From Niabella agricola (GTDB lineage Bacteria; Bacteroidota; Bacteroidia; Chitinophagales; Chitinophagaceae): a stretch of DNA of 64,000 bases. Numbering within the stretch: position 1 is the stretch's first letter; each line of letters opens with the position of its first letter. Under the pieces are notes generated by a model. It did no database searches. It saw nothing but the letters and a program-made list of their open reading frames with translations, and was not told the origin of the DNA. This document shows positions 1-64,000 of this stretch, in pieces. Position numbers and translations under genes: made by a program. The stretch spans positions 2,480,001-2,544,000 of the forward strand of contig NZ_JAJHIZ010000003.1 in assembly GCF_021538615.1 (NCBI RefSeq). Direction: 5' to 3'.

Positions 1-62
1 TTCGAATACCTACCTTTGTGTGTAGGTATCCCTCGAAAATGATCTATCTAAACTAACCATTT

Positions 63-254
63 ATGACAAAAGATGAATTTTTAACTGCCAACCAGGCCGA
101 ACAGCTAAAGGTTATTAAGACTGCCAAAGTCATCTGGGAAAAGAAGGAGGAGCATCGTATTATGACGCTCTATAAACTGTCTGGGCTTTATATCCAGGCC
201 TGCGTTTCTAAAATGGAGCAAACCATCCAGTTCGACTGCTTCGGAAATCAATAA
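63..254 (+). CDS. Small hypothetical protein, 63 aa
   Basis: A short open frame that starts with ATG and encodes a charged protein with no signal peptide or membrane segment. The middle is rich in Lys and Glu and the C-terminus is hydrophobic and aromatic. I recognise no family. It sits alone at the window edge and the next gene, on the opposite strand, ends 262 bases away. Length and composition are compatible with a real small Bacteroidota protein, but nothing else supports it. Confidence 0.4.
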   Translation: MTKDEFLTANQAEQLKVIKTAKVIWEKKEEHRIMTLYKLSGLYIQACVSKMEQTIQFDCFGNQ

Positions 255-516
255 CTCCGTAAACAGGCACTAAGATCAACAGTTCGCCGTTTCCGGTCCG
301 GTTGCCCGGTGCTGCTGCTCCCGGTCGGAAACGCCTGCTCATCTGCATCATGAATGCCGCGTCCCTCTTTAAAGCGTACCACTAAGAAATAGGTACATCT
401 GATGCTTTTATTGTAATCCTCGGGAACCTCAGATCTGATCCTGGTCATTGGCGAATTCCACAGTTGATTGATCTGCGTCCATAATATACGAACCTCCCCA
501 ATATTACCAGCTTTTT

Positions 517-1269
517 CTATTCCGTAATGTAGAACTCAATATTGTATTCCGTTTCACCCAGGTAGCCGTATTTACCAAAAACCACGGTCTTGGTTTCTTC
601 ACTGGCATCATCTGCATGACGATTGTTGAGCAATAATTTTTTACCGCCATAAGTGGCTTTAATGGTATATTTTCCAATGGGCACGTCTTTCGCCATAAAG
701 GTGCCGGCCATGTCCTCTACAGACCGTTCAAACGAAGCTGCTGCGGTTCCGTCTATAAGAAGGGTCTCTCCTGGAAAAGGCGTAAAAGACACTTTTACTT
801 TTGTAAGGTCCAGATCTGTACCAAACGTATACAGATCCACATGCGCCCCGTAGAAACCGGTACCACCCGGCCGAGGGCCATTGAGCTTCCATTTAAAATT
901 CCGCACGGCCCCGCTTGCTTGATTAAAGGCGCCGGTTTGCTCCGGCTCCAGGTCAAATTGATAGGTTTGCCCGTAGGCTGTTTTTGTAAGTTGAGCCTTG
1001 GCCGTCCAGTCGCCGGCCGGATCACCGGGCAGGGATACCTGGTACCGCCCTTCATTGTTGCTGGTGGCCAAAAGATAGCTGTTATACCATACGGTATGCT
1101 CGATGGTAATGCGGGCGTTTTTTACGGGATTGTTTTTGACATCAGTGATCCGGCCCTGCACCCGGCCTTTTTCCGGTCCGGGCGCTTCTGGGTTTTGATC
1201 CGTTTTACTGCAGGCCATTAAAACGCTGCCGTATGCAAACAGCAGAATGGGGTATATCTTTCTTTTCAT
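517..1269 (-). CDS. Lipoprotein with carboxypeptidase-regulatory-like domain
   Basis: This is a 250-residue exported lipoprotein. A basic N-terminus and hydrophobic stretch end in the lipobox LMAC, with the acylated Cys at residue 20, followed by a polar Pro/Glu/Gly linker. Residues about 36-110 (GRVQGRITDVKNNPVKNA and onward, then NEGRYQVSLPG) have the pattern of the CarboxypepD_reg-like beta-sandwich found in many Bacteroidota surface proteins. The rest is beta-rich and unassigned. The start is fixed by the signal sequence. It lies 36 bases downstream of a membrane protein on the same strand, so the two are probably co-transcribed. Its substrate or partner is unknown. Confidence 0.8.
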   Translation of the reverse strand: MKRKIYPILLFAYGSVLMACSKTDQNPEAPGPEKGRVQGRITDVKNNPVKNARITIEHTVWYNSYLLATSNNEGRYQVSLPGDPAGDWTAKAQLTKTAYGQTYQFDLEPEQTGAFNQASGAVRNFKWKLNGPRPGGTGFYGAHVDLYTFGTDLDLTKVKVSFTPFPGETLLIDGTAAASFERSVEDMAGTFMAKDVPIGKYTIKATYGGKKLLLNNRHADDASEETKTVVFGKYGYLGETEYNIEFYITE

Positions 1270-1305
1270 TTGATTGGTTTTTGATTTTTATTTTTACAGA
1301 TTCGC

Positions 1306-1953
1306 TCAGGCTGCTTTTGAAACAGGAGCTTCCGGCCCGGCTATCCGTGTGGCCGGATCCTCTTTGGGTAAGGCGATCTGAACCGATAAGATGTACCTGA
1401 AATAGTAGGCCACCACCAGCGCAGCGGGAAGGCTGATGGATAGCCAGGTAGCCATATCCTTTGCAATGCCCGGTAAATTTTTGTAATACAGCAGGTGGGC
1501 CCCCAGCCCGATCACGATGCCCGCCACCGCTGCCAGCAAATAACCCAGGATGCACTGTACCACCCATTTTGCCGGGGATTGTACCAGCGGCCTTAGCTGC
1601 AGGGCATTGATGATGCCGATGGACAGGAACATGAATAAGATATCGAAGGGAACGTACAGGGTATAATAGCCCAGCCAGAATACCCAGGGCGTAACCCATA
1701 AATACGGCCAAACGGAAAAGGGCTTTTGCTTTCCTGCAACCTGAAACACCCGGTTCTGCATACGCACCAGTAAGTACACAAATGCAAATACAGACAATGT
1801 GTGCATTATAAACTGCGGGGTGGTTAACAGTTTACCATGATCGCCGGTAAAACCATGCGCAACAAGCGGATGCAACAATCCCAATGCACCACAGTAAACG
1901 GCGATATTGCCGGTTACCCAACTTTTTAAAAATGTTTTCTTTACTGATTTCAT
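1306..1953 (-). CDS. Polytopic membrane protein, unknown function
   Basis: This 215-residue protein has about six hydrophobic segments, near residues 15-35, 50-68, 83-100, 100-120, 130-155 and 170-192, so it is an integral inner-membrane protein. I recognise no domain. The gene is divergent from the AraC-type regulator at 2039 and precedes the lipoprotein gene by 36 bases. A membrane protein plus lipoprotein pair facing its own AraC regulator suggests that the regulator controls the pair, but this is inference from position. A TACTTTG sequence at 1979-1973 on this strand, one base short of the consensus -7 element, lies 20 bases before the start codon. Confidence 0.75.
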   Translation of the reverse strand: MKSVKKTFLKSWVTGNIAVYCGALGLLHPLVAHGFTGDHGKLLTTPQFIMHTLSVFAFVYLLVRMQNRVFQVAGKQKPFSVWPYLWVTPWVFWLGYYTLYVPFDILFMFLSIGIINALQLRPLVQSPAKWVVQCILGYLLAAVAGIVIGLGAHLLYYKNLPGIAKDMATWLSISLPAALVVAYYFRYILSVQIALPKEDPATRIAGPEAPVSKAA

Positions 1954-2038
1954 AATTTTGTGATTGATACTGCAAAGTACCCTCCTTGTTCAGGCAGGAA
2001 AAAGGGTATTTTCTGCCCAAAACGATATATTTTACGCC

Positions 2039-3043
2039 ATGGGTTTACAGGGAACGGTGATTCGCTCTATTTTTCAAACGGCTGCTTCATTTGGAGCAGC
2101 ATTCGATCCGCTTTGCCAGGCATCCGGCATCAACCCTGAAGAAATCAGCGATTCGGAACATATGGTAGAATGGGAAAAGGCGGCGCTTGTATGGGTGCCG
2201 CTCTTAAAGCTGTCGGAAGATCCGCTGATCGGCCTGCATGTAGGCATGGGTACCCATAAACTGCTTCATGGGATGATTGGTTTTTTGATCCAAAGCTGTA
2301 AAGATATTGACCAGTGTATCCAGATGCTGTGCCGCTACGGCTCTATGGCTTCGCCGATGGTCGAATACCGGTATACCGTTAATGAAACGGCAACCCTGGA
2401 GATGGCACAACACCAGATGTGGCTGAAGAAACACCCGGAACCGGCCCGGCACGCCAATGATTTTTTATTCGCCGCCGTTATGAATACCTGTGGTGCTTTG
2501 GCAGGGAAACGCATCGTTCCCCTGCGGATTGAACTGGCTTATAAAATGCGGAATATTTCCGAGTACCGGAACTTTTTTGGCTGCGAAGTGCTTTTTAATA
2601 AAGAAGCCAACCGTATTATCCTGAAGAAAGAAACCATCGCAACCCCGGTGCTCACCAGTGATCAGTCTATGTTTGAATTATTTAATTCCATTATGGCGGA
2701 TAAGCAGGCTTTACTGGCTTCAAACCGAACAGCAGAAAACTTAAGACAGGTATTGTTTATGCAGTTCAAAGGGCGGATTCCCACCATTGAAGAAGCCGCC
2801 AGGGCATTGAATATGACCGTCCGCCATTTGCAACGCAGGCTTCTTCAGGAGCAAACCAGCTTTCGCGATGTTGCAGGTTCTATTCGAAAAGAGATCGCCA
2901 TCCAACTGATGCAAAACCCGGCCATAAAAATCTCGGAGGTTTCCGATATCCTGGGTTATTCCGATCTTACAGCGTTCCGGAAAGCCTTTAAATCCTGGAC
3001 GAATACCACACCCCGGGCACTCAGAAAGGCAGGTGTAGATTGA
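2039..3043 (+). CDS. AraC family transcriptional regulator with arabinose-binding-like N-domain
   Basis: The 334-residue protein has the two-part build of the AraC subgroup with a PF12625-like N-terminal domain. Residues 1 to about 190 carry the typical pattern (EWEKAALVW, then DPLIGLHVGMG, then GMIGFLIQSCKDIDQCIQML). The C-terminal DNA-binding part has both helix-turn-helix units: EEAARALNMTVRHLQRRL and ISEVSDILGYSDLTAFRKAF. I chose the ATG at 2039 because the family's N-terminus aligns there; an ATG at 1964 would add 25 residues of non-homologous sequence overlapping the divergent promoter. It probably regulates the divergent membrane protein/lipoprotein pair, possibly in response to a small effector; the effector is unknown. 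Confidence 0.88.
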   Translation: MGLQGTVIRSIFQTAASFGAAFDPLCQASGINPEEISDSEHMVEWEKAALVWVPLLKLSEDPLIGLHVGMGTHKLLHGMIGFLIQSCKDIDQCIQMLCRYGSMASPMVEYRYTVNETATLEMAQHQMWLKKHPEPARHANDFLFAAVMNTCGALAGKRIVPLRIELAYKMRNISEYRNFFGCEVLFNKEANRIILKKETIATPVLTSDQSMFELFNSIMADKQALLASNRTAENLRQVLFMQFKGRIPTIEEAARALNMTVRHLQRRLLQEQTSFRDVAGSIRKEIAIQLMQNPAIKISEVSDILGYSDLTAFRKAFKSWTNTTPRALRKAGVD

Positions 3044-3082
3044 CGTTCTATCCGGCTTCTTACAGATGTTATAGCCATAACA

Positions 3083-3529
3083 TTATATTGCCGACCGGGA
3101 TTCAAATAAACCCGGCAGCTGTTTCCGGATATCCATACTGTATTTCCGGTATTCCTCGTCCAGTTCATTCAGCCGTTCCAGTTCCTCTTCCGAAAGATAC
3201 ACGGGAATTTCATTTAAGGGCACGTTTAAAAAACCCTTCGTTACCCTGGCAATTATCTGGAACGCTGCGGTAATAATGCGCGCGCATTTTTTTGCTCCCA
3301 GCTTATCCAGACAGCGTTTTGCATGGGCAAAATAAGCATTACCGCCACTACAGAAAAAATGAAGAAAGCCGCCCCGCTGCATTTCTTTTTCTAATTTCCA
3401 AAGAGCAACCAAGTCCTGTTCGTTTTCGGTTAGTTGCGTCCGGCCAGTCGCCCCGGCATGGATAAGAATAGCGGAAACCAGTTCTTTGAGCTGATCCCAT
3501 TCCTGGTCTTGTATTTTTGAACTCGTCAT
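3083..3529 (-). CDS. DMP19-like (DUF4375) protein
   Basis: This is a 148-residue soluble protein with the DMP19/DUF4375 pattern: an early helical section, then EMQRGGFLHFFCSGGNAYF, then a helix-rich section ending in LNELDEEYRKYSMDI. Family members are small, mainly helical and often annotated as DNA-mimic proteins, but a biochemical role for this one cannot be read from the sequence. It is a monocistronic gene facing the AraC regulator tail to tail, with 39 bases between the stops. No signal peptide is present. Family assignment is from pattern recognition of the GGF...F...NAYF core. Confidence 0.7.
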   Translation of the reverse strand: MTSSKIQDQEWDQLKELVSAILIHAGATGRTQLTENEQDLVALWKLEKEMQRGGFLHFFCSGGNAYFAHAKRCLDKLGAKKCARIITAAFQIIARVTKGFLNVPLNEIPVYLSEEELERLNELDEEYRKYSMDIRKQLPGLFESRSAI

Positions 3530-4121
3530 TTGAAGATTTTAGAGTTTAGTACTGTGCTTCCGCACTAAGCGTGCGAGCGCTGTTTAGAACGTGTTTTCGG
3601 GGTACCACTAAAAATCTGCCAACTGAATGTTACACAGCAGGATCGGCCGGTATGCCGGCAAAAATCTGCCTGCAGGCTTTTTGCGACCAAATAAAATAAG
3701 GTCAACTGTTTTTGTAAAGAGACGGATGCATGGTGTTCCTTTCCAGGATCAACTCCCAGGGGTGAACCCCGGGTTCGGAATATACATCTTGGATGTAATA
3801 TTTTTGCTTGTTAAGAAGGGAGGCAGAAATGCGGCAGCAAAAAATAAGAAGGGGAAAGAATAAATGCTATTGTATAGTAGATATTATAACCGATCCTACC
3901 TTAAGTGATGGAGAATTTATACCTTATCTTTGTGAAGATACGACTTTTTTCCGGTAACCGGTGCTTTCCAACCGGTTATTTTAAAAGCGGTAGCTTTAAA
4001 CTCTGCGCTTCAACTCTTTAATGCAGAAAAAAAAGGGTTAACCAATTCAACGTAACGCTGCCGTTCCAATACAGGGGCTGGAAGCCGGAGCATTAAATTA
4101 AACAGCACGTCCGGCCTGTTT
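3530..4121. other. Intergenic stretch without a convincing gene
   Basis: About 590 bases separate the DMP19 gene from the pseudogene scar. A 78-codon plus-strand frame at 3627-3863 has no recognisable composition or family and is probably chance. The stretch holds a GC-rich hairpin near 3750-3772 and an orphan promoter-like element followed by a hairpin at 3925-3978, listed separately. The sequence may be residue of genes lost with the neighbouring deletion. Confidence 0.5.
3925..3978 (+). promoter_or_regulatory. Orphan TAnnTTTG element followed by perfect hairpin
   Basis: TATCTTTG at 3925-3932 matches the Bacteroidota -7 element exactly, but no coding frame follows. An 8-bp perfect inverted repeat, TAACCGGT at 3955-3962 and ACCGGTTA at 3971-3978 with an 8-base loop, is followed by TTTT. 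This could produce a very short RNA, or be the remnant promoter of a deleted gene. No -33 TTTG is evident at the proper distance. Confidence 0.35.
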
Positions 4122-4312
4122 TTAGTAGGTGTTGAAAAAGGCTTTCAGCTTATCGAGTGGTATTTTATCCGGCCGGTCGCATAAATCAACATGAACGGCG
4201 CTGGGAACGGTCGTGAGCTCTTTGAGCCCGGCAGCATGCTTGTAAGCGGCTTCTGAAAAATAACGGGAATACGCCTTTCACCGGCGATCGGTAAAACCGC
4301 AGTTTTATGACC
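4122..4312 (-). pseudogene. Alpha/beta hydrolase, C-terminal relic
   Basis: Reading the minus strand gives the C-terminus of an alpha/beta hydrolase: TAVLPIAGE near 4270-4310, then, in another frame, SRYFSEAAYKHAAG, VPSAVHVDLCD, DKIPLDKLKAFFNTY and a stop at 4122-4124. The AVHVDL segment is the usual site of the catalytic His and the FSEAAY section matches hydrolases of this group. A frameshift near 4265 separates the two parts and everything upstream, including the nucleophile elbow, is missing. It lies head to head with an equally truncated AraC relic that starts about ten bases away. Confidence 0.7.
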
Positions 4313-4322
4313 AGACATCCTG

Positions 4323-4530
4323 GTGCGTTTTGAAAATTTATTGAATGCCTATTTCCGGTCTGCCATTGGTTGCCCGGTGTGCGGAAGCCCTGCATCTTTC
4401 ACCCAATTTGATCTGTCGAAAACCATTAATGAGATTGCAACCGAGTTGGGTTTTAAATACCAGCAGCATTTTACAGGACTGTTTAAACAAAAACGGCGTA
4501 CCGCCCAATGCATTCAGAAACCTGAACTAA
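4323..4530 (+). pseudogene. AraC family regulator, C-terminal relic with frameshifts
   Basis: Three frame segments together make the end of an AraC-type DNA-binding domain: RFENLLNAYFRS, then GLPLVARCAEALHLSPN in the next frame, then SKTINEIATELGFKYQQHF in the first frame, then VPPNAFRNLN. The section between LHLSPN and SKTINEI that intact relatives carry, about 25 residues, is deleted. The effector domain is absent. It cannot make a functional protein. Its partner is the hydrolase relic on the other strand; AraC regulators are often paired with such hydrolases. Confidence 0.75.
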
Positions 4531-4554
4531 CCGGTGGCTCCTGTAAAACGGTCA

Positions 4555-5280
4555 TTATTTCTCGTTCCGCAAATAGATATTTCCAAATTTGGAACTCAAC
4601 TCGTACACCGGCCCACTGCCGGGTATAGCGGTGATGGACGTGTAGAAGGACCGTTCTTCTTTTTCAGTTGGTTTCAGGTTAAAATCGGAATAGATCTTTC
4701 CAAAATGGTTGGTCAGCTTAATTTTCCCAACATTCGATTCCTTTAGCCGGGCATCTATTTTTCCAAACTCGGTTTGCACGGTCAACGGGCCGGCATAATG
4801 CTGTACTTCCACCAATCCAAACTTTGATTTGATTTGTATATAATCCTTTACAGGCAACACCACTTCAACCTCAATCGCTACATTGTTGGTTGTATACGAA
4901 CTGATCTTTTCATTTTTATGCGCGTTCCTATAATTTTCAAAATCTGCCTGGCTTTCAAAATGTTTTTTTATTCCATCTACCTCTATGTAGTATTGCTTAT
5001 CAATATGCCTGAAATCAATGGTATCCCGGATGACCAGTTTTCCGTCAACGGTTTGATCCAGCAATTCAAAACGGTCATTCTGCTTATTGTCATTGATATT
5101 AACCGTTGCTTTTACATAGATTTCATCTTTATTCCAGCTGCTGATCTTTACTTTTGGAAAATCGAACTGTAAGAGCACCGGCTGTTCTTTTGAGGTTTTG
5201 TATGTTTTTTCAATGACCCTTTGCGCAAACAAAAGTTCTGTAATACCTGTTAATAACAGGCAAAGCAATACCTTCTTCAT
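4555..5280 (-). CDS. Exported DUF4097-like beta-repeat protein
   Basis: This 241-residue protein has a clear N-terminal signal peptide ending near FAQ at residues 18-20. The mature part is beta-rich with short repeats of the type IKSKFGLVEVQHY, VQTEFGKIDARL, LTNHFGKIYSDF and LSSKFGNIYLRN, the spacing seen in DUF4097-type adhesin-like beta-helix proteins. It is the last gene of a four-gene set (sigma factor, HEAT membrane protein, two DUF4097-like proteins), 70 bases behind its relative at 5351. It probably acts at the cell envelope; its ligand is unknown. Confidence 0.78.
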   Translation of the reverse strand: MKKVLLCLLLTGITELLFAQRVIEKTYKTSKEQPVLLQFDFPKVKISSWNKDEIYVKATVNINDNKQNDRFELLDQTVDGKLVIRDTIDFRHIDKQYYIEVDGIKKHFESQADFENYRNAHKNEKISSYTTNNVAIEVEVVLPVKDYIQIKSKFGLVEVQHYAGPLTVQTEFGKIDARLKESNVGKIKLTNHFGKIYSDFNLKPTEKEERSFYTSITAIPGSGPVYELSSKFGNIYLRNEK

Positions 5281-5350
5281 AACGGTATGAATTTTAAAAA
5301 GAGAGCAATAAATAAAAAACGGGATTCGTTGATGCGGCTATTGACCGGGT

Positions 5351-6166
5351 TTAGTTTTTACGCAGGTAGATCTTTCCATAACCGGTTTTTAAAATCAGGT
5401 CAACACCACCGCCATTGAGTGTACCTATGATATCTGTAGACCGGCTCCATTCCTTTAACCCGGTAAGGTCTTCTCCGTCACTGTTTTTTTGCTCTTTCGG
5501 GGCCTCTCTCTTGATATCCAGGCCATCGGCTGCATAGATGTTCCCGTTTTTAGAGGAGAGATTGACATTGGCCTTCAAACCGGAGGGAATGCTCACATCT
5601 ACAAATTTATAGACGGAAACCAGGGATACGGGGCCTTTTACCACGGAAGCAAATATTGCTGTAAGCTCGCCATAAATGGTTTTCGCATTCACAGGGCCTG
5701 TAACATTTTGCAGGGAAATGGCATTGTACATGACGCTGATTTCCAGTTCGCCTTTAAAATCTTTGACATCCACCCTTCTTCCGGCATTCATAACATCCGT
5801 TGTGGCAACCTTTACGGCCATAGTGTTGGGTACTTTTATGGCAATGGGCTCCTGGGCTCTTTTCCCTACGTAATCTACATCAATCACACCTGCGTTTTCG
5901 CGAACGCTTAGATTAAGTCCTGTATTGTCCGTTAAACCGGAACCGGTAACCAGCCTAAGCCCTTCAGCCCGTTCGTCCTTTTCTTCGTTCTTAAGCTGTG
6001 GTGCCGAAAAAACAATTTCATTGCCATCGTACCCTTCAATGGTTACACCTGGAATATTCACCTTCAATGTACCGGTCTTTTTAGACAATTTGAATTGCCG
6101 GTCCTGCCCGTTGGTTAAAGAAACGAGTGTTATAGATAAAATAATGGTTGCTACTATTCTTTTCAT
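5351..6166 (-). CDS. Exported DUF4097-like protein
   Basis: The protein has 271 residues with a signal peptide at 1-21 ending TNGQ. The body is beta-rich with recurring elements such as ISVMYNAISLQNV, AKTIYGELTAIF, LSSKNGNIYAADG and LKTGYGKIYLRKN, characteristic of the DUF4097/adhesin beta-solenoid type. It sits 21 bases downstream of the HEAT-repeat membrane protein gene and 70 bases upstream of a second DUF4097-like gene, so it belongs to the sigma-factor operon. The two DUF4097 proteins are likely products of an old duplication. An envelope role is inferred. Confidence 0.8.
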   Translation of the reverse strand: MKRIVATIILSITLVSLTNGQDRQFKLSKKTGTLKVNIPGVTIEGYDGNEIVFSAPQLKNEEKDERAEGLRLVTGSGLTDNTGLNLSVRENAGVIDVDYVGKRAQEPIAIKVPNTMAVKVATTDVMNAGRRVDVKDFKGELEISVMYNAISLQNVTGPVNAKTIYGELTAIFASVVKGPVSLVSVYKFVDVSIPSGLKANVNLSSKNGNIYAADGLDIKREAPKEQKNSDGEDLTGLKEWSRSTDIIGTLNGGGVDLILKTGYGKIYLRKN

Positions 6167-6187
6167 TTTTTAGTATGTGCTTGTTTT

Positions 6188-7033
6188 TTAAAAATTGGAT
6201 TCTGATCGAAGCAGTGCCGCATAGGCCTGGTTGCGCACAGCATCGATATTCGTTGGATTTTGAGTGATGGCTAATAGCTGTTGTTTAATTTTTGTAGCTT
6301 CATCGGAAGATAGAGAAGCCAGTAATTCCATTTGTACAACCGGGTCGTCCTGCCGGGCAACGGATTGCAAGATGAGCGGTTCAACGGCCGTCGGGTTACC
6401 CTGCTTCTTCAGTACTTCCAGGGCGGCCAGGCGTACATTGCTGTTTTCGTCGTTGTTCATCGTATAGGTCAGCCTTTCCAAATCGCTGCCGGACAAGGCG
6501 GCACTGCTTTTTCCGCAGGCCAGCACTGCTGCCAGCCGGGTAGATGAGCTTTCGCTTTGCAGCGCTTTTTGCCAGTCATCTGTCGTTGTATTGGAAGCCG
6601 CCATTTCGATTGTAGCCCCTATATAAGCCCCTGCATTTTTTTCTGTGCCCGTCCTCACCGGCTTTCTTACAACAGGCTTCTTTCGTTCCGGAACCGGAGC
6701 AGCTGTTGCCATTAAAGGCACTGTACCCATCGAATCTTTTTTACCGGCAGGAAGGCCGGGTTTTACGGATGTCGGCTCCGCAGTTTTCGCGATCGGAAGC
6801 TCTCCCGTGTTATGCTGCGGAAAAAAAACCACGCTACCGATGATCACTACAATGATTGCCGCCGCAGCGGCCCACCAATACGGAAACCGAAGGACTTTTG
6901 CCCGGGGTACCACAACGGATGGCTCCAACCCCAGCCGGGCCTGAATTTTACCCAGTACATCTGAACCCGGTTCCTGATCATCGAAATCATCCCTGTTTTC
7001 GGATACAAATTCTTTTAAAATATCTTTTTTCAT
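6188..7033 (-). CDS. Single-pass membrane protein with C-terminal HEAT repeats (anti-sigma-like position)
   Basis: The 281-residue protein starts with a cytoplasmic segment rich in Asp and Glu, has one membrane helix at about residues 53-71, a Pro/Lys-rich linker, and a C-terminal half of about 120 residues built of HEAT-like helical pairs (STRLAAVLACG, NSNVRLAALEVLKKQG, DPVVQMELLASLS). I chose the ATG at 7033 rather than longer frames: it follows the sigma-factor stop codon by one base (TAAGATG), indicating translational coupling. In related loci this gene takes the place of an anti-sigma factor; whether it binds the sigma factor is not shown by the sequence. Confidence 0.82.
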   Translation of the reverse strand: MKKDILKEFVSENRDDFDDQEPGSDVLGKIQARLGLEPSVVVPRAKVLRFPYWWAAAAAIIVVIIGSVVFFPQHNTGELPIAKTAEPTSVKPGLPAGKKDSMGTVPLMATAAPVPERKKPVVRKPVRTGTEKNAGAYIGATIEMAASNTTTDDWQKALQSESSSTRLAAVLACGKSSAALSGSDLERLTYTMNNDENSNVRLAALEVLKKQGNPTAVEPLILQSVARQDDPVVQMELLASLSSDEATKIKQQLLAITQNPTNIDAVRNQAYAALLRSESNF

Positions 7034-7034
7034 C

Positions 7035-7586
7035 TTATACGGTCTCTTTTTGTAGGAGCGACAATATTTTCTTTCTGGCCCGGTGATATTGCGTACGCAC
7101 GGTTGCATGAGAAATACCCAGGAGTCCGGCAATCTCTTCCTGCGGCAATCCTTCTACTACATACAGGTTCACCACGGTCCGGAATCCTTCCGGCAGGGAA
7201 TTGATGGCCTTTTTTACTTCTTCCACCCGCCATTCAAAAAGATCTTCATTTTCGGCTTCCTCTTCTATAATATTTTCATGGCACTCTTCAAAAACCAGGA
7301 TATGCTTTTGCTTGCGTAAATGGCTAATGGCCCTGTTAGCCGCAACCCGCCTTGAAAAACCGCCGAAATGTTCGATTTGCCGGCCTTTCATAATTTCCTG
7401 GTAGAGTGCAATAAACACTTCCTGCAGCAAATCTTCCGCCTGGGCAAAATCCGTCACCAAGCGCAGGATCGTGTTGAACACCGCCTTTTTATAACGCCCG
7501 TAGAGTTCAGAAAAACAGTCGGCACGGCCTTGCCGGCATCGCTTCATCAGCTCCTGGTCATCTAAGTCCTTTGGTAGTTGCAACAC
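7035..7586 (-). CDS. RNA polymerase ECF-type sigma factor
   Basis: This 183-residue sigma-70 family protein has only regions 2 and 4. Region 2 covers about residues 19-85 with CFSELYGRYKKAVFN and AEDLLQEVFIALYQ; region 4 covers about 125-178 with the helix-turn-helix LPQEEIAGLLGISHATVRTQ. The start is a GTG at 7586 or TTG at 7583, because the first in-frame ATG (residue 14) would cut into the conserved DDQELMKRCRQG beginning. It heads a four-gene operon with the HEAT membrane protein and two exported DUF4097 proteins, suggesting control of an envelope function. Confidence 0.9.
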   Translation of the reverse strand: MLQLPKDLDDQELMKRCRQGRADCFSELYGRYKKAVFNTILRLVTDFAQAEDLLQEVFIALYQEIMKGRQIEHFGGFSRRVAANRAISHLRKQKHILVFEECHENIIEEEAENEDLFEWRVEEVKKAINSLPEGFRTVVNLYVVEGLPQEEIAGLLGISHATVRTQYHRARKKILSLLQKETV

Positions 7587-8226
7587 GCTTATACGCTGTT
7601 TTCTGTTTTCTTAAACTATTTACGGCTTCCTGTATCTAAGGCGCGGGATGTTTTAAAATGTTGCATAAGTTATAAAAAAATTTACATTACAGCCCCGCTA
7701 AAGGTATGCATGGCTTCGATTAAATGTATACGGAATCGGGATGCTCCGGGGTAAAAATATCATTATCAAACATATACAATTCCCGTAACGTTCAGAGGTT
7801 TCCAGGATTCCCCGGGTAACAGATCGTAAATAATCCAACTTTGACCGGGGCTTGCAGCCCCAGTTCCTGCAGCAGAGTGCCTTATTGACCGGCTCCAAAA
7901 TCCTGCTAAAAGCGACGATATAACAGGATCCTGATCTGTAGCCCCTCGCTCAAATAGGTGATTGGCGGCTTTTTCATTAATCAGGACCTTTGACAAACAG
8001 GATACCCTTTTTCATTTGTGAAGGAGGTTTATTACTTTGAGAAAACGGGCCCGGATCATGTACTTGAGTCCAGGATTAGCAAATATCAGAAATCGCGGAT
8101 TTAGGTGAAACGTATCAGCCAGTCCTGTTCAACCTGAAATTTAAACGACCAGCTACCGGCTACAGCCTCCGCGGCCCGGCCGGAAACCGGTGTTGATTCA
8201 ACTTCCAAAAGCAAAAATAAATTGGT
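7587..8226. other. Intergenic region, no supported gene
   Basis: There are 640 bases between the sigma factor and the divergent oligopeptidase gene. Minus-strand frames at 7698-7898 and 7766-7996 overlap each other and show no family features. A plus-strand frame near 8000-8103 reads protein-like at its end (VKEVYYFEKTGPDH) but has no start and may be a gene relic. Promoters for both flanking genes must lie here, but I see no exact TAnnTTTG element with good spacing. Confidence 0.4.
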
Positions 8227-10386
8227 ATGAAAAAAATCATTTTCAGTATTGCATGTTTCCTGCTTAACTTTTCGCTTTCCGCCCAGTACCACTACCCGGC
8301 TAGCAAAACCGTAGACAGCAGTGATACCTATTGGGATGTAACAGTGAAGGATCCTTATCGCTGGATCGAAAATATAAAAGACAGCACGGTGCTGAACTGG
8401 TTTAAAGCTCAGGCCGATTATACCAATGCCCAACTGGCCAGAATACCCGGCCAGGATTTGCTGAAAAACGAGTTTAAGGCGATCGACAAAATAAGGGCCG
8501 CTGCTATTTCTCCGGTAGCCAAAGCCGGCGGAAAATATTTTTACCGGAAGCGCCTGCCGGGTGAGCAGGTGGCAAAACTATATTACCGTGAGGGTGAAAA
8601 AGGAAAAGAAGTGTTGCTCTTTGACCCGCAACAATATGTAGCCGGAAAAACCTTCGATTACGAACCCGGCGTAAGCGATAACGGCAGCCGGATAGCCATG
8701 AACCTGAGCGAAGCGGGCAGTGAGCTGGGCGACCTGCGTATACTGGATGTGGCCACCCAACAATTCCTGGCAGACGTCATACCGCATGCCAGCGGAGGAT
8801 TTGCCGGCGGCAGCAACACCGATATTTTGTATGGCCAGTATAAAAGTTATGATACCCACGATCCGGAGAATAACCTGAACCTGCCCAACAAACTACACGT
8901 AGTGGGCGCCCCTGTAGCCACCGATATCCTGCTGGCCAGTGCTGCCAAATATCCCGAACTGAAATTCGATGCGGCCGATTATCCGAATGTTTCGGTATTT
9001 AAAAATGCACCGTGGATGATCCTGGGAAAATATACGGTGGAAAATAACCTGACCCTGTTTTATGCACCGCTGTCTGAACTGAAAAAGGAGCGGATCAACT
9101 GGAAGCCGCTCACCACGAAAGCAGACGAAGTACGGCAGTTTTTTGTAAAAGGGAATGACCTCTATTTGCTGACCGTAAAAGGCAACCCCCGGTTTAAGAT
9201 CATCAAAACCAGCTTCACCGCCCCTGACCTGGATAACGCAACGACCATTGCGGAAGGTGATGAAACGTGGAAAATTTCCAGCGTCAGCCAGGTTAAAGAC
9301 TACCTGCTCATTAATTTCTCGAAGAACGAGCTGGTATTGCATCCCAAAGTTTATGCGTTTGCCTCCGGTAACCTACAGGAAGCAGGAGTACCCTTAAAAG
9401 GCAATATCCTGCTTGGCGCTCTTTCGGAAGACGATAATGAAGCCCTGGTAATCAATACAGGCTGGTCAACGCCCCATAATTTCTATACCTACCAGGTAGC
9501 CGGCAAAAAACTGGGCAACGGGCCTTTCCATCTTACCTATAACGGTGCCTATCCTCATCAAAGCGATATAGCCTATGAAGAGGTAGAGGTACCTTCCCAC
9601 GACGGGGTGCCTGTACCCCTGAGCATTGTATACAATAAAACACTGCTGAAAAAAAATGGTACTAATGGTAGCTTATTGTTGGGTTATGGAGCTTATGGAA
9701 TCAATGCTTATTTACCGGCATTCCCCGCCAATTACCTGCCTTTGATCAACCGGGGTTTTGTACTGGCCTTTGCGCATATCCGGGGCGGCGGCGAAAAAGG
9801 GAACGACTGGTACCTGGCCGGCAAAAAGACCACCAAGCCCAATACCTGGAAGGATTTTAATGCCTGCGCCGACTGGCTGGTAAAGCAGCAATACACTTCT
9901 TCCGAAAGGCTGGCCTGCACCGGAGGCAGTGCGGGTGGCATCCTTATCGGCCGGGCTATTACCGAGCGGCCCGGTCTGTACAAAGTGGCCATCCCAAAAG
10001 TGGGATGTCTGAATACCCTGCGCTTGGAATTCTCACCCAATGGACCGGTCAATATCCCCGAATTCGGAACCGTAAAGGACTCCGCAGAGTTTAAAGCCCT
10101 GCTTGAAATGGATGCCTACCAGCACACCCAAAAAGGCGTGCGGTATCCCGCGCAGCTGATCACCACCGGGTTTAACGATCCGCGGGTAGAAAGCTATATC
10201 CCGGCCAAGTTTGCCGCTAATATGCAGGCCAGCAATGCCTCGGCCCACCCGGTGCTCCTATACGTGGATTATAAAGCCGGGCATTTTGGTGGCAGTACAT
10301 TGGATGAACAGTTCACACAAAGAGCCCGGGAATTTGGTTTTATACTCTGGCAATGCGGCATTTCCGGTTTTCAGCCGGAAAACTGA
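8227..10386 (+). CDS. Secreted prolyl oligopeptidase (peptidase family S9A)
   Basis: The 719-residue protein carries a signal peptide (about 1-20, ending LSAQ) and therefore acts in the periplasm or outside. The N-terminal section (DPYRWIENI, then a seven-blade-propeller-like beta region) matches S9A oligopeptidases. The C-terminal hydrolase domain has the nucleophile elbow GGSAGG with Ser568, the GFNDPRV acid with Asp651, and KAGHFGG with His686. It hydrolyses peptides, typically after proline. Length agrees with the family. A Tat-exported aminotransferase-fold gene follows 31 bases later, so the two may be co-transcribed. Confidence 0.95.
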   Translation: MKKIIFSIACFLLNFSLSAQYHYPASKTVDSSDTYWDVTVKDPYRWIENIKDSTVLNWFKAQADYTNAQLARIPGQDLLKNEFKAIDKIRAAAISPVAKAGGKYFYRKRLPGEQVAKLYYREGEKGKEVLLFDPQQYVAGKTFDYEPGVSDNGSRIAMNLSEAGSELGDLRILDVATQQFLADVIPHASGGFAGGSNTDILYGQYKSYDTHDPENNLNLPNKLHVVGAPVATDILLASAAKYPELKFDAADYPNVSVFKNAPWMILGKYTVENNLTLFYAPLSELKKERINWKPLTTKADEVRQFFVKGNDLYLLTVKGNPRFKIIKTSFTAPDLDNATTIAEGDETWKISSVSQVKDYLLINFSKNELVLHPKVYAFASGNLQEAGVPLKGNILLGALSEDDNEALVINTGWSTPHNFYTYQVAGKKLGNGPFHLTYNGAYPHQSDIAYEEVEVPSHDGVPVPLSIVYNKTLLKKNGTNGSLLLGYGAYGINAYLPAFPANYLPLINRGFVLAFAHIRGGGEKGNDWYLAGKKTTKPNTWKDFNACADWLVKQQYTSSERLACTGGSAGGILIGRAITERPGLYKVAIPKVGCLNTLRLEFSPNGPVNIPEFGTVKDSAEFKALLEMDAYQHTQKGVRYPAQLITTGFNDPRVESYIPAKFAANMQASNASAHPVLLYVDYKAGHFGGSTLDEQFTQRAREFGFILWQCGISGFQPEN

Positions 10387-10417
10387 GTCGTTTTTTTCAC
10401 ATAATAAAACAAAGAAT

Positions 10418-11719
10418 ATGCGCAGAAGAAATTTCCTACAATCCACCGGATTATTGCTCGGAGGAAGCGCTTTACTGCCGGCGTTCGCCAAGGATGCTTC
10501 GGCACCGGTTGCTTTAAATTCCTGGGATGAGGTAAGGAAACAATTCCTGCTCAATCCCAAATACATACATATGGCGCAAATGCTCCTGGCCTCGCATCCC
10601 AAACCGGTGCGGGATGAGATAGAACGGCACCGGAGGTTATTTGATGAAGATCCCGTATTGCACTGGGAAGAACATTTTCAGCAAATAGAAGGGCAGATAC
10701 AGCGGGTGTCCGCCACTTATCTTCATGCAGCAGATCCGGGGGAGGTAGCGCTTACAGATAGCACCAGCATGGGGTTAGGACTTTTATACACAGGGTTTAA
10801 ACTGAAGCCTGGAGACGAGATCCTTACTACCACCCATGATCATTATGCCACAGAAAAATCACTGGCCTTTGCGGCTGCCAAAAACGGGGCGTCTATACGA
10901 AATATCCGTTTGTACAATGAGCCTGCCGATGCATCGGCTGATGAAATTGTAGACGCCATCGCTAAGGCGGTAAATCCCAATACCAGGATCGTGGCTGTAA
11001 CCTGGGTACATTCCAGTACGGGGGTAAAATTGCCCATTGCTGCCATCGGTAGCGCAATTCGTGAGATCAATGCCCGGCGTAACAGCGCTCACCACATATA
11101 TTTTTGTGTGGATGGGGTGCATGCTTTTGGTATCGAAAATATCAATGTGCAGGAACTGGGCTGTGATTTCCTGGCGGCGGGTACGCATAAATGGCTCTTT
11201 GGTCCCCGTGGAACCGGTATCTTATGGGGTAAAAAAGAAGCCTGGGATATGGTCATCCCTACAATTCCAACCTTTACCGGACTGGCCTATCCCATGTGGG
11301 CAGGGTGGGTGCCCGAAGCGCCCATTCCTTTCGGAGATATTTTTACTCCCGGCGGATTCCATCCTTTCGAGCATCGCTGGTCGCTGCACAAAGCTTTTGA
11401 ATTCCACCTGCAGATCGGCAAGGAAAAGATCGAACAAAGAACACATCAGCTCAGTACCCTGCTAAAAGAAGGTTTAAAAAGCATTCGGCATATTCAACTC
11501 AAAACACCGGTATCGCCCTCCCTGTCGGCTGGTATTAATTGCTTTGAAGTAGCGGGTATGCCGCATGATGAAGTAGTAAAAAGGTTGCTCCGCAAAAATA
11601 TTATCGCCAGCAGTTCTCCTTACCGGGTTCAATACGTGCGGCTTACTCCCTGCATTATAAACAGCGAGGCCGAAGTAAAAACCTGCCTGGCGGTTTTGGA
11701 GAATATCCGGCAGGATTAA
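10418..11719 (+). CDS. Tat-exported class V aminotransferase fold protein
   Basis: From the ATG at 10418 the protein has 433 residues. It begins with a twin-arginine type signal (MRRRNFLQSTGLLLGGSA), then the fold-type I PLP enzyme of class V (NifS/isopenicillin epimerase-like). Recognisable blocks are LTDSTSMGLG near residue 110, the TTTHDHYA section, CVDGVHAFG, and the PLP lysine in GTHKWLFGPRGTG at Lys258. A frame extending upstream to 10211 overlaps the oligopeptidase gene and is not used. The substrate is unknown; export of a folded PLP enzyme fits the Tat signal. Confidence 0.92.
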   Translation: MRRRNFLQSTGLLLGGSALLPAFAKDASAPVALNSWDEVRKQFLLNPKYIHMAQMLLASHPKPVRDEIERHRRLFDEDPVLHWEEHFQQIEGQIQRVSATYLHAADPGEVALTDSTSMGLGLLYTGFKLKPGDEILTTTHDHYATEKSLAFAAAKNGASIRNIRLYNEPADASADEIVDAIAKAVNPNTRIVAVTWVHSSTGVKLPIAAIGSAIREINARRNSAHHIYFCVDGVHAFGIENINVQELGCDFLAAGTHKWLFGPRGTGILWGKKEAWDMVIPTIPTFTGLAYPMWAGWVPEAPIPFGDIFTPGGFHPFEHRWSLHKAFEFHLQIGKEKIEQRTHQLSTLLKEGLKSIRHIQLKTPVSPSLSAGINCFEVAGMPHDEVVKRLLRKNIIASSSPYRVQYVRLTPCIINSEAEVKTCLAVLENIRQD

Positions 11720-11757
11720 AGGCATTATCGCTTTTTGTTCATCTTAAAAAGATTTGC

Positions 11758-12177
11758 ATGAAAAAGATCATGATCGTCCTGCTGCTCCTTGTACTCGTTA
11801 CAGATATACCCGCCCAGCAAACAACACCGGTACCCGCCGTTATGAAGCAGGACTATATGCAAAAAAGCAGGCGTCAAAAAACCGCCGCATGGATACTACT
11901 TGGAGGAGGGGTCGCATTGAGTACCGGGGGAATTATATGGGCGCTGGAAGGCGACTGGTCGTCCAATGACTCCGGGCCGGATATATTATTCTTTACCGGT
12001 GTCGCATCGATGCTTGGCAGTATCCCGGTGTTTATAGCCTCGGCAAGAAACAAAAGGAAGGCCAGGCAGCTCGTTGCCGTTATAAAAATGGAACAATACG
12101 CGGCATTGCAGCAACACGCACTAACACGGGCGTCTTATCCATCAGCGGGGATACAGTTAAGGCTACCCGTCCGGTGA
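11758..12177 (+). CDS. Small membrane protein, exported N-terminus
   Basis: The 139-residue protein begins with a strong hydrophobic signal (MKKIMIVLLLLVLVTDIPAQ) and contains two more hydrophobic stretches, near 43-63 (AAWILLGGGVALSTGGIIWAL) and 78-95, followed by a basic Lys/Arg-rich turn. I recognise no functional family; small proteins with this layout occur in many Chitinophagaceae. It follows the aminotransferase gene by 38 bases on the same strand. It converges with the monooxygenase gene, whose stop lies 81 bases further. Confidence 0.65.
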   Translation: MKKIMIVLLLLVLVTDIPAQQTTPVPAVMKQDYMQKSRRQKTAAWILLGGGVALSTGGIIWALEGDWSSNDSGPDILFFTGVASMLGSIPVFIASARNKRKARQLVAVIKMEQYAALQQHALTRASYPSAGIQLRLPVR

Positions 12178-12258
12178 AGGTATGCCGCTGAACGTTCCCG
12201 CGTTGGCGCGCTTTAAAGGTCAGTAATGCACCGGAAGAGCATCCCAGTCTGTTTTTCC

Positions 12259-13446
12259 TCAAATAGCTTCCACGTCGCTCACCTTGTAGGCATAGATCCA
12301 ATCCATTTTTTTCTTTTCCAGATTGATAAAATGTTTAAGGAAGATATCTCTAAAGAAGGTAGCAAACAGATTGGCTTTGGATTTAGATTTTCCAATTTTT
12401 CTGGCCTGGGCTACAATTTTGGCAACGCGCTTCTCCCGTAATCCCTGGAAAACAGAAAACGCAAGCGCCGGATCTGGATATGTACTCAGGCATTTGGCCA
12501 GGACGGCACTGTCTTCCAGGGCAAGCGATGCGCCTTGTCCCGTATGCGGCGAGATGGCATGCGCCGCATCACCGATCAGGCAAATATTGTTTGTATGCCA
12601 TTTTGCTAATGGCGGCATATCATAGATGGGATAGGCAAATAAATCAGATGTAGCCGTAATGATCTGCTCAATCCTCTTATAGTCTTCTTTATGGAGTTTC
12701 AGCAATTCTGTTTTTATTTGATGCTGCAGCCCGGGGTCGATCCTCCTACGATCCGGTTCTTTTTTCTGGTAAAAATTGTTAAACCACCATACCTCGCTCT
12801 TGTTGGATGTCGCAAACGCAAAGAATGCCCGCTTCCCGAATGCCATGTTGATGCCTCCGGTTTCATCCTGCCAGCCCGGGATGGCCACGATCGCGCCGGT
12901 TGACAGCAGTTCTGTATAGACCGGCTTCGGGCTATGCGGAAACGCAATTTCCCGGCACCGGGAATGGATTCCATCGGCGCCGATCAAAAAATCGAAGTCG
13001 CCGGATACCCCATTGGTCGTACGGATACTGATTTTTTTTCCTGACTCTTCGATGGAATCCAGCCGGCAGTCATAGGTGATGGCACAACCTAGGGAATTTA
13101 GCCGGTCATGCAATAGCCGGATGATGGCCGAGCGTTTAACCTGAACATTTTCGATCCCATACCGTTCAGATTGATAGGATGTGTCAAGTTTGGCGATACA
13201 GGTTCCAGCAGCATTCAGAAACTGCAGGGACCCCGGACAATATTCCTCATAGATCCGGGAAATATCGGCAAGTTCCTTTAGGACATTGAGCCCATTGGGC
13301 GATATGCCGATAAATAATCCTTCTTGCATCTGGCTTTCTTTGCGGCTTTCGATGATGCTGACCTCGGCCCCCTGTCCAATAAGTGCTATGGCCAATGCGG
13401 GCCCCGCAATCCCTGCACCGACAATTAATACTTTTTTTTCTTTCAT
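12259..13446 (-). CDS. FAD-dependent monooxygenase (UbiH/TetX-like group)
   Basis: The 395-residue flavoprotein has the Rossmann FAD motif VGAGIAGPALAIALIGQG at residues 9-26, the DG motif (FDFLIGADGIHSRC), and the second FAD motif CLIGDAAHAISPHTGQGAS with Asp293. This is the group A hydroxylase build that includes tetracycline-inactivating and aromatic monooxygenases; the substrate is not determined. I chose the ATG at 13446, which puts the GxGxxG near the N-terminus; a longer frame to 13482 adds only non-conserved residues. It is divergent from a MarR regulator at 13800, which probably controls it. Confidence 0.9.
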   Translation of the reverse strand: MKEKKVLIVGAGIAGPALAIALIGQGAEVSIIESRKESQMQEGLFIGISPNGLNVLKELADISRIYEEYCPGSLQFLNAAGTCIAKLDTSYQSERYGIENVQVKRSAIIRLLHDRLNSLGCAITYDCRLDSIEESGKKISIRTTNGVSGDFDFLIGADGIHSRCREIAFPHSPKPVYTELLSTGAIVAIPGWQDETGGINMAFGKRAFFAFATSNKSEVWWFNNFYQKKEPDRRRIDPGLQHQIKTELLKLHKEDYKRIEQIITATSDLFAYPIYDMPPLAKWHTNNICLIGDAAHAISPHTGQGASLALEDSAVLAKCLSTYPDPALAFSVFQGLREKRVAKIVAQARKIGKSKSKANLFATFFRDIFLKHFINLEKKKMDWIYAYKVSDVEAI

Positions 13447-13593
13447 TGAATCTTGATTTTTATGACTATTAAATCCGCACAACAGGTGCTATCGACCCCG
13501 GCCAGGGGGCAGAAGGACCTTCCCTTTGTTCCGCAGGTTACGTTAAACACAAGCGGGCATTCGAACTTCGTTACAGGCCGCCTACCCTGCCCG

Positions 13594-13674
13594 TAAGTAT
13601 GGAAAGCCGGTTACAGGGGCCTTAAAAAAACATTGCCGGCCATGTATGCGAAATAAGTATGGTGGCCCGGTTAC
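13594..13674. repeat. Two imperfect 21-bp direct repeats exactly 60 bp apart
   Basis: TAAGTATGG, four variable bases and CCGGTTAC occur at 13594-13614 and again at 13654-13674. The distance is exactly 60 bp. They lie between the FAD monooxygenase start and the MarR promoter, in the leader of the monooxygenase transcript. They could be operator sites or the trace of a local duplication. Confidence 0.5.
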
Positions 13675-13727
13675 CTCTGCAGTAAGTCTTCAACCTTATT
13701 TACGGCTGCCCGAACGATTACTTTTAT

Positions 13728-13783
13728 TATCTTTGCAATAGAGTTATTTATTTAGCTAAAAAAGTATCTCTGTCACAAAGATA
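13728..13783. promoter_or_regulatory. Face-to-face promoter elements with central palindrome
   Basis: TATCTTTG on the plus strand at 13728-13735 is the likely -7 element of the MarR gene at 13800. The same octamer occurs on the minus strand at 13783-13776, pointing toward the monooxygenase gene. Between them the 10-bp palindrome TTTAGCTAAA at 13751-13760 is a candidate MarR binding site able to block both. Confidence 0.55.
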
Positions 13784-13799
13784 AAAATATTTTCAATTC

Positions 13800-14291
13800 A
13801 TGCGAAAAAAAAACAGCGCACAAAATGACAAGACCGATCGTATACAGGAACTGACCCGGGAGTTTTCTACGTTGACGGTAGTCATGCACCAGTCGATCGC
13901 CCATGCTGCAGGGCTGGCGGGCACCGATCATAAATACATCGACCTGCTGCTGAAACACGGAGCAATGACCCCCGGGAAAATTGCGGAACTAAGCGGCTTA
14001 TCGACAGGGGCCGTTACCGGTATGATTGATCGCCTGGAAAGAGAAAACCTGGTACAGCGGGAAAGAGATGCGGTAGACAGGAGAAAAGTTATCGTAGTAT
14101 TAAACCGCGAAGCGGCTTTTCAACGGATTGGCCCGGCATTTCAAAACATAATGGCTGAAGCAGAAAAACTATACAGTGCATTCACTGCAACAGAGCTGGA
14201 TACCGTTCAAAAATACCTGGAAGCAGTCATCGCTTTTACAAAAAAGCAGATCACCGCTTTAAACAAAAAGAAAACAGACCAGACTTCGTAA
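13800..14291 (+). CDS. MarR family transcriptional regulator
   Basis: This 163-residue winged-helix protein has the MarR pattern: a helical N-terminus, the recognition region MTPGKIAELSGLSTGAVTGM, and the wing LVQRERDAVDRRKVIVVL with the conserved DxRRK. It forms a dimer through terminal helices in the family. It is divergent from the FAD monooxygenase gene and the intergenic region has an exact -7 element for it at 13728 and a palindrome at 13751. Regulation of the monooxygenase in response to a small aromatic or drug-like ligand is a reasonable inference. Confidence 0.93.
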   Translation: MRKKNSAQNDKTDRIQELTREFSTLTVVMHQSIAHAAGLAGTDHKYIDLLLKHGAMTPGKIAELSGLSTGAVTGMIDRLERENLVQRERDAVDRRKVIVVLNREAAFQRIGPAFQNIMAEAEKLYSAFTATELDTVQKYLEAVIAFTKKQITALNKKKTDQTS

Positions 14292-14435
14292 GATTCAATA
14301 AAATTGGAACAGCTTTATTCTTTTCCGCGGGTGCAGCTGTGATACGTGTTTTGTCAAGAGGCAATGATTGAATTTATACATAACGCTTGAGCAAGGTTCA
14401 TCTAAATAGCTCAGCAAGATGAGCCCTGTTCGCTT

Positions 14436-15455
14436 CTATTGCCGTTGCTGTTCTTTTTGTTGCTTTTTCTCTTCCTTATTGCGTTGTTTTTCCTGCCGTC
14501 TGAAATAGCCCCGGAACAGGAAATTATGCCGCACGGCTTCCATATTCTCGTCCAGTTTGCCGGTGCTGCTTTCCAGGTTCCGGATCGTTTGCTGCAGCTG
14601 CCGCGCTGTTGTAGAATCATTCAGCAGTACACCGGCAGGCGATTCGTTACTGTTAAGACGGCCTTTAACATCTGTACTTACCGACTGAAGGTTGCGTGCT
14701 ACCTGGTTCGCCTGCGTTGCTACTTCCTGCAGCTGGTTCGCGGTATTTCTGAGCCTGCTGAATACAATAGTGTCACTCACCAGGTCGTTGGCCAGCACGC
14801 CGGGAGTTTGCAGCCGGGCCGTGTACCCGGTAAGGTCTTTTGTAAACTGCTGGGTGTTGCCGGCCGTTTTATGCAGTATGACCAGGGTACGGTCCAGCTG
14901 CTCGTAAATGGATGAATCCTTTATCAGTTTACCCAGCGAGCCTTTGCCCGCAGTAAGATTTTCCATAATATCTTTGAGATTGCCGGTAATGGCCACCAGG
15001 TTCTTATTGTTTACCTGCAGCGTATTCATGATCTCATCCGTACTGATACTGGGTTCCACGATGATCACATCACCGTCTTCGATGGGAGCGGTTTGGGCGG
15101 TGCCGCCGTCCAGGGCGATGATCTTATTGCCCACCAGTCCGTCGGCGCTTACCCGGGCCTTAACATCTTTGTGAATAAACGGCCGGGCATTCTTATCGAT
15201 ATTCATCAACACTTCGATCCGGCTGTGATCGATGAAGCGGATCGTTTTGATCGTGCCCACTTTTACACCGGAATACCAGATATTATTGCCTTTGGAAAGA
15301 CCGCCCACATCGTGGAAGATCGCTTTTATCTGCACGGAATCGATAAACGTCTTTTTTTGTCCGCCCAAAATCAGGATGGCGGTGGCAAAAATCGCCAGTC
15401 CCAGAACAATGAATATGCCCACCGTAGTAGCTCTTCTTGAATCAGCTGTTTTCAT
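14436..15455 (-). CDS. mlaD: MlaD/MCE family lipid transport protein
   Basis: The protein has 339 residues with one N-terminal membrane helix at about 11-31 and an MCE domain at about 37-120 (HDVGGLSKGNNIWYSGVKVG, then VSADGLVGNKIIAL). The long C-terminal part, 150-300, is helical and coiled-coil-like, and the tail is very rich in Lys, Gln, Glu and Arg. MCE proteins form hexameric rings carrying phospholipids between membranes. It is the third gene of the operon with permease and ATPase, separated by three bases from the ATPase gene. It is longer than E. coli MlaD because of the helical extension, as is usual in Bacteroidota. Confidence 0.92.
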   Translation of the reverse strand: MKTADSRRATTVGIFIVLGLAIFATAILILGGQKKTFIDSVQIKAIFHDVGGLSKGNNIWYSGVKVGTIKTIRFIDHSRIEVLMNIDKNARPFIHKDVKARVSADGLVGNKIIALDGGTAQTAPIEDGDVIIVEPSISTDEIMNTLQVNNKNLVAITGNLKDIMENLTAGKGSLGKLIKDSSIYEQLDRTLVILHKTAGNTQQFTKDLTGYTARLQTPGVLANDLVSDTIVFSRLRNTANQLQEVATQANQVARNLQSVSTDVKGRLNSNESPAGVLLNDSTTARQLQQTIRNLESSTGKLDENMEAVRHNFLFRGYFRRQEKQRNKEEKKQQKEQQRQ

Positions 15456-15458
15456 ATA

Positions 15459-16232
15459 TTATTGAATAAAGTTATACTCATAAAATTCGCGGATCAGCAC
15501 TTCGTCAGTACTGAACACATCCTCAAAGTTGCCCTGCCGTATAAACCGTCCTTCTTTCAGTACGGCAATTGTATCGCCCGTGGATTTGGCACAGGTGAGA
15601 TCATGCGTAATAATGATGGAGCTTGTATTAAACCGATGCTGCACTTCATTAATCAGGTCATTGATCTCCGTACAAGTGATGGGATCCAGTCCGGCCGTAG
15701 GTTCATCATACAACATGATTTCCGGACGAAGTATGAGTGTACGGCCAATGCCGATGCGCTTGCGCTGTCCGCCGGACAGCTCGGCCGGCATCTGGTCGAT
15801 GGTATGTGAAAGCCCGATGGCATCCAGCACCATTTCTACGCGTTTATCGCGCTCCTTTCGGCTCATGCCCGGTTCGTTCCGCTTCAGCGGAAAGGCCAGG
15901 TTTTCGCCTACCGTCATGCTGTCATACAATGCCCCATTCTGAAAACAGAAACCTGTTTTCAGGCGCAGGGCGCGCAGCGCGTGGGCATTCAGTTCCGGCA
16001 CTTCCTGTCCCAGTACACTTACCGTGCCGGCATCCGGATGCAGCAGTCCGACGATCACTTTTATCAGGACAGACTTACCCGTTCCGGAACGTCCCAGCAC
16101 CACAATGTTCTCCCCGCGGTGCAGATCCAGGTCTACCCCACGTAGTACATGATTGCTGCCAAACGATTTGTACAGACCTCTGATGGAGATCACTGTTTGC
16201 TGTCTGTCGATATTGGGTATAAAAGATTTCAT
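15459..16232 (-). CDS. mlaF: Phospholipid-transport ABC ATPase (MlaF type)
   Basis: The 257-residue ABC ATPase has Walker A GRSGTGKS at residues 47-54, the Q-loop at CFQNGALYDSMTVGENLAFP, the signature LSGGQRKR at 152-159 and Walker B IMLYDEP at 172-178. The GALYDSMTVGENLAFPL stretch is typical of the MlaF/Ttg2A group. It couples ATP hydrolysis to lipid movement by the MlaE permease. It lies two bases downstream of the permease gene and three upstream of the MCE gene, giving a tight mlaE-mlaF-mlaD operon. Confidence 0.95.
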   Translation of the reverse strand: MKSFIPNIDRQQTVISIRGLYKSFGSNHVLRGVDLDLHRGENIVVLGRSGTGKSVLIKVIVGLLHPDAGTVSVLGQEVPELNAHALRALRLKTGFCFQNGALYDSMTVGENLAFPLKRNEPGMSRKERDKRVEMVLDAIGLSHTIDQMPAELSGGQRKRIGIGRTLILRPEIMLYDEPTAGLDPITCTEINDLINEVQHRFNTSSIIITHDLTCAKSTGDTIAVLKEGRFIRQGNFEDVFSTDEVLIREFYEYNFIQ

Positions 16233-16234
16233 AG

Positions 16235-17026
16235 CTATCGTATCATATTCACCAGTTGAACAATAAGCACTTCTTCTATAAAAATCAGGAACATGGAAAC
16301 CACTACAGAAACATTGGCGGATTTACCAACCCCCTCCGTACCCTGAGTGGCATGAAAGCCCTGATAGCAGCTGACAATACCAATCGTAAACCCATAAACC
16401 AGGGCTTTTACCAGCGAGGCAGCTAGATCCAGGAACGAAATATTCGTAAATGCATTCTGTATAAACGTATCCATACTTGTTTGCTCGTTGAGGTGAATAT
16501 CCACAAAAGCACCAACGAGGGCGATGAGTCCGTTATAGCACATCAACAGCGGCAGACATACAGTGCAGGCCAACACCCGCGTCATTACCAGGTACCTGAA
16601 GGGGTTGATGGCTGAAACCTCCATTGCGTCGATCTGCTCGGTAACTTTCATAGAGGCCAGTTCGGCACCCATGCTCGACCCCACACGGCCGGCACAGATC
16701 AGCGCTGTTACCAGCGGGGCCAGCGCCCGTACGATGGCAATCGATATCAGCGAAGGGAGCCAGGAAGTAGCGCCGAATTCCGCCAGAGAAGGGCGTGACT
16801 GTTTGGTGAACACCAGCCCGGTGATAAAGCCGGTAAGACTGATCAGCGGCAGCGACTTGGAGCCGATATAAAAACACTGGCGGATGAATTCCCGGGTTTC
16901 AAACGGTGGGTGCAGCACTTCCCCGAAAAACCGGCTGATAAATCCGAAAATTTCGTAAACAGTAATAAAGAACCCATCAATGCGTTTCGAAATAACGGGT
17001 TTATCTGATTGTTCAATAGGCTCCAT
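16235..17026 (-). CDS. mlaE: MlaE family ABC permease
   Basis: The 263-residue integral membrane protein has five to six membrane spans and the MlaE permease signature, including QCFYIGSKSLPLISLTGFI, the VTALICAGRVGSSMGAELAS block and the EQIDAMEVSAINPFRYLV coupling helix. It forms the membrane channel part of the Mla/MCE lipid transporter. It is first in the mlaEFD operon. A leader of several hundred bases precedes it; no exact -7 element is obvious there. Confidence 0.95.
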   Translation of the reverse strand: MEPIEQSDKPVISKRIDGFFITVYEIFGFISRFFGEVLHPPFETREFIRQCFYIGSKSLPLISLTGFITGLVFTKQSRPSLAEFGATSWLPSLISIAIVRALAPLVTALICAGRVGSSMGAELASMKVTEQIDAMEVSAINPFRYLVMTRVLACTVCLPLLMCYNGLIALVGAFVDIHLNEQTSMDTFIQNAFTNISFLDLAASLVKALVYGFTIGIVSCYQGFHATQGTEGVGKSANVSVVVSMFLIFIEEVLIVQLVNMIR

Positions 17027-17271
17027 TATCAGGGTTTTAACTTAAAAAACAGCGGAAGATACCTTTTATTATTAAATACAATATAAGGTAAGAGCCGGGA
17101 TCATCATCGTGCACCCCGCTAATCAACTACTATTTTAATAGTGAATTTAACATAACAGGCACCAAGAATAAAATTAATTCCCGGCTAATTTTTGCAGGTT
17201 TGTTAAAAGCACCAGTGGATTTTACTATTAACAAGATCGTTATTAGTAGCATACAAATCAAATAAAAATCA

Positions 17272-17298
17272 GAACTTTCTAAATTTTCCAGAAAGTTC
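17272..17298 (-). terminator. Intrinsic terminator behind the tRNA-Arg-like sequence
   Basis: A 9-bp perfect stem (17272-17280 with 17290-17298) is followed on the minus strand by a T-rich run (plus-strand AAATAAAAATC at 17260-17270). It lies just downstream of the broken tRNA-Arg-like gene. The hairpin and its flanks resemble the longer hairpin at 20605-20640, indicating a dispersed copy. Confidence 0.65.
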
Positions 17299-17306
17299 CG
17301 GAAGGG

Positions 17307-17406
17307 TAGCCAGGGCAGGAATCGAACCTCTATCCAGAGTTTAGGAAACGCCTCTTCTATCCCCAGAACGTGCCATCCGTAAAGGCGGGGATAGAACTAC
17401 CGGGCC
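17307..17406 (-). pseudogene. Degenerate tRNA-Arg(CCU) with palindromic D-arm insertion
   Basis: The minus strand shares with the intact tRNA-Arg at 22340-22411 the 5' end GGCCCGGTAGTTC, the anticodon-loop region GTTTCCTAAACTCT, the T-loop GTTCGATTC and the end GGCTA. The D-loop is replaced by a 10-bp perfect inverted repeat, TTCTATCCCC at 17355-17364 and GGGGATAGAA at 17387-17396 on the plus strand, with a 22-base spacer. T-stem and acceptor contain mismatches. Total length is 100 bases. It is unlikely to be a working tRNA, although a terminator follows. Confidence 0.75.
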
Positions 17407-17713
17407 AAAATGGTTTTTAAAACCCGGTGCCCAGCCGCGGCTTTAACATTTTTTCCTCCTCCCCTTTTTGAAACGTTTCATAATAATCAACCCTAAAAGG
17501 GGAAAATGACCGGATTGATTTCGTGATATCAGCATTGTGCTGCGCCAACCGGCACGCTCCAAAGCTGCTGTATGAGTAGGCGACCTCCTGTCTTCGCCGG
17601 CGTCCACTCAAACGGTACGATGCGATATTTTTCGATTGCGTTACCAAAGCCCAAACATTTGTAAAGAAAAAATGCTATCTTATATCTTAGCAAACAAATA
17701 AAGAATATACTTT

Positions 17714-18535
17714 ATGACTACCCCGTCAAATGCAACTCCTTCTTTTGATTCTTCAAGACAAAGCGCCATCCGCTATGATACGTTTCTTGGCCCCATGTTC
17801 TTCGAACCCTATGCCATAGAGGTGGCGAAGCGTATCCCCTTTCCCACCGTTTCTGTTGCACTTGAGCTTGCCGCCGGTACGGGCCGTGTTACACGCCATA
17901 TACGAAAGCAGATTCCGGATTCCGCCCGTCTCATCGCCTCAGATATTAATGAGGAGATGCTTACAGTCGCTAAGGAAAAATTAGGAAATCTGGATATTGA
18001 ATGGCAAACTATAGATGCGCAACAGCTTCCCTTTAGCGACAGCAGTGTCGATTTGATTGTGTGTTGTTTCGGATACATGTTTGTTCCGGATAAGCCTAAA
18101 GCATTTGCAGAGGCATATCGTGTCTTAAGACAGGGAGGTCTGCTTTTGTTTACCACTTGGGATCAATTGGAGCATAATGCTGCGTCTTATATTTCCCGGA
18201 TGGCAGCAAAGAAATATTGTGAAGAGATATTGGCTGAATCACATAACCTGGCCACTTCCATGAGTGATGAAGCCTGTATAAGACTGCTTTTGGAGCATGC
18301 AGGGTTTTTAAAAATAGCAATAGAAAAAGTACAAAAGAACTCCGTTTGCGCTACAGCAAGAGCGGCTGCGATCGGCCTTGTGCAAAATGGACCGCTTTTT
18401 GAAGCAATCAAAAAGCGGAACCCGGCATGGGTAGATGAGATCATAAATACAACGGAAGCCGAACTGTCTGAAAAATTTGGAGCTGCTCCGATGGTCGCCC
18501 CGATAAGTGCTGTAATCAGCCAGGCATGGAAATAA
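17714..18535 (+). CDS. Class I SAM-dependent methyltransferase
   Basis: The 273-residue protein has the Methyltransf_11/25 build: motif I VALELAAGTGRVTRHI at about residues 48-63, the acidic ASDINEEML, the DAQQLPFSDSSVDLIVCCFG block and the post-motif VLRQGGLLLFTTWD. It transfers a methyl group from S-adenosylmethionine; the acceptor is unknown. The gene stands alone, just downstream of the broken tRNA-like sequence, at the left part of the accessory patch. A near-consensus element TATCTTAG lies about 25 bases before the start. Confidence 0.88.
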   Translation: MTTPSNATPSFDSSRQSAIRYDTFLGPMFFEPYAIEVAKRIPFPTVSVALELAAGTGRVTRHIRKQIPDSARLIASDINEEMLTVAKEKLGNLDIEWQTIDAQQLPFSDSSVDLIVCCFGYMFVPDKPKAFAEAYRVLRQGGLLLFTTWDQLEHNAASYISRMAAKKYCEEILAESHNLATSMSDEACIRLLLEHAGFLKIAIEKVQKNSVCATARAAAIGLVQNGPLFEAIKKRNPAWVDEIINTTEAELSEKFGAAPMVAPISAVISQAWK

Positions 18536-18835
18536 TCTGGCTTAAATTTTCAGCCGGAATTCCGCCCTTTGCAATATCGGAATCCTGAGGAGTATGCGTC
18601 AACCGTATTTTGTATAACCCCTTCACCTTTATTCCTTTTCTAAATCACTTTCGGTAAACGTCCCCCTGCGGTGATGAAGTATTCCTGCAGTAGTGGCGTA
18701 GTATCACAATTGTGCTGACCGGAGCCTAGCTGGTTTCGCAGAATTCCTATCCTGGCAGCAGCAGGAATCCCCACAAATTGTTAAAGAATTTAAAAATTTA
18801 TGTCAAGTATAGTTTACATATTGATAAGTTTACTT

Positions 18836-18843
18836 TACCTTTG
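18836..18843 (+). promoter_or_regulatory. -7 promoter element TACCTTTG
   Basis: This is an exact TAnnTTTG match 19 bases before the ATG at 18862. It supports that start over an in-frame TTG at 18778, which would lie upstream of the promoter. Confidence 0.6.
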
Positions 18844-18861
18844 AAAGACAATACCCAGCTT

Positions 18862-19338
18862 ATGCATACAAAATTTTTATTGCCGCATCGTGCGCGTATA
18901 TGGGGCTGGATGCTGGCCCTGCCCGCATTGCTACTGATGTTTTTTAACCTGCAAACAGGCTTCACCTTTTCGTTCTTGGATTATGCCGCGCGGGAGGTAC
19001 AGCATATCGATTTTGACAATGGGCTTTTATATACTATCCAGTTTAACAACTTTACCGATGAGCTGGGCAGCATCTTGCTGATAACCGGCCTGCTGCTGGT
19101 GGCTTTTTCAAAGGAGAAGGATGAGGATGAGCGGATCACGCAGGTGCGACTGGAGTCGTTGCTATGGGCCACGCTGGTAAACGCGCTGCTTATCATCGGC
19201 TGCATTATACTGTTCTACAATCAGCTGTTCCTTAAAATAATGGCGTATAATATTTGCTCCACGCTTATTTTCTTTATTGTCCGCTTTAACCTGGTACTGT
19301 ACCGGGAGCGAAGAAAAACAAATAAAGCAGATCTATGA
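18862..19338 (+). CDS. Four-helix membrane protein paired with an XRE regulator
   Basis: From the ATG at 18862 the protein has 158 residues with four membrane helices near 13-30, 68-84, 98-118 and 122-145 and a basic C-terminus. I recognise no enzyme motif. Its stop overlaps the start of a 66-residue XRE protein by four bases (ATGA), so the pair is translationally coupled. Membrane protein plus small XRE regulator pairs are common in Bacteroidota and Firmicutes; the role is unknown. Confidence 0.78.
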   Translation: MHTKFLLPHRARIWGWMLALPALLLMFFNLQTGFTFSFLDYAAREVQHIDFDNGLLYTIQFNNFTDELGSILLITGLLLVAFSKEKDEDERITQVRLESLLWATLVNALLIIGCIILFYNQLFLKIMAYNICSTLIFFIVRFNLVLYRERRKTNKADL

Positions 19339-19535
19339 AAAACACCATCCGTATAGAACGGGCTGTGCTCAACATCACACAGGCCGAGCTGGCTGAAAAA
19401 GTGCAGGTATCGCGGCAGACCATTAACGCCATCGAAAGCAATAAATACATTCCCTCCACCATTCTGGCATTGAAGATCGCAAGGGTCTTTCAAAAAAATG
19501 TAGAAGCAGTTTTTATACTGGAGCCGGAAGATTAA
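19335..19535 (+). CDS. Small XRE (Cro/CI) family DNA-binding protein
   Basis: The 66-residue protein is little more than a helix-turn-helix: RIERAVLNITQAELAEKVQV, SRQTINAIESNKYIPSTILA, and a final helix ALKIARVFQKNVEAVFILE. This matches the YozG-like short XRE group. The start ATG overlaps the TGA of the upstream membrane protein gene. An intrinsic terminator starts two bases after the stop, ending the two-gene unit. It probably regulates this unit. Confidence 0.9.
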   Translation: MKNTIRIERAVLNITQAELAEKVQVSRQTINAIESNKYIPSTILALKIARVFQKNVEAVFILEPED

Positions 19536-19536
19536 A

Positions 19537-19560
19537 AGCCTTTCGAAAAATCGAAAGGCT
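19537..19560 (+). terminator. Intrinsic terminator after the membrane/XRE pair
   Basis: A perfect 9-bp stem, AGCCTTTCG with CGAAAGGCT, and a 6-base loop lie immediately after the XRE stop codon. There is no long T run downstream, so termination may be partial. Confidence 0.6.
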
Positions 19561-19624
19561 CAGTCCATAAATCAATTTGCAGATATACAGACCATTTAAC
19601 GTAAAACAAATTAAAATCAAAAAA

Positions 19625-20101
19625 ATGAAACATCGAAATTTAAAAATAGCAGGCATCCCACTGCTGGCCGCTGTTATCGCAGTTATCACCGGCGCAGCAG
19701 TTCTTTTTTCCTGTAAAAAGAGCATCGCTCCTTCAGCCGCGAAAAACGATATGACCGCAATTGAAAAGCTCACGGGCGGCCATTTATTAACAGGACCGGT
19801 AACGGTTGAAACCGGTAACGAAGGGCTTTTACTAAACGTGAACAACGGCGCTACGCAGATCCTCGTTTTGCGCACGGCCGGCAGTGCTCCGGCGCCATTG
19901 CATAATATGGCGGCGGCACAGGTGGTAGTATCCGCACACGGCGTTGCGGTAAAAGACCTGGCGAGCAACCAGGTATTTTTTCTTACCAATAATGATGGGC
20001 AAAGCATTGCCAATTTCAGTAAGGCGCAATCGCTGATAAAAACGCCTGCTTATAACGACCGTATCATAGGCACCACGGTTGTTCAAAGCAAAAAGAGCTA
20101 G
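19625..20101 (+). CDS. Lipoprotein, unknown function
   Basis: Starting at the ATG at 19625 the 158-residue protein has a hydrophobic leader ending in LFSC, with the lipid-acceptor Cys at residue 30, and a following Lys-Lys-Ser. The mature part is beta-rich and has no motif I recognise. A longer frame from 19577 adds non-conserved residues and is rejected. It lies in the accessory patch between the XRE gene and transposase relic, and ends before a strong terminator. Confidence 0.68.
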   Translation: MKHRNLKIAGIPLLAAVIAVITGAAVLFSCKKSIAPSAAKNDMTAIEKLTGGHLLTGPVTVETGNEGLLLNVNNGATQILVLRTAGSAPAPLHNMAAAQVVVSAHGVAVKDLASNQVFFLTNNDGQSIANFSKAQSLIKTPAYNDRIIGTTVVQSKKS

Positions 20102-20123
20102 TTAGCACCCTGCAAATTGATTG

Positions 20124-20148
20124 CCCCGGTTGTTCTCACAAGCCGGGG
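20124..20148 (+). terminator. Intrinsic terminator after the lipoprotein gene
   Basis: The stem CCCCGGTTG pairs with CAAGCCGGGG apart from one bulged G, and is followed by TTTTATT. It lies 22 bases after the lipoprotein stop codon. Confidence 0.75.
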
Positions 20149-20357
20149 TTTTATTAATAAGGCGATATCAGGTTTAAGTCTAAAATTTGGAAGGAGGTAA
20201 TAAATTTGCAACTTTACGGTGGTAATTGGGAAAAAGTGCAAAAAGCGGTCTTCGTCCAAATGCTTTGAAAAGTGAGACTTTTTTGACATACAGCTTTCTT
20301 AAACAATTGATTATAACAGAAAGTTTAAGTCCCGCCTGTCATAATACCCTTTTATTA

Positions 20358-20600
20358 TTATTCCAGAATGAAATTCTGTTCCCCATTCGGGCTATCCTTA
20401 TGATGATCCAAATACTCTTGAGCCATCTCATCCGTTATATTTCCCGTACTCCAGGCATCATAACCAATTCCCAAAAATGACCACCATAATAACGCCTGCG
20501 TAACTCCGAAAATTCATTCAATAGAAGTTTCGCACTCCGACCCTTTAAACGTCTCGCCAGATCGCTGATACTCAACTTCGGAGAACAATACGAATTAAAT
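20358..20600 (-). pseudogene. IS200/IS605-type TnpA transposase relic
   Basis: The minus strand encodes SPKLSISDLARRLKGRSAK, LLLNEFSELRRRYYGGHFW, then in the next frame GIGYDAWSTGNITDEMAQEY and a short tail ending in a stop at 20358-20360. This is the C-terminal half of a Y1-HUH transposase of the IS200/IS605 kind; the Y1 region falls near the AWSTGNIT helix. A frameshift lies in an A5 run at 20473-20477. The N-terminal half with the HUH motif is absent and the sequence is directly flanked by a large hairpin at 20605-20640. Confidence 0.7.
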
Positions 20601-20604
20601 AAAA

Positions 20605-20640
20605 ACCGGAACTTTCTAGATTTTTTTAGAAAGTTCCGGT
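20605..20640. repeat. 14-bp perfect hairpin, second copy of a dispersed element
   Basis: ACCGGAACTTTCTA at 20605-20618 pairs fully with TAGAAAGTTCCGGT at 20627-20640 across an 8-base loop. The preceding plus-strand AAATAAAAA gives a T-run on the minus strand, so it can act as a terminator downstream of the Fic gene. It and its flanks closely match the sequence at 17260-17300. It adjoins the TnpA relic, so an IS-end or REP-like origin is possible. Confidence 0.65.
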
Positions 20641-20833
20641 CTGGTAGAGCGGACCGGAAAATTAGCGGACTTAATTGTTGGGGATTTTTTGAAGTTTTGT
20701 GCTTTGCCGGGCTGCCCGAATGACAACAGCGAGCGTAAATAATAATGATCTAATATTTCCCCAGCCAGGCTTTGATGTCTTTAAAATCCTTCAAAGCCAT
20801 GTTTTCAGGACAAATTGATGCTATAGTAAGTTT

Positions 20834-21634
20834 TTATCTTTCAAATAATTTCAGGTATTCTTCAAATACGAAAACCCTGTTGCGCTTGAACCCTGTTTGT
20901 TCTTTAAGTATTTCAAGATTGTAAAAATCTTTAATCAATGTATTGGCAGTCTGCTTCGTTACATCAAGATTCGCCATTACATCTGAAACAGTCACAACGG
21001 GTTTGCTGTATAAATAGGTAAGCAATGCTTTAGCGTTGGGCAATCTTTTGCCTAATGATATAATGGTGCCTTTTTCAAGCTTATCTCGCAGCGCAATAAT
21101 TTTAGCGAAAGTGTCTATTGCAATCTTTGCAGTTTCAATAATGCCAACTAAAAAGAACTTTAACCATTGTTCCATCTTGCTATTAATTGAAACAGCCATT
21201 AAATTATCATAGTAGTATTGTCTGTTTTTTTCAATAAAATCAGACAGGTATAGGGTTGGTTTGTACAATACTTTTTGTGTTATCAGATACAGTGTAATTA
21301 ATAACCTGCCAATTCTGCCATTGCCATCGAGAAACGGATGGATTGCCTCGAATTGGTAATGTGCAATACCAATTCTGATTAAGTGTGGAACTTGTATATC
21401 TTCATTATTCAGAAACTTTTCCAGGTCACTAATACAATCCGGTACAAGGGTATGATGCGGTGGTACAAATACAGCGTCAGTAATTGTAGCGCCGCCAATC
21501 CAATTTTGGCTTGTACGAAACGCTCCAGGCAATTTATTCTTACCTCTTACTCCTTTTAATAGAACTTTATGGATTTCCTTGATTAGTCGGGAAGACAAAG
21601 GCAATTCTTCAACGTTCTTAATAGAATGATTCAT
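20834..21634 (-). CDS. Fic domain protein, catalytic core (frameshift-truncated)
   Basis: This open frame of 266 residues holds the Fic core with the full motif HPFLDGNGRIGR at residues 99-110, the flap region before it (RTSQNWIGGATITDAVFVPP) and a C-terminal winged-helix part (VSDVMANLDVTKQTANTL) ending EEYLKLFER. Fic enzymes usually transfer AMP to target hydroxyl groups. Intact Bacteroidota relatives are about 370 residues. Here the first 100 or so residues, including the inhibitory helix, lie upstream in another frame (21635-21968). The ATG at 21634 is the first start available after the frameshift. It may be a dying gene or a deregulated enzyme. Confidence 0.82.
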   Translation of the reverse strand: MNHSIKNVEELPLSSRLIKEIHKVLLKGVRGKNKLPGAFRTSQNWIGGATITDAVFVPPHHTLVPDCISDLEKFLNNEDIQVPHLIRIGIAHYQFEAIHPFLDGNGRIGRLLITLYLITQKVLYKPTLYLSDFIEKNRQYYYDNLMAVSINSKMEQWLKFFLVGIIETAKIAIDTFAKIIALRDKLEKGTIISLGKRLPNAKALLTYLYSKPVVTVSDVMANLDVTKQTANTLIKDFYNLEILKEQTGFKRNRVFVFEEYLKLFER

Positions 21635-21968
21635 TGCCTCAATATAATTCTGTACTTCTTGCCAATCATCTTTTAATTCAGGGCCGATATCTTTGCTTCC
21701 AGCACCGCCTCATCCATCCGGGTACGTGCCCCCTCAATACGGCTGGATTGAGTTGCTTCTTTCACGATGTGCATCCTGATAAAAACATCCACATCCGGTA
21801 CAAAAGTAGAGAAAGCATTAAGCGCTCCCAGCCTTAGATTTGCTTCTTCCAAAAGGGTATTGATCTCCGGATTATTTATGACCCATTCATTGTTAATAGG
21901 ATTAAGATTAAAACTTCTATATCCGTATTATTTTGTAAAAGTGCGTGCTTTATATCTTTAATATTCAT
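21635..21968 (-). pseudogene. 5' part of the Fic gene, out of frame
   Basis: The minus strand carries the missing N-terminus: start MNIKDIKHALL at 21968, then in a second frame SFNLNPINNEWVINNPEINT, LLEEANLRLGALNAFSTF, VPDVDVFIRMHIVKEATQ and SSRIEGARTRMDEAVLEA. This contains the Fic inhibitory motif SxxxEG (SSRIEG, about 21730-21747). A one-base loss near 21691-21694 switches frame just before DIGPELKDDWQEVQNYIEA, which joins the catalytic frame. A second frame change lies near 21905-21925. Confidence 0.78.
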
Positions 21969-21998
21969 ATGGTCAGTAAAATTTACCAAAAGAACACT

Positions 21999-22045
21999 TA
22001 GTCAACGAATTTTAATTTTATTTGACTATGAAAAACAGTAGTCAA
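21999..22045. repeat. Three TAGTCAA heptamers upstream of the Fic gene
   Basis: TAGTCAA occurs at 21999-22005 and 22039-22045, and its complement TTGACTA at 22022-22028. The first two form an inverted repeat with a 16-base AT-rich spacer. They lie just upstream of the old Fic start codon and may be an operator. The rest of 22046-22300 shows no gene. Confidence 0.4.
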
Positions 22046-22306
22046 AGATGTAGTATTTCGTATAAAGCTGATAATCAGACAGGCAACTCATCACTACAAT
22101 CGAATAGTGCATAAACAAATATTGTGCTGAGAGTCTTGTAAACCTTAAGTGTAAACCAAACGAATGAAAAAGTGAGCTAATAACCTCTCCCATATCATTT
22201 TATGTCTTTGTTGTAAAAAACAAGGGGCGTTTAATTGGCATAAAATCGAACTGCCAACAGCTCAACTATAATTTATTGACATTCCATTAGTTAGCAGTAT
22301 AAAAAG

Positions 22307-22335
22307 ACGAGAAACAGTTGGTATTGTTTTTCGTT
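22307..22335 (-). terminator. Intrinsic terminator of tRNA-Arg
   Basis: Downstream of the tRNA on the minus strand, ACGAAAAACA pairs with TGTTTCTCGT with one mismatch around an 8-9-base loop and is followed by CTTTTTAT. Confidence 0.7.
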
Positions 22336-22339
22336 AAGT

Positions 22340-22411
22340 AGCCCGGACAAGAATCGAACTTGTATCTAGAGTTTAGGAAACTCCTATTCTATCCATTGAA
22401 CTACCGGGCCT
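22340..22411 (-). tRNA. tRNA-Arg (anticodon CCU)
   Basis: The minus strand folds as a complete cloverleaf. The acceptor GGCCCGG pairs with CCGGGCT, the D-stem is GTTC/GAAT, the anticodon stem GGAGT/ACTCT surrounds loop TTCCTAA with anticodon CCU, and the T-arm is ACAAG-TTCGATT-CTTGT with discriminator A. CCA is not encoded. It reads AGG codons. A terminator follows at once. tRNA-Arg(CCU) genes are frequent integration sites for mobile elements, and a degenerate copy lies 5 kb away at 17307. Confidence 0.95.
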
Positions 22412-22596
22412 GTTAACAGTTTTTCTAAAAGAACTACCGGACCATTCTTCAATCGGTCCGGGAGGGCTGCAAATATAGTAAAAGACGGCTATTACCGGAA
22501 CACCGGACAAGAATTCCCGCGGATCCGCCGTCAATATAGAAAGGGCGGTAAATCCCTGTGAAGCCTGCAGGTTCAGGAATCCCATTTCCAGCCCCG

Positions 22597-23310
22597 CTAT
22601 CCATACAGCTCAAAATGCACCGCTTTTTTATCAAATCCCATTTGTATAATCCGCTGACGGGCCTCGTCGATCATGTTTTTCCAGCCGCAAAGAAAAAAAT
22701 TGGCATCCGCTTTTCCCGCAGCATGTTCCTCATAAATCGCATGCACATACCCTTTTTTTCCCTCCCACTCCTCGCGTGAAAGCGTAGGGATATAATGAAA
22801 ATCTTCCAGGCCCAGGTTTTTCATCTCTTCATAATACAACAGATCCTGCCGGGTGCGGCAGCCATAAATAAGATAAATGTCCTTATGTGGAATGTTTTCG
22901 CGTACCAGCGTGTGCAACATGCTGCGAAAAGGGGCAATACCCGTACCGGTGCATACCAGGAACAGATCGTGCTGTAACTGCTCCTCCTTTAACGTAAACA
23001 CACCCAGCGGGCCACGAAAGGTAACTTTACTGCCTACTTCCCAGTTTTCAAACATATACGGGGTGCCCAGGCCGTCCTCTACCAGTACAATCAGCAGCTC
23101 ATATACCGCCGTTCCATCGGGAGCGCTGGCAATGGAGTAACTGCGCCAGCGTTTATTGGGCTTCTCATGAATGGGAAGATCCAGTGTCACAAACTGACCG
23201 GCCGTAAAATCGAAGTGATCGGTGGCATCTACCCGTATAAAATACCGCTTGGTATTATAGGTTTCATCGATTATGTCTACAACCGTTCCTGTAAGCCAAG
23301 TGAGGGACAT
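22597..23310 (-). CDS. FAD/NAD(P)-binding oxidoreductase of the ferredoxin reductase family
   Basis: The 237-residue protein has the FNR fold: an FAD-binding barrel with RSYSIAS at residues 56-62, the linker GPLGVF, then the NAD(P) domain with LVCTGTGIAPFRSMLHTL and the ending FFLCGWKNMIDEAR and FELYG. It moves electrons between NAD(P)H and a ferredoxin, flavodoxin or flavin; the partner is unknown. It is divergent from mfd with about 160 bases between the starts. A near-consensus TATCTTAC lies about 20 bases before its start. Confidence 0.88.
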   Translation of the reverse strand: MSLTWLTGTVVDIIDETYNTKRYFIRVDATDHFDFTAGQFVTLDLPIHEKPNKRWRSYSIASAPDGTAVYELLIVLVEDGLGTPYMFENWEVGSKVTFRGPLGVFTLKEEQLQHDLFLVCTGTGIAPFRSMLHTLVRENIPHKDIYLIYGCRTRQDLLYYEEMKNLGLEDFHYIPTLSREEWEGKKGYVHAIYEEHAAGKADANFFLCGWKNMIDEARQRIIQMGFDKKAVHFELYG

Positions 23311-23430
23311 ACCGTTTTTCTTTGTAAGATAAAGGAAATTTCAGTAAAACCCCCGCCGGTAAACCACAACTTTGAATATCCTGGTTTTCAGCTCCTTGAA
23401 CACGAGCCGGTGATTTTGGCAAGAAGGACA

Positions 23431-23462
23431 TTGGGATTTTTTTTAAACTCGCCGTATCTTTG
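23431..23462 (+). promoter_or_regulatory. mfd promoter, near-leaderless
   Basis: TTGG at 23431 and TATCTTTG at 23455-23462 form a -33/-7 pair with 21 bases between. The ATG of mfd is only 8 bases after the final G, so transcription should begin within one to three bases of the start codon. Confidence 0.7.
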
Positions 23463-23469
23463 CGCCCCG

Positions 23470-26400
23470 ATGCAAACGGAAGTGTTGAAGAATTTTTATA
23501 GTGATGACCCCCGCTGTTTACAACTAGCGAAGGACCTCTCCTTGCTTCAACCCGCGCAACTGGCGCTTTCCGGTGTGCATGGAAGTGCCTCCCAGTTTAT
23601 TGTGGGCGCCTGTATGGCACAAACGCCGGCACTTAACCACCTAGTCATTCTCAATGAACCGGAAGACGCGGCTTATTTCCAGAACAGCCTGGAAAACATT
23701 ACGGGCGCACTCGATATTTTTTACTTTCCGTCTTCCTTCAAAACCACGAAAAATTACCGGCTGCTCAATGCATCGCATGTAATGTTACGCACGGAAGCAC
23801 TGACCAAACTGGCCGGCGGCGGAAATAAAAAGGTGTTGGTAACTTACGCCGACGCCATCTTTGAAAAAGTAGTGATATCCTCCACACTGGCTGAAAATAT
23901 CATCCACCTGAAAACGGCTGACCCGCTGAACGTAGAGGAATTGCTGCTAAAGCTGGACCGGTATGGCTTTCAACGCAGTGATTTCGTATATGAACCAGGA
24001 CAATTTGCCCTGCGCGGAGGAATCCTGGATATTTACTCCTATGGAAACGACAAACCCTACCGGATTGAATTGTTTGGAAATGATATAGACTCGATCCGCA
24101 TCATTGACCCTGAAACTCAGCTGAGTGAGCGCAAATTACTACAGGTATCCATTATTCCGAATGTGGATACCCAGTTTGCCAAAGAGGAGCATGTATCCCT
24201 TTTTGATTTTTTACCGGAAAATACCGCGGTTTGGGTGCAGGACGCTTCTCTATGCAGGGAACGGTTAAAAGACAATGCCGCAGAACTGGCCCATTTCCTC
24301 GAACTGCAGGAAACGGGAAACGAGCGGCAGGAAGAGCTCCGGGAGGATAAGCTGATCAAAAAGAATGTCAGCAGCAGCGATTTTATAACAGCGCAGGATT
24401 TTGAAACCGCGCTGGCTGCAAGACCCGTGGTACACCTGGAGCAGCTGCCCGCATCGGTGACCCGGGAATACGCATTCAATACCCGGGAACAACCGGCCTT
24501 TAACCGGCAATTTGAGTTGCTGATCAAAGACCTGAAAGCACATGAAGCAAAAGGCTTTGCCCTGTATATTTTTTCGGAGAACCCCAAACAGCTGCAACGC
24601 CTGCAGTCGATTTTCGACGACCAGGATGCCAGCCTGGTGTTTAACCCCGTTTCTGCGGCCATCCACCTGGGCTTTACGGATGAAGATCTTAAGATTCTCT
24701 GCTATACGGACCACGAGATCTTCCAGCGCTATCATAAATATCGTGTCAAACAGGCCTATAATAAAAATAAGGCCATCACCCTGCGCACCTTAAGGGAACT
24801 GCAACCGGGCGACTTTGTTACACATATCGACCATGGTGTGGGTGTGTACAGCGGCTTGCAGAAGATGGATGTGAACGGGAAAACCCAGGAAGCCGTCCGC
24901 ATTATTTATAAGGATAAAGATGTATTGTATGTCAACATCAATTCCCTGCATAAAATTTCCAAGTACACCGGCAAGGACGGCAGCGTGCCCAAGGTAAACA
25001 AGCTGGGCAGCGATGCCTGGACGCGGTTAAAGGAAAAAACCAAGGCCCGGGTAAAAGAGATCGCCTTCGACCTGATTAAGTTATATGCACAGCGCAAAGC
25101 GCAGAAGGGCTTTGCACATACGCCGGATAATTACCTGCAAACCGAACTGGAAGCTTCCTTTATTTACGAAGACACGCCCGACCAAAGCAAGGCTTCGGCG
25201 GATGTAAAGAAAGACATGGAATCGGAATCGCCCATGGACCGGCTGGTATGCGGTGACGTGGGCTTTGGAAAAACGGAGATCGCCATCCGCGCCGCTTTTA
25301 AGACCTGTGTAGACGGCAAGCAGGCCGCCGTACTGGTGCCTACAACCATCCTGGCCTTTCAGCATTATAAAACCTTTAGCGACCGGTTAAAAGAATTTCC
25401 GGTAACGGTGGATTACCTCAACCGGTTTAAATCGGCCAAAGAAAAAAAAGAAACCCTCAAAAAACTGGAAGAAGGCAAGATCGATATCCTGGTAGGTACC
25501 CACGGGCTGCTGGGAAAAGAGGTAAAGTTTAAAGACCTGGGTATACTGGTGATTGACGAGGAGCAAAAATTTGGCGTGGCCCATAAAGAAAAAATAAAAG
25601 TGTTGCGCAATACGGTGGATTGTTTAACCCTTACGGCAACACCCATTCCCCGGACTCTGCAGTTCTCCCTGATGGGTGCCCGGGATTTGAGTATTATCAA
25701 TACACCGCCGCCCAACCGCCAGCCCATCCAAACCGAAGTGCTGGTATATAATGAAGATGCCATCCGCGACGCCATTTATTTTGAAACAGAGCGGGGCGGA
25801 CAGGTTTTCTTTATCCACAACCGGGTGGCCGGACTGAGTGAAATGGCTACGTTGATCCAAGGCCTTTGTCCGGATCTTTCCATCAGCTATGCACATGGCC
25901 AGATGGAAGGCGCCAAACTCGAAGAAAAAATACTGGACTTTATTGATCACCGCTACGATGTGCTGGTATGTACCAATATCGTGGAAAGCGGTGTAGATAT
26001 TCCGAATGTGAATACCATTATCATCAATAATGCCCATCATTTCGGGCTTAGCGACCTGCACCAGTTGCGGGGCCGCGTGGGCCGGAGCAATAAAAAAGCA
26101 TTCTGTTATTTACTGGCACCGCCCATGAGCACCCTGCCCGCCGATTCGCGCAAACGCCTGCAAACCCTGGAGCAGCACAGTGAACTGGGCAGCGGCTTCC
26201 AGATCGCTATGCGCGACCTCGACATCCGCGGGGCGGGCAACCTGCTGGGCGGTGAGCAAAGCGGATTCATGGCCGAAATCGGTTTTGAAACCTATCAAAA
26301 GATTCTGGATGAAGCCATCCGCGAATTAAAACGTACCCAATTCAAAGAACTGTTTAAAGAAGAGATCAGCAAACAGGATGACTTTGTGAGCGATTGCACC

Positions 26401-26865
26401 ATCGATACCGACCTGGAGATCCTGATCCCGGATGATTACGTGGAAAGCATCACCGAACGCCTTTCATTGTACCAGCGCCTGGACAACAGCGAATCGGAGA
26501 CAGAACTGGCGGAAATGTATACTGAATTACAGGACCGTTTTGGGCCAGTTCCAGAGCCGGTAAATGACCTTTTCGAAACCATTAAATGCCGGAAACTGGC
26601 CGTAGACCTGGGCTTTGAGAAAATGACCCTTAAGAACGAAACTCTGCGTTGCCATTTCATCAACCGGCCGGATTCGCCTTATTTTGAAGCGGATGTTTTC
26701 CAGAAGATCATCCAGTATGTACAAACAGGTACCAATAAGGCCCGTTTAAAACAAACCGGGCGGCTGTTTTTGCTGGTAGCCGAACCCATCCCCTCCATGA
26801 AATCGCTCTATGATTTTCTGAAAGACATGCATACCTTTTGTTTGACGGCCGCGGCTGCTTATTGA
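23470..26865 (+). CDS. mfd: Transcription-repair coupling factor
   Basis: This protein of 1131 residues, the normal Mfd length, releases RNA polymerase stalled at DNA lesions and recruits UvrA. Domains in order are a UvrB-homologous N-terminal section (ALRGGILDIYSYGNDKPYRI), the CarD-like RNA polymerase interaction domain (LQPGDFVTHIDHGVGVYSGL), the RecG-like helicase with Walker A GFGKTE at 598-603 and DEEQ at 696-699, the motif QLRGRVGRSNKKAF, and the C-terminal TRCF domain. The ATG at 23470 is chosen because the promoter lies just before it; upstream in-frame codons overlap the divergent gene. Confidence 0.97.
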   Translation: MQTEVLKNFYSDDPRCLQLAKDLSLLQPAQLALSGVHGSASQFIVGACMAQTPALNHLVILNEPEDAAYFQNSLENITGALDIFYFPSSFKTTKNYRLLNASHVMLRTEALTKLAGGGNKKVLVTYADAIFEKVVISSTLAENIIHLKTADPLNVEELLLKLDRYGFQRSDFVYEPGQFALRGGILDIYSYGNDKPYRIELFGNDIDSIRIIDPETQLSERKLLQVSIIPNVDTQFAKEEHVSLFDFLPENTAVWVQDASLCRERLKDNAAELAHFLELQETGNERQEELREDKLIKKNVSSSDFITAQDFETALAARPVVHLEQLPASVTREYAFNTREQPAFNRQFELLIKDLKAHEAKGFALYIFSENPKQLQRLQSIFDDQDASLVFNPVSAAIHLGFTDEDLKILCYTDHEIFQRYHKYRVKQAYNKNKAITLRTLRELQPGDFVTHIDHGVGVYSGLQKMDVNGKTQEAVRIIYKDKDVLYVNINSLHKISKYTGKDGSVPKVNKLGSDAWTRLKEKTKARVKEIAFDLIKLYAQRKAQKGFAHTPDNYLQTELEASFIYEDTPDQSKASADVKKDMESESPMDRLVCGDVGFGKTEIAIRAAFKTCVDGKQAAVLVPTTILAFQHYKTFSDRLKEFPVTVDYLNRFKSAKEKKETLKKLEEGKIDILVGTHGLLGKEVKFKDLGILVIDEEQKFGVAHKEKIKVLRNTVDCLTLTATPIPRTLQFSLMGARDLSIINTPPPNRQPIQTEVLVYNEDAIRDAIYFETERGGQVFFIHNRVAGLSEMATLIQGLCPDLSISYAHGQMEGAKLEEKILDFIDHRYDVLVCTNIVESGVDIPNVNTIIINNAHHFGLSDLHQLRGRVGRSNKKAFCYLLAPPMSTLPADSRKRLQTLEQHSELGSGFQIAMRDLDIRGAGNLLGGEQSGFMAEIGFETYQKILDEAIRELKRTQFKELFKEEISKQDDFVSDCTIDTDLEILIPDDYVESITERLSLYQRLDNSESETELAEMYTELQDRFGPVPEPVNDLFETIKCRKLAVDLGFEKMTLKNETLRCHFINRPDSPYFEADVFQKIIQYVQTGTNKARLKQTGRLFLLVAEPIPSMKSLYDFLKDMHTFCLTAAAAY

Positions 26866-27092
26866 CCTTTCTTTATGTACCGGGCTGCAGGAGCTTCCTT
26901 CAACGATCTTGCGTCGCACAGTTATACTTCCTGTACGCTGTTCAACGGCCTATGTCCCGTTCCTTCGCTCTAAACCTTCCCGGGTGAAAAATAGCTTGCC
27001 ATTATCTTGAGGTAACAGCAGACCGGCCTTTTCTTTCCGGAGCTCCGGTAAATCCCCGGGAAACGGATTTTATGAGATTGCACAAGGTTTAC

Positions 27093-27100
27093 TACTTTTG
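27093..27100 (+). promoter_or_regulatory. -7 promoter element TACTTTTG
   Basis: This is an exact TAnnTTTG match ending 23 bases before the AraC gene start at 27123. Confidence 0.55.
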
Positions 27101-27122
27101 ATATTACCTCCAACTTATATCA

Positions 27123-27911
27123 ATGGTTGAAATAAAAAATTTTAAGGATCTGGCTGAAGCAGAAAAACCCAGGCGTATTATGAAATACATTCTGGTATTT
27201 TGTACATCCGGACAACTTCACCTGAAGGTTGATGAAAAAGACTTCTCATTGAACAAAGGGGAAGTCATAACCATCACCTCGGGCCAGGTACACCAGTTCA
27301 GCCGGATACAGGAATGCTCCGGTTTTGTCCTTGAATTTACACTTGATTTTTTCTGCAAGGATGATAAAGATATTGAACTCATTTTCCATAATGGATTGTT
27401 CTGCCATTTCGCTATGAATGAGATCATTGCTGTTGATACGCCTGTTGTTGAAGAGCAATTAAACCACATACAGACTGAATTGGCGGCACAGCCGTATCAG
27501 TATTTCATTTCCATTCACAGCCGTATAAAACTGATATTGGTGGCCATCAACCGGGCAAAAGTGAATCGGGGCGATGAGATCTGGAAACCGGACGCCCTTT
27601 TCCTGAAGTTTTTAGAAGCTGTCAGAAATAATTTTGAACACAATTATCCCTTGTCACAGTTTGCGGAAATGCTGGGTACAACGGAAATCAAATTAAATGA
27701 ACTGGCCAAACTGCATGCCGGCAAAACGGCACAACATGTGATCTATGGGCTTATTGCTTCGGAAGCAAAGCGGCTGCTGACCTACGAAAACTTATCCGTA
27801 AAAGAAGTTGCCTATAAGCTGGGATTCAATGATCCTTTCTATTTTTCGAACTTTTTCAAAAGGCATACAATGTATGCTCCCAAATTTTACCAGGAGAAGT
27901 ACGCATTGTAA
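27123..27911 (+). CDS. AraC family transcriptional regulator
   Basis: The 262-residue protein has an N-terminal cupin-type sensor domain (residues about 15-100, with the SLNKGEVITITSGQVHQF pattern) and a C-terminal double helix-turn-helix (LSQFAEMLGTTEIKLNELAK and LSVKEVAYKLGFNDPFYFSN). The C-terminus keeps the FFKRHTMYAPKFYQEKY ending of the family. It is followed on the same strand by DoxX and cupin genes, which it probably controls. The effector is unknown. Confidence 0.92.
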   Translation: MVEIKNFKDLAEAEKPRRIMKYILVFCTSGQLHLKVDEKDFSLNKGEVITITSGQVHQFSRIQECSGFVLEFTLDFFCKDDKDIELIFHNGLFCHFAMNEIIAVDTPVVEEQLNHIQTELAAQPYQYFISIHSRIKLILVAINRAKVNRGDEIWKPDALFLKFLEAVRNNFEHNYPLSQFAEMLGTTEIKLNELAKLHAGKTAQHVIYGLIASEAKRLLTYENLSVKEVAYKLGFNDPFYFSNFFKRHTMYAPKFYQEKYAL

Positions 27912-27994
27912 ATATTACATGCTTTTCTGAACATTCTCTATTCCTTCCGGTCCTTTTTCAACGCATCTTTGCGTCTGGATTTATACAAACAGGA

Positions 27995-28411
27995 ATGAAA
28001 AAGTATCAGGAAATCGCCGCCATTTTGCTCCGTCTGTGTTTAGCCGCAGGATTTTTATCCGCCGTAGCCAGCAGGCTTGGGTATTGGGGGCACCATTCAT
28101 CGGGGTGGAGTAATTTTATAATCTATACAGAGCAGGTCAATTCATTTGTTCCCAAGCGTGCAGCCGGCCTCATTGCTGTTGTGAGCACCATAACTGAAAC
28201 AACGCTGGGGCTGCTCCTAATTTTTGGGTATAAGACCCGGTATGCGGCAATTGCCACCGCGCTTTTAACACTTGCATTTGCAATAGCCATGTCTTGGTCA
28301 TTTGGCATAAAAGAGGCATTGGATTACTCGGTATTTGCATTCAGCATGGGGGCATTTTTGCTGGCAACCCTACCACATCATAAATGGAGCATTGACCAAT
28401 TATTAAAATAA
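27995..28411 (+). CDS. DoxX family membrane protein
   Basis: The 138-residue protein has four membrane helices and the DoxX pattern: AAILLRLCLAAGFLSAVAS at the N-terminus, TITETTLGLLLIFGYKTRYA in the middle, and FAFSMGAFLLATL near the end. DoxX-like proteins are small quinone-related or oxidative-stress membrane proteins; the exact function is uncertain. It lies 84 bases after the AraC gene and 8 bases before a cupin gene, in one probable operon. Confidence 0.88.
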   Translation: MKKYQEIAAILLRLCLAAGFLSAVASRLGYWGHHSSGWSNFIIYTEQVNSFVPKRAAGLIAVVSTITETTLGLLLIFGYKTRYAAIATALLTLAFAIAMSWSFGIKEALDYSVFAFSMGAFLLATLPHHKWSIDQLLK

Positions 28412-28418
28412 ATTTTAA

Positions 28419-28775
28419 ATGAAAAGTACAAACATTTCCGATTACATTGTTAGGAACAGTAAGGAATGGCAGCCACTGATTGAAAAGGGCGTTCATTACC
28501 ATGGTATTTCTGTTGTATCGCTGCATTATGATGAAACAAAACAACGGTCTACAACCATACTGCTTAAGTTTGATCCTGGTGCTGCATATCCCTACCACAA
28601 TCATCCCGGAGGAGAAGAAATATATGTATTAAAGGGAGAAGTCATCCTGGAAGATACCACCCTGTATCAGGGCGATTATTTATACACACCTCCCGGCTTC
28701 AAACATTCCGTCACCACAAAAACGGGGTGTATCCTGCTGTTTATTATTCCCGAAGAAGTGGAACTTTTAAACTGA
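28419..28775 (+). CDS. Cupin domain protein
   Basis: The 118-residue single-domain cupin has motif 1 HNHPGGEEIYVLKGEVIL, with the metal-binding His and Glu residues, and motif 2 YLYTPPGFKHSVTTKTG with the second His. This resembles the anti-sigma-like ChrR cupin group and small quercetinase-like cupins. It starts 8 bases after the DoxX gene. Function is probably metal-dependent sensing or oxygenation; no substrate can be assigned. Confidence 0.88.
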   Translation: MKSTNISDYIVRNSKEWQPLIEKGVHYHGISVVSLHYDETKQRSTTILLKFDPGAAYPYHNHPGGEEIYVLKGEVILEDTTLYQGDYLYTPPGFKHSVTTKTGCILLFIIPEEVELLN

Positions 28776-28864
28776 AGCCGCCAGCTTTCCAGGTTGCCGA
28801 AAGAGATACGAAAATCATACATCCGTCCGAAGGCACTGTGGGAGAAATAGCCCCTGGTGCTTTA

Positions 28865-28934
28865 CCTTAATCTTTATATTCCGGAACTCCACGCCACAGG
28901 TCCGGTACTAGAGGGCAATAAGGCCGTTTGATCG
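28865..28934 (-). pseudogene. DUF1080 C-terminal relic; rest of 28776-29380 without gene
   Basis: On the minus strand GLIAL, an internal stop, then YRTCGVEFRNIKIK repeats the end of the DUF1080 lipoprotein at 32359 (GHIALQDWASGVAFRNIKI). The two copies share a 22-base identical stretch at their 3' ends (28865-28886 and 32367-32388). Upstream parts are unrecognisable. The remaining 450 bases to the NmrA gene have broken frames with protein-like pieces but no assignable gene, so this 600-base gap looks like decayed coding DNA. Confidence 0.6.
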
Positions 28935-29380
28935 CCTACCGAATGTACAAATCGTTTAAAATTACTATCAGGGATATGCGGTTCCTTTAATTGTGGAAGG
29001 GCCCATTATCGTAGTATCCGGATCATCGGATGGAATTTCCAGATTTTAATGCGCACCTGGAAGCCGGCGTCTGCACTGCCCGCAGATCACAGTTGTCTTA
29101 AAACCAGCCAGGAACATGCCGGCCCTATCCTGGTATTATCGGAATTGGCTGATCATTCAGTTCCTCCGGTGCAGGAAAAGTGGTGAACAGGTCTGGGTGC
29201 GCGCCATTTCACTGAAAACGCGGTTGGAAAAATCTTTAAAGTACATGACCGTCTTTTCACCGATGAAGCTTTAGCAACCCTTTCTCCCTGATGCGCAGCG
29301 CTTCAAATAATTTCCGGATCAGCAGTTCCGCATTTGACGCTGTCGTCGCTTCGATCTTACTGTTGCATATTGCCAGGGTT

Positions 29381-30277
29381 TTAATTGCTAAACTGATACG
29401 CCATTGCAAACTCTTTAGCAAAATCATTCAAACTGGTTCCGCTAACGGACAATTCTTTGTTTTTATTATAGTCTTCCATAAAGCTGCCGTCACGCAACGC
29501 AATACCGATTTCAACCATATACACGCTGGCCATCTGCTCCGAAAAGCCATTCTCCATCAACGCACCCAAAAGCTGTGCATCCGGAAACGCTACCCATTGT
29601 ACATCCGGTTTGCCCACAGCCTGGCCCAGCAGCTGTGCAATTTCAAAACCGTTTTTTTCATCGCTGACGATGTATTGAATTTGTTTGCCGGTAATGAACC
29701 GCTCATCCAGCGCTTTGAATGCTGCTTCTGCAATATCCTTTGGATGTGTAAGCGGTAAGCGGACAAACCCTCCAAAATTATTCCCCAATATATTCTGGTG
29801 CTTCATCATCGGAATGGCTCCATAAAAATTAGTAAGGAACATGCCCGGGCGTAGGTGCAATACATGTACCTCCTTCAATTTGTTGAGTTGTTGTTCCACA
29901 TAAAAATTAGAGCCGGTTGGACCTAAACCGGTTTCAAGATGTGCGCCGATACTACTCAGGTTAACGGCATACCGAACACCAGTTTCCGCCAGCGCCCGGG
30001 CATATTGTTCGCCCACCCTTTTGATGTACTGCTTCAGATCCGTTGCCTGGAAACTGGGCGGTATCATCAGGTATGCCGCTTCGCTTCCTTCAAATGCCTT
30101 TTTGATAAACCCATAATCTTCAACCGATCCGATCATCGGAACAGCTCCCAGTTGCTGAATCGTCTCCGCCCTTGCAGGGTCAGAGCTCACCACCGCCACT
30201 TCGTGTTTGGCTGCTACCAGTTTTTCAATGAGCACCCGGCTAATGTTTCCTAAAGATCCTGTTACTGTTACTTTCAT
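29381..30277 (-). CDS. NmrA-like NAD(P)-binding protein
   Basis: The 298-residue protein has an N-terminal Rossmann motif in variant form (VTVTGSLGNISRVLIEKL) and the NmrA/atypical SDR body, with AAYLMIPPSF, YAVNLSSIGAH and the LRPGMFLTNFYGAIPMM block. Family members act as NAD(P)H sensors or quinone/azo reductase-like enzymes. It is divergent from an HxlR regulator at 30358, a very common arrangement in which the regulator senses electrophiles. An exact minus-strand -7 element lies at 30310-30303. Confidence 0.9.
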   Translation of the reverse strand: MKVTVTGSLGNISRVLIEKLVAAKHEVAVVSSDPARAETIQQLGAVPMIGSVEDYGFIKKAFEGSEAAYLMIPPSFQATDLKQYIKRVGEQYARALAETGVRYAVNLSSIGAHLETGLGPTGSNFYVEQQLNKLKEVHVLHLRPGMFLTNFYGAIPMMKHQNILGNNFGGFVRLPLTHPKDIAEAAFKALDERFITGKQIQYIVSDEKNGFEIAQLLGQAVGKPDVQWVAFPDAQLLGALMENGFSEQMASVYMVEIGIALRDGSFMEDYNKNKELSVSGTSLNDFAKEFAMAYQFSN

Positions 30278-30302
30278 TTTTTACTGTTTTAAATTGTTTG
30301 CA

Positions 30303-30310
30303 CAAAAGTA
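30303..30310 (-). promoter_or_regulatory. -7 element TACTTTTG of the NmrA gene
   Basis: On the minus strand TACTTTTG ends 26 bases before the NmrA start. On the plus strand TACTTTTA at 30321-30328 is a one-mismatch element for the HxlR gene, so the two promoters overlap in an 80-base divergent region, and TACTTAC occurs twice there. Confidence 0.55.
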
Positions 30311-30357
30311 GATTTATACTTACTTTTATGGAAGTACTTACCCAATAGTATGTATAT

Positions 30358-30756
30358 ATGACAGCGATAAAAGCAACTTCAGTAATACAGGAAAATAAGA
30401 GCAATGCCTTTGTTGCCTGCCCTGTAACCTTTGTAATGGAACGTATCGGCGGATACTGGAAGCCCATTATTTTATTTAATTTACTCACCGGCACCAAACG
30501 ATACAGCGAACTGAAACGGTCGATTCCGTCCATCACGGAAAAAGTATTGATACAACACCTGAAACAGCTGGAAACAGACGGCCTGATCATAAGAACCTCA
30601 AAACCGGTGATACCACCCTATGTAACCTATGCACTTTCAAAACAGGGCAAAGCATTAAGACCGGTGTTGTACGCCATGGCGGAGTGGGCCGTAAGCAATG
30701 GCGGAAGACAATCGAAACAATTTCAAAAACAGATGGCGGACTTTCCCAAAGCCTAA
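30358..30756 (+). CDS. HxlR family transcriptional regulator
   Basis: This is a 132-residue winged-helix protein of the HxlR type: CPVTFVMERIGGYWKPIILF, LTGTKRYSELKRSIPSITEK and LIQHLKQLETDGLIIRTSK. Cys21 is at the position used by redox or quinone sensing members such as YodB and HypR. It is divergent from the NmrA gene, which it probably represses until an electrophile or oxidant modifies the Cys. The start ATG at 30358 fits the spacing of the near-consensus promoter. Confidence 0.93.
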   Translation: MTAIKATSVIQENKSNAFVACPVTFVMERIGGYWKPIILFNLLTGTKRYSELKRSIPSITEKVLIQHLKQLETDGLIIRTSKPVIPPYVTYALSKQGKALRPVLYAMAEWAVSNGGRQSKQFQKQMADFPKA

Positions 30757-31016
30757 ACCGGCGCCCAAAAACGTTACGGCGCTTACTCTTCGGAGTCAAA
30801 ATTGTGACAAGAAGCTGCGGCCGGAAGCCTCCGCACAACAACTCCGGACACGCTCAACAGGAGATACCCTAAATTGGGTATATCTGCACCATTACAATCA
30901 TTTTTTGTTAGATTCGGTTAGCAGATCCGGCGTATCGTAATGATTTGCCTGTTTAAGCTGTTCTGTACCGGATCTGCGGCAATAATAGATCCCGGTTATT
31001 GAAAAATCTTTGCAAC

Positions 31017-31475
31017 ATGGATACTTCAATTCCCCGTATACCGCCTCCCGTTTATTTTCTTTTATCGCTGATTGCGATGCTCCTGCTGCATACATATTTG
31101 CCGGTCGCATACTGGTTACATGCACCCTGGAAATACCTGGGCATCATCATACTGGTGGGCGGCTTTGCGCTGAGCGCCGGAAGTGCGATTTTGTTCCGGA
31201 AGTCGGGCACCCATCTCCGGCCGGGCGCCCGCGCAACATTCGTTGTAATCCGGGGTCCGTTCCGGTATACCAGGAACCCGATGTATTCAGGTCTTGTTAT
31301 CATGCTTATGGGTCTCGCCATTCTTTTAGGCACCGTTTCGCCGCTGTTTGTGATTCCGCTGTTTTTTCTCTTCCTGCATACGCAATTTGTACTCAGGGAG
31401 GAAAAATGGATGGAGCAATGGTTTGGCGAAACCTATTTGAAATATAAGAACAATACTCCCAGGTGGTTTATATAG
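31017..31475 (+). CDS. Isoprenylcysteine carboxyl methyltransferase-like membrane protein
   Basis: The 152-residue protein has about four membrane helices and the ICMT/PEMT signature RGPFRYTRNPMYSGLV near residues 82-97, with REEKWMEQWFGETYLKYKNN at the C-terminus. These integral membrane enzymes use S-adenosylmethionine; bacterial substrates are mostly unknown. I use the ATG at 31017 instead of the TTG at 30999. AATCTTTG at 31005-31012 is one base from the -7 consensus and would give an almost leaderless transcript. A cytosolic methyltransferase gene follows. Confidence 0.88.
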   Translation: MDTSIPRIPPPVYFLLSLIAMLLLHTYLPVAYWLHAPWKYLGIIILVGGFALSAGSAILFRKSGTHLRPGARATFVVIRGPFRYTRNPMYSGLVIMLMGLAILLGTVSPLFVIPLFFLFLHTQFVLREEKWMEQWFGETYLKYKNNTPRWFI

Positions 31476-31518
31476 TGGGCTGTATGATTTTTTAATTTTT
31501 CAGCTTTAAATAAAAACA

Positions 31519-32331
31519 ATGAATCCGAATAAAGCTTTATGGGAAAAGGGCGATTTCACCCGCATTGCAGCAACCATGCGTAAAAGCGGGGAAGATCTGG
31601 CATCCAGGATGGGTGTTGCCAGGGGCATGAAGGTACTGGACCTGGGGGGCGGCGATGGCACCACGGCCATACCGCTGGCCAGGACGGGGGCCAATGTAAC
31701 CGTTATTGATATTGCAGCCAACCTGGTTCAGGCCGGTAATACCCGCGCAAAAGAAGAAAGTCTTACAAACTGCGTGTTCCGGGAAGGAGATGCCACGGAT
31801 TTAAGCGATGTGCCCGACGCTTCGTTTGATACCACCGTAAGCATATTCGGGGCTATGTTTGCCCCCAGGCCTTTTGAGGTAGCCAAAGAAATGGTACGCG
31901 TCACAAAACCCGGCGGAAAAATCATCATGGGCAATTGGATACCCGGAGACCCTACATTAGTGGCGCAACTGTTAAAAATCAGTTCGGCCTACACGCCGCC
32001 ACCGCCGGAGGGCTTTATCAGCCCAGTGACCTGGGGCCTTGAGGATCACATTATCGATCGTTTTGGACAGGCAGGTATTCCCAGGCAACAAATCAGTTTC
32101 AGCAGGGAACCCTGGACTTTTAGCGCCCCCTTTAGTCCCATTGAATTTGTTGCGGTGTTCCGGGATTTTTATGGCCCCACGATGAATGCCTTTGAAGCAG
32201 CGGAAAAAAGCAACCGGTCTGCGGAACTGCAGCGGGAACTGGAGGAGCTGTTTACCGCTCAAAACAAAAGCGGAACGTCAGATCAAACGGCAATCACCGC
32301 TACCTATCTGCTGGTAACGGTAAAGCGCTGA
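31519..32331 (+). CDS. Class I SAM-dependent methyltransferase
   Basis: The 270-residue protein has motif I VLDLGGGDGTTAIPLA, the acidic VIDIAANLVQAG, the REGDATDLSDVPDASFDTTV block and VTKPGGKIIMGNW. The organisation resembles methyltransferases of the UbiE/Methyltransf_11 group. The acceptor is unknown. It begins 44 bases after the ICMT-like gene on the same strand and converges with a DUF1080 gene. The two neighbouring methyltransferases may act in one unit. Confidence 0.9.
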   Translation: MNPNKALWEKGDFTRIAATMRKSGEDLASRMGVARGMKVLDLGGGDGTTAIPLARTGANVTVIDIAANLVQAGNTRAKEESLTNCVFREGDATDLSDVPDASFDTTVSIFGAMFAPRPFEVAKEMVRVTKPGGKIIMGNWIPGDPTLVAQLLKISSAYTPPPPEGFISPVTWGLEDHIIDRFGQAGIPRQQISFSREPWTFSAPFSPIEFVAVFRDFYGPTMNAFEAAEKSNRSAELQRELEELFTAQNKSGTSDQTAITATYLLVTVKR

Positions 32332-32358
32332 TACCGCAGCCCCACCGGTAAGCAGCAG

Positions 32359-33081
32359 CTATAGTTCCTTAATCTTTATATTCCGGAATGCCACACCGCT
32401 GGCCCAGTCCTGCAGGGCAATATGGCCGCTGGTATGCTTCCCGAATTCGGGGAAATTTTTAAAATGGGTACGTTTGACGGAATCCTGCCAGGAAGGAGTC
32501 GTAAAATCTTCCTGCACGGTTAATACCCCGTTCAGATAAAATTCTACTTTCCCATTTACCTGTTTAATACGGGACTGGTTCCATGCACCCGCCGGCCGGG
32601 CTACCGCAGGATTCTTTTGTGCATCCAGTGCAAAAAGGGCCCCGGCTTTTTTAACCGGATGGGCATTGTCTGCATGTGCAGGGTCCAGCAGTTGATACTC
32701 GGGACCGGAAGCCCAGGCGGTGGTCAGATCCGGGCGCTCCTGCACATTGATAAATACCCCGCTGTTCCCGTTTTTTGACAGTTTCCATTCAAACTGCAAA
32801 TCGAAATTGGTATAGGCTTTATCAGATACCAGGTCGTTGACTTCTGTTTTATTAACCGTATCCACGGCCAGTGCTCCATCCCTGGCGATCCAGCCCGCGG
32901 TGGTGTTCTTTTTGTTATACAGATGCCAGCCGGCGGCAGAAGTTCCGTCAAACAGCAAGGTCCAGCCCTGTGCTTTTTCTTCCTTTGTTAACCGGTTATC
33001 CGTTTGGGTATCTGTACAGGCAGCCGTCAGCAGGAGTATACCGCAAAACAGAAACAGGCAGGGAGTTATATGTTGGGGCAT
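32359..33081 (-). CDS. DUF1080 lipoprotein (3-keto-disaccharide hydrolase fold)
   Basis: Starting at the ATG at 33081, or at 33087 two codons earlier, the protein has about 240 residues with a lipobox LTAAC near residue 21. The mature part is a DUF1080 laminin-G-like sandwich: GWTLLFDGTSAAGWHLYNKK, FDLQFEWKLSKNGNSGVFIN, and the end GHIALQDWASGVAFRNIKI. The family includes 3-keto-glycoside hydrolases and carbohydrate-binding proteins, exported in Bacteroidota. A longer frame to 33198 lacks a signal at its start and is rejected. A relic of a second copy lies at 28865. Confidence 0.9.
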   Translation of the reverse strand: MPQHITPCLFLFCGILLLTAACTDTQTDNRLTKEEKAQGWTLLFDGTSAAGWHLYNKKNTTAGWIARDGALAVDTVNKTEVNDLVSDKAYTNFDLQFEWKLSKNGNSGVFINVQERPDLTTAWASGPEYQLLDPAHADNAHPVKKAGALFALDAQKNPAVARPAGAWNQSRIKQVNGKVEFYLNGVLTVQEDFTTPSWQDSVKRTHFKNFPEFGKHTSGHIALQDWASGVAFRNIKIKEL

Positions 33082-33231
33082 AATCATTCGTTTTATTGAG
33101 CGTGATACTTGATTTTCGGATGCAACAATCCTGTTTTTAGCAGGGAGTAGCTGTTCTGCGTTCCTCCGGGCCCTGCCGCAAGAAGCAGCAACCATCACCT
33201 ATGGAGCAACGCAACTAATTGCCGGTGATAC

Positions 33232-33618
33232 CTAGTGTTCCGGATAGGCATCTCCCTTATGACAGGTATTACAGGTAACGGTATTTAAATAGGCCGGGTG
33301 GATCACCGAATCGGTACGAAAATAATTTTTATTGATGTCAATTGTCATCCGCAGCATGTTCCGGGCCACCTCTTTGGCGGGGTTTTCGTCCGAAGCAAAA
33401 TCCAGCCGGTCCGAATCCTTTCTTTTAGCATGGCAAAAATTGCATTTTACTCCCAATGCCTTATTATAAGATTCCATAATGCTATCCAGGCGCTCATGCG
33501 TAATATCCTGGGGCAGCACTTTCAGGTTATGCGGCGGGCGGTACAACGAATACGAGGAGCCTGCCATAATTATTAAAAGAATCAACGTAAATGCGATGGA
33601 GATCTTTTTATATCTCAT
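33232..33618 (-). CDS. Small diheme c-type cytochrome
   Basis: From the ATG at 33618 the protein has 128 residues with an N-terminal membrane anchor or signal (residues 5-25) and two heme-binding CxxCH motifs: CNFCH at 59-63 and CNTCH at 116-120. The arrangement ALGVKCNFCHAK, MLRMTIDINKNYF, TVTCNTCHKG resembles the photosynthetic reaction-centre cytochrome subunit family, which occurs in many non-phototrophic Bacteroidota. It should be a periplasmic electron carrier. It lies upstream of the DUF1080 gene in the same direction, 150 bases apart. Confidence 0.9.
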   Translation of the reverse strand: MRYKKISIAFTLILLIIMAGSSYSLYRPPHNLKVLPQDITHERLDSIMESYNKALGVKCNFCHAKRKDSDRLDFASDENPAKEVARNMLRMTIDINKNYFRTDSVIHPAYLNTVTCNTCHKGDAYPEH

Positions 33619-33757
33619 AAAAAATAAGTTTTTACAAATAAATGACAACTTCCCGCAATTTAGGAAAAATCAACAGAAACAAGGGTTTGAGTGCAGCTGC
33701 AGGCATAAACAGCCGTTCGTTACTGGTATAAGAATCGTTCCAATCCCCCAGAATGAT

Positions 33758-33765
33758 TAACTTTG
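33758..33765 (+). promoter_or_regulatory. -7 promoter element TAACTTTG of the korB-like gene
   Basis: This is an exact TAnnTTTG match 19 bases before the ATG at 33784. It excludes the in-frame upstream codon at 33763, which lies inside the promoter. Confidence 0.65.
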
Positions 33766-33783
33766 CAGCCTATTTTTAAGATC

Positions 33784-34809
33784 ATGTCCGAAGTTTTAAC
33801 TCCCGCCTTAACAGCCAAGGATTTTGCAACCGACCAGGAAGTACGCTGGTGTCCAGGCTGTGGCGATTATTCTATATTAGCACAGGTGCAACGTGTAATG
33901 CCGGGTTTGGGTATTCCCAAAGAAAATATTGTGTTCATCTCCGGTATCGGGTGCAGCAGCCGTTTTCCCTATTATATGAACACATATGGCATGCACTCGA
34001 TCCATGGCCGCGCCACAGCTATTGCATCCGGGCTTAAAGCTGCACGCCCGGAACTCAGTATCTGGATTGTTACCGGCGATGGAGACGGCCTCAGCATCGG
34101 CGGTAACCATACCATCCATTTGTTACGGAGAAATTTCGACGTAAATGTATTGCTGTTCAACAACCAGATCTATGGATTGACCAAGGGACAGTACTCTCCT
34201 ACCTCAGAAGAAAACAAGATTACCAAATCGACACCCTTTGGCAGCATCGATCATCCGTTTAATCCCCTGGCCCTGGCCTTGGGAGCCGACGCCAGTTTTG
34301 TAGCACGTACCATGGACCGTGATCCCAAACACCTGCAGGCCATGCTGATACGCACGCACCAGCATAAAGGTGCTTCCTTCCTGGAAATTTACCAGAACTG
34401 TAATATCTTCAACGACGGTGCTTTTGAAGTGTTTACAGAAAAAGGTTCCAAGGCAGAAGAAACCATCTTTGTAGAGCATGGAAAACCCCTGGTCTTTGGT
34501 GCAGAAGGAAAAAAAGGAATCCGGCTGGATGGGTTTAAACCACAGGTGGTTACCCTGGGTGAAGAATACAGCGCAGATGATTTGTGGATACACGACGAAA
34601 AAGACATTTTTAAAGCACAACTGCTCACCCGTATTTTCGACAACCCGGCACTGGAAGGGCACCTGCCCCGGCCATTTGGCGTGTTCTATGAAACAGATCG
34701 GCCCTGTTATGAAGAAATGATGGCCCTGCAGCTGGAAGATGCCAAAGCACGCAAGGCACCCGACCTGGATGCACTGTTGCGCGGCAGGGAAGTTTGGACA
34801 ATACAGTAA
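33784..34809 (+). CDS. korB: 2-oxoacid:ferredoxin oxidoreductase, beta subunit
   Basis: The 341-residue protein is the thiamine-diphosphate subunit of a 2-oxoacid:ferredoxin oxidoreductase. Cys23 and Cys26 (WCPGCGDY), Cys57 (GIGCSSR) and Cys206 (EIYQNCNIFND) are the four iron-sulfur ligands; GDGDGLSIGGNH at 98-109 binds TPP-Mg. It oxidatively decarboxylates 2-oxoglutarate or a similar acid to the CoA ester while reducing ferredoxin. In most Bacteroidota the alpha subunit gene directly precedes it, but here it has its own promoter and no alpha gene is present in the neighbourhood. Confidence 0.93.
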   Translation: MSEVLTPALTAKDFATDQEVRWCPGCGDYSILAQVQRVMPGLGIPKENIVFISGIGCSSRFPYYMNTYGMHSIHGRATAIASGLKAARPELSIWIVTGDGDGLSIGGNHTIHLLRRNFDVNVLLFNNQIYGLTKGQYSPTSEENKITKSTPFGSIDHPFNPLALALGADASFVARTMDRDPKHLQAMLIRTHQHKGASFLEIYQNCNIFNDGAFEVFTEKGSKAEETIFVEHGKPLVFGAEGKKGIRLDGFKPQVVTLGEEYSADDLWIHDEKDIFKAQLLTRIFDNPALEGHLPRPFGVFYETDRPCYEEMMALQLEDAKARKAPDLDALLRGREVWTIQ

Positions 34810-34920
34810 TATTTTTTTTATGAACCAGGCTTCAGCACTACTATTGAACCCGGTTGTGTCACTCCCTTCAGCGTCTGGCAATCCTGTTGAGCAGCAATAA
34901 ACGGATCTGAAACATATACC

Positions 34921-35739
34921 ATGGACCCTGTAAAAGACTACCTTACCATTAATAAAGCGTCCTGGAATAATAAGGTCCGGTTTCACCTGGAATCGGATTT
35001 TTATGATGTGAACGGCTTTATAAACGGTGCCTCATCTCTTAATAATATTGAGCTGAACCTCCTGGGCGATGTGGCCGGCAAACGCATCCTGCACCTGCAA
35101 TGCCATTTTGGGCAAGACTCCATTTCGCTGGCCCGCATGGGTGCACAGGTTACGGGTATTGATCTTTCCGACAAAGCCATCGAGGCGGCCAATGACCTGG
35201 CAGCAAAAACCCATACAAAAGCAGAAGCCCGTTTTATCTGCTGTGATCTTTATGACCTTCCCCATCACCTGAACGAAACATTTGATATTGTTTTTACCAG
35301 CTATGGCACCATTGGTTGGCTACCCGATCTGGACCGATGGGCTTCCGTTATTGCAACATTTCTCAAACCCGGAGGCATATTTGTGTTTGCTGAATTTCAC
35401 CCGGTAGTATGGATGTTTGACGACGAGTTCGACAAAATAGGTTACAGCTATTTTAATACCGGCCCTATTGCCGAAACGGATACCGGCACTTATGCCGACC
35501 GGAATGCGGATCTGTACCAGGAGTATATAATGTGGAACCATGGTACAGCCGAAGTACTGGGCAGCCTCATCCGGCATGGGCTTAAGCTTACTTCATTTGA
35601 GGAATTTGATTACTCGCCCTACAACTGCTTCCGGCACGCCGTGGAAGTGGCCCCCAAAAAATTCTGCATCCAACACCTGGGAAATAAAATCCCCATGGTA
35701 TTTGCATTAACGGCGGTCCGAACAGCTAAAAGCGCTTAG
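34921..35739 (+). CDS. Class I SAM-dependent methyltransferase
   Basis: This 272-residue protein contains the unusual motif I of a Bacteroidota methyltransferase group, ILHLQCHFGQDSISLARMG, then VTGIDLSDKAIEAANDLA, FDIVFTSYGTIGWLPDLDRW and LKPGGIFVFAEFHPVVWMFD. The SAM-binding fold is clear; the acceptor is unknown. The gene follows korB by 111 bases on the same strand. Relatives of this group are commonly annotated as methyltransferase-domain proteins without defined function. Confidence 0.9.
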   Translation: MDPVKDYLTINKASWNNKVRFHLESDFYDVNGFINGASSLNNIELNLLGDVAGKRILHLQCHFGQDSISLARMGAQVTGIDLSDKAIEAANDLAAKTHTKAEARFICCDLYDLPHHLNETFDIVFTSYGTIGWLPDLDRWASVIATFLKPGGIFVFAEFHPVVWMFDDEFDKIGYSYFNTGPIAETDTGTYADRNADLYQEYIMWNHGTAEVLGSLIRHGLKLTSFEEFDYSPYNCFRHAVEVAPKKFCIQHLGNKIPMVFALTAVRTAKSA

Positions 35740-35844
35740 CTGTCAGCTGCTCATAACTCCATTTATTCAGACGGCCTCCCCAAATATTCTATATTTTATA
35801 TTTTCTACCGGGAACCTGTCCGATATTTGCAGTATAATTCAATT

Positions 35845-36456
35845 ATGCTTATTTCCATCCATCCCAAAGACCCCCAGCCCCGCCTGATCAAACAGGTAGC
35901 CGATACCCTGCGAGAGGGGGGCATCATCGTTTATCCTACCGATACCATCTACGGGCTGGGCTGCGACATCTTTCAGACCAAGGCCATAGAGCGGATTGCC
36001 TGGATTAAAAAAATTGACCCCAAGAAGGCGCAATTCTCTTTTGTTTGTGCAGACCTGAGCCATCTCAGTGATTTTGCCAAACAGATCTCCAACAGCACAT
36101 TCCGCCTGCTGAAGGAATACCTGCCGGGCCCCTATACCTTTATCCTGGAAGCCAGCAAACAGGTACCCAAGATCCTGCATAGCAAAAAAAACACCGTGGG
36201 TATCCGGGTACCGGACAATAAAATTACCCAGGCACTGATTCGCGAATTGGGGCATCCCATTTTAAGCACCACCCTTCCCGGTGAGCAGGTGGAAGAATAT
36301 ACGGATCCGGAGGTGATCCATGAGCATTACCAGAACCTGGTGGATATCGTGATTGATGGCGGCATCGGCGGCATGGTTCCTTCAACCATTATCGATTGTA
36401 CCGGCACGGAAAATGTACTGGTGCGGAAAGGACTGGGCGCCTGGGAGGAAGATTAA
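35845..36456 (+). CDS. YciO/Sua5-YrdC family protein, threonylcarbamoyl-AMP synthase-like
   Basis: From the ATG at 35845 the protein has 203 residues and the YrdC fold: REGGIIVYPTDTIYGLGCDI, then IKKIDPKKAQFSFVCADLSH, EYLPGPYTFILEAS, KKNTVGIRVPDN, STIIDCTG. TsaC-type members make threonylcarbamoyl-AMP for t6A tRNA modification. The KKAQFSF block is closer to the YciO subgroup, whose activity in t6A synthesis is less certain. A TTG-initiated longer frame (35827) falls within the promoter-like CGATATTTG. It converges with the czcA gene. Confidence 0.9.
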   Translation: MLISIHPKDPQPRLIKQVADTLREGGIIVYPTDTIYGLGCDIFQTKAIERIAWIKKIDPKKAQFSFVCADLSHLSDFAKQISNSTFRLLKEYLPGPYTFILEASKQVPKILHSKKNTVGIRVPDNKITQALIRELGHPILSTTLPGEQVEEYTDPEVIHEHYQNLVDIVIDGGIGGMVPSTIIDCTGTENVLVRKGLGAWEED

Positions 36457-36519
36457 ATGAGAGCTGTAAAATAAGTAACCCTAAATAAAAAACACAAACC
36501 GGCAGACTATTCATAATAA

Positions 36520-39500
36520 CTAATGTATCGCTTCCTTTCTTGTCCGGTTAAACACCCAGAAAATAATGGGAAAGATCAGCAGCGTTAATACCGTTGCGGT
36601 GATCAGTCCGCCAATGATCACGATGGCCAGTGGTTTTTGTGATTCGGAACCAATACCTGTGGAAAGCGCTGCCGGCAGTAAACCGATTGAGGCCATCAGC
36701 GCCGTCATCACCACGGGTCTTGTGCGCGCCTTCACCCCCTGCAGGATGGCATAGCTCAGCGGCATATTCAGTTTAATATTATTGTGGAATTCGGAAATCA
36801 GGATCACCCCGTTCTGGATACAGATACCAAACAATGCAATAAAACCTACACCGGCAGAAATTCCAAAATTCATATGCGTAAGATGCAGCGCAATGATTCC
36901 CCCGATCAATGCGAACGGAACATTGGCCAGTACCAGGAGTGAGTCTTTCATATTCCCAAAAAGAATGAACAGTAAAAAGAAGATCATGATAATGCTTACC
37001 GGCACTACCTGCCCCAGGCGATGCGAGGCGCGTACCTGGTTTTCAAACTGTCCCGTCCAGCCGATGCTATACCCATCCGGCAACGCAATACCGGCCACTC
37101 TTTTTTGTGCGTCGGCAATGGTGCTGCCCAGGTCCCGGTCGCGGATGGAGAATTTAACCCCGATGTAGCGTTTGATATTGTCCCGATAAATGAATGCGGC
37201 TCCGTTATCCCTTAAAATATCACAGATCTCTTTTAAAGGGATCTTGGTTCCATCCTGGCTGGGCACCATCAACCGGGCAATATCTTCCTCGTCCTTACGA
37301 TATTCCGAAGCATAGCGCAGACGAATGTCAAATTTCCGTTCTCCCTCGTACATTTCAGAAGCCGTTTTGCCACCAAACGCCATTTCCAGTACGGCCTGCG
37401 CATCGGCTGGCTGTACGCCATAAGCCGCCATCTTATTACGATCGAGCACCACACTTACTTCAGGCTGACCGATATTTTTAATGATTCCCGGCTCCTTTAC
37501 GCCCGGCACCGTTTTGACTTGTTCCAGCACCTGTCCGGCAAGCCCGTCCAGGGTTTTCAGATCATCGCCATAAATCTTAATGCCGTTTTCAGCTTTAAAA
37601 CCGGCCACAGCTTCTGCCACATTATCGGAAATCGGCTGGGAATAATTAAATGTAATGCCCTGGAATTTCTTTAGTTTTCGGTCCATTTCTTCTATCAGCT
37701 GATCCACTGTTATTTTCCGTTTCCATTCATCCCGGGGTTTGAGGTTTACAGCAAATTGCACAAATCCAAAACCATTCGGATCCGTTCCATCATTGCTTCG
37801 ACCCGTTTGGGAAAGCACACCAGTCACTTCCGGAAAACTGCGGATCACATTTTTTAGCTCATCTGTTGTTTTCATCGATTCCCTTAGTGAAGTACTCATG
37901 GGCATTTCTGCCGTCACCCATAACGAACCTTCATTTAATTGAGGAAGAAATTCGGTTCCCAGGAATTTCCCCGAGAAAAGGGTCATGACCAGGAAGGCCA
38001 GCGCCACAATTAGACTCAGACGCTTATTGCGGAATGTTGCCCGGAAACCCTTTTCAACAATACGGTCCCAAAAGCTCACAAAAACATTATGCCGCTCCTT
38101 CACATTTTTATTCAGTAAAATATGCGAGAGCACCGGCACCAGGGTCAGTGTAAACAACAGAGCCCCTGTTAATGCAAAACCAAGAGTATAAGCCAGCGGC
38201 GAGAACATTTTTCCTTCCACTTTCTGAAAAGAAAAGATGGGAAGTAGAGAAGTAATGATGATCAGCTTTGAGAAAAAGATCGCCTTACCTAACCCGGCTC
38301 CAGTTTGTCGGATCCAGCCGGCTTTTGCCAGCTTATTGAATTTCTCCATGCCATATTTCCGGGCTTTATGATCGAGCATCACAAACACACCTTCCACCAT
38401 TACCACAGCCCCATCAATGATGATCCCAAAATCAACCGCCCCCAGCGACAGCAGGTTGGCGCTCATACCTGCCATCTTTAAACAAAGAAAGGCAAAAAGC
38501 AGCGACAGCGGAATGATAATGGACACGATCAGTGTAGTGCGCCAGTCGGCCATAAACAGAAAAACGATTACCGTAACAAATATGATCCCCTCCACCAGGT
38601 TATGCAGTACTGTATGCGTGGTAAAATCCATAAGATGATCCCGGTCATAAAATGTAACCAGTTTTACATCCTTCGGAAGTGTTTTTGTATTGAGCTCATT
38701 GATCTTTGCTTTTACGCCGTCCAGCACCTCTCTTGGATTTTCTCCTTTGCGCATCACCACGATTCCCTGTACAACGTCCGATGCACTATCCAGCCCTGCC
38801 TGCCCCACACGTGGCAGCGAACTCTCGCGCACTTCGGCAATATTTTTAACCAGGATGGGGTTGCCGTTATCCGTCTGGATCGTAACATTTCCGATTTCGT
38901 CCGGGGTTTTCAGCAGCCCGATACCACGCACCACATAGGATTGCCCGTTCTTCTCGATCACATCGCCTCCTACGTTCAGGTTGCTCTTTGCTACTGCATC
39001 ATATACCTGCAACGGGGTTAGGTTATACTTATCCAGTTTCCTGGGATCAATGCTTAGCTCAAATACTTTATCCTGCCCTCCAAATACGTTAATATCTGCC
39101 ACGCCCGGTACGCCCCGCAGGGCACGGTCTACCACCCAGGTTTGCAGGGTCAGCAGATCACGTGAATCTCTTTTAGAACTTTTTAAAATATAGCGGAAAA
39201 TTTCCCCGGTAGGTCCATAGGGCGGTTGTACTTCCGGCTCCGCTCCTTCCGGCAGGCTCACGGTGCGCAACTGGTTATTGACCTGGTTGCGGGCGATCAT
39301 GTCTTCTACGCCATCATCGAAAATTATTTTTACAATAGACAATCCGAACATGGTGGTGCTCCGCACGCTGGCCTTTTTCTGCACCGGGCTCATGGCCAGT
39401 TCAATGGGTGTGGTTACAAAGCGCTCTACTTCTTCTGCACTTCTCCCGTTCCATTGGGTAATGATCACGATCTGGGTATTGGTCACATCCGGAAAGGCTT

Positions 39501-39618
39501 CAATGGGCATATTCTTAAAACTGATCAGCCCCGCAATGGCCAGGATGCCCACCCATACAAATGTAAAAACCTTATTCTTCAAAGAGAATGTAATAATACC
39601 CTTTATAAACCTGTTCAT
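36520..39618 (-). CDS. czcA: Heavy-metal efflux RND transporter (CzcA type)
   Basis: The 1032-residue pump has twelve membrane helices and large periplasmic loops of the HME-RND family. The proton-relay helix motif AVDFGIIIDGAVVMVEG is in TM4, and FGFVQFAVNL and ISDNVAEAVAGFKAENG are in the porter domain. The three methionines that bind Cu(I) in CusA are not all conserved: the MPMS Met is kept, but the sites in FGFVQF and NVAEAVAGFK have other residues. A divalent metal such as Co, Zn, Cd or Ni is more likely than copper. It is last in the operon with adaptor and TolC genes. Confidence 0.95.
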   Translation of the reverse strand: MNRFIKGIITFSLKNKVFTFVWVGILAIAGLISFKNMPIEAFPDVTNTQIVIITQWNGRSAEEVERFVTTPIELAMSPVQKKASVRSTTMFGLSIVKIIFDDGVEDMIARNQVNNQLRTVSLPEGAEPEVQPPYGPTGEIFRYILKSSKRDSRDLLTLQTWVVDRALRGVPGVADINVFGGQDKVFELSIDPRKLDKYNLTPLQVYDAVAKSNLNVGGDVIEKNGQSYVVRGIGLLKTPDEIGNVTIQTDNGNPILVKNIAEVRESSLPRVGQAGLDSASDVVQGIVVMRKGENPREVLDGVKAKINELNTKTLPKDVKLVTFYDRDHLMDFTTHTVLHNLVEGIIFVTVIVFLFMADWRTTLIVSIIIPLSLLFAFLCLKMAGMSANLLSLGAVDFGIIIDGAVVMVEGVFVMLDHKARKYGMEKFNKLAKAGWIRQTGAGLGKAIFFSKLIIITSLLPIFSFQKVEGKMFSPLAYTLGFALTGALLFTLTLVPVLSHILLNKNVKERHNVFVSFWDRIVEKGFRATFRNKRLSLIVALAFLVMTLFSGKFLGTEFLPQLNEGSLWVTAEMPMSTSLRESMKTTDELKNVIRSFPEVTGVLSQTGRSNDGTDPNGFGFVQFAVNLKPRDEWKRKITVDQLIEEMDRKLKKFQGITFNYSQPISDNVAEAVAGFKAENGIKIYGDDLKTLDGLAGQVLEQVKTVPGVKEPGIIKNIGQPEVSVVLDRNKMAAYGVQPADAQAVLEMAFGGKTASEMYEGERKFDIRLRYASEYRKDEEDIARLMVPSQDGTKIPLKEICDILRDNGAAFIYRDNIKRYIGVKFSIRDRDLGSTIADAQKRVAGIALPDGYSIGWTGQFENQVRASHRLGQVVPVSIIMIFFLLFILFGNMKDSLLVLANVPFALIGGIIALHLTHMNFGISAGVGFIALFGICIQNGVILISEFHNNIKLNMPLSYAILQGVKARTRPVVMTALMASIGLLPAALSTGIGSESQKPLAIVIIGGLITATVLTLLIFPIIFWVFNRTRKEAIH

Positions 39619-39665
39619 GCCTTCCCGTATTTATTCAGTCATTCAATAGTGTTCCTGTTGCCCCT

Positions 39666-40757
39666 TTACTGGTCGTTGAGCGACCGGTAGATCATCAGTT
39701 GGTTGTTGGTTACTACCCGGTCTCCTTCTTTCAAACCTTCGGAGATGTACGTAACCGCACCGGTTTGTTGCAATATTTTTACTTCCCTTACTTTAAGATT
39801 GCTTTGAGAAAGGAACTGTACCACATAATTTTTATTGTTGTCGAAAATGACCGCCTTTGAAGGCACGGCAATAGCACTGCTGGTCTGCGTATTAAACACC
39901 TTTATGGTGGCCTTACTTTCCGGTATCAGCAGCCCCTGTACATTATCCAGCACCACCCTTGCCTGCATGGCATTGGTTTGAGGATCGATGATTTTAAAGA
40001 TCTTATCGATTTTCCCATAGAACGTTTTATCGGGGTAGCTTAAGGTGGCGACTTCAGCCTTCATCCCTAACCCGATCTTATCAATATCGGCTTCATTCAC
40101 GTTCACTATGGCCCACACGTTGGAGGTATTGGCCACATCAAAAATATTATCCGACCGGTCGCTTCGAAGCTGCATGTCTTTGTTAATATTCTTTTGAACA
40201 ATATACCCGCTAATCGGTGCCACTACCGAATAAATATTTCCATTGCGGATATTATAAATGGTACCTACAGCTTCTGCTCTTTTTAACTGGTCGCGCGCCT
40301 TTGTAAGCTGACTCTGCGCTTCCAGCACTTCCTTTTCGGTACTCAGCTTTCCTTCATACATTTCCTGGGCTACGCGTAAATTGTTTTGTGCCACGGCCAG
40401 ATCGGTTTTGGCATCACTGATATCCTTTTGCATGCCTGCCATTTCTGTACTGCGGATGGTGGCCAACACCTGGCCCTTATGCACAAAATCACCTAGCTCC
40501 ACATTCACGCTGATCACATTGCCTCCCACCAGCGGATATACATCGATGTAATTATTCTTATCGGCCGAGATCTTCCCAAAGAAATTCATTTCTGTTTCGA
40601 CGGGTTGGCTGTGTACCACTTCTGTTGTAGTGGAACGCATCATCACATCACTGAGCTCAAAACCTTTTATAATATTTTGCTGCTTCCCGTTTTCTTTTTG
40701 CCCGCAGGATATCAGCAGGATCATCACCAGTGCCGGCAATATCGGTACCCGATTCAT
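39666..40757 (-). CDS. RND efflux periplasmic adaptor (CzcB/CusB type lipoprotein)
   Basis: The 363-residue membrane-fusion protein has a lipoprotein signal ending LLISC with Cys18. It has a barrel-sandwich section (NVISVNVELGDFVHKGQVLA), a helical hairpin (residues about 108-160, SDAKTDLAVAQNNLRVAQE), the matching half IYSVVAPISGYIVQKNINKD and a beta-barrel. It links the inner-membrane pump to the outer-membrane channel. It lies two bases after the TolC gene and 47 before the pump gene. It has no His-rich metal-binding extension. Confidence 0.94.
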   Translation of the reverse strand: MNRVPILPALVMILLISCGQKENGKQQNIIKGFELSDVMMRSTTTEVVHSQPVETEMNFFGKISADKNNYIDVYPLVGGNVISVNVELGDFVHKGQVLATIRSTEMAGMQKDISDAKTDLAVAQNNLRVAQEMYEGKLSTEKEVLEAQSQLTKARDQLKRAEAVGTIYNIRNGNIYSVVAPISGYIVQKNINKDMQLRSDRSDNIFDVANTSNVWAIVNVNEADIDKIGLGMKAEVATLSYPDKTFYGKIDKIFKIIDPQTNAMQARVVLDNVQGLLIPESKATIKVFNTQTSSAIAVPSKAVIFDNNKNYVVQFLSQSNLKVREVKILQQTGAVTYISEGLKEGDRVVTNNQLMIYRSLNDQ

Positions 40758-40759
40758 TC

Positions 40760-42001
40760 TTAAAATATTTTTGATTGTGTTAAGCGATTCAATTCCTGTG
40801 CAGCGATCATGAGCTGCTTTTTCATTTCATATAATTGTAAGATGGTTTGCCGGTAGCTGTCCATAAAATCTGTAAAATCGATCAGGGTTACATTTCCCTT
40901 CCTGAAGTTGGCCATCATCCCCGTATGCACAGTCTGCAGATTTTGCAGGTCTTCTGCTTTAACCGCAGCATACTGATCATATTGGTTCTCCCAGGTCTGA
41001 TAGGCCAGTTCCACCGAAGTTTCGAGATCCAGTTTCTTCATATCGCTGTTCGCCTGGCTTTCCTTTACCTGGTACTGCGCCTTTGTAACATTGCCTTTAT
41101 TCCGCTTCCAGAGCGGGATGGGGATACCCACCGTAAGATTCACTTCGTTGCGGAAGGCGCCGCCCAGCTGATCCCATTCTCCACCCAGGGTAAGATCGGG
41201 CACATTCTGCGAACGCTGCCAGTTTACATTGATCTTACTGGCTTCAATATTCTTTAAGGAATAACGATAGCCGGCATTATGTTCCAAAGCCTGTTGTTTG
41301 ATCGTTTCCAGGGGAATTAACGGGCGTTTGGCCAACAGAATGCTGTCTTCCGAATCGGTGATGGCGGTGTGAATATTTTCCTGCCACCCGGTAAATGTTT
41401 TTAACAATTGCTGTTGCTGGAGTATGGCATTGACGATCCCGATCTTATCATTGTTGAGCTGTACCACCATGGATTGCAACCGCACCTGCTCTTTAAGCGA
41501 CGTATTGCCTTTTGCCGTCTGTACCTTAAAGGCCTCCAGTAAACCCGCCATATAGGTTAATTGTGTATTGATATCAATGAGTTTTTTTTCTTCGTAATGC
41601 AGGGTATAATAAGTCTCGTTCAGGCGAGCTTTTAATTCCGCCAGCAGCTGGTCAAATTCCAGCAGGGCCTGCTCCCGGTTGCTGCGGGCATACGCCACTT
41701 CATACTTCTTTTTCCCACCCAGGTACAGCAGCTGCTGAACAGACAGGCTGTTGGCCTTGCTTAAATCAAAAGCTTTATGGGCATCCGGATTATATAGATT
41801 GGTTTGAAAGCTTACCTGGGGCAGGTCCCAGATCTTTGCCTGTGCAATATCGGCATCTGCCTGGCTAACATTATATTGCTGCGCCAGGAGCGACAGGTTG
41901 TTTTTTATAAATGCGGTTTCACAATCTTCCAGGGTCCTTGGTTCCTGTCCAAAACCCGAAATAGCTGTTACCAATCCTGCAAAAACTAAAACAACCCTCA
42001 T
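40760..42001 (-). CDS. TolC family outer-membrane channel
   Basis: The 413-residue protein has a signal peptide (1-19, ending GFGQ) and the two repeated OEP domains, largely helical: NNLSLLAQQYNVSQADADI and VNWQRSQNVPDLTLGGEWD followed by VKESQANSDMKKLDLETSVE. It provides the outer-membrane exit duct of the metal efflux system. It is the first gene of the transporter operon, after a 163-base gap that carries the four direct repeats and a CAATTTTG near-consensus promoter at 42027-42020, 20 bases before the start. Confidence 0.93.
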   Translation of the reverse strand: MRVVLVFAGLVTAISGFGQEPRTLEDCETAFIKNNLSLLAQQYNVSQADADIAQAKIWDLPQVSFQTNLYNPDAHKAFDLSKANSLSVQQLLYLGGKKKYEVAYARSNREQALLEFDQLLAELKARLNETYYTLHYEEKKLIDINTQLTYMAGLLEAFKVQTAKGNTSLKEQVRLQSMVVQLNNDKIGIVNAILQQQQLLKTFTGWQENIHTAITDSEDSILLAKRPLIPLETIKQQALEHNAGYRYSLKNIEASKINVNWQRSQNVPDLTLGGEWDQLGGAFRNEVNLTVGIPIPLWKRNKGNVTKAQYQVKESQANSDMKKLDLETSVELAYQTWENQYDQYAAVKAEDLQNLQTVHTGMMANFRKGNVTLIDFTDFMDSYRQTILQLYEMKKQLMIAAQELNRLTQSKIF

Positions 42002-42037
42002 ACATTACCCGTTTTAGGGCAAAATTGAATGATGGGT

Positions 42038-42081
42038 CTTAAAGCCGCCTTAAGTTTAGCTTAAAATCAGCTTAAAAATCG
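42038..42081. promoter_or_regulatory. Four-fold 11-bp direct repeat, likely response-regulator operator
   Basis: CTTAA occurs at 42038, 42049, 42060 and 42071, exactly 11 bp apart: CTTAAAGCCGC, CTTAAGTTTAG, CTTAAAATCAG, CTTAAAAATCG. The array lies at the -33 side of the putative TolC operon promoter (42027-42020). Tandem repeats in helical phase are the typical binding site of OmpR-type regulators such as the one encoded at 43527. Confidence 0.7.
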
Positions 42082-42164
42082 GGGGAGCCGCCAGCGGTTA
42101 GTTGTTCATTATAAGCTATACGCTAAGAACCGAACACGGATAGGTCATAGCTGGATAGCCGTAG

Positions 42165-43526
42165 CTACAAAGGCAACCGGATCTGGAAAATATTCTGATC
42201 GGGTGCAACCGGCAGATACAGGATCTGCCCTTTATGATAATCGATGATCCGCTTTACAATGGGCAGTCCAAGACCCGACCCTGCCAGGTGCTGGGCATTG
42301 CGGCCTCTCATAAACGGCTCGAAAAGCCGCTGCTGCTCTTCTTCCCGGAGCTGGGGGCCGTAACTGCATACATCTACTTCTATCCATTCTTCTGTTTCCC
42401 GGATGGCGACCACCACCTTTGAAGCAATGGAATACGCGGCTGCATTTTTCAGGAGATTGATAAATACAATTTCAAGCAATGAACGGATCCCGTTTATAAG
42501 CAGCACCGGTTCTTTTTCGTCCTGCGTAAGAATGGTAAAGTCCATCTTTAATTCGGGGTACTGGGTTAATACCTGTTCGTATGCATTAAAAATCACTTCA
42601 TCGATACGCTCCGTTTCATAAATGCTGCTGATGTTCTCTTTATCGAATTTTGAAAGCAGCAGCAGGGATCTGACCAGGTCCGAAAGCTGGTGCACATCGT
42701 TAATGATATTGGTAATGGTTTGGCCTGTTTGTTCGGGGTGCCCTGTCAGGTATTTCAAATTTTCAAGCTGGAACGCAATACGGGTTAGCGGGGTACGGAT
42801 CTCATGCGCGGCACTGGATGTAAAATCTTTTTGCGACTGGAACACATCATTGATCCGCCGCATTACGGTATTAAAGGAGCGGGCCAGTACGGTAATTTCA
42901 TCATTGGTTCCTTTTTCAGGTACCGGCTCTGTAATATTATGCGCCGTAATATCCGTTATCTGTTGCGTTAACTGGTCCAGCGGGCTTAACAATTTCCGTA
43001 CAAAGAAATAGCTGCTGAGCCATACCACGGTGGTACTGATCAAATAGGTAAGCAGCAGGATATAACCAAGAAAACGGAGTTTGGAGCGCCCGTTCACATC
43101 TTCCGCACTGGTGAGTATGTAAAACTTTTGATGATCAATGGTAACCAGTACACCAAAATATTCGGGCGTGGTATTTTCTACATAAATTTCATTTTTAAGA
43201 TCCAGTTCTTTCAGCAGGTTGGCGTCCCAGGAAACGCTTTCATCCTTAACGGTACTGTACAGCAGTTTTTTATCCTGATTAAAGATAAGGATCTCTTCTT
43301 TGTACAAGCCATCGTCGGATTCGCTTAAGAACTGCGGAACACCTTTTATAAAGTCGGGGGTTTTCGCAATAAAATGCGCGGTCACCATCGACTTATCCTT
43401 GAGGTTTTGCCGGAATTCATCGCGCCTGAAATCATAAAAGGCGTAATAAATGATCACCATCAGTACGCCAAAAAGCAGTGAATAAGCAATGCTCCAGCTC
43501 AGCGCTATCCTTCTTTTTAATGTCAT
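42165..43526 (-). CDS. Sensor histidine kinase of the heavy-metal type
   Basis: The 453-residue kinase has two membrane helices (about 10-30 and 152-172) enclosing a periplasmic sensor region, a HAMP domain, the HisKA phosphoacceptor SAAHEIRTPLTRIAF with His241, and an HATPase domain with VFINLLKNAAAYS (N box) and GSGLGLPIVKRIIDYHKG (G2 box). It phosphorylates the adjacent OmpR-type regulator. Its start codon follows the regulator stop codon directly (TAGATG). Its position before the metal efflux operon indicates that it senses periplasmic metal. Confidence 0.95.
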   Translation of the reverse strand: MTLKRRIALSWSIAYSLLFGVLMVIIYYAFYDFRRDEFRQNLKDKSMVTAHFIAKTPDFIKGVPQFLSESDDGLYKEEILIFNQDKKLLYSTVKDESVSWDANLLKELDLKNEIYVENTTPEYFGVLVTIDHQKFYILTSAEDVNGRSKLRFLGYILLLTYLISTTVVWLSSYFFVRKLLSPLDQLTQQITDITAHNITEPVPEKGTNDEITVLARSFNTVMRRINDVFQSQKDFTSSAAHEIRTPLTRIAFQLENLKYLTGHPEQTGQTITNIINDVHQLSDLVRSLLLLSKFDKENISSIYETERIDEVIFNAYEQVLTQYPELKMDFTILTQDEKEPVLLINGIRSLLEIVFINLLKNAAAYSIASKVVVAIRETEEWIEVDVCSYGPQLREEEQQRLFEPFMRGRNAQHLAGSGLGLPIVKRIIDYHKGQILYLPVAPDQNIFQIRLPL

Positions 43527-44201
43527 CTAAACTGGTTTCAGGTAGTAGCCAAAACCCGGACGGGTATGAATGAGCTTTACGTCGAACTGCCTGTCAATTT
43601 TTTTTCTTAAAAAATTTATATACACTTCGATGGTATTGTGCGTGGTCTGGAACTGGTTTTGCCAAACTTCATCCGAGATGTATTGTTTGGAAAGCGTTCT
43701 TCCGTTTGCCTTTGCCAGCAGTACCAGCAACTGGAACTCTTTTTGAGTGAGCTGTATTTCCTGTCCGCCCCTGAACACCTTATACTCGTCGGGATAAATT
43801 TCAAGATCTTCCACCACAATGCGGGAGCTGCTTTCCTTTTGCGCAGTACTGCGGAGCCGGGAATGAATACGCAGCAACAGTTCTTCCAGTACAAAAGGTT
43901 TTACCAGGTAATCATCTGCATTGCGCAGGAAGGCTTCTTTCTTTTCCAGGATATCATCATAGGCCGATATGATGATGATGGGCGTTCCGGCGTCCTGCTC
44001 GCGTATTTTTTTACAAACATCCAGCCCATTGACCAACGGCACGTTGATATCGAGGATATAAACATCGAATTTTTCCCCGAATGCCCGTTCCAGAAAGGTT
44101 CGCCCATCTGCCGCCGCCACACAGTCGATGGCATGGGTGTTGAGATAGAATAAGATCTCCGACGACAAAACGCTGTCATCTTCCAGTAAAAAAGCTTTCA
44201 T
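43527..44201 (-). CDS. OmpR-family response regulator
   Basis: The 224-residue protein has a receiver domain with the phospho-acceptor Asp51 in FDVYILDINVPLVNG, the acidic pair LEDD at 6-9, Lys at VKPF, and a C-terminal winged helix (EIQLTQKEFQLLVLLAKANG, TTHNTIEVYINFLRKKI, LIHTRPGFGYYL). It is the first gene in the regulator-kinase pair and is predicted to bind the 11-bp repeats at 42038-42081, activating efflux gene expression when metal is present. Confidence 0.96.
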   Translation of the reverse strand: MKAFLLEDDSVLSSEILFYLNTHAIDCVAAADGRTFLERAFGEKFDVYILDINVPLVNGLDVCKKIREQDAGTPIIIISAYDDILEKKEAFLRNADDYLVKPFVLEELLLRIHSRLRSTAQKESSSRIVVEDLEIYPDEYKVFRGGQEIQLTQKEFQLLVLLAKANGRTLSKQYISDEVWQNQFQTTHNTIEVYINFLRKKIDRQFDVKLIHTRPGFGYYLKPV

Positions 44202-44303
44202 ACCTGATCAATGAAGATACAAAGATCGATGATAATTGCAGAAAAACGGTCATAAACCGGATAATAGCGGTTGTGCCGGGATATAGGCAGCTTCCGGCTA
44301 TGC

Positions 44304-44353
44304 TAAAAAAAGATCCTTTTCCGGAACCATTGGATGATGCCTGGAAAAGGATC
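44304..44353 (-). terminator. Terminator downstream of uxuA
   Basis: GATCCTTTTCC at 44312-44322 and GGAAAAGGATC at 44343-44353 form a perfect 11-bp stem with a 20-base loop. The plus-strand A-run at 44304-44311 gives a U-run after the hairpin on the minus strand. It ends the uxuA transcript 20 bases past the stop. Confidence 0.85.
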
Positions 44354-44372
44354 GCTGTAAAAATCAACCCTC

Positions 44373-45551
44373 TTAAATACTGCGCTGAATGCCCAGTTCC
44401 AGACCTCTTAACTCCGCCAATCCTCTCAATCGTCCAATAGCTGAATAACCCGGATAAGTGGTTTTCTTCAGGTCGTCCAGCATCTGATGCCCATGATCCG
44501 GACGCATATGAATGGATACACCCCTGCGGCGCATGGTCTTTACGATTTCCTTTACAACGGCATACATATCTACATCGCCATCAAGGTGGTCGGCCTCAAA
44601 AAAATTGCCGGACTCATCTCTTTTTGTGCTGCGCAAATGCAGGAAATGGATATGATCGCCCAGGCGCTCCACCATTCCGGCCAGGTCATTATCCGCACGC
44701 ACACCGTATGAACCGGTGCAAAAGCAAAGTCCATTGGCCGGAGACGGTGCGGCGTTAATGAGTTCCCGCGCATCGGCTTCCGTACTTACAATCCGGGGCA
44801 ATCCCAGGATGGGGAAGGGTGGGTCATCCGGGTGAATGGCCATTTTTAACCCTGCCGCTTCCGCTACCGGAACCACCTGCTGCAGAAAATAGAATAAATG
44901 TTGTTTTAATTTTTGTGCATCAATAGCTTCATAGGTCTTTAACGCCTTCAGGATTTCTTCTTCCGTAAAACGCTCCTCACTCCCGGGCAAACCCAACAGC
45001 GTGTTGCGGTACAGGGTTTCTTTATCTGCCTCACTTAATTTTTCGAGGCAGTTTTTTGCGCTTTCCAGCTCAGCGGCTGTATAATCGATTTCAGCTCCGG
45101 GGCGTTTCAGCAGGAATACATCAAACGCAATGAATGCGGCTTTTTCAAAACGGAGCGCTTTGCTTCCGTCTGCAACCGTATAGTTAATATCAGTGCGCAT
45201 CCAATCCAGTATCGGCATAAAGTTGTAAGTGACCACCTTTAACCCACAAGCTGCTACATTCCTGAGGCTTTGCTTATAGTTTTCGATATATTGCTCAAAA
45301 CTGCCGCTTTGTTTTTTTATGTCTTCATGTACCGGCAGACTTTCAATCACCTCCCAGGTGAGCCCGGCCATTTCTACTTCCTGCCTCCGCTTATTGATCT
45401 CATCAATCTCCCACACGGCTCCAACAGGTATGTGATGAAGGGCTGTAACCACGCCGGTACAACCGGATTGTTTTATATCACTTAAACTAACAGGATCATT
45501 GGGGCCATACCAGCGCATCGTATGGATCATGGCATTTTGCGTTTGTTTCAT
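44373..45551 (-). CDS. uxuA: Mannonate dehydratase
   Basis: The 392-residue TIM-barrel enzyme dehydrates D-mannonate to 2-keto-3-deoxygluconate in glucuronate breakdown. Recognisable family blocks are [20 protein letters not shown] at the N-terminus, [52 protein letters not shown] and [12 protein letters not shown] with metal-binding His residues. Length agrees with UxuA. It lies downstream of a LacI-type regulator in the same direction and close to pectate lyase and rhamnogalacturonan acetylesterase genes, which fits use of hexuronates from pectin. Confidence 0.96.
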
Positions 45552-45597
45552 GCTCTTTTATCGTTTAGAAATACTGATTCGCCCAAAAATAAGCGAT

Positions 45598-46635
45598 TTA
45601 TAAATGTGCAGGCGCACTACTTTTCCGGGTAATGATACGGGTTGACAGTACTTGTTTGGTAAAACGGGTCACGGGCCGCTTGCTTTCTATATCACCAAGC
45701 AGTAATTTGGCAGCCACACTACCCATTTCCACAGATGGCTGATAAATCACGGAGAGGGCCGGATCCAGCAATTCGGAGTTGTTAAAGTTCGAGAACCCCA
45801 TTAGCCCTATCTCTTCCGGGATCCGCACCTGTTTTTGTTTCAGAATGCGGAGCGTTTTTAAAGATAGCGTATCCGATAAAGTCAGTAATGCATCCGGCCG
45901 GTTCTCCATATCCAGCAATGAGGTGATCACTTTTTCAATCTCCCGGTCGTCTGAACCTCCGGCTGCACAAAACTGCACCCACTTTCCGTCCTGTTCCAGT
46001 CCCAGCTCTTCAAACGCCTTCATGCATCCTTCTATGCGCTCTTTGGATATGGAAAGATTTTTATTGTTAGCGATCAGCGCAATTTTTTTGTATCCATTCT
46101 TTGCCAGGTGGCGAACAGCGTCGTAAGCGCCGGTAAAATTATCAGCCGTTACTTTATGTGTTTCTATGTGTTCCGCTATACGGTCTATAAAAACAATTGG
46201 AACGCCCCGCTCAATCATTTCTTCAAACAGCGAATAATCGGTGGTACCTGCCGCCAGTGAAACAATGAGTCCATCGATCGACCGGGAAGTCAGGTCGTTT
46301 ACGATCATCTGCTCCCGCTCTGCCGAATCTTTACTTTGAGTAATAATTACATTATACCCTTTTTCATTGGCAACCGACTCGATACCGGCAATGACCTGGC
46401 TGAAATAGCTATTGGCAATATCTGAAACAATAACCCCGATCGACCGGGATTTACCCTTACGCAGGCTCAATGCAGCAAGATTGGGCCGGTATTTATTTTC
46501 ATCGGCATAATCCCGTACTTTCTTTTTTGTTTCCTCGCTGATTTCATAACTGTCACGCAATGCCCTTGAAACCGTGGAGGCAGATAGTCCAAGTGCCCTG
46601 GCGATGTCCTTTATTGTGATGGCATTGAGTTTCAT
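45598..46635 (-). CDS. LacI family transcriptional regulator
   Basis: The 345-residue repressor has the N-terminal helix-turn-helix ITIKDIARALGLSASTVSRA with hinge helix, and the periplasmic-binding-protein-like effector domain (RSIGVIVSDIANSYFSQVIA, DGLIVSLAAGT, VPIVFIDRIAE, IGLMGFSNFNNSELLDPALS). It lies between uxuA and the divergent pectate lyase gene. Its own upstream region contains two palindromes suitable as operators (46678-46699, 46754-46766). The effector is probably a hexuronate-pathway metabolite; this is inferred from neighbours. Confidence 0.94.
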   Translation of the reverse strand: MKLNAITIKDIARALGLSASTVSRALRDSYEISEETKKKVRDYADENKYRPNLAALSLRKGKSRSIGVIVSDIANSYFSQVIAGIESVANEKGYNVIITQSKDSAEREQMIVNDLTSRSIDGLIVSLAAGTTDYSLFEEMIERGVPIVFIDRIAEHIETHKVTADNFTGAYDAVRHLAKNGYKKIALIANNKNLSISKERIEGCMKAFEELGLEQDGKWVQFCAAGGSDDREIEKVITSLLDMENRPDALLTLSDTLSLKTLRILKQKQVRIPEEIGLMGFSNFNNSELLDPALSVIYQPSVEMGSVAAKLLLGDIESKRPVTRFTKQVLSTRIITRKSSAPAHL

Positions 46636-46677
46636 ATATCCATATCTTAAACGGTAAGCGAATATACTCTATTTATA

Positions 46678-46766
46678 CAATCGCTGCCGGCAACGATTGC
46701 GTAAATACCGGCCTACAGGGCAGATGATCAATTCGAAAATAATCCTACCTTGTAACCGTTACGGTT
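46678..46766. promoter_or_regulatory. Two palindromes, candidate LacI operators
   Basis: CAATCG at 46678-46683 and CGATTG at 46694-46699 flank a TGCCGGCA core in an almost perfect 22-bp palindrome. AACCGT-T-ACGGTT at 46754-46766 is a second, 13-bp perfect palindrome. Both lie between the LacI gene and the divergent pectate lyase gene. Confidence 0.5.
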
Positions 46767-46921
46767 GGCCCCGGCGCCCGGTGTTCCTGAGGCTCAGCAT
46801 CCGGAGCATTTGAGTCGATATATGAAAAAAGAGCTTTTTATACGCTGTATTAGGGACCGCCTGTATGATCATCGTTTCCCTTTGGTTTTTTTAACGCTGG
46901 TTCCCCAAAATTGTTGAGTAT

Positions 46922-48343
46922 ATGCATCGCCTGCTGACGCTTATTCTTTCTATCACTGTGTTCTATGGCTCCGCCCAGGAAACCGGCGTTTCAAACAGCG
47001 GGCGAGCCCTTGCTTTTCCGGGTGCGGAGGGCTTCGGAAAATATACCCGCGGCGGAAGGGGCGGCCGTGTGTATATCGTTACTCATTTAAATGATGAAGG
47101 CGAAGGAAGCTTTCGAAAAGCAGTAAGTTCAGATGAGCCCCGCATCATTGTATTCGGGGTTTCGGGCACCATCCACTTAAAAAGCAGACTGAATATAAAA
47201 GGCAACAAAACCATTGCGGGGCAAACAGCACCTGGTGGCGGCATTTGCCTGGCAGACCAGCCGGTTGTTTTGGCAGGCGATCATATCATCATCCGGTTCC
47301 TGCGCTTCCGGATGGGCGACCGCTATCAAAATAAGGGCATGGTGAACGGAGGCGGTGGCGACGACGCCTTTGGTGGGGCGGGTCGCAACAATATCATCAT
47401 CGACCACTGCAGCATGAGCTGGAGCACCGACGAAGTTTGCTCCGTTTACCGGGGCGACAGTACCACCCTGCAATGGAACATGCTGTTTGAGCCGCTTAAT
47501 TATTCCTATCACTTTGAAGAAGGCGATCGCGACTTTGAGCATCATGGCTACGGCGGTATTTGGGGTGGCGCGCATTTCAGTGCGCATCATAATCTTTTTG
47601 CCCACTGTAACAGCCGCAATCCGCGGTTCAATGGTGTGCGGCTGGGCGCTGTTTCGGAGCTGGCCGACTTTCAAAATAATGTAATCTACAACTGGGGTGG
47701 TAATAATATTTATGGTGGAGAGGGCGGATTTTATAATATTGTAAACAATTATTTCAAATACGGGCCTGCCACCAGGGCTTCCGTACGCTACCGGATTGTA
47801 AATCCCTATAAGGAAGAAAAAAAGCAGATTCCATTTGGGCAATACTATGTAACCGGAAACTATGTAGACGGGGCGCCGGATGTAACCGCTAACAACTATA
47901 AAGGTATTCATATGGGCAACAACGGAACGGAGGCGGATAAACAAAAAGCCATTGCAACCCGGCCCTTCCATGCTATTACGCTGCCGGTTCAATCTGCAGC
48001 GGAGGCCTATACCGCCGTACTGAACCAGACCGGAGCCATTTTACCGGAAAGAGATACGCTGGACCAACGCATCATTAACGACGTCAGGAACCGGACAGGA
48101 GCGCTTATTGATGTGCAGGGCCATTACCCACATGGCGCTCTTTATGAAGCAACCGTAACAGCCTGGCCCGTTCTAAAACAGGTGCCACCGCCGGTGGATA
48201 CCGACCTGGACGGTATACCGGACGACTGGGAAGAGGCGCATGCTTTGAATCCTAACAACAGGCAGGATGCTACTGCTTTTACACTGGATGCCCGTTATTC
48301 AAATATTGAAATATACATTAACAGTCTTGTAAACGATAGATGA
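46922..48343 (+). CDS. Secreted pectate lyase (PL1-like)
   Basis: The 473-residue protein has a signal peptide (1-18, ending GSAQ) and a right-handed parallel beta-helix. Family features are FPGAEGFGKYTRGGRGG, KTIAGQTAPGGGICLADQP, FRMGDRYQNKG, IIIDHCSMSWSTDE and HHNLFAHCNSRNPRF, typical of the PL1 pectate lyases of Bacteroidota. It cleaves polygalacturonate by beta-elimination. The C-terminus has a calcium-loop-like DTDLDGIPDDWEE near residue 434. It overlaps the acetylesterase start by four bases. Confidence 0.92.
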   Translation: MHRLLTLILSITVFYGSAQETGVSNSGRALAFPGAEGFGKYTRGGRGGRVYIVTHLNDEGEGSFRKAVSSDEPRIIVFGVSGTIHLKSRLNIKGNKTIAGQTAPGGGICLADQPVVLAGDHIIIRFLRFRMGDRYQNKGMVNGGGGDDAFGGAGRNNIIIDHCSMSWSTDEVCSVYRGDSTTLQWNMLFEPLNYSYHFEEGDRDFEHHGYGGIWGGAHFSAHHNLFAHCNSRNPRFNGVRLGAVSELADFQNNVIYNWGGNNIYGGEGGFYNIVNNYFKYGPATRASVRYRIVNPYKEEKKQIPFGQYYVTGNYVDGAPDVTANNYKGIHMGNNGTEADKQKAIATRPFHAITLPVQSAAEAYTAVLNQTGAILPERDTLDQRIINDVRNRTGALIDVQGHYPHGALYEATVTAWPVLKQVPPPVDTDLDGIPDDWEEAHALNPNNRQDATAFTLDARYSNIEIYINSLVNDR

Positions 48344-49092
48344 TGAAAAAAACCTGGACCGGTATTTTACTAGTGTTTCTTTCAGCCTTTGCACCAGTTG
48401 CTGAGAAAAAAACCAAGATCTTCCTGGCTGGCGATTCAACCATGGCTATAAAAGATCAGAAAGCCTTCCCGGAAACCGGATGGGGCATGCCGTTTGTTTA
48501 TTTTTGGGATACCTCCGTAATAGTGGTAAATAAGGCAAAAAACGGAAGAAGTACTTCTTCGTTCAAAAAAGAGGGCCTCTGGCAATCAATCATTGCGGAA
48601 GCAGGAGCCGGAGACTATGTATTGATCCAGTTTGGACATAACGATGAAGTGCCTACAAAAAAAACCTACACCCCCGAGCCGGAATTCAAAAGCAACCTGT
48701 TGCAGTTTATTAACGAAACAAGAAGTAAGGGCGCGGTTCCGGTGCTGATTACGCCTGTTGGCCGGAGAAAATTTGATACCGCCGGAATGGTAACCGAAAC
48801 ACATGCCGTTTATTCCGGTATTGTTAGAGAAGTGGCAAAAGTTGCGCACACCCCCTTCATTGATCTTGATCGGGAAAGCCAGCAATTATACCAGCAATTA
48901 GGCGAAGGTCCTTCGCGGTTGTTATTTATGCATCTTTTACCGGGTGAGCATCCGCATTACCCGGCGGGGAAAACAGATGATACACATTTTACAGAACTAG
49001 GGGCGCGGAAAGTTGCGGAACTGGTGTTGTTTGCCATCCGTAAACAACTACCCGAGCTGGCCCGCCACATTTATCAACCGGCTACTCCATAA
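48340..49092 (+). CDS. Rhamnogalacturonan acetylesterase (CE12-like SGNH hydrolase)
   Basis: The 250-residue SGNH hydrolase has a signal peptide, the nucleophile Ser33 in FLAGDSTMAIKDQ, the oxyanion residues GHNDE near Asn101, and the catalytic pair Asp213/His216 in DDTHF. This pattern is that of CE12 esterases that remove acetyl groups from rhamnogalacturonan. Two ATG codons at 48340 and 48343 overlap the pectate lyase stop, so translation is coupled. Together the two enzymes attack acetylated pectin outside the cytoplasm. Confidence 0.92.
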   Translation: MMKKTWTGILLVFLSAFAPVAEKKTKIFLAGDSTMAIKDQKAFPETGWGMPFVYFWDTSVIVVNKAKNGRSTSSFKKEGLWQSIIAEAGAGDYVLIQFGHNDEVPTKKTYTPEPEFKSNLLQFINETRSKGAVPVLITPVGRRKFDTAGMVTETHAVYSGIVREVAKVAHTPFIDLDRESQQLYQQLGEGPSRLLFMHLLPGEHPHYPAGKTDDTHFTELGARKVAELVLFAIRKQLPELARHIYQPATP

Positions 49093-49180
49093 GCCAGGTA
49101 GTTCATCTTTGCTATATTCATGGTAGTTGTAGTACCGCAATTTACATTGCTCAATAAAACGCAGGCGATAACCCAAAGGC

Positions 49181-51097
49181 TTATTCTCCTTTTTTTACCA
49201 ACACCATCCTCGACCGGTCGGCGGTATAGATCGTATCGTAAAAAGCCGCCATTTTTTTATAGTCCCCCGCGGGAAAACGGCCGCTGTTACGCTCATACCT
49301 GCGGGTCATCCAGATCGTATCTGCCTTTAACTCAAACCGGATCTCATACACACCAAAAGCATTTTCCACGCTTACCGATTTCGGCATGGATTCTACCATA
49401 TAGCCCTGCGGTATCCGGATCGAAACACTGTCTGCCGTTTTAAAACCATAGGGATATATGATTTCCTCTTTCCGCTGCTCTTCATCCGGAAGTTTGCGGT
49501 TATTGCCCGTTAATACATTTGGCGCAATAAACAGGCGCTTCCCCGTAATGGTTGCATAGTTCTTTGATACCAGCTGTACTTTTTCAGTGACAACCGGTAC
49601 CGCACTGCTCCCGGCTTCCCGGTAAGCAAATGCATTGATTTCGTAGTTGGGAAGCGAAAAATGATTGCGTAATCTTTTTTGCTGCTCTTCATCCGACAAC
49701 CCATACATTACACCATGGAGGTCGTCCTGCAGCAGTCCTGTGCAGCGGGTTACAACTGTTGCATCCAATGTACCGGTCGCATCCAGCCGGGCATCAATCA
49801 CCCGGAACTGTGTATTTTCCGCCTGACTATACGCGGGTGTTCTTACCAGCCTGCTGCCCGCATCGTCAATCAGCAAAGCCTCCCGGTCGCCGGTAAAGTT
49901 TCCCATATAACCGGGTGAAACGGTTTGGCTGGTACACTCCAGCCATATGGAATCCCGGGTGCCGGGTACGCAAACCACCACATGATTAAACTGATTGGAG
50001 GGGAAGTCACTTACAATATCTTTATCATCGGCTCCTGCGCTGATCAATACAGAATGTGCTTTGATACCTGCCTCTTTTAGCAGTGCCACCATATAATTCG
50101 ACAATGCTTTACAATCTCCATATTTTTTTTCGGCAACATAGGTGGCATCCAGCGGCTGCCATCCTCCGATGCCCAGCTGAATGCTGATATAACGCGCGTT
50201 TCGCTGCATATACCGGTACAGCGTATCAACCTTCTCCCGATCGTTTTTTAACCCTGCCGTCAGCTCTCGCACTTTTGTTTTTATACCCGCAGGCAATACA
50301 TCGCGTCCGGCATAAAGGGTGGTCATAAATTTTCCAAATTGCTGCCAGGTATCCATATTTCCTTTATACCCCCCGATCTCAAAATCAGACGGTGCCATCA
50401 GCACCCGGGTCACCAGCTGGTTCCATTCCGGGGCAAAGGGTTCCTCTTCCCGGGCGGGCACCGGGCCCAGTTGCCAGGAAAGAAGTTTTGTAGATTTCAG
50501 ATCCTTCACCTGCGGCATGCCCGTATAATGAAACATTTTATAACGCAGGTTATAGTCCCTGGGAGCTTCTACACTAAGCCGGCTGCTTTCTACTGCAATC
50601 TTTGGCCCGCTTTGTGGCATCCACTCCGGAAAATAAAACAGTCCGTTCAGCTCCATCACCATATCATATTCGATCGTATAGGGGTATTGTTTGTAATAAA
50701 AGTTATGATACTTGTACCGTCCGTCTGTGATCAGACTGGAGCCATCCGATCCGCTTTCATCCTGAATGTCTTTTTTCTTTACCGACCGCAGCTTCTTTCC
50801 TTCCGCATTATAAAGTGTGCCGGAAATATCGTCGATCAGCCGAAATTTATCATACCCTACAACCAGGGCAGCATATGCATCCGCTGCCTCATTGAGAATG
50901 GTATATACATAGTGCCGGCGGTAAATGGCTTTACCGGTATTCCGCACTTCTATGATGGTTTCATCAAGGCGCTTCACCAGGTCAGCTTTTTTTTGCAGGG
51001 CTTCCGGTATCGCACTTGCAGGATATTCGGCTTTTGCCCATACAGACAATACCATCGCTGTAAGCAAAACAAAAACCTTCTTAAAAAATTCCTTCAT
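49181..51097 (-). CDS. Exported DUF3857/transglutaminase-like protein
   Basis: This 638-residue protein has a signal peptide (1-23, ending WAKA), a DUF3857 domain at about 45-215, a transglutaminase-like core near 280-345 with the cysteine motif KYGDCKALSNYMVALLKEAG, and a C-terminal beta domain. The Cys of the catalytic triad is conserved. Such proteins are common in Bacteroidota operons and may process or bind peptides at the envelope; no activity is established. The start overlaps the stop of the upstream DUF3857 gene by one base (TAATG). Confidence 0.88.
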   Translation of the reverse strand: MKEFFKKVFVLLTAMVLSVWAKAEYPASAIPEALQKKADLVKRLDETIIEVRNTGKAIYRRHYVYTILNEAADAYAALVVGYDKFRLIDDISGTLYNAEGKKLRSVKKKDIQDESGSDGSSLITDGRYKYHNFYYKQYPYTIEYDMVMELNGLFYFPEWMPQSGPKIAVESSRLSVEAPRDYNLRYKMFHYTGMPQVKDLKSTKLLSWQLGPVPAREEEPFAPEWNQLVTRVLMAPSDFEIGGYKGNMDTWQQFGKFMTTLYAGRDVLPAGIKTKVRELTAGLKNDREKVDTLYRYMQRNARYISIQLGIGGWQPLDATYVAEKKYGDCKALSNYMVALLKEAGIKAHSVLISAGADDKDIVSDFPSNQFNHVVVCVPGTRDSIWLECTSQTVSPGYMGNFTGDREALLIDDAGSRLVRTPAYSQAENTQFRVIDARLDATGTLDATVVTRCTGLLQDDLHGVMYGLSDEEQQKRLRNHFSLPNYEINAFAYREAGSSAVPVVTEKVQLVSKNYATITGKRLFIAPNVLTGNNRKLPDEEQRKEEIIYPYGFKTADSVSIRIPQGYMVESMPKSVSVENAFGVYEIRFELKADTIWMTRRYERNSGRFPAGDYKKMAAFYDTIYTADRSRMVLVKKGE

Positions 51098-53118
51098 TAC
51101 TGTTTAATTTTTTTTAATACCACTTGCTCGCTGTGCTTTCTGGCAATATGTCCAAAAAAATCGCGCAAGGTCTGATAATCCTCCGCCTGAAAAACAGCCT
51201 TCCGGATGTCGATCTTACTCTGAAGCATCAGGCGCCCACCTGAGGAGCTGACAATATATTCGAACATGCCCTCGTTTTCGTTGAGCATCACCCTGGTTGA
51301 TTTGGGCAATTCTTCTACTTCATAGCCCTTTGGTAATTCCATGTTTAGCACAAAGATCTGATACATGGTAAACGGCATTTCTACCGGGTATTTCCGTTCG
51401 GCCGAGGTAAAGGGGTTGGTTTTTACCGCTTCCCCGAACATCGGGTTCAGATAAATCATATCTTCTCCGCCGGTGTCGAAGCTCATTTTATATCGCACGG
51501 TAACCGGATAGTCTAACTTTTTCAATGAATCGATCTGCGTATCAAAGAATTTCATCGGGAAGGAATAGGATTTTTCCGTCTCTTTAAAGTAGGCATCCAT
51601 ATCCTTGGTTGCCAGCTGATCCCTGATTTGGTACGATTCAAAATGCCCGACGGTGCTGCTGAAAGAACCTTCCATTCCTTTGCCATCTTCCTTGTTCATC
51701 AGGAACAGCAGTGTTGTTTTTTGTTCGCGTAATGAGTCCGCCTCAAAGTTTACATTCCTCGGTGCGGCGCTTACCACAAAACCCGGGCCGTTAAAACATT
51801 CAATTGGCAATCTTCCAAAGCCCAAACGGGGCCTTGTAGCGTCGAGGTAATAGGATTTTCCATCTACCCGGGCAGCACAGATAACATAATTATACCGATC
51901 CAGCAACGGATAAAACGGGTTGGCCCAGCCATGGCTCCGGGTACTTAATAATACGGGATCAGCTGTAATGGCCCGCTGTTTCAGCATAGCAATGAGCAGC
52001 ATATTGATTTCTGCGGCCGTTCCGCTTTTTTTCCTGTACACATCTTTTAGAGTGGTTTGCTCGGAAATATAAAACCCGTTTGACTGGGTGGTTGTAAAAT
52101 GATCCCTTACGTAGGTATACACTGCCTGTACCGCCTCCAGGTTGCCGGCTCCTGCAGGTACTATATCTTTTACCACATCTCCCAGCCAGTAATTGGGCCT
52201 TGTGATCTCCGCTCCAAAATTTTCATGTTTTAACAGCTGCTCGCTGGCGGTGGCCCAGTTGCCCATTATATCCTTGGGCGGCATATTTGGAAAACGGTAC
52301 TGCGAAAGCTGGAAGTCGATCTTTGAATTATGGTTGTGAAGCGAAGAAGTGAACGGCTCTTCTTTTAATGCCGGCACATCCGCTGCCGACCAGGTATTTT
52401 GCGTTTCATAGCCCGAAAGCGAATAGTGCTCCGTAGCCTGGGTTCCGCTCGATTCCGATACCGACCAGCTTTTAAAGACGTCCTTTTTCGTATTTTTCAG
52501 AGGCACGTACCCCTGCGACAAAAATACATACTGGAAGAATTCGGGAATATAAACAGTATATTGGGTAAACAGCCGCGGATATGCTCCTTGAAATTCCCAG
52601 GGCCGGAGATTGAATAAAAATTCCGATTCAATCGTATACGTATATTCCAAAATTGAGCCTTCCCTCAGATTGGGAAAAGTGAATTTCCGTGAAGTCCAGC
52701 GACGGCTCTGTTTTTCTTTAAAAATATTTGCCGCTTCCAGTCTGGTTTGCTGTACGGAGCCGTTTTCCAGGTTATAGGTAATCCCCTTTATGTCGGTCAG
52801 CTTTTCTTCCCCATCGGGAGAGACATACAGGTCGATGGACACATTACCGGCATCAAAGCCCTTCTTATCCAGGATTTTGATTCTTGTCGTACGTTTATGG
52901 ATCAGCGAAAACCACCCTTTATTATTGCCTTCGATCCGGGAACTGCCTACATCGGCCAGTACCACCGCACTGGTGTTGGAGTCTACTACAGGCGATCGAA
53001 GCGTAAAATCAGCGGCCGTAACCTTACCAAATTTAAGATTGGCCCCCTCCTGGGCATTGGCGATCTGGCATAAAAAGCATATCAAAAACAGCAGTACGGA
53101 AAATAACGTCGTTCTCAT
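51097..53118 (-). CDS. Exported DUF3857 protein with transglutaminase-like domain lacking the Cys
   Basis: Starting from the ATG at 53118 the protein has 673 residues, with a signal peptide ending ANAQ. It has the DUF3857 domain (about 60-260) and a transglutaminase-like core, in which the motif is KKSGTAAEINMLLIAMLKQR: the position of the catalytic Cys is occupied by Ala. It is therefore likely an inactive or binding version. A longer frame to 53244 lacks a signal peptide at its start. It is translationally coupled to the active-type paralogue downstream, suggesting they work together. Confidence 0.87.
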   Translation of the reverse strand: MRTTLFSVLLFLICFLCQIANAQEGANLKFGKVTAADFTLRSPVVDSNTSAVVLADVGSSRIEGNNKGWFSLIHKRTTRIKILDKKGFDAGNVSIDLYVSPDGEEKLTDIKGITYNLENGSVQQTRLEAANIFKEKQSRRWTSRKFTFPNLREGSILEYTYTIESEFLFNLRPWEFQGAYPRLFTQYTVYIPEFFQYVFLSQGYVPLKNTKKDVFKSWSVSESSGTQATEHYSLSGYETQNTWSAADVPALKEEPFTSSLHNHNSKIDFQLSQYRFPNMPPKDIMGNWATASEQLLKHENFGAEITRPNYWLGDVVKDIVPAGAGNLEAVQAVYTYVRDHFTTTQSNGFYISEQTTLKDVYRKKSGTAAEINMLLIAMLKQRAITADPVLLSTRSHGWANPFYPLLDRYNYVICAARVDGKSYYLDATRPRLGFGRLPIECFNGPGFVVSAAPRNVNFEADSLREQKTTLLFLMNKEDGKGMEGSFSSTVGHFESYQIRDQLATKDMDAYFKETEKSYSFPMKFFDTQIDSLKKLDYPVTVRYKMSFDTGGEDMIYLNPMFGEAVKTNPFTSAERKYPVEMPFTMYQIFVLNMELPKGYEVEELPKSTRVMLNENEGMFEYIVSSSGGRLMLQSKIDIRKAVFQAEDYQTLRDFFGHIARKHSEQVVLKKIKQ

Positions 53119-53374
53119 AATAGTTAAATACAGTAACAAATATATAGGCTCTGTTAAAACTGGAAAAATTTTTAACGGGATAAAACGATCGCCGGAGCGG
53201 CCGCGTGCATCAGGAGTGATCTCCTGACCGCTCATCCTCTGCAAAGAGTATTTTCAGTTTAAGTTATTTATATATTTGAAATTTCCCTGCTTCATTGCAG
53301 TTTGCCGGGCCATATTTTTTTGATAGGCCGGGCCGTTTTTGCCGCGCCGGGAAACAGCAAGGTCTAATCGGGCG

Positions 53375-53398
53375 CAAAAAAAACGGGGCAAAGCCCCG
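53375..53398 (-). terminator. Terminator of the acyl-CoA dehydrogenase transcript
   Basis: CGGGGC at 53384-53389 and GCCCCG at 53393-53398 form a stem with loop AAA. The plus-strand A-run 53376-53383 gives eight U residues after the stem on the minus strand. It is located 27 bases past the acyl-CoA dehydrogenase stop. Confidence 0.88.
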
Positions 53399-53424
53399 GT
53401 TTCTCAATGTTCATACGGAGGGTA

Positions 53425-55218
53425 TTAAAAATAGTAATAGCCTGTGTTGATTAATTGATCAGCAATGCGGCGCCGCGCCTCCTTGCTGTTAAAGGGCTGT
53501 GCTTTGGTAAACCGCTTCAATCCCATCAGGATCATGCGCTGCTCGTCGCCTTCGGCAAACCCGTTGATGGCATCCTTGCCTGCTTTATTGATCTTGTCGG
53601 CCGCATCGTACAGGTATATCCGGGTCATGTCTGCATAGGCGGCCGCTGCGGCTTCACCGTTGGTTGCTGCGGTCTTCATGGTACGCAGCAGCATGCTTTC
53701 TGCATGGAATACATCCATGGCCATGTCGGCAATGTTCATCAGGATCTCCTGTTCACCTTCGATCTTCATCATTAATTTTTGTGCGGCAGCACCGGCTACC
53801 ATCAGGATTGCCTTTTTAAGATTGGCGATCAGTTTCCGTTCTTCCGCAAACGGCGTTTCGTCTTCCCCACCAAAGTCCGGGATGCTCATCAGTTCTTTTT
53901 GCACTTCCATGGCCGGCCCCATCAGGTTCAGCCTTCCCTGCATGGCACGTTTCAGTGTCATATCCAGGATCAGCAGCCGGTTGATTTCATTGGTACCTTC
54001 ATAAATCCTGTTGATCCGGCTATCGCGGTAAGCCCTGGAAATATTGTATTCTGAACTAAACCCGTTTCCACCGTGGATCTGTACCCCCTCATCTACCACA
54101 AAGTCCAGCAGCTCGCTTCCAAAAACCTTTAACATGGCACATTCAATAGCATATTCTTCTGCTGCACCCAGTAAGGCTTCATTAAAAGGTTTGCCTTCTG
54201 CCAGCAACTTTTTTTCAAACGCATCAATCCATTTAGCCGTACGGTACAGCGCCGATTCGGCAGTAAACATGCCAATGGCCATTTCCGCTATTTTATGCTT
54301 GATGGCCCCGAAATTACTGATGGGTTGTTTGAACTGTTCCCGCGTTTTTGCATATTCCAGCGATGTATTAAAGGCCTTGCGTGCCCCGCCCAGCGCTGCT
54401 GCACAAAGCTTCAGGCGCCCTATGTTTAATATATTAAAGGCAATCTTATGTCCTTTACCAATCTCCCCCAGTACGTTCTCAACAGGTACTTTCGCATCCT
54501 GGAAATATAATTGTACAGTAGAAGAGCCTTTGATGCCCATTTTCTGTTCCTCCGGTCCCTGGGTAAACCCTTCCATGCCACGCTCTACAATAAAGCCGGT
54601 AAATTTATCGCCGTCCACTTTGGCAAAAACGGTATATACATCTGCAAAGCCCCCATTGGTGATCCAGCATTTCTGTCCGTTCAGTAAATAATATTTCCCA
54701 TCATCACTTAGTTTGGCCGTGGTTTTCGCGCTTAGGGCATCGCTTCCGCTATTGGGTTCAGTAAGCCCATAGGCGCCGGTCCACTCACCGGTGATCAGCT
54801 TTGGAATATATTTTTGCTTTTGTTCCGGGTTTCCAAAATATAAAATGGGCAGGGTGCCGATGCCCGTATGCGCCGCAATGGCCACAGAAAACGAATGCCC
54901 TGCACCCAGGTATTCATTAATGATGGTGGAGGTTACAAAATCTTTCCCCAACCCACCGTATTCCTCGGGGAATGAGGTGGCCAGCAGTCCCTGTTCTCCG
55001 GCTTTTTGCACCAGCGATTTCATCAGCCCCGGTTCCATACTGTCAATACGGTCCAGGTTGGGCCACACCTCCGCTTCCAGGAACTGGTTGCACAAATCCC
55101 GGATCATTAACTGCTCTTCATCAAACTCGTTGGCAATAAATGTTGCGGCCGGGTCCTGTTCTTTTATCAGCCATTCCGCGCCTTTAGTGATCGTTTCGTT
55201 GTTTACAGCAGCATCCAT
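53425..55218 (-). CDS. Acyl-CoA dehydrogenase
   Basis: The 597-residue flavoenzyme introduces the alpha-beta double bond in acyl-CoA. It has the N-terminal helical domain, the YGLTEPNSGSDALSAKTTA and CWITNGGFADVYTVFAKVDG FAD/substrate blocks, and the C-terminal helical domain with the catalytic base Glu407 in RIYEGTNEINRLLI. An additional C-terminal helical region of about 180 residues makes it resemble the VLCAD/ACAD9-like group. It lies downstream of a MarR regulator that may control it. Confidence 0.95.
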   Translation of the reverse strand: MDAAVNNETITKGAEWLIKEQDPAATFIANEFDEEQLMIRDLCNQFLEAEVWPNLDRIDSMEPGLMKSLVQKAGEQGLLATSFPEEYGGLGKDFVTSTIINEYLGAGHSFSVAIAAHTGIGTLPILYFGNPEQKQKYIPKLITGEWTGAYGLTEPNSGSDALSAKTTAKLSDDGKYYLLNGQKCWITNGGFADVYTVFAKVDGDKFTGFIVERGMEGFTQGPEEQKMGIKGSSTVQLYFQDAKVPVENVLGEIGKGHKIAFNILNIGRLKLCAAALGGARKAFNTSLEYAKTREQFKQPISNFGAIKHKIAEMAIGMFTAESALYRTAKWIDAFEKKLLAEGKPFNEALLGAAEEYAIECAMLKVFGSELLDFVVDEGVQIHGGNGFSSEYNISRAYRDSRINRIYEGTNEINRLLILDMTLKRAMQGRLNLMGPAMEVQKELMSIPDFGGEDETPFAEERKLIANLKKAILMVAGAAAQKLMMKIEGEQEILMNIADMAMDVFHAESMLLRTMKTAATNGEAAAAAYADMTRIYLYDAADKINKAGKDAINGFAEGDEQRMILMGLKRFTKAQPFNSKEARRRIADQLINTGYYYF

Positions 55219-55442
55219 TGTTTTTGTTTTTTAAGTTTTTTAATACTTGGGGCTTTCACCGTTCGTGCATTGCCCCGGCATCGTTCCGCACCTTCCAGGC
55301 CAGGTGCCTTCCGGTACTGCCGCCCTCCGGGGCGCCGCCATTCAGGGTTGCGGCAACCCATCGGCTGTGGAATAAGGACCAGCTTTCCGGCTCATATTGA
55401 AAGCGCACCGCCAACAGCTTATAGCTGATGAACGACAGCGCT

Positions 55443-55883
55443 CTACCTTAAATTTTCGTACACAACTTTCAGTACTTCTTTACAAACTTCTATTTTATCC
55501 TGACTTACGCCTGCAAGTGCTTCTTCTACGGTTTCCTCTGCAAAACCGTAACAGGTATCCTGCATTTCCTTCGCTCTTTCCGTAAGATAAATCATATTCT
55601 TCCGGCGATCGGCCCGCGAAGGAATTCGTTTTACCATTCCTGCTTTCTCAAGGTTGTCTACCAAGCGGGTCATGCTGGGTTTATCCCGGAACGTAGCCTT
55701 GCAAAGATCCTGCTGACTAATGCCATCCTCCTTCCATAAATGGTACAGCACACTCCATTGTTCAATGGTCAGACTTAAATCCGCCTGATTGAACTTTTTC
55801 TGCAACCTCCGGGCAATAGCCGTACTGGCCACACTGGTAATGAAGCTGTACAATTCACTTTTTTTAAATTGGTTGTTTGGCAT
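55443..55883 (-). CDS. MarR family transcriptional regulator
   Basis: The 146-residue winged-helix regulator has LTIEQWSVLYHLWKEDGISQ, the recognition part QQDLCKATFRDKPSMTRLVD, and the wing VKRIPSRADRRKNMIYLT with DRRKN. It lies 224 bases upstream of the acyl-CoA dehydrogenase gene in the same orientation. Its own promoter has an exact -7 element at 55912-55905 and an 18-bp perfect palindrome at 55885-55902 just before the start codon, indicating autorepression. An acyl-CoA or fatty acid effector is plausible from context. Confidence 0.94.
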   Translation of the reverse strand: MPNNQFKKSELYSFITSVASTAIARRLQKKFNQADLSLTIEQWSVLYHLWKEDGISQQDLCKATFRDKPSMTRLVDNLEKAGMVKRIPSRADRRKNMIYLTERAKEMQDTCYGFAEETVEEALAGVSQDKIEVCKEVLKVVYENLR

Positions 55884-55884
55884 A

Positions 55885-55912
55885 TAGTTGTTTTAACAAC
55901 TAACCAAAGTTA
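55885..55912 (-). promoter_or_regulatory. Promoter and palindromic MarR operator
   Basis: TAACTTTG on the minus strand at 55912-55905 is an exact -7 element. TAGTTGTT-TT-AACAACTA at 55885-55902 is a perfect 18-bp palindrome covering the transcription start area, two bases before the ATG. Repressor bound here would block initiation. Confidence 0.75.
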
Positions 55913-55976
55913 GTTTATTTTTTTATCACTCCAACATTTGGGAATTGATTCTGCTCAATAAACCAAATAAAAGAAC

Positions 55977-56027
55977 GGCGGCATCAAAAGTCCGTTTCCC
56001 GGGGGGAATAAAACTTTTGATACCGCC
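55977..56027 (-). terminator. Terminator of the lipoprotein gene
   Basis: GGCGG and ATCAAAAGT at 55977-55991 pair with ACTTTTGAT and CCGCC at 56013-56027, with one internal mismatch. The plus-strand AAATAAAAG before it yields TTTTATTT on the minus strand. Confidence 0.75.
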
Positions 56028-56068
56028 TTTGTCTTCCAGGTTCGGGAAGAACTCGTAAATATGAAAGG

Positions 56069-56656
56069 TTAACTACCGGTTTCGATGGCCTGGTTTTCTT
56101 TCAATGAAAGAGCGGCCCGGTGTAATATTAATTGTTCCTGGTTTTTGTTAAAACTCACCTCAACCCAACCGGCGTAGGTCCGGCCATTACGGGTGATCCG
56201 AAATGGAATAAACCGGTGATCCGCTGTTGTCCAGTCGCCCCGCCAGAATACCTGATCATTTTCGTTGGTTACCCGCTCCGTAAGTAATGCGGCAACCCCT
56301 TCCGCCCAATGATACCCATTGAAATCCTGTACACTGACCTGCTGTTTTGGGGACATTACCGGGATGCGGTCATCTGTATTTACCGGCAGCCGGGTTGTGG
56401 AGTAAACCTGAACCCGCCATTGCTGCTTATCTTCCTTGTTGATCGGATCTCCCACCAGTGCCGTTCTAAAAGCCAGGTCTTCCGTTCCGTTTGCATCTGC
56501 ATCAACCGAACCTTTCTGACCAAACGCTACCGTCCGGTTATGCAGATCGGTATATTGTATGGTGGCGTCCGGAAGTTCCGGTACAGGAGGATCCTTTTTT
56601 TTATTACAACTGCCGGCTATTGCGATGGCAGAAAGGCAGTACAGGATAATACGCAT
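56069..56656 (-). CDS. Lipoprotein, unknown function
   Basis: The 195-residue protein starts with a lipoprotein signal ending AGSC, with Cys17, followed by a Lys-rich linker. The mature portion, beta-rich, includes VDADANGTEDLAFRTALVGD, reminiscent of a calcium-binding D-x-D-x-N-G-x-x-D loop, and FRITRNGRTYAGWVEVSFN near the C-terminus. The family is not recognised. It is monocistronic, with a terminator behind it, and divergent from the hydrolase gene. Confidence 0.72.
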   Translation of the reverse strand: MRIILYCLSAIAIAGSCNKKKDPPVPELPDATIQYTDLHNRTVAFGQKGSVDADANGTEDLAFRTALVGDPINKEDKQQWRVQVYSTTRLPVNTDDRIPVMSPKQQVSVQDFNGYHWAEGVAALLTERVTNENDQVFWRGDWTTADHRFIPFRITRNGRTYAGWVEVSFNKNQEQLILHRAALSLKENQAIETGS

Positions 56657-56769
56657 TGTTTTTTTTCAAAAGTATTGAACCGGCAGGCGCCGCCGCCCTG
56701 TACATGTAATGAATTGCTGTTTTTTTGTGACGAAATCGCTTTTTTAATCCTGTATTGCGGGGCCCGCCA

Positions 56770-57630
56770 GTGAAAAACACCGAAATTGCAATATTACCGG
56801 AAAGTTTCAAACCGGCACATCTGGAACAGAAATACATTTTATACAGGCAATCGGTCATTAGTTATGGCGTTAGCGGCACCGGCGCTCAACCGGTGGTCTG
56901 TTTCCACGGCTTCAATGAATCGGCGCAGGCATTTTCAGTTCTTAAAAACAACACCAACCGGTTTACCATCCTGGCCATTGATGCGCCGTTTCATGGAAAT
57001 ACCCGCTGGAGGGAAGGGTGCCGTTTTACGCCGGACCAGCTTCATGAAATCCTGCAACTGGTGTTGACCGCGGAGTCTTTTGCTGCCACAACGCCGCTCA
57101 TCCTGGTGGGATTTAGCCTGGGCGGGCGCATCTGTTTATCCTACTACCAGCAATATCCCCAAAACGTTCAACAGTTGCTGTTACTGGCCCCGGATGGTCT
57201 GGAAATGAGTTTCTGGTACTGGTGCTCTGCACATACGATGATAGGTAATCGTCTTTTTGCATTTACGATGAAACACCCGTGGTGGCTGATAAAATTTGCG
57301 GGCATCCTGAATAAAGCCGGAGTGATCAATGCCGGGGTCAAAAAGTTTACCATTCATTATCTCCACCGGCCGCAGGTACGTCAAATGCTGTATACCACCT
57401 GGACAGCCTTTCGCTTTTTTAAACCCGATATTGCACAGATAAAAAAAATAATTGCCCGCAGACAAACATCCGTGCAGCTTTATTTTGGAAAATACGATAG
57501 TGTGATCCCTGCGAGGCGCGGTTTTCAGTTTATAAAAAACATCGAACCGTTTGCCCAAACCTATGTACTGGAAACGGGCCACCGGCTGTTGCAGGACAAA
57601 ACAGTGCACCGGGTTCTTGATTTACTTTAA
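56770..57630 (+). CDS. Alpha/beta hydrolase
   Basis: From the GTG at 56770 the protein has 286 residues. The hydrolase blocks are VVCFHGFNESAQAF (oxyanion region), LAIDAPFHGNTRW, the nucleophile elbow VGFSLGGRI with Ser116, LYFGKYDSVIPARRG with the acid Asp, and ETGHRLLQDK with His. There is no signal peptide. A TTG five codons upstream is an alternative start. The substrate is unknown. A hypothetical protein and a glycosyltransferase gene follow on the same strand. Confidence 0.88.
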   Translation: MKNTEIAILPESFKPAHLEQKYILYRQSVISYGVSGTGAQPVVCFHGFNESAQAFSVLKNNTNRFTILAIDAPFHGNTRWREGCRFTPDQLHEILQLVLTAESFAATTPLILVGFSLGGRICLSYYQQYPQNVQQLLLLAPDGLEMSFWYWCSAHTMIGNRLFAFTMKHPWWLIKFAGILNKAGVINAGVKKFTIHYLHRPQVRQMLYTTWTAFRFFKPDIAQIKKIIARRQTSVQLYFGKYDSVIPARRGFQFIKNIEPFAQTYVLETGHRLLQDKTVHRVLDLL

Positions 57631-57734
57631 TTTTAATCCTAAATGTCGCTATTAGAAAATTGTTAAATCATCTTATCCTGCTTTATTTAAAAATACGAAT
57701 CATTTAGTTTTCCACTTCAAAACAAACCAGGCAT

Positions 57735-58676
57735 ATGGCCCGACTATCTGCACTTATAAGCACCGCAATACTCCTGTCCTCTTCACTGATCTGTTTACGG
57801 GTATTTTCCCAAACACCTTCCCGCTGCTTTTATAAAACAGTAAAAAAAAATAAACAGCATTATATAGAATGTATCAACAACATGATAAAGGTTTACAAAA
57901 TGGGTGTATATGTTGATAAGGCGGGAACAGGACCTGCAGTTATCTTCATTGATACGCTTTATCCAACCTCAGACCATGTATTCAAAAGCCGGCAATATTT
58001 ACTGGATACCAGTGTTGGCGGCTATTTCCTGCAAACCGGTAAAAATGAAAAATTACCCATAAAAAAAGTAGCGACCACCGGCGAAGCCGATTCTATTTTA
58101 AATCATGCCTATTTTCTGAAAAGTTATTTTGCGCTTTCACACAGCCTGAATAGCTGCTTTCCCTTATACCATTATACATTTAGAAACGGGTACGTTGCCT
58201 GGAACAGCGTTCCCGGAAAAAACCAGGACCATTATGCGTTTATAAGCAGAACGGATAAAGCCGTCAAAAATATCGAAGACAGCACCGCCCGGGAACAAAC
58301 CCGGTTTTCAAATACAACAAACTTTATCCTTCGCAATGCCGAAACAATTCCTTATACAATACTTATCGATAGTTTAAAAACCTTGCCTGCTGAATACCCC
58401 TCTTCAAGCAGGTATTTTAGTGAAGTTGTTTATCAGGTAGCCCTGGTACAACCTCACTATTTTTTTAATATCCTGCAGGACTTCTATGCAAAAAAGGAGC
58501 TTATGTTTGCTGCAGTAGCATACGACAAAAAGCTGGTAAGACTACTCCGGCAAACACCCGGCACATCAACAATGAAAAAAGCTTTTTTTAAAGAATACCG
58601 GCAGGATAAATTGGCTACTTATAAGGTCATAGGGCTCTATACAGCCATTACAATCGGGTTAATCCTTTTATTGTGA
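57735..58676 (+). CDS. Exported protein with C-terminal membrane anchor, unknown
   Basis: The 313-residue protein has an N-terminal signal peptide (about 1-26, ending VFSQ) and a hydrophobic segment at the very C-terminus (GLYTAITIGLILLL), so it is an exported, tail-anchored protein. The middle is Tyr- and Lys-rich and has no motif I recognise. It lies 104 bases after the hydrolase and before the glycosyltransferase gene. Its role is unknown. Confidence 0.7.
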   Translation: MARLSALISTAILLSSSLICLRVFSQTPSRCFYKTVKKNKQHYIECINNMIKVYKMGVYVDKAGTGPAVIFIDTLYPTSDHVFKSRQYLLDTSVGGYFLQTGKNEKLPIKKVATTGEADSILNHAYFLKSYFALSHSLNSCFPLYHYTFRNGYVAWNSVPGKNQDHYAFISRTDKAVKNIEDSTAREQTRFSNTTNFILRNAETIPYTILIDSLKTLPAEYPSSSRYFSEVVYQVALVQPHYFFNILQDFYAKKELMFAAVAYDKKLVRLLRQTPGTSTMKKAFFKEYRQDKLATYKVIGLYTAITIGLILLL

Positions 58677-58766
58677 GGCGGAACAATACCCGGCATAAGA
58701 TGTCTTCATGCTGCTGGCCATCACCGCTGCACATTTTCAACCCGGAACCGTTAGCTTTGCTGTTTC

Positions 58767-59915
58767 ATGTGGTTCACCGGCATTTTATGTTTCTTGTTTG
58801 TTATTTACACATTTCTGATCCTGTTTTATACAAAAAGCTGGAAACAGATCCCCTTGCAAACCCTGGAGCCCGATGATGCAACTCCCGGTCATCCGGTTAC
58901 CTTTTCAGTTATCATTCCCGCCAGGAATGAAGCCCCCAATATCCTACACCTGCTGGAATCGATAAAACAACAGGCATATCCCTTTCATCTTTTTGAAGTA
59001 ATCGTTGTAGATGATCATTCGGAAGACGATACAGCGGCCCTCGTAGCACAGTTCCGCGCCGCCAACAATGCAACGTTTTTGATCAACCTTATCCGGCTCA
59101 CCGGCGGAGCACTGAACTCCTATAAGAAAAAAGCCATTGAAACCGGGATAGCCGCAGCGCAGAACAAATGGATCGTTTGTACCGATGCCGACTGTATGGT
59201 TCCGGCCGGCTGGCTGCAGGCGTTTGCACAGACAATTCATAAAACGGACCCGGTATTTATTGCGGCGCCCGTTGCATTTCTAGAAGAAAAAACGGTGGTG
59301 AATGTATTCCAGGACCTGGATTTCCTGACATTGCAGGGAATTACGGGTGCTTCTGTTTATAAAAATATACATACCATGTGCAATGGCGCCAACCTGGCTT
59401 ACCGGAAGGATGTATTTGCGGAGGTGGACGGATTCAGGGGCATTGACACTATTGCCTCCGGAGATGATATGCTGCTGATGCACAAAATATGGAAACGGTA
59501 TCCACATCGCATTGCCTATCTTAAGTCCCGGCAAGCGATTGTTAAAACTGCGGCCGCGTCCAGCTGGAAGGCATTCATCAATCAACGCATCCGTTGGGCC
59601 AGCAAGGCCACCAGTTATGACGACAAGCGCATCTTTGCCGTGTTGTTGCTGGTATATCTTTTTAACCTTTCGTTTTTGGTCTTGTTCTTTGCGGGTTTTG
59701 TAAACAGCACCAGCCTGTATCTACTGCTTACCTTTTGGATCTTAAAAACCGTTATCGAATATCCTTTTATTAAAAGCGTAGCACAGTTCTTTGGCAAGGG
59801 ATCGCGATTAAAATATTTTTTTCTGTTCCAGCCGCTACATATCGGGTACACGATACTTGCAGGGTTCCTGGGAAGTTTTGGCCGGTATGAGTGGAAGGGA
59901 CGCCAGGTAAAATAA
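58767..59915 (+). CDS. Membrane-bound family 2 glycosyltransferase
   Basis: The 382-residue protein has an N-terminal membrane helix (3-21), a GT-A domain with VIIPARNEAPNI, EVIVVDDHSEDDT and CTDADCMVPAG (the DxD-like DAD), then QRIRWASKA (Q/RxxRW motif), and three C-terminal membrane helices. This is the build of processive or lipid-linked GT2 enzymes. It transfers a sugar from a nucleotide donor to an acceptor on the cytoplasmic membrane face; the sugar is unknown. It is followed by an ABC permease gene with a separate promoter. Confidence 0.93.
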   Translation: MWFTGILCFLFVIYTFLILFYTKSWKQIPLQTLEPDDATPGHPVTFSVIIPARNEAPNILHLLESIKQQAYPFHLFEVIVVDDHSEDDTAALVAQFRAANNATFLINLIRLTGGALNSYKKKAIETGIAAAQNKWIVCTDADCMVPAGWLQAFAQTIHKTDPVFIAAPVAFLEEKTVVNVFQDLDFLTLQGITGASVYKNIHTMCNGANLAYRKDVFAEVDGFRGIDTIASGDDMLLMHKIWKRYPHRIAYLKSRQAIVKTAAASSWKAFINQRIRWASKATSYDDKRIFAVLLLVYLFNLSFLVLFFAGFVNSTSLYLLLTFWILKTVIEYPFIKSVAQFFGKGSRLKYFFLFQPLHIGYTILAGFLGSFGRYEWKGRQVK

Positions 59916-59939
59916 TCCGGTTACAGATCGGTTTTTTCT

Positions 59940-59947
59940 TACATTTG
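59940..59947 (+). promoter_or_regulatory. -7 promoter element TACATTTG, near-leaderless
   Basis: This is an exact TAnnTTTG match with only six bases between its final G and the ATG at 59954, so the mRNA should start at or within a base or two of the start codon. Confidence 0.6.
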
Positions 59948-59953
59948 AAACGC

Positions 59954-61039
59954 ATGCAATTATTCTCCATATTCCGCCAGCCTGCCTGGAAACGACTCAA
60001 AAAAAATAAAGGAGCCCTGGCGGGTTTATGCGTGATTCTTTTTTCCATCTTCGTAGCAATCTTCTGTTATTTCCTGGCAGAAGATGCGTCTCCCAATGCC
60101 AACCGCATTATTCTTGAGATCGGGGGTGCCAAGCCCGGGAGGAAGCAAACTTTTTTAAAAGTAATAAAAGAACAGCAGCCAGATTTTTCCGGCCTGGTAC
60201 AGCAGCTGCTGAATGGCCGGCCGGACCAGGCGGATTATATTCCCATTACCAGTTACCGGTATACATCCGACAGCGTTTTCGTTGATAAATATATTGATGA
60301 AGGCGTTACAGAGCAGGTGCATTTTGCAAAAGCACAACTGGCCCAAACACCCATTGTGACAAAAACGTTCTGGCTGGGAACCGACAGTTACGGGCGGGAT
60401 ATCCTCAGCAGGCTTATTGTGGGCACGAGGGTGAGTCTTAGTGTAGGGATGATTACTGTGCTGATCTCTATCAGCATCGGATTGATCCTTGGTTCGCTTG
60501 CCGGGTTTTACAGGGGCAGGATCGACGAAGCCATTATGTGGTTCATCAATGTGATCTGGAGCATCCCTACATTACTATTGGTTTTTGCCATTACATTGGC
60601 GTTGGGCAAAGGCTTCTGGCAGGTATTTATTGCTGTGGGATTAACGATGTGGGTGAACGTGGCGCGGCTTGTGAGGGGGCAGGTGCTGGCGGTAAGAGAA
60701 CTGGAATATATTGAAGCCACTAAGGCGCTTGGATTTAAAAATGCGCGGATCATTGCGGGGCATATATGGCCCAATATTATGGGACCCGTATTGGTGATTG
60801 CAGCGGCCAACTTTGCGTCGGCCATTGTTATTGAAGCCGGGCTCAGCTTCCTGGGTGTTGGTGTACAACCGCCTCAACCCAGCTGGGGACTAATGATCAA
60901 GGAAAACTATAATTTCATTATTACTCAAAACCCCATGCTGGCGCTGGCCCCGGGATTTGCTATCATGATCCTTGTGCTGGCGTTTAATCTTTTTGGAAAC
61001 GGTTTACGAGATGCACTCAACGTAAGAGGAAAACTGTAA
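59954..61039 (+). CDS. ABC transporter permease (DppC/OppC type)
   Basis: From the ATG at 59954 the protein has 361 residues. There is an N-terminal helix (QPAWKRLKKNKGALAGLCVI), a periplasmic insertion of about 100 residues, then the BPD_transp_1 domain with FWLGTDSYGRDILSRLIVGT, LGSLAGFYRGRIDEAIMWFI and the EAA loop EYIEATKALGFKNARIIAGH. It belongs to dipeptide/oligopeptide importers. The second permease, ATPases and binding protein are not in this window, as often in Bacteroidota where the parts are scattered. A longer frame starting at 59891 overlaps the preceding gene. Confidence 0.92.
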   Translation: MQLFSIFRQPAWKRLKKNKGALAGLCVILFSIFVAIFCYFLAEDASPNANRIILEIGGAKPGRKQTFLKVIKEQQPDFSGLVQQLLNGRPDQADYIPITSYRYTSDSVFVDKYIDEGVTEQVHFAKAQLAQTPIVTKTFWLGTDSYGRDILSRLIVGTRVSLSVGMITVLISISIGLILGSLAGFYRGRIDEAIMWFINVIWSIPTLLLVFAITLALGKGFWQVFIAVGLTMWVNVARLVRGQVLAVRELEYIEATKALGFKNARIIAGHIWPNIMGPVLVIAAANFASAIVIEAGLSFLGVGVQPPQPSWGLMIKENYNFIITQNPMLALAPGFAIMILVLAFNLFGNGLRDALNVRGKL

Positions 61040-61135
61040 GGTCGTCAGCATGCGCGCCATTACACAACGCGTTGCTATTGCATCCCCATTGAAATTGGAC
61101 ACAACCATCGCATCAACTAAAAGGCCTAAACGACC

Positions 61136-61603
61136 CTAGTCCAGCACTTTTACATTTCTGGCAAAGCTTTCCTCAAGAGAGATCAGCGTTTCAGTTCTTT
61201 CGATGCCTTTGATCTTTTGCAGTTTCTCGTGCAGTACGTTCCGCAACTCGCTGATGTCCTTACAAATGATCTCTGCAAACATGCTATAGTTTCCGGTCGT
61301 ATAATTGAGCCGTACCACTTCCTTTAACTTATACAATTCCTTGGCTACAGAATCATAAAGAGAACTTTCTTTCAGATAAATGCCGATAAAAGCGATTACA
61401 TCATACCCTAATAGTTTCAGGTCTGTATTTAATTTCGTACCTTTCACTATGCCGTCTTTCTGCAGTTTTTTTATGCGCACATGTATGGTACCGCCTGATA
61501 CAAAAAGCTTTTTACCGAGGTCGGCATAAGAGATCTCTGCATCCTCCATCATGTGCTGGATGATCTGCAAATCGAGTTTGTCCAGATTCAATTTATTGTT
61601 CAT
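61136..61603 (-). CDS. Lrp/AsnC family transcriptional regulator
   Basis: The 155-residue protein has the N-terminal helix-turn-helix KLDLQIIQHMMEDAEISYAD, LGKKLFVSGGTIHVRIKKL, and the C-terminal RAM ligand-binding domain (VIAFIGIYLKESSLYDSVAK, VVRLNYTTGNYSMFAEIICK). It regulates amino acid related genes in the family and binds AT-rich DNA. Its upstream region of 110 bases is very AT-rich and directly adjoins the divergent promoter of the ncRNA at 61726, which could therefore be a target. Confidence 0.95.
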   Translation of the reverse strand: MNNKLNLDKLDLQIIQHMMEDAEISYADLGKKLFVSGGTIHVRIKKLQKDGIVKGTKLNTDLKLLGYDVIAFIGIYLKESSLYDSVAKELYKLKEVVRLNYTTGNYSMFAEIICKDISELRNVLHEKLQKIKGIERTETLISLEESFARNVKVLD

Positions 61604-61687
61604 TTAGGCAATGTTGATTTCAAATAATTTAACAATCATTGCAAATATTTAAACATTTTCTATATTTTCAAAATTTTTATTGAATTA

Positions 61688-61720
61688 TTTGGAATGAACA
61701 GGGAAGATTCTCTATTTTTG
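61688..61720 (+). promoter_or_regulatory. Promoter of the tRNA-like ncRNA
   Basis: TTTG at 61688-61691 and TATTTTTG at 61713-61720 match the -33 and -7 consensus with a 21-base spacer. This is the best complete promoter seen in the window. No coding frame follows; the ncRNA does. Confidence 0.78.
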
Positions 61721-61725
61721 TTCTA

Positions 61726-61930
61726 TCAAACGCTGAAACAGCGGGTTCTTTTACACTGTGGGGTGATGAAATTTTTGGCAGACATGCCCTCTTGTCTCGG
61801 GGGTGAGGAGTCCAGGATAAACACAGCATAGAGCCGGTTCCGATTTCGGTTGGGACCGACCGGGGTTGACCACCACGGAATTTGTGTTGCGGCTAACTGC
61901 CTCGTGGAGGTTCGAGCCCTCCCCCTACAG
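61726..61930 (+). ncRNA. tRNA-like non-coding RNA with a ~100-nt variable arm
   Basis: The RNA starts near 61726 with a short hairpin (CGCTG-AAA-CAGCG, 61731-61743). From 61757 a class II tRNA shape follows: acceptor TGTGGGG pairs with CCCTACA (61923-61929); D-stem ATG/CAT with GG in the loop; anticodon stem CCCTC/GGGGG (61787-61803) around loop TTGTCTC; T-arm GGAGG-TTCGAGC-CCTCC (61906-61922); discriminator G at 61930. The variable region, 61804-61905, is closed by GAGG/CCTC and contains an AACACA/TGTGTT helix and a GC-rich hairpin near 61834-61863. Normal class II variable arms are 10-20 nt. CCA is not encoded. I know no matching RNA family; tmRNA and RNase P do not fit. Confidence 0.65.
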
Positions 61931-61935
61931 CTTTT

Positions 61936-61969
61936 AAAAAGTCTTACAAGCAATATTGTAAGACTTTTT
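61936..61969 (+). terminator. Strong intrinsic terminator of the ncRNA
   Basis: AAAAAGTCTTACAA at 61936-61949 pairs fully with TTGTAAGACTTTTT at 61956-61969 around a 6-base loop, with the T-run continuing. It begins five bases after the tRNA-like 3' end. Confidence 0.92.
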
Positions 61970-61970
61970 T

Positions 61971-62348
61971 ATTGGCGGTAATTGTATGCTTACCGTTTAT
62001 ATAGTACCCCAAGCAGCAATCAATTTGCAGATACTATATTTACTTTTTACAGCTCCTTTCAATCATTTGGTTTCAACTGATATAGATCGGCAGGATTGTA
62101 ATCCATCTGCCGCGCAAACCTCTTATTTCATATATGCTTTGCTGAATAACAGTTAATTGCATGATGTTTTCATCTTTTAGTGATTCACCTGTTTTCAACA
62201 TCAACTTACGCCATTTTATTATACCGAAAAACCGAAACACATGCAGGAACCAGGCCCGTTGCCCGCGGTATCAGCCAGATGATCCCCGGCCACAAAAAAT
62301 GGTTTCATCTCCCCAAAATTACCGGTATCCTGCCTCCTTCATTTTAGT
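61971..62348. other. Gap between ncRNA and pheS, no gene seen
   Basis: About 380 bases separate the terminator from the pheS promoter. A 78-codon frame at 62161-62397 overlaps the pheS start and has random composition. No tRNA, repeat or leader-peptide attenuator is evident. Confidence 0.5.
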
Positions 62349-62356
62349 TATCTTTG
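62349..62356 (+). promoter_or_regulatory. pheS -7 element TATCTTTG, near-leaderless
   Basis: This is an exact consensus match with six bases between the final G and the ATG at 62363; the transcript should begin at or next to the start codon. It also decides the start over an in-frame TTG at 62354, which is inside the element. Confidence 0.7.
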
Positions 62357-62362
62357 CCCGCT

Positions 62363-63403
62363 ATGCAGGATTTGATTCAAAAATTAGACGCTTATAAACA
62401 GGAAATTGCCGCTTTCTCCGGCTCCGGCGAACAGGCTGCGGAAGCATTCCGCATTCAATGGCTCGGTTCCAAAGGCCGGGTAAAAGAAGCAATGGCTGAA
62501 ATGAAACATGTACCCGTAGAACAAAAGAAGGAAGCGGGGCAGCTGCTGAATGAATTTAAACTATTTGCTGAGCAGAAGTATGCCGAACTGAAAGAAACAG
62601 CCGGTGCCGGCGCAGCAGATCAGTCCCGGCCGGATCTTTCCCTGCCGGGCGATGCCGTTCCCCTGGGCAGCCGTCATCCTATTTCCCTGATGCGTCATAA
62701 GATCATTTCCATTTTTCAGCGACTCGGATTTGCCGTAGCTGAAGGCCCCGAGATCGAAGATGACTGGCACAACTTTACCGCCCTGAATATGCCGGCACAC
62801 CACCCTGCGCGCGACATGCAGGATACTTTTTATGTAGATGCCGGTGAAAATACCGCGGTTGACTGGCTGCTGCGTACCCATACCAGCAATACCCAGATCC
62901 GGGAGATGGAAAAAGGAAAACTTCCGATCCGCGTAATCTGCCCGGGAAGGGTATACCGGAATGAAACCATCAGCGCGCGCAGCCATTGCTTTTTTCACCA
63001 GGTAGAAGGATTGTATATTGACGAGAATGTATCTTTTGCTGATCTGAAGCAAACCCTTTATTTCTTCGTACGCGAAATGTATGGTAAAGATGTACGGGTG
63101 CGGTTCCGCCCCTCTTATTTTCCCTTTACCGAGCCCAGCGCCGAAATGGATGTCAGCTGCTTTATTTGCGGGGGCAAAGGATGTAATATTTGTAAAAAAA
63201 CGGGATGGGTGGAAATCCTAGGTTGTGGTATGGTGCATCCCAACGTATTGCGGAACTGTAATATCGATCCCGAAAAATACACGGGCTTCGCCTTTGGTAT
63301 GGGTGTAGAACGGCCTGCAATGTTAAAATACGGCATCAACGATATCCGCCTGTTCAGTGAAAACGATGTGCGTTTTCTAAAACAGTTTACGGCCGCAACG
63401 TAA
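62363..63403 (+). CDS. pheS: Phenylalanine--tRNA ligase alpha subunit
   Basis: The 346-residue class II aminoacyl-tRNA synthetase subunit charges tRNA-Phe together with PheT. It has the N-terminal coiled-coil (residues 1-85), motif 2 with CFFHQVEGLYIDENV, the Phe pocket region FRPSYFPFTEPSAEMDVSCF, and motif 3 FAFGMGVERPAMLKYGI. A CxxC-containing insertion (CFICGGKGCNICKKTGW) resembles a small zinc knuckle and is found in PheS of various bacteria. Length is normal. pheT is not adjacent: an acyl carrier protein gene follows 90 bases later. Confidence 0.97.
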   Translation: MQDLIQKLDAYKQEIAAFSGSGEQAAEAFRIQWLGSKGRVKEAMAEMKHVPVEQKKEAGQLLNEFKLFAEQKYAELKETAGAGAADQSRPDLSLPGDAVPLGSRHPISLMRHKIISIFQRLGFAVAEGPEIEDDWHNFTALNMPAHHPARDMQDTFYVDAGENTAVDWLLRTHTSNTQIREMEKGKLPIRVICPGRVYRNETISARSHCFFHQVEGLYIDENVSFADLKQTLYFFVREMYGKDVRVRFRPSYFPFTEPSAEMDVSCFICGGKGCNICKKTGWVEILGCGMVHPNVLRNCNIDPEKYTGFAFGMGVERPAMLKYGINDIRLFSENDVRFLKQFTAAT

Positions 63404-63459
63404 TAGGCATTGCCCCGCATCTTTTAAGAAAACCGGTGGGTACAACCATCCGTGATACT

Positions 63460-63467
63460 TATTTTTG
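63460..63467 (+). promoter_or_regulatory. -7 promoter element TATTTTTG of the ACP gene
   Basis: This is an exact TAnnTTTG match ending 27 bases before the ATG at 63494. An in-frame upstream codon at 63452 lies before the element and is excluded. Confidence 0.6.
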
Positions 63468-63493
63468 ATAACTATTATATAGAACTCATAACA

Positions 63494-63757
63494 ATGGAAA
63501 AAGAACAACTGAAACAGCAGGTAAAAGAACAGATTATTAAGTTTTTAAACCTGAATAATGTAAAACCTGAAGATATCAAGGATGAAGAGCCCTTGTTTGG
63601 AGAAGGCCTCGGACTGGACTCCATTGATTCCATTGAACTGATCGTGATGCTTTCCCGTGAATATGGTATTAATATCCAGGACCCCAAAGAAGGAAGGAAA
63701 ATCTTAACTACCGTTAATACAATGGTGGATTATATCGAACAGCATCGTACAAAATAA
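63494..63757 (+). CDS. Acyl carrier protein
   Basis: The 87-residue four-helix carrier has the phosphopantetheine attachment Ser43 in GLGLDSIDSIELI, an acidic helix II, and ends with NTMVDYIEQHRTK. It differs from housekeeping AcpP, which has DSLDTVE at this site; carriers of this kind are found in aryl polyene/flexirubin-type and other fatty-acid-like clusters of Bacteroidota. A ketosynthase gene begins 9 bases after its stop, so it is probably the first gene of a biosynthetic operon. Confidence 0.93.
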   Translation: MEKEQLKQQVKEQIIKFLNLNNVKPEDIKDEEPLFGEGLGLDSIDSIELIVMLSREYGINIQDPKEGRKILTTVNTMVDYIEQHRTK

Positions 63758-63766
63758 AATTCCGTT

Positions 63767-64000
63767 TTGGGCAGGATTTTAGTTACAGGCGTCGGGCTTA
63801 TTTCCTCAATCGGCAATACGGTGGCAGCAAACCGGAAATCGCTTACAGAAGCGCACTCTGGTATTGAAAAGGCTTCGTTTTTGCAATCGAGATATACCTC
63901 CCTGCTTCCTTTCGGTGAAATAAAACAAAGTACGGAAGTGCTGGCCGGTTTGATGCCCATAACCCAACCACAGGTTACCCGTACTGATCTGATAGCTTTA
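63767..64000 (+). CDS. Beta-ketoacyl-ACP synthase, N-terminal part (cut by window end)
   Basis: The frame starts at a TTG, the only start codon after the in-frame ACP stop, with GRILVTGVGLISSIGNTVAA, the typical ketosynthase beginning, and runs off the window after 78 codons. The active-site Cys and His residues lie beyond the end. It condenses malonyl-ACP with an acyl chain. Position directly after the ACP gene supports a shared polyene or specialised lipid pathway. The sequence after the start (AHSGIEKASFLQSRYTSLLP) is less similar to FabF than the first 20 residues. Confidence 0.85.
   Translation, partial: MGRILVTGVGLISSIGNTVAANRKSLTEAHSGIEKASFLQSRYTSLLPFGEIKQSTEVLAGLMPITQPQVTRTDLIAL

Follow-up and report, generated by a model that had tools for sequence, protein, structure and literature searches.

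The window, meaning the whole analyzed stretch of 64,000 nucleotides of Niabella agricola DNA, contains a gene for a tRNA-like RNA with a giant variable arm and, divergent from it, a gene for an AsnC-like regulator. The positions of all features are collected in Table 1. The cloverleaf was confirmed at 61756–61931, with a Bacteroidota-type promoter ahead of it and a strong terminator behind it. The initial annotation had described the RNA as shaped like a class II tRNA and framed by its own promoter and terminator, and both statements hold. The promoter was recognized by eye and is absent from the output of a sigma-70 scan.

Table 1. Features of the RNA locus, numbered from the first nucleotide of the window
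Feature	Position	Strand	Description and basis
AsnC-like regulator of the Lrp/AsnC family, 155 aa	61136–61603	−	Divergent from the RNA; NCBIfam and PDB comparison
Candidate operator, palindrome-like TTGCAAATATTTAAA	61639–61653	+	Best match to the motif, one mismatch
Promoter, Bacteroidota-type	61688–61720	+	TTTG at 61688–61691, TATTTTTG at 61713–61720; read by eye
Whole tRNA-like RNA, position 1 to discriminator G73	61757–61930	+	Covariance model, 137.3 bits; alignment
Acceptor stem, 5′ strand UGUGGGG (U1, G2)	61757–61763	+	Partner 61923–61929; 5 of 7 pairs covary
D arm	61766–61785	+	3-bp stem, 61766–61768 with 61783–61785; 2 of 3 pairs covary; GG in loop, A at 20a
Anticodon arm	61787–61803	+	Loop TTGTCTC at 61792–61798, giving G34 U35 C36 U37 C38
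Giant variable arm	61805–61903	+	4-bp base stem (2 of 4 pairs covary) and 3-bp inner stem
Inner stem of the variable arm	61813–61815 with 61897–61899	+	3 of 3 pairs covary
Internal loop of the variable arm	61816–61821 and 61893–61896	+	GATAAA and CTAA; conserved
T arm	61906–61922	+	Loop TTCGAGC; sequence, alignment
Acceptor stem, 3′ strand CCCTACA, with discriminator G73 and encoded C74	61923–61931	+	Partner 61757–61763
Intrinsic terminator	61936–61970	+	14-bp stem and T run; the stem frames the RNA

Architecture and distribution of the RNA family

The single sequence is no proof of the cloverleaf, because the RNA part on its own does not fold better than its shuffles (z = −0.96) and prefers another fold, the energy minimum being −67.9 kcal/mol as opposed to −61.9 kcal/mol for the constrained cloverleaf. 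The proof comes from comparison. In an alignment of 31 diverse copies, 99.0% of the cells of the 28 pairs hold a standard pair, which falls to 51–60% when the partners are slid against each other. Fourteen of the 28 pairs change on both sides, and none of 500 shuffles scores as high on any of the measures. Two-sided changes occur in the T, acceptor, and D helices and in both the base and the inner helix of the variable arm, whereas the anticodon stem varies in more distant copies. RNAalifold draws the acceptor, anticodon, variable-arm, and T helices unaided from 32 copies and leaves out the D stem; in 12 of its 37 pairs, both partners change and pairing is preserved. A chance cloverleaf is ruled out by the covariation alignment together with RNAalifold, and the tRNA-like RNA is real.

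The copies have the body of a class II tRNA resembling tRNA-Leu, which carries, in the window, a GUC triplet, just as it had been read before. The variable arm, also correctly described as giant and structured, begins with a covarying 4-bp base and continues with a bulge, a covarying 3-bp helix, a conserved internal loop, and an upper part that differs between lineages—herein the upper helix is supported on 32 copies. Its size varies greatly, from 36 to 128 nt in the subset of copies measured. The suggestion that the arm hosts an unprocessed insertion has to be given up, since the arm contains covarying helices and a conserved internal loop. The 3′ end reads GC (G73 plus the encoded C) in 183 of 185 copies, and a C after the discriminator is likewise found in 44 of the 45 ordinary tRNA genes of the N. 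agricola genome. Some copies in the alignments carry hairpin insertions, L037 and L044 in the D loop and L044 and L259 in the variable arm.

Two of the checks named in the initial annotation, against known RNA families and against relatives, came out in its favor. The RNA belongs to a family without an Rfam 15 match: cmscan at E ≤ 5 returns no family at the RNA locus and a single weak match elsewhere. Conservation and covariation in relatives are strong, and BLASTN recovers counterparts of the RNA region from 57 of 99 related genomes. None of the 47 matches to the tRNA family RF00005 in the whole genome falls on the locus, and ARAGORN calls no tRNA there. In another place, G000:C3:581561–581854, three tRNA-family matches lie ∼110 bases apart, two of them weak (32.5 bits). 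Literature searches confined to open-access PMC listed no recognizable description of this RNA.

A covariance model, R1, was built from the 31-copy alignment; the next-best site in the N. agricola genome reaches 40 bits, as opposed to 137.3 bits for the locus itself. Genomes were counted as RNA-bearing at ∼90 bits or more with R1. In the phylum set, 40 of 395 genomes carry a copy above 90 bits, belonging to families f1, f18, f23, f28, f29, and f30 as well as f68 of another class; none of the remaining matches listed exceeds 67.4 bits, and ordinary tRNA-like matches listed reach up to 62.5 bits. Stricter filters were used in the searches of more than 40 genomes, and none of the 18 RNA-less genomes re-searched with laxer filters reached 90 bits. 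Genome G052 was included among the RNA-bearing ones on the strength of a copy truncated at a contig end. Genome G165 was counted as RNA-less; it contains an armless copy of 78 nt (L347, G165:C23:55337–55414) that keeps U1-A72, G73, and U35 C36 C38 and scores only 67.4 bits. Hence, further armless copies may be missed at this threshold. The same copy is the only one of 185 that ARAGORN calls as a tRNA. Its label would be tRNA-Asp (atc), and armless copies may thus stand in annotations as tRNA-Asp.

Named records with copies include Chitinophaga, Niabella, Algoriphagus, Cyclobacterium, Fulvivirga, Marivirga, and Saprospiraceae among others, and a Phaeodactylibacter record shows five copies in tandem. 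In total, 185 distinct copies of 78 to 212 nt were compared; two copies are cut by contig ends, and L130:303–415 was dropped as a weak match (24.1 bits). Because 100 of these copies were found by the loop pattern, conservation of the loop was judged on the 85 found without using it. A scan with this pattern gave a copy in 79 of 80 loci, the exception being a deltaproteobacterial record. Flanking signals recur as well: a T run of at least five follows within 70 nt downstream of 137 of 184 copies, and a loose −7-like pattern precedes 116 of 184 within 75 nt, a count made without a control.

Decoding and identity nucleotides

The RNA does not appear able to decode. The pyrimidine at position 37, which had been pointed out for the window, recurs in 184 of 185 copies, with a purine in the remaining one. 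U33 is present in 142 of 185 copies and replaced by C, G, or A in 43, and the loop always follows the pattern YNNUCNC. U33 and a purine at position 37 are found in all 43 ordinary tRNAs of the genome that were scored, of 45. An odd but still translational tRNA, or a decaying tRNA-Leu, would account for the Leu-like D arm and elbow and for a C74 as in ordinary tRNA genes. However, it fits neither the pyrimidine 37 and non-U33 loops nor the covariation across several families, and the discriminator is G73 in 85 of 85 copies where tRNA-Leu has A73, a leucine determinant according to the passages of PMC9976931; hardly any credence is left for this explanation. The initial annotation was right to list a new role for a tRNA-Leu-like RNA among its options.

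Among the 85 copies found without the loop, U35, C36, C38, G73, the pair G2-C71, and the pair U1-A72 are each present in every copy, and position 20a is always A and not U. G34 is present in 82 copies and replaced in three, two of which come from f29, also the family of the armless copy. In the cited passages of PMC9976931, G73, G34, U35, C36, and C38 are described as strong aspartate determinants that are conserved in evolution. U1-A72 is described there as the element that confers amidation on Asp-tRNA(Asn), and G1-C72 and U20a as those that prevent it in tRNA-Asp; G1-C72 is strictly conserved in bacterial tRNA-Asp. As a putative AspRS substrate, the RNA carries the published set G73, G34, U35, C36, and C38 along with the minor G2-C71; G1-C72 is missing, replaced by U1-A72 in 85 of 85 copies. 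As a putative GatCAB substrate, it combines U1-A72 with the absence of U20a, again in 85 of 85.

None of the 45 ordinary tRNA calls of the genome has this full identity set. U1-A72 occurs in four of them (Asn, Gln, one Met, and one Arg), and none of the four has U35 C36 C38. Because the aspartate set is joined to U1-A72, the RNA can be read as a hybrid that would be charged as tRNA-Asp is and amidated as tRNA-Asn is. This combination was not part of the initial annotation, and neither were the AsnC likeness of the regulator and the tie to gatB described below. Serylation was also considered, as SerRS uses G73 and a long arm according to the passages of PMC7609411; it is regarded as a less likely possibility, since both the loop and U1-A72 would be left without an explanation.

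The AsnC-like regulator and the tie to gatB

The regulator had been annotated as an Lrp regulator, and for this claim the family stands but the closer assignment does not. Of the NCBIfam models for 11 families, the AsnC model NF008384 scores best with 166.5 bits, as opposed to 54.4 bits for the Lrp model, although the AsnC equivalog cut-off of 227 bits is not reached. The nearest solved structure is E. coli AsnC (PDB chain 2cg4, E = 4.4e-33). AsnC likeness is not peculiar to RNA-linked regulators, since the relatives in RNA-less genomes match AsnC best too, with 121–150 bits as opposed to 154–177 bits (10 proteins), none reaching the cut-off. For E. coli, the passages of PMC8707732 describe that AsnC activates the divergent asnA and that asparagine reduces this activation.

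A relative of the regulator is present in 96 of 133 loci, in all 96 upstream of and divergent from the RNA at a distance of 123–270 bp; in five of the 37 loci without it, the sequence upstream of the RNA is shorter than 700 bases. For the 40 RNA-bearing genomes of the phylum set, the coordinates place it next to the RNA and divergent from it in 30 and elsewhere in 10. In the relatives set, it is found in 59 of 60 RNA-bearing genomes as opposed to seven of 39 RNA-less ones, G065 (E = 4.6e-38) being scored absent, as is G001, where the contig ends. All 45 RNA-linked rows of the regulator tree fall into one group of 76 rows (support 100/98), which also holds five rows from RNA-less genomes on long branches; rows labeled as unlinked include loci where the RNA had not been marked, and no use is made of the group counts of this tree. 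A palindrome-like motif, defined post hoc after inspection of the data, occurs with at most one mismatch in 38 of 96 nonredundant intergenic regions as opposed to 2.6 in shuffles, and its best match in the window is the candidate operator. At five loci (L247, L248, L249, L361, and L362), where the regulator is present without the RNA, inspection by eye shows a promoter-like element next to it and, behind this element, a terminator-like hairpin.

The adjacency to pheS that had been noted for the window is not a regular one. Of the 133 loci, many of which are short, 11 contain a pheS-type gene, and a dependence on pheS was rejected. The regular neighbors also bear on another use of the RNA. Transfer RNAs are known to act as aminoacyl donors for transferases, and Asp- or Asn-RNA might feed such an enzyme acting on lipid, cell wall, or peptide, which would suit the tandem copies and the strong conservation. 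Neighbor clustering, however, shows no such transferase among the regular neighbors, and a donor role is judged very improbable.

Co-occurrence with gatB was stated as a test before its result was seen. A gatB match is present in 89 of 89 distinct RNA-bearing genomes of the two surveys together, in four of them (G002, G003, G012, and G028) in pieces. In the family of the window, f1 (60 genomes of the relatives set), RNA and gatB are both present in 47 and both absent in 13, with no discordant genome (Fisher p = 1.9e-13, ignoring kinship). The 13 genomes represent 13 genera; one of them, G006, belongs to Niabella itself, and two, G043 and G045, still have the regulator. Hence, at least three independent losses are likely, as judged without a species tree. 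Among the remaining families of the order, gatB is present in 13 of 13 RNA-bearing and in 17 of 26 RNA-less genomes, and in the phylum set in 40 of 40 RNA-bearing genomes. In f23, RNA and gatB occur together in seven genomes, and the gatB matches do not include the RNA-less G100, G214, and G447. Within the class, gatB is present in the RNA-less genomes G135, G165 (with the armless copy), G246, and G294, and in other classes many genomes have gatB without the RNA. Hence, the RNA is seen only with gatB, whereas gatB occurs without the RNA; all of these counts ignore phylogeny. The gatB matches of G246 and G294, both from f25, score lower (∼1e-105), and the other listed members of f25 have none.

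In a survey of AsnB, 18 of 60 RNA-bearing and three of 39 RNA-less genomes had no match above the cut-off, counts that are confounded by related amidotransferases. It says little, because the matching proteins examined (10 of 10) score 272–319 bits, below the 499-bit cut-off of true AsnB.

The tie to gatB also weighs on two regulatory explanations. In the first, the RNA would be an AsnC-controlled antisense RNA that regulates amino-acid genes by pairing through its exposed pyrimidine loop. The divergent regulator, the terminator, and the invariant loop pattern would agree with this, and gcvA–gcvB is a precedent for a small RNA linked to its regulator. Yet G73, U1-A72, the intact tRNA elbow, and the tie to gatB are left unexplained, making pairing as its function distinctly unlikely. 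In the second, the RNA would bind AspRS and GatCAB, charged or not, and tune them or report the aspartate/asparagine status as a decoy or sensor, with no route to asparagine. The same identity nucleotides and the link to gatB would be expected here, the regulator adjoins the gene, and the large arm could hold other proteins. A decoy does not need the amidation determinant, however, which is kept in 85 of 85 copies, and we regard a decoy or sensor as possible but rather unlikely.

Proposed function and comparison with known systems

Judged from its sequence features, the RNA is probably a dedicated adaptor for RNA-dependent asparagine formation, served by AspRS and GatCAB, excluded from the ribosome, and under AsnC-like control. 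It would be transcribed from its own promoter under the AsnC-like, probably asparagine-sensing regulator and mature in the manner of a tRNA. AspRS would charge it with aspartate by means of the aspartate-type anticodon loop and G73; because this loop is of the tRNA-Asp type, an AspRS specific for tRNA-Asp would suffice. GatCAB would then recognize U1-A72 and amidate Asp-RNA to Asn-RNA. The RNA would be kept off the ribosome by its giant arm, by pyrimidine 37, and by the lack of U33 in many copies, so that the asparagine, instead of being inserted at Asp codons, would be released or handed on. Its release as a free amino acid is a guess. Transcription, CCA addition, charging, amidation, control by the regulator, and the fate of the asparagine are what we infer from the features described. 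Several points speak against the adaptor: the passages of PMC9976931 describe AspRS as normally meeting a small variable loop, and the arm here is huge; U1-A72 replaces G1-C72; G34 is absent in three of 85 copies; and gatB is also found without the RNA.

Taken one step further, this noncoding RNA would be a recyclable coenzyme whose sole task is the conversion of aspartate to asparagine off the ribosome and which holds, beside the asnC-like gene, the place that asnA has in E. coli. We lean slightly toward this stronger claim. To our knowledge, all descriptions of tRNA-dependent amino-acid synthesis concern tRNAs that serve in decoding as well. A nondecoding RNA built for this purpose would, if true, give living bacteria an RNA coenzyme in their primary metabolism, and GatCAB would gain a definite task in part of the Bacteroidota. 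The passages of PMC4206432 discuss the role of GatCAB in bacteria that also have AsnRS and GlnRS as unsettled and name 18 genera, including Bacteroidetes, with AsnRS, GlnRS, and GatCAB and neither asparagine synthetase. For these, GatCAB is supposed there to make asparagine on tRNA-Asn; in some of them, the RNA may be the substrate.

Compared with canonical tRNAs, the RNA shares G73, G34 U35 C36, C38, and G2-C71 with tRNA-Asp and differs from it by U1-A72 instead of G1-C72, pyrimidine 37, A20a, the class II body, and the giant arm. With the class II tRNA-Leu, it shares the D arm, the elbow, and the layout, whereas discriminator (G73 for A73), loop, and arm size are different. It resembles tmRNA in having a tRNA-like end on a longer RNA; tmRNA as its identity was rejected, since the genome has a separate tmRNA and the locus gives no RF00023 or other Rfam match. 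The pseudo-tRNA tRNA-Other of Bacillus cereus is likewise tRNA-like, thought to be nontranslational, and expressed under a regulator, but according to the passages of PMC3399842 it has a Trp anticodon, is part of a longer RNA, is linked to Fur, and is confined to the B. cereus group.

In function, the RNA would be related to tRNA-dependent asparagine formation on tRNA-Asn, as in Deinococcus, Thermus, and Bdellovibrio, with which the predicted route from Asp-RNA to Asn-RNA shares AspRS, GatCAB, U1-A72, and G73. There, as described in the passages of PMC4206432, the RNA decodes and AspRS is nondiscriminating, whereas here the loop is of the tRNA-Asp type and the RNA is apparently nondecoding. 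The arrangement of the genes, in turn, recalls asnC–asnA of E. coli, in that an AsnC-type gene is divergent from its presumed target in both; the target described in PMC8707732 is asparagine synthetase A, and here it is an RNA.
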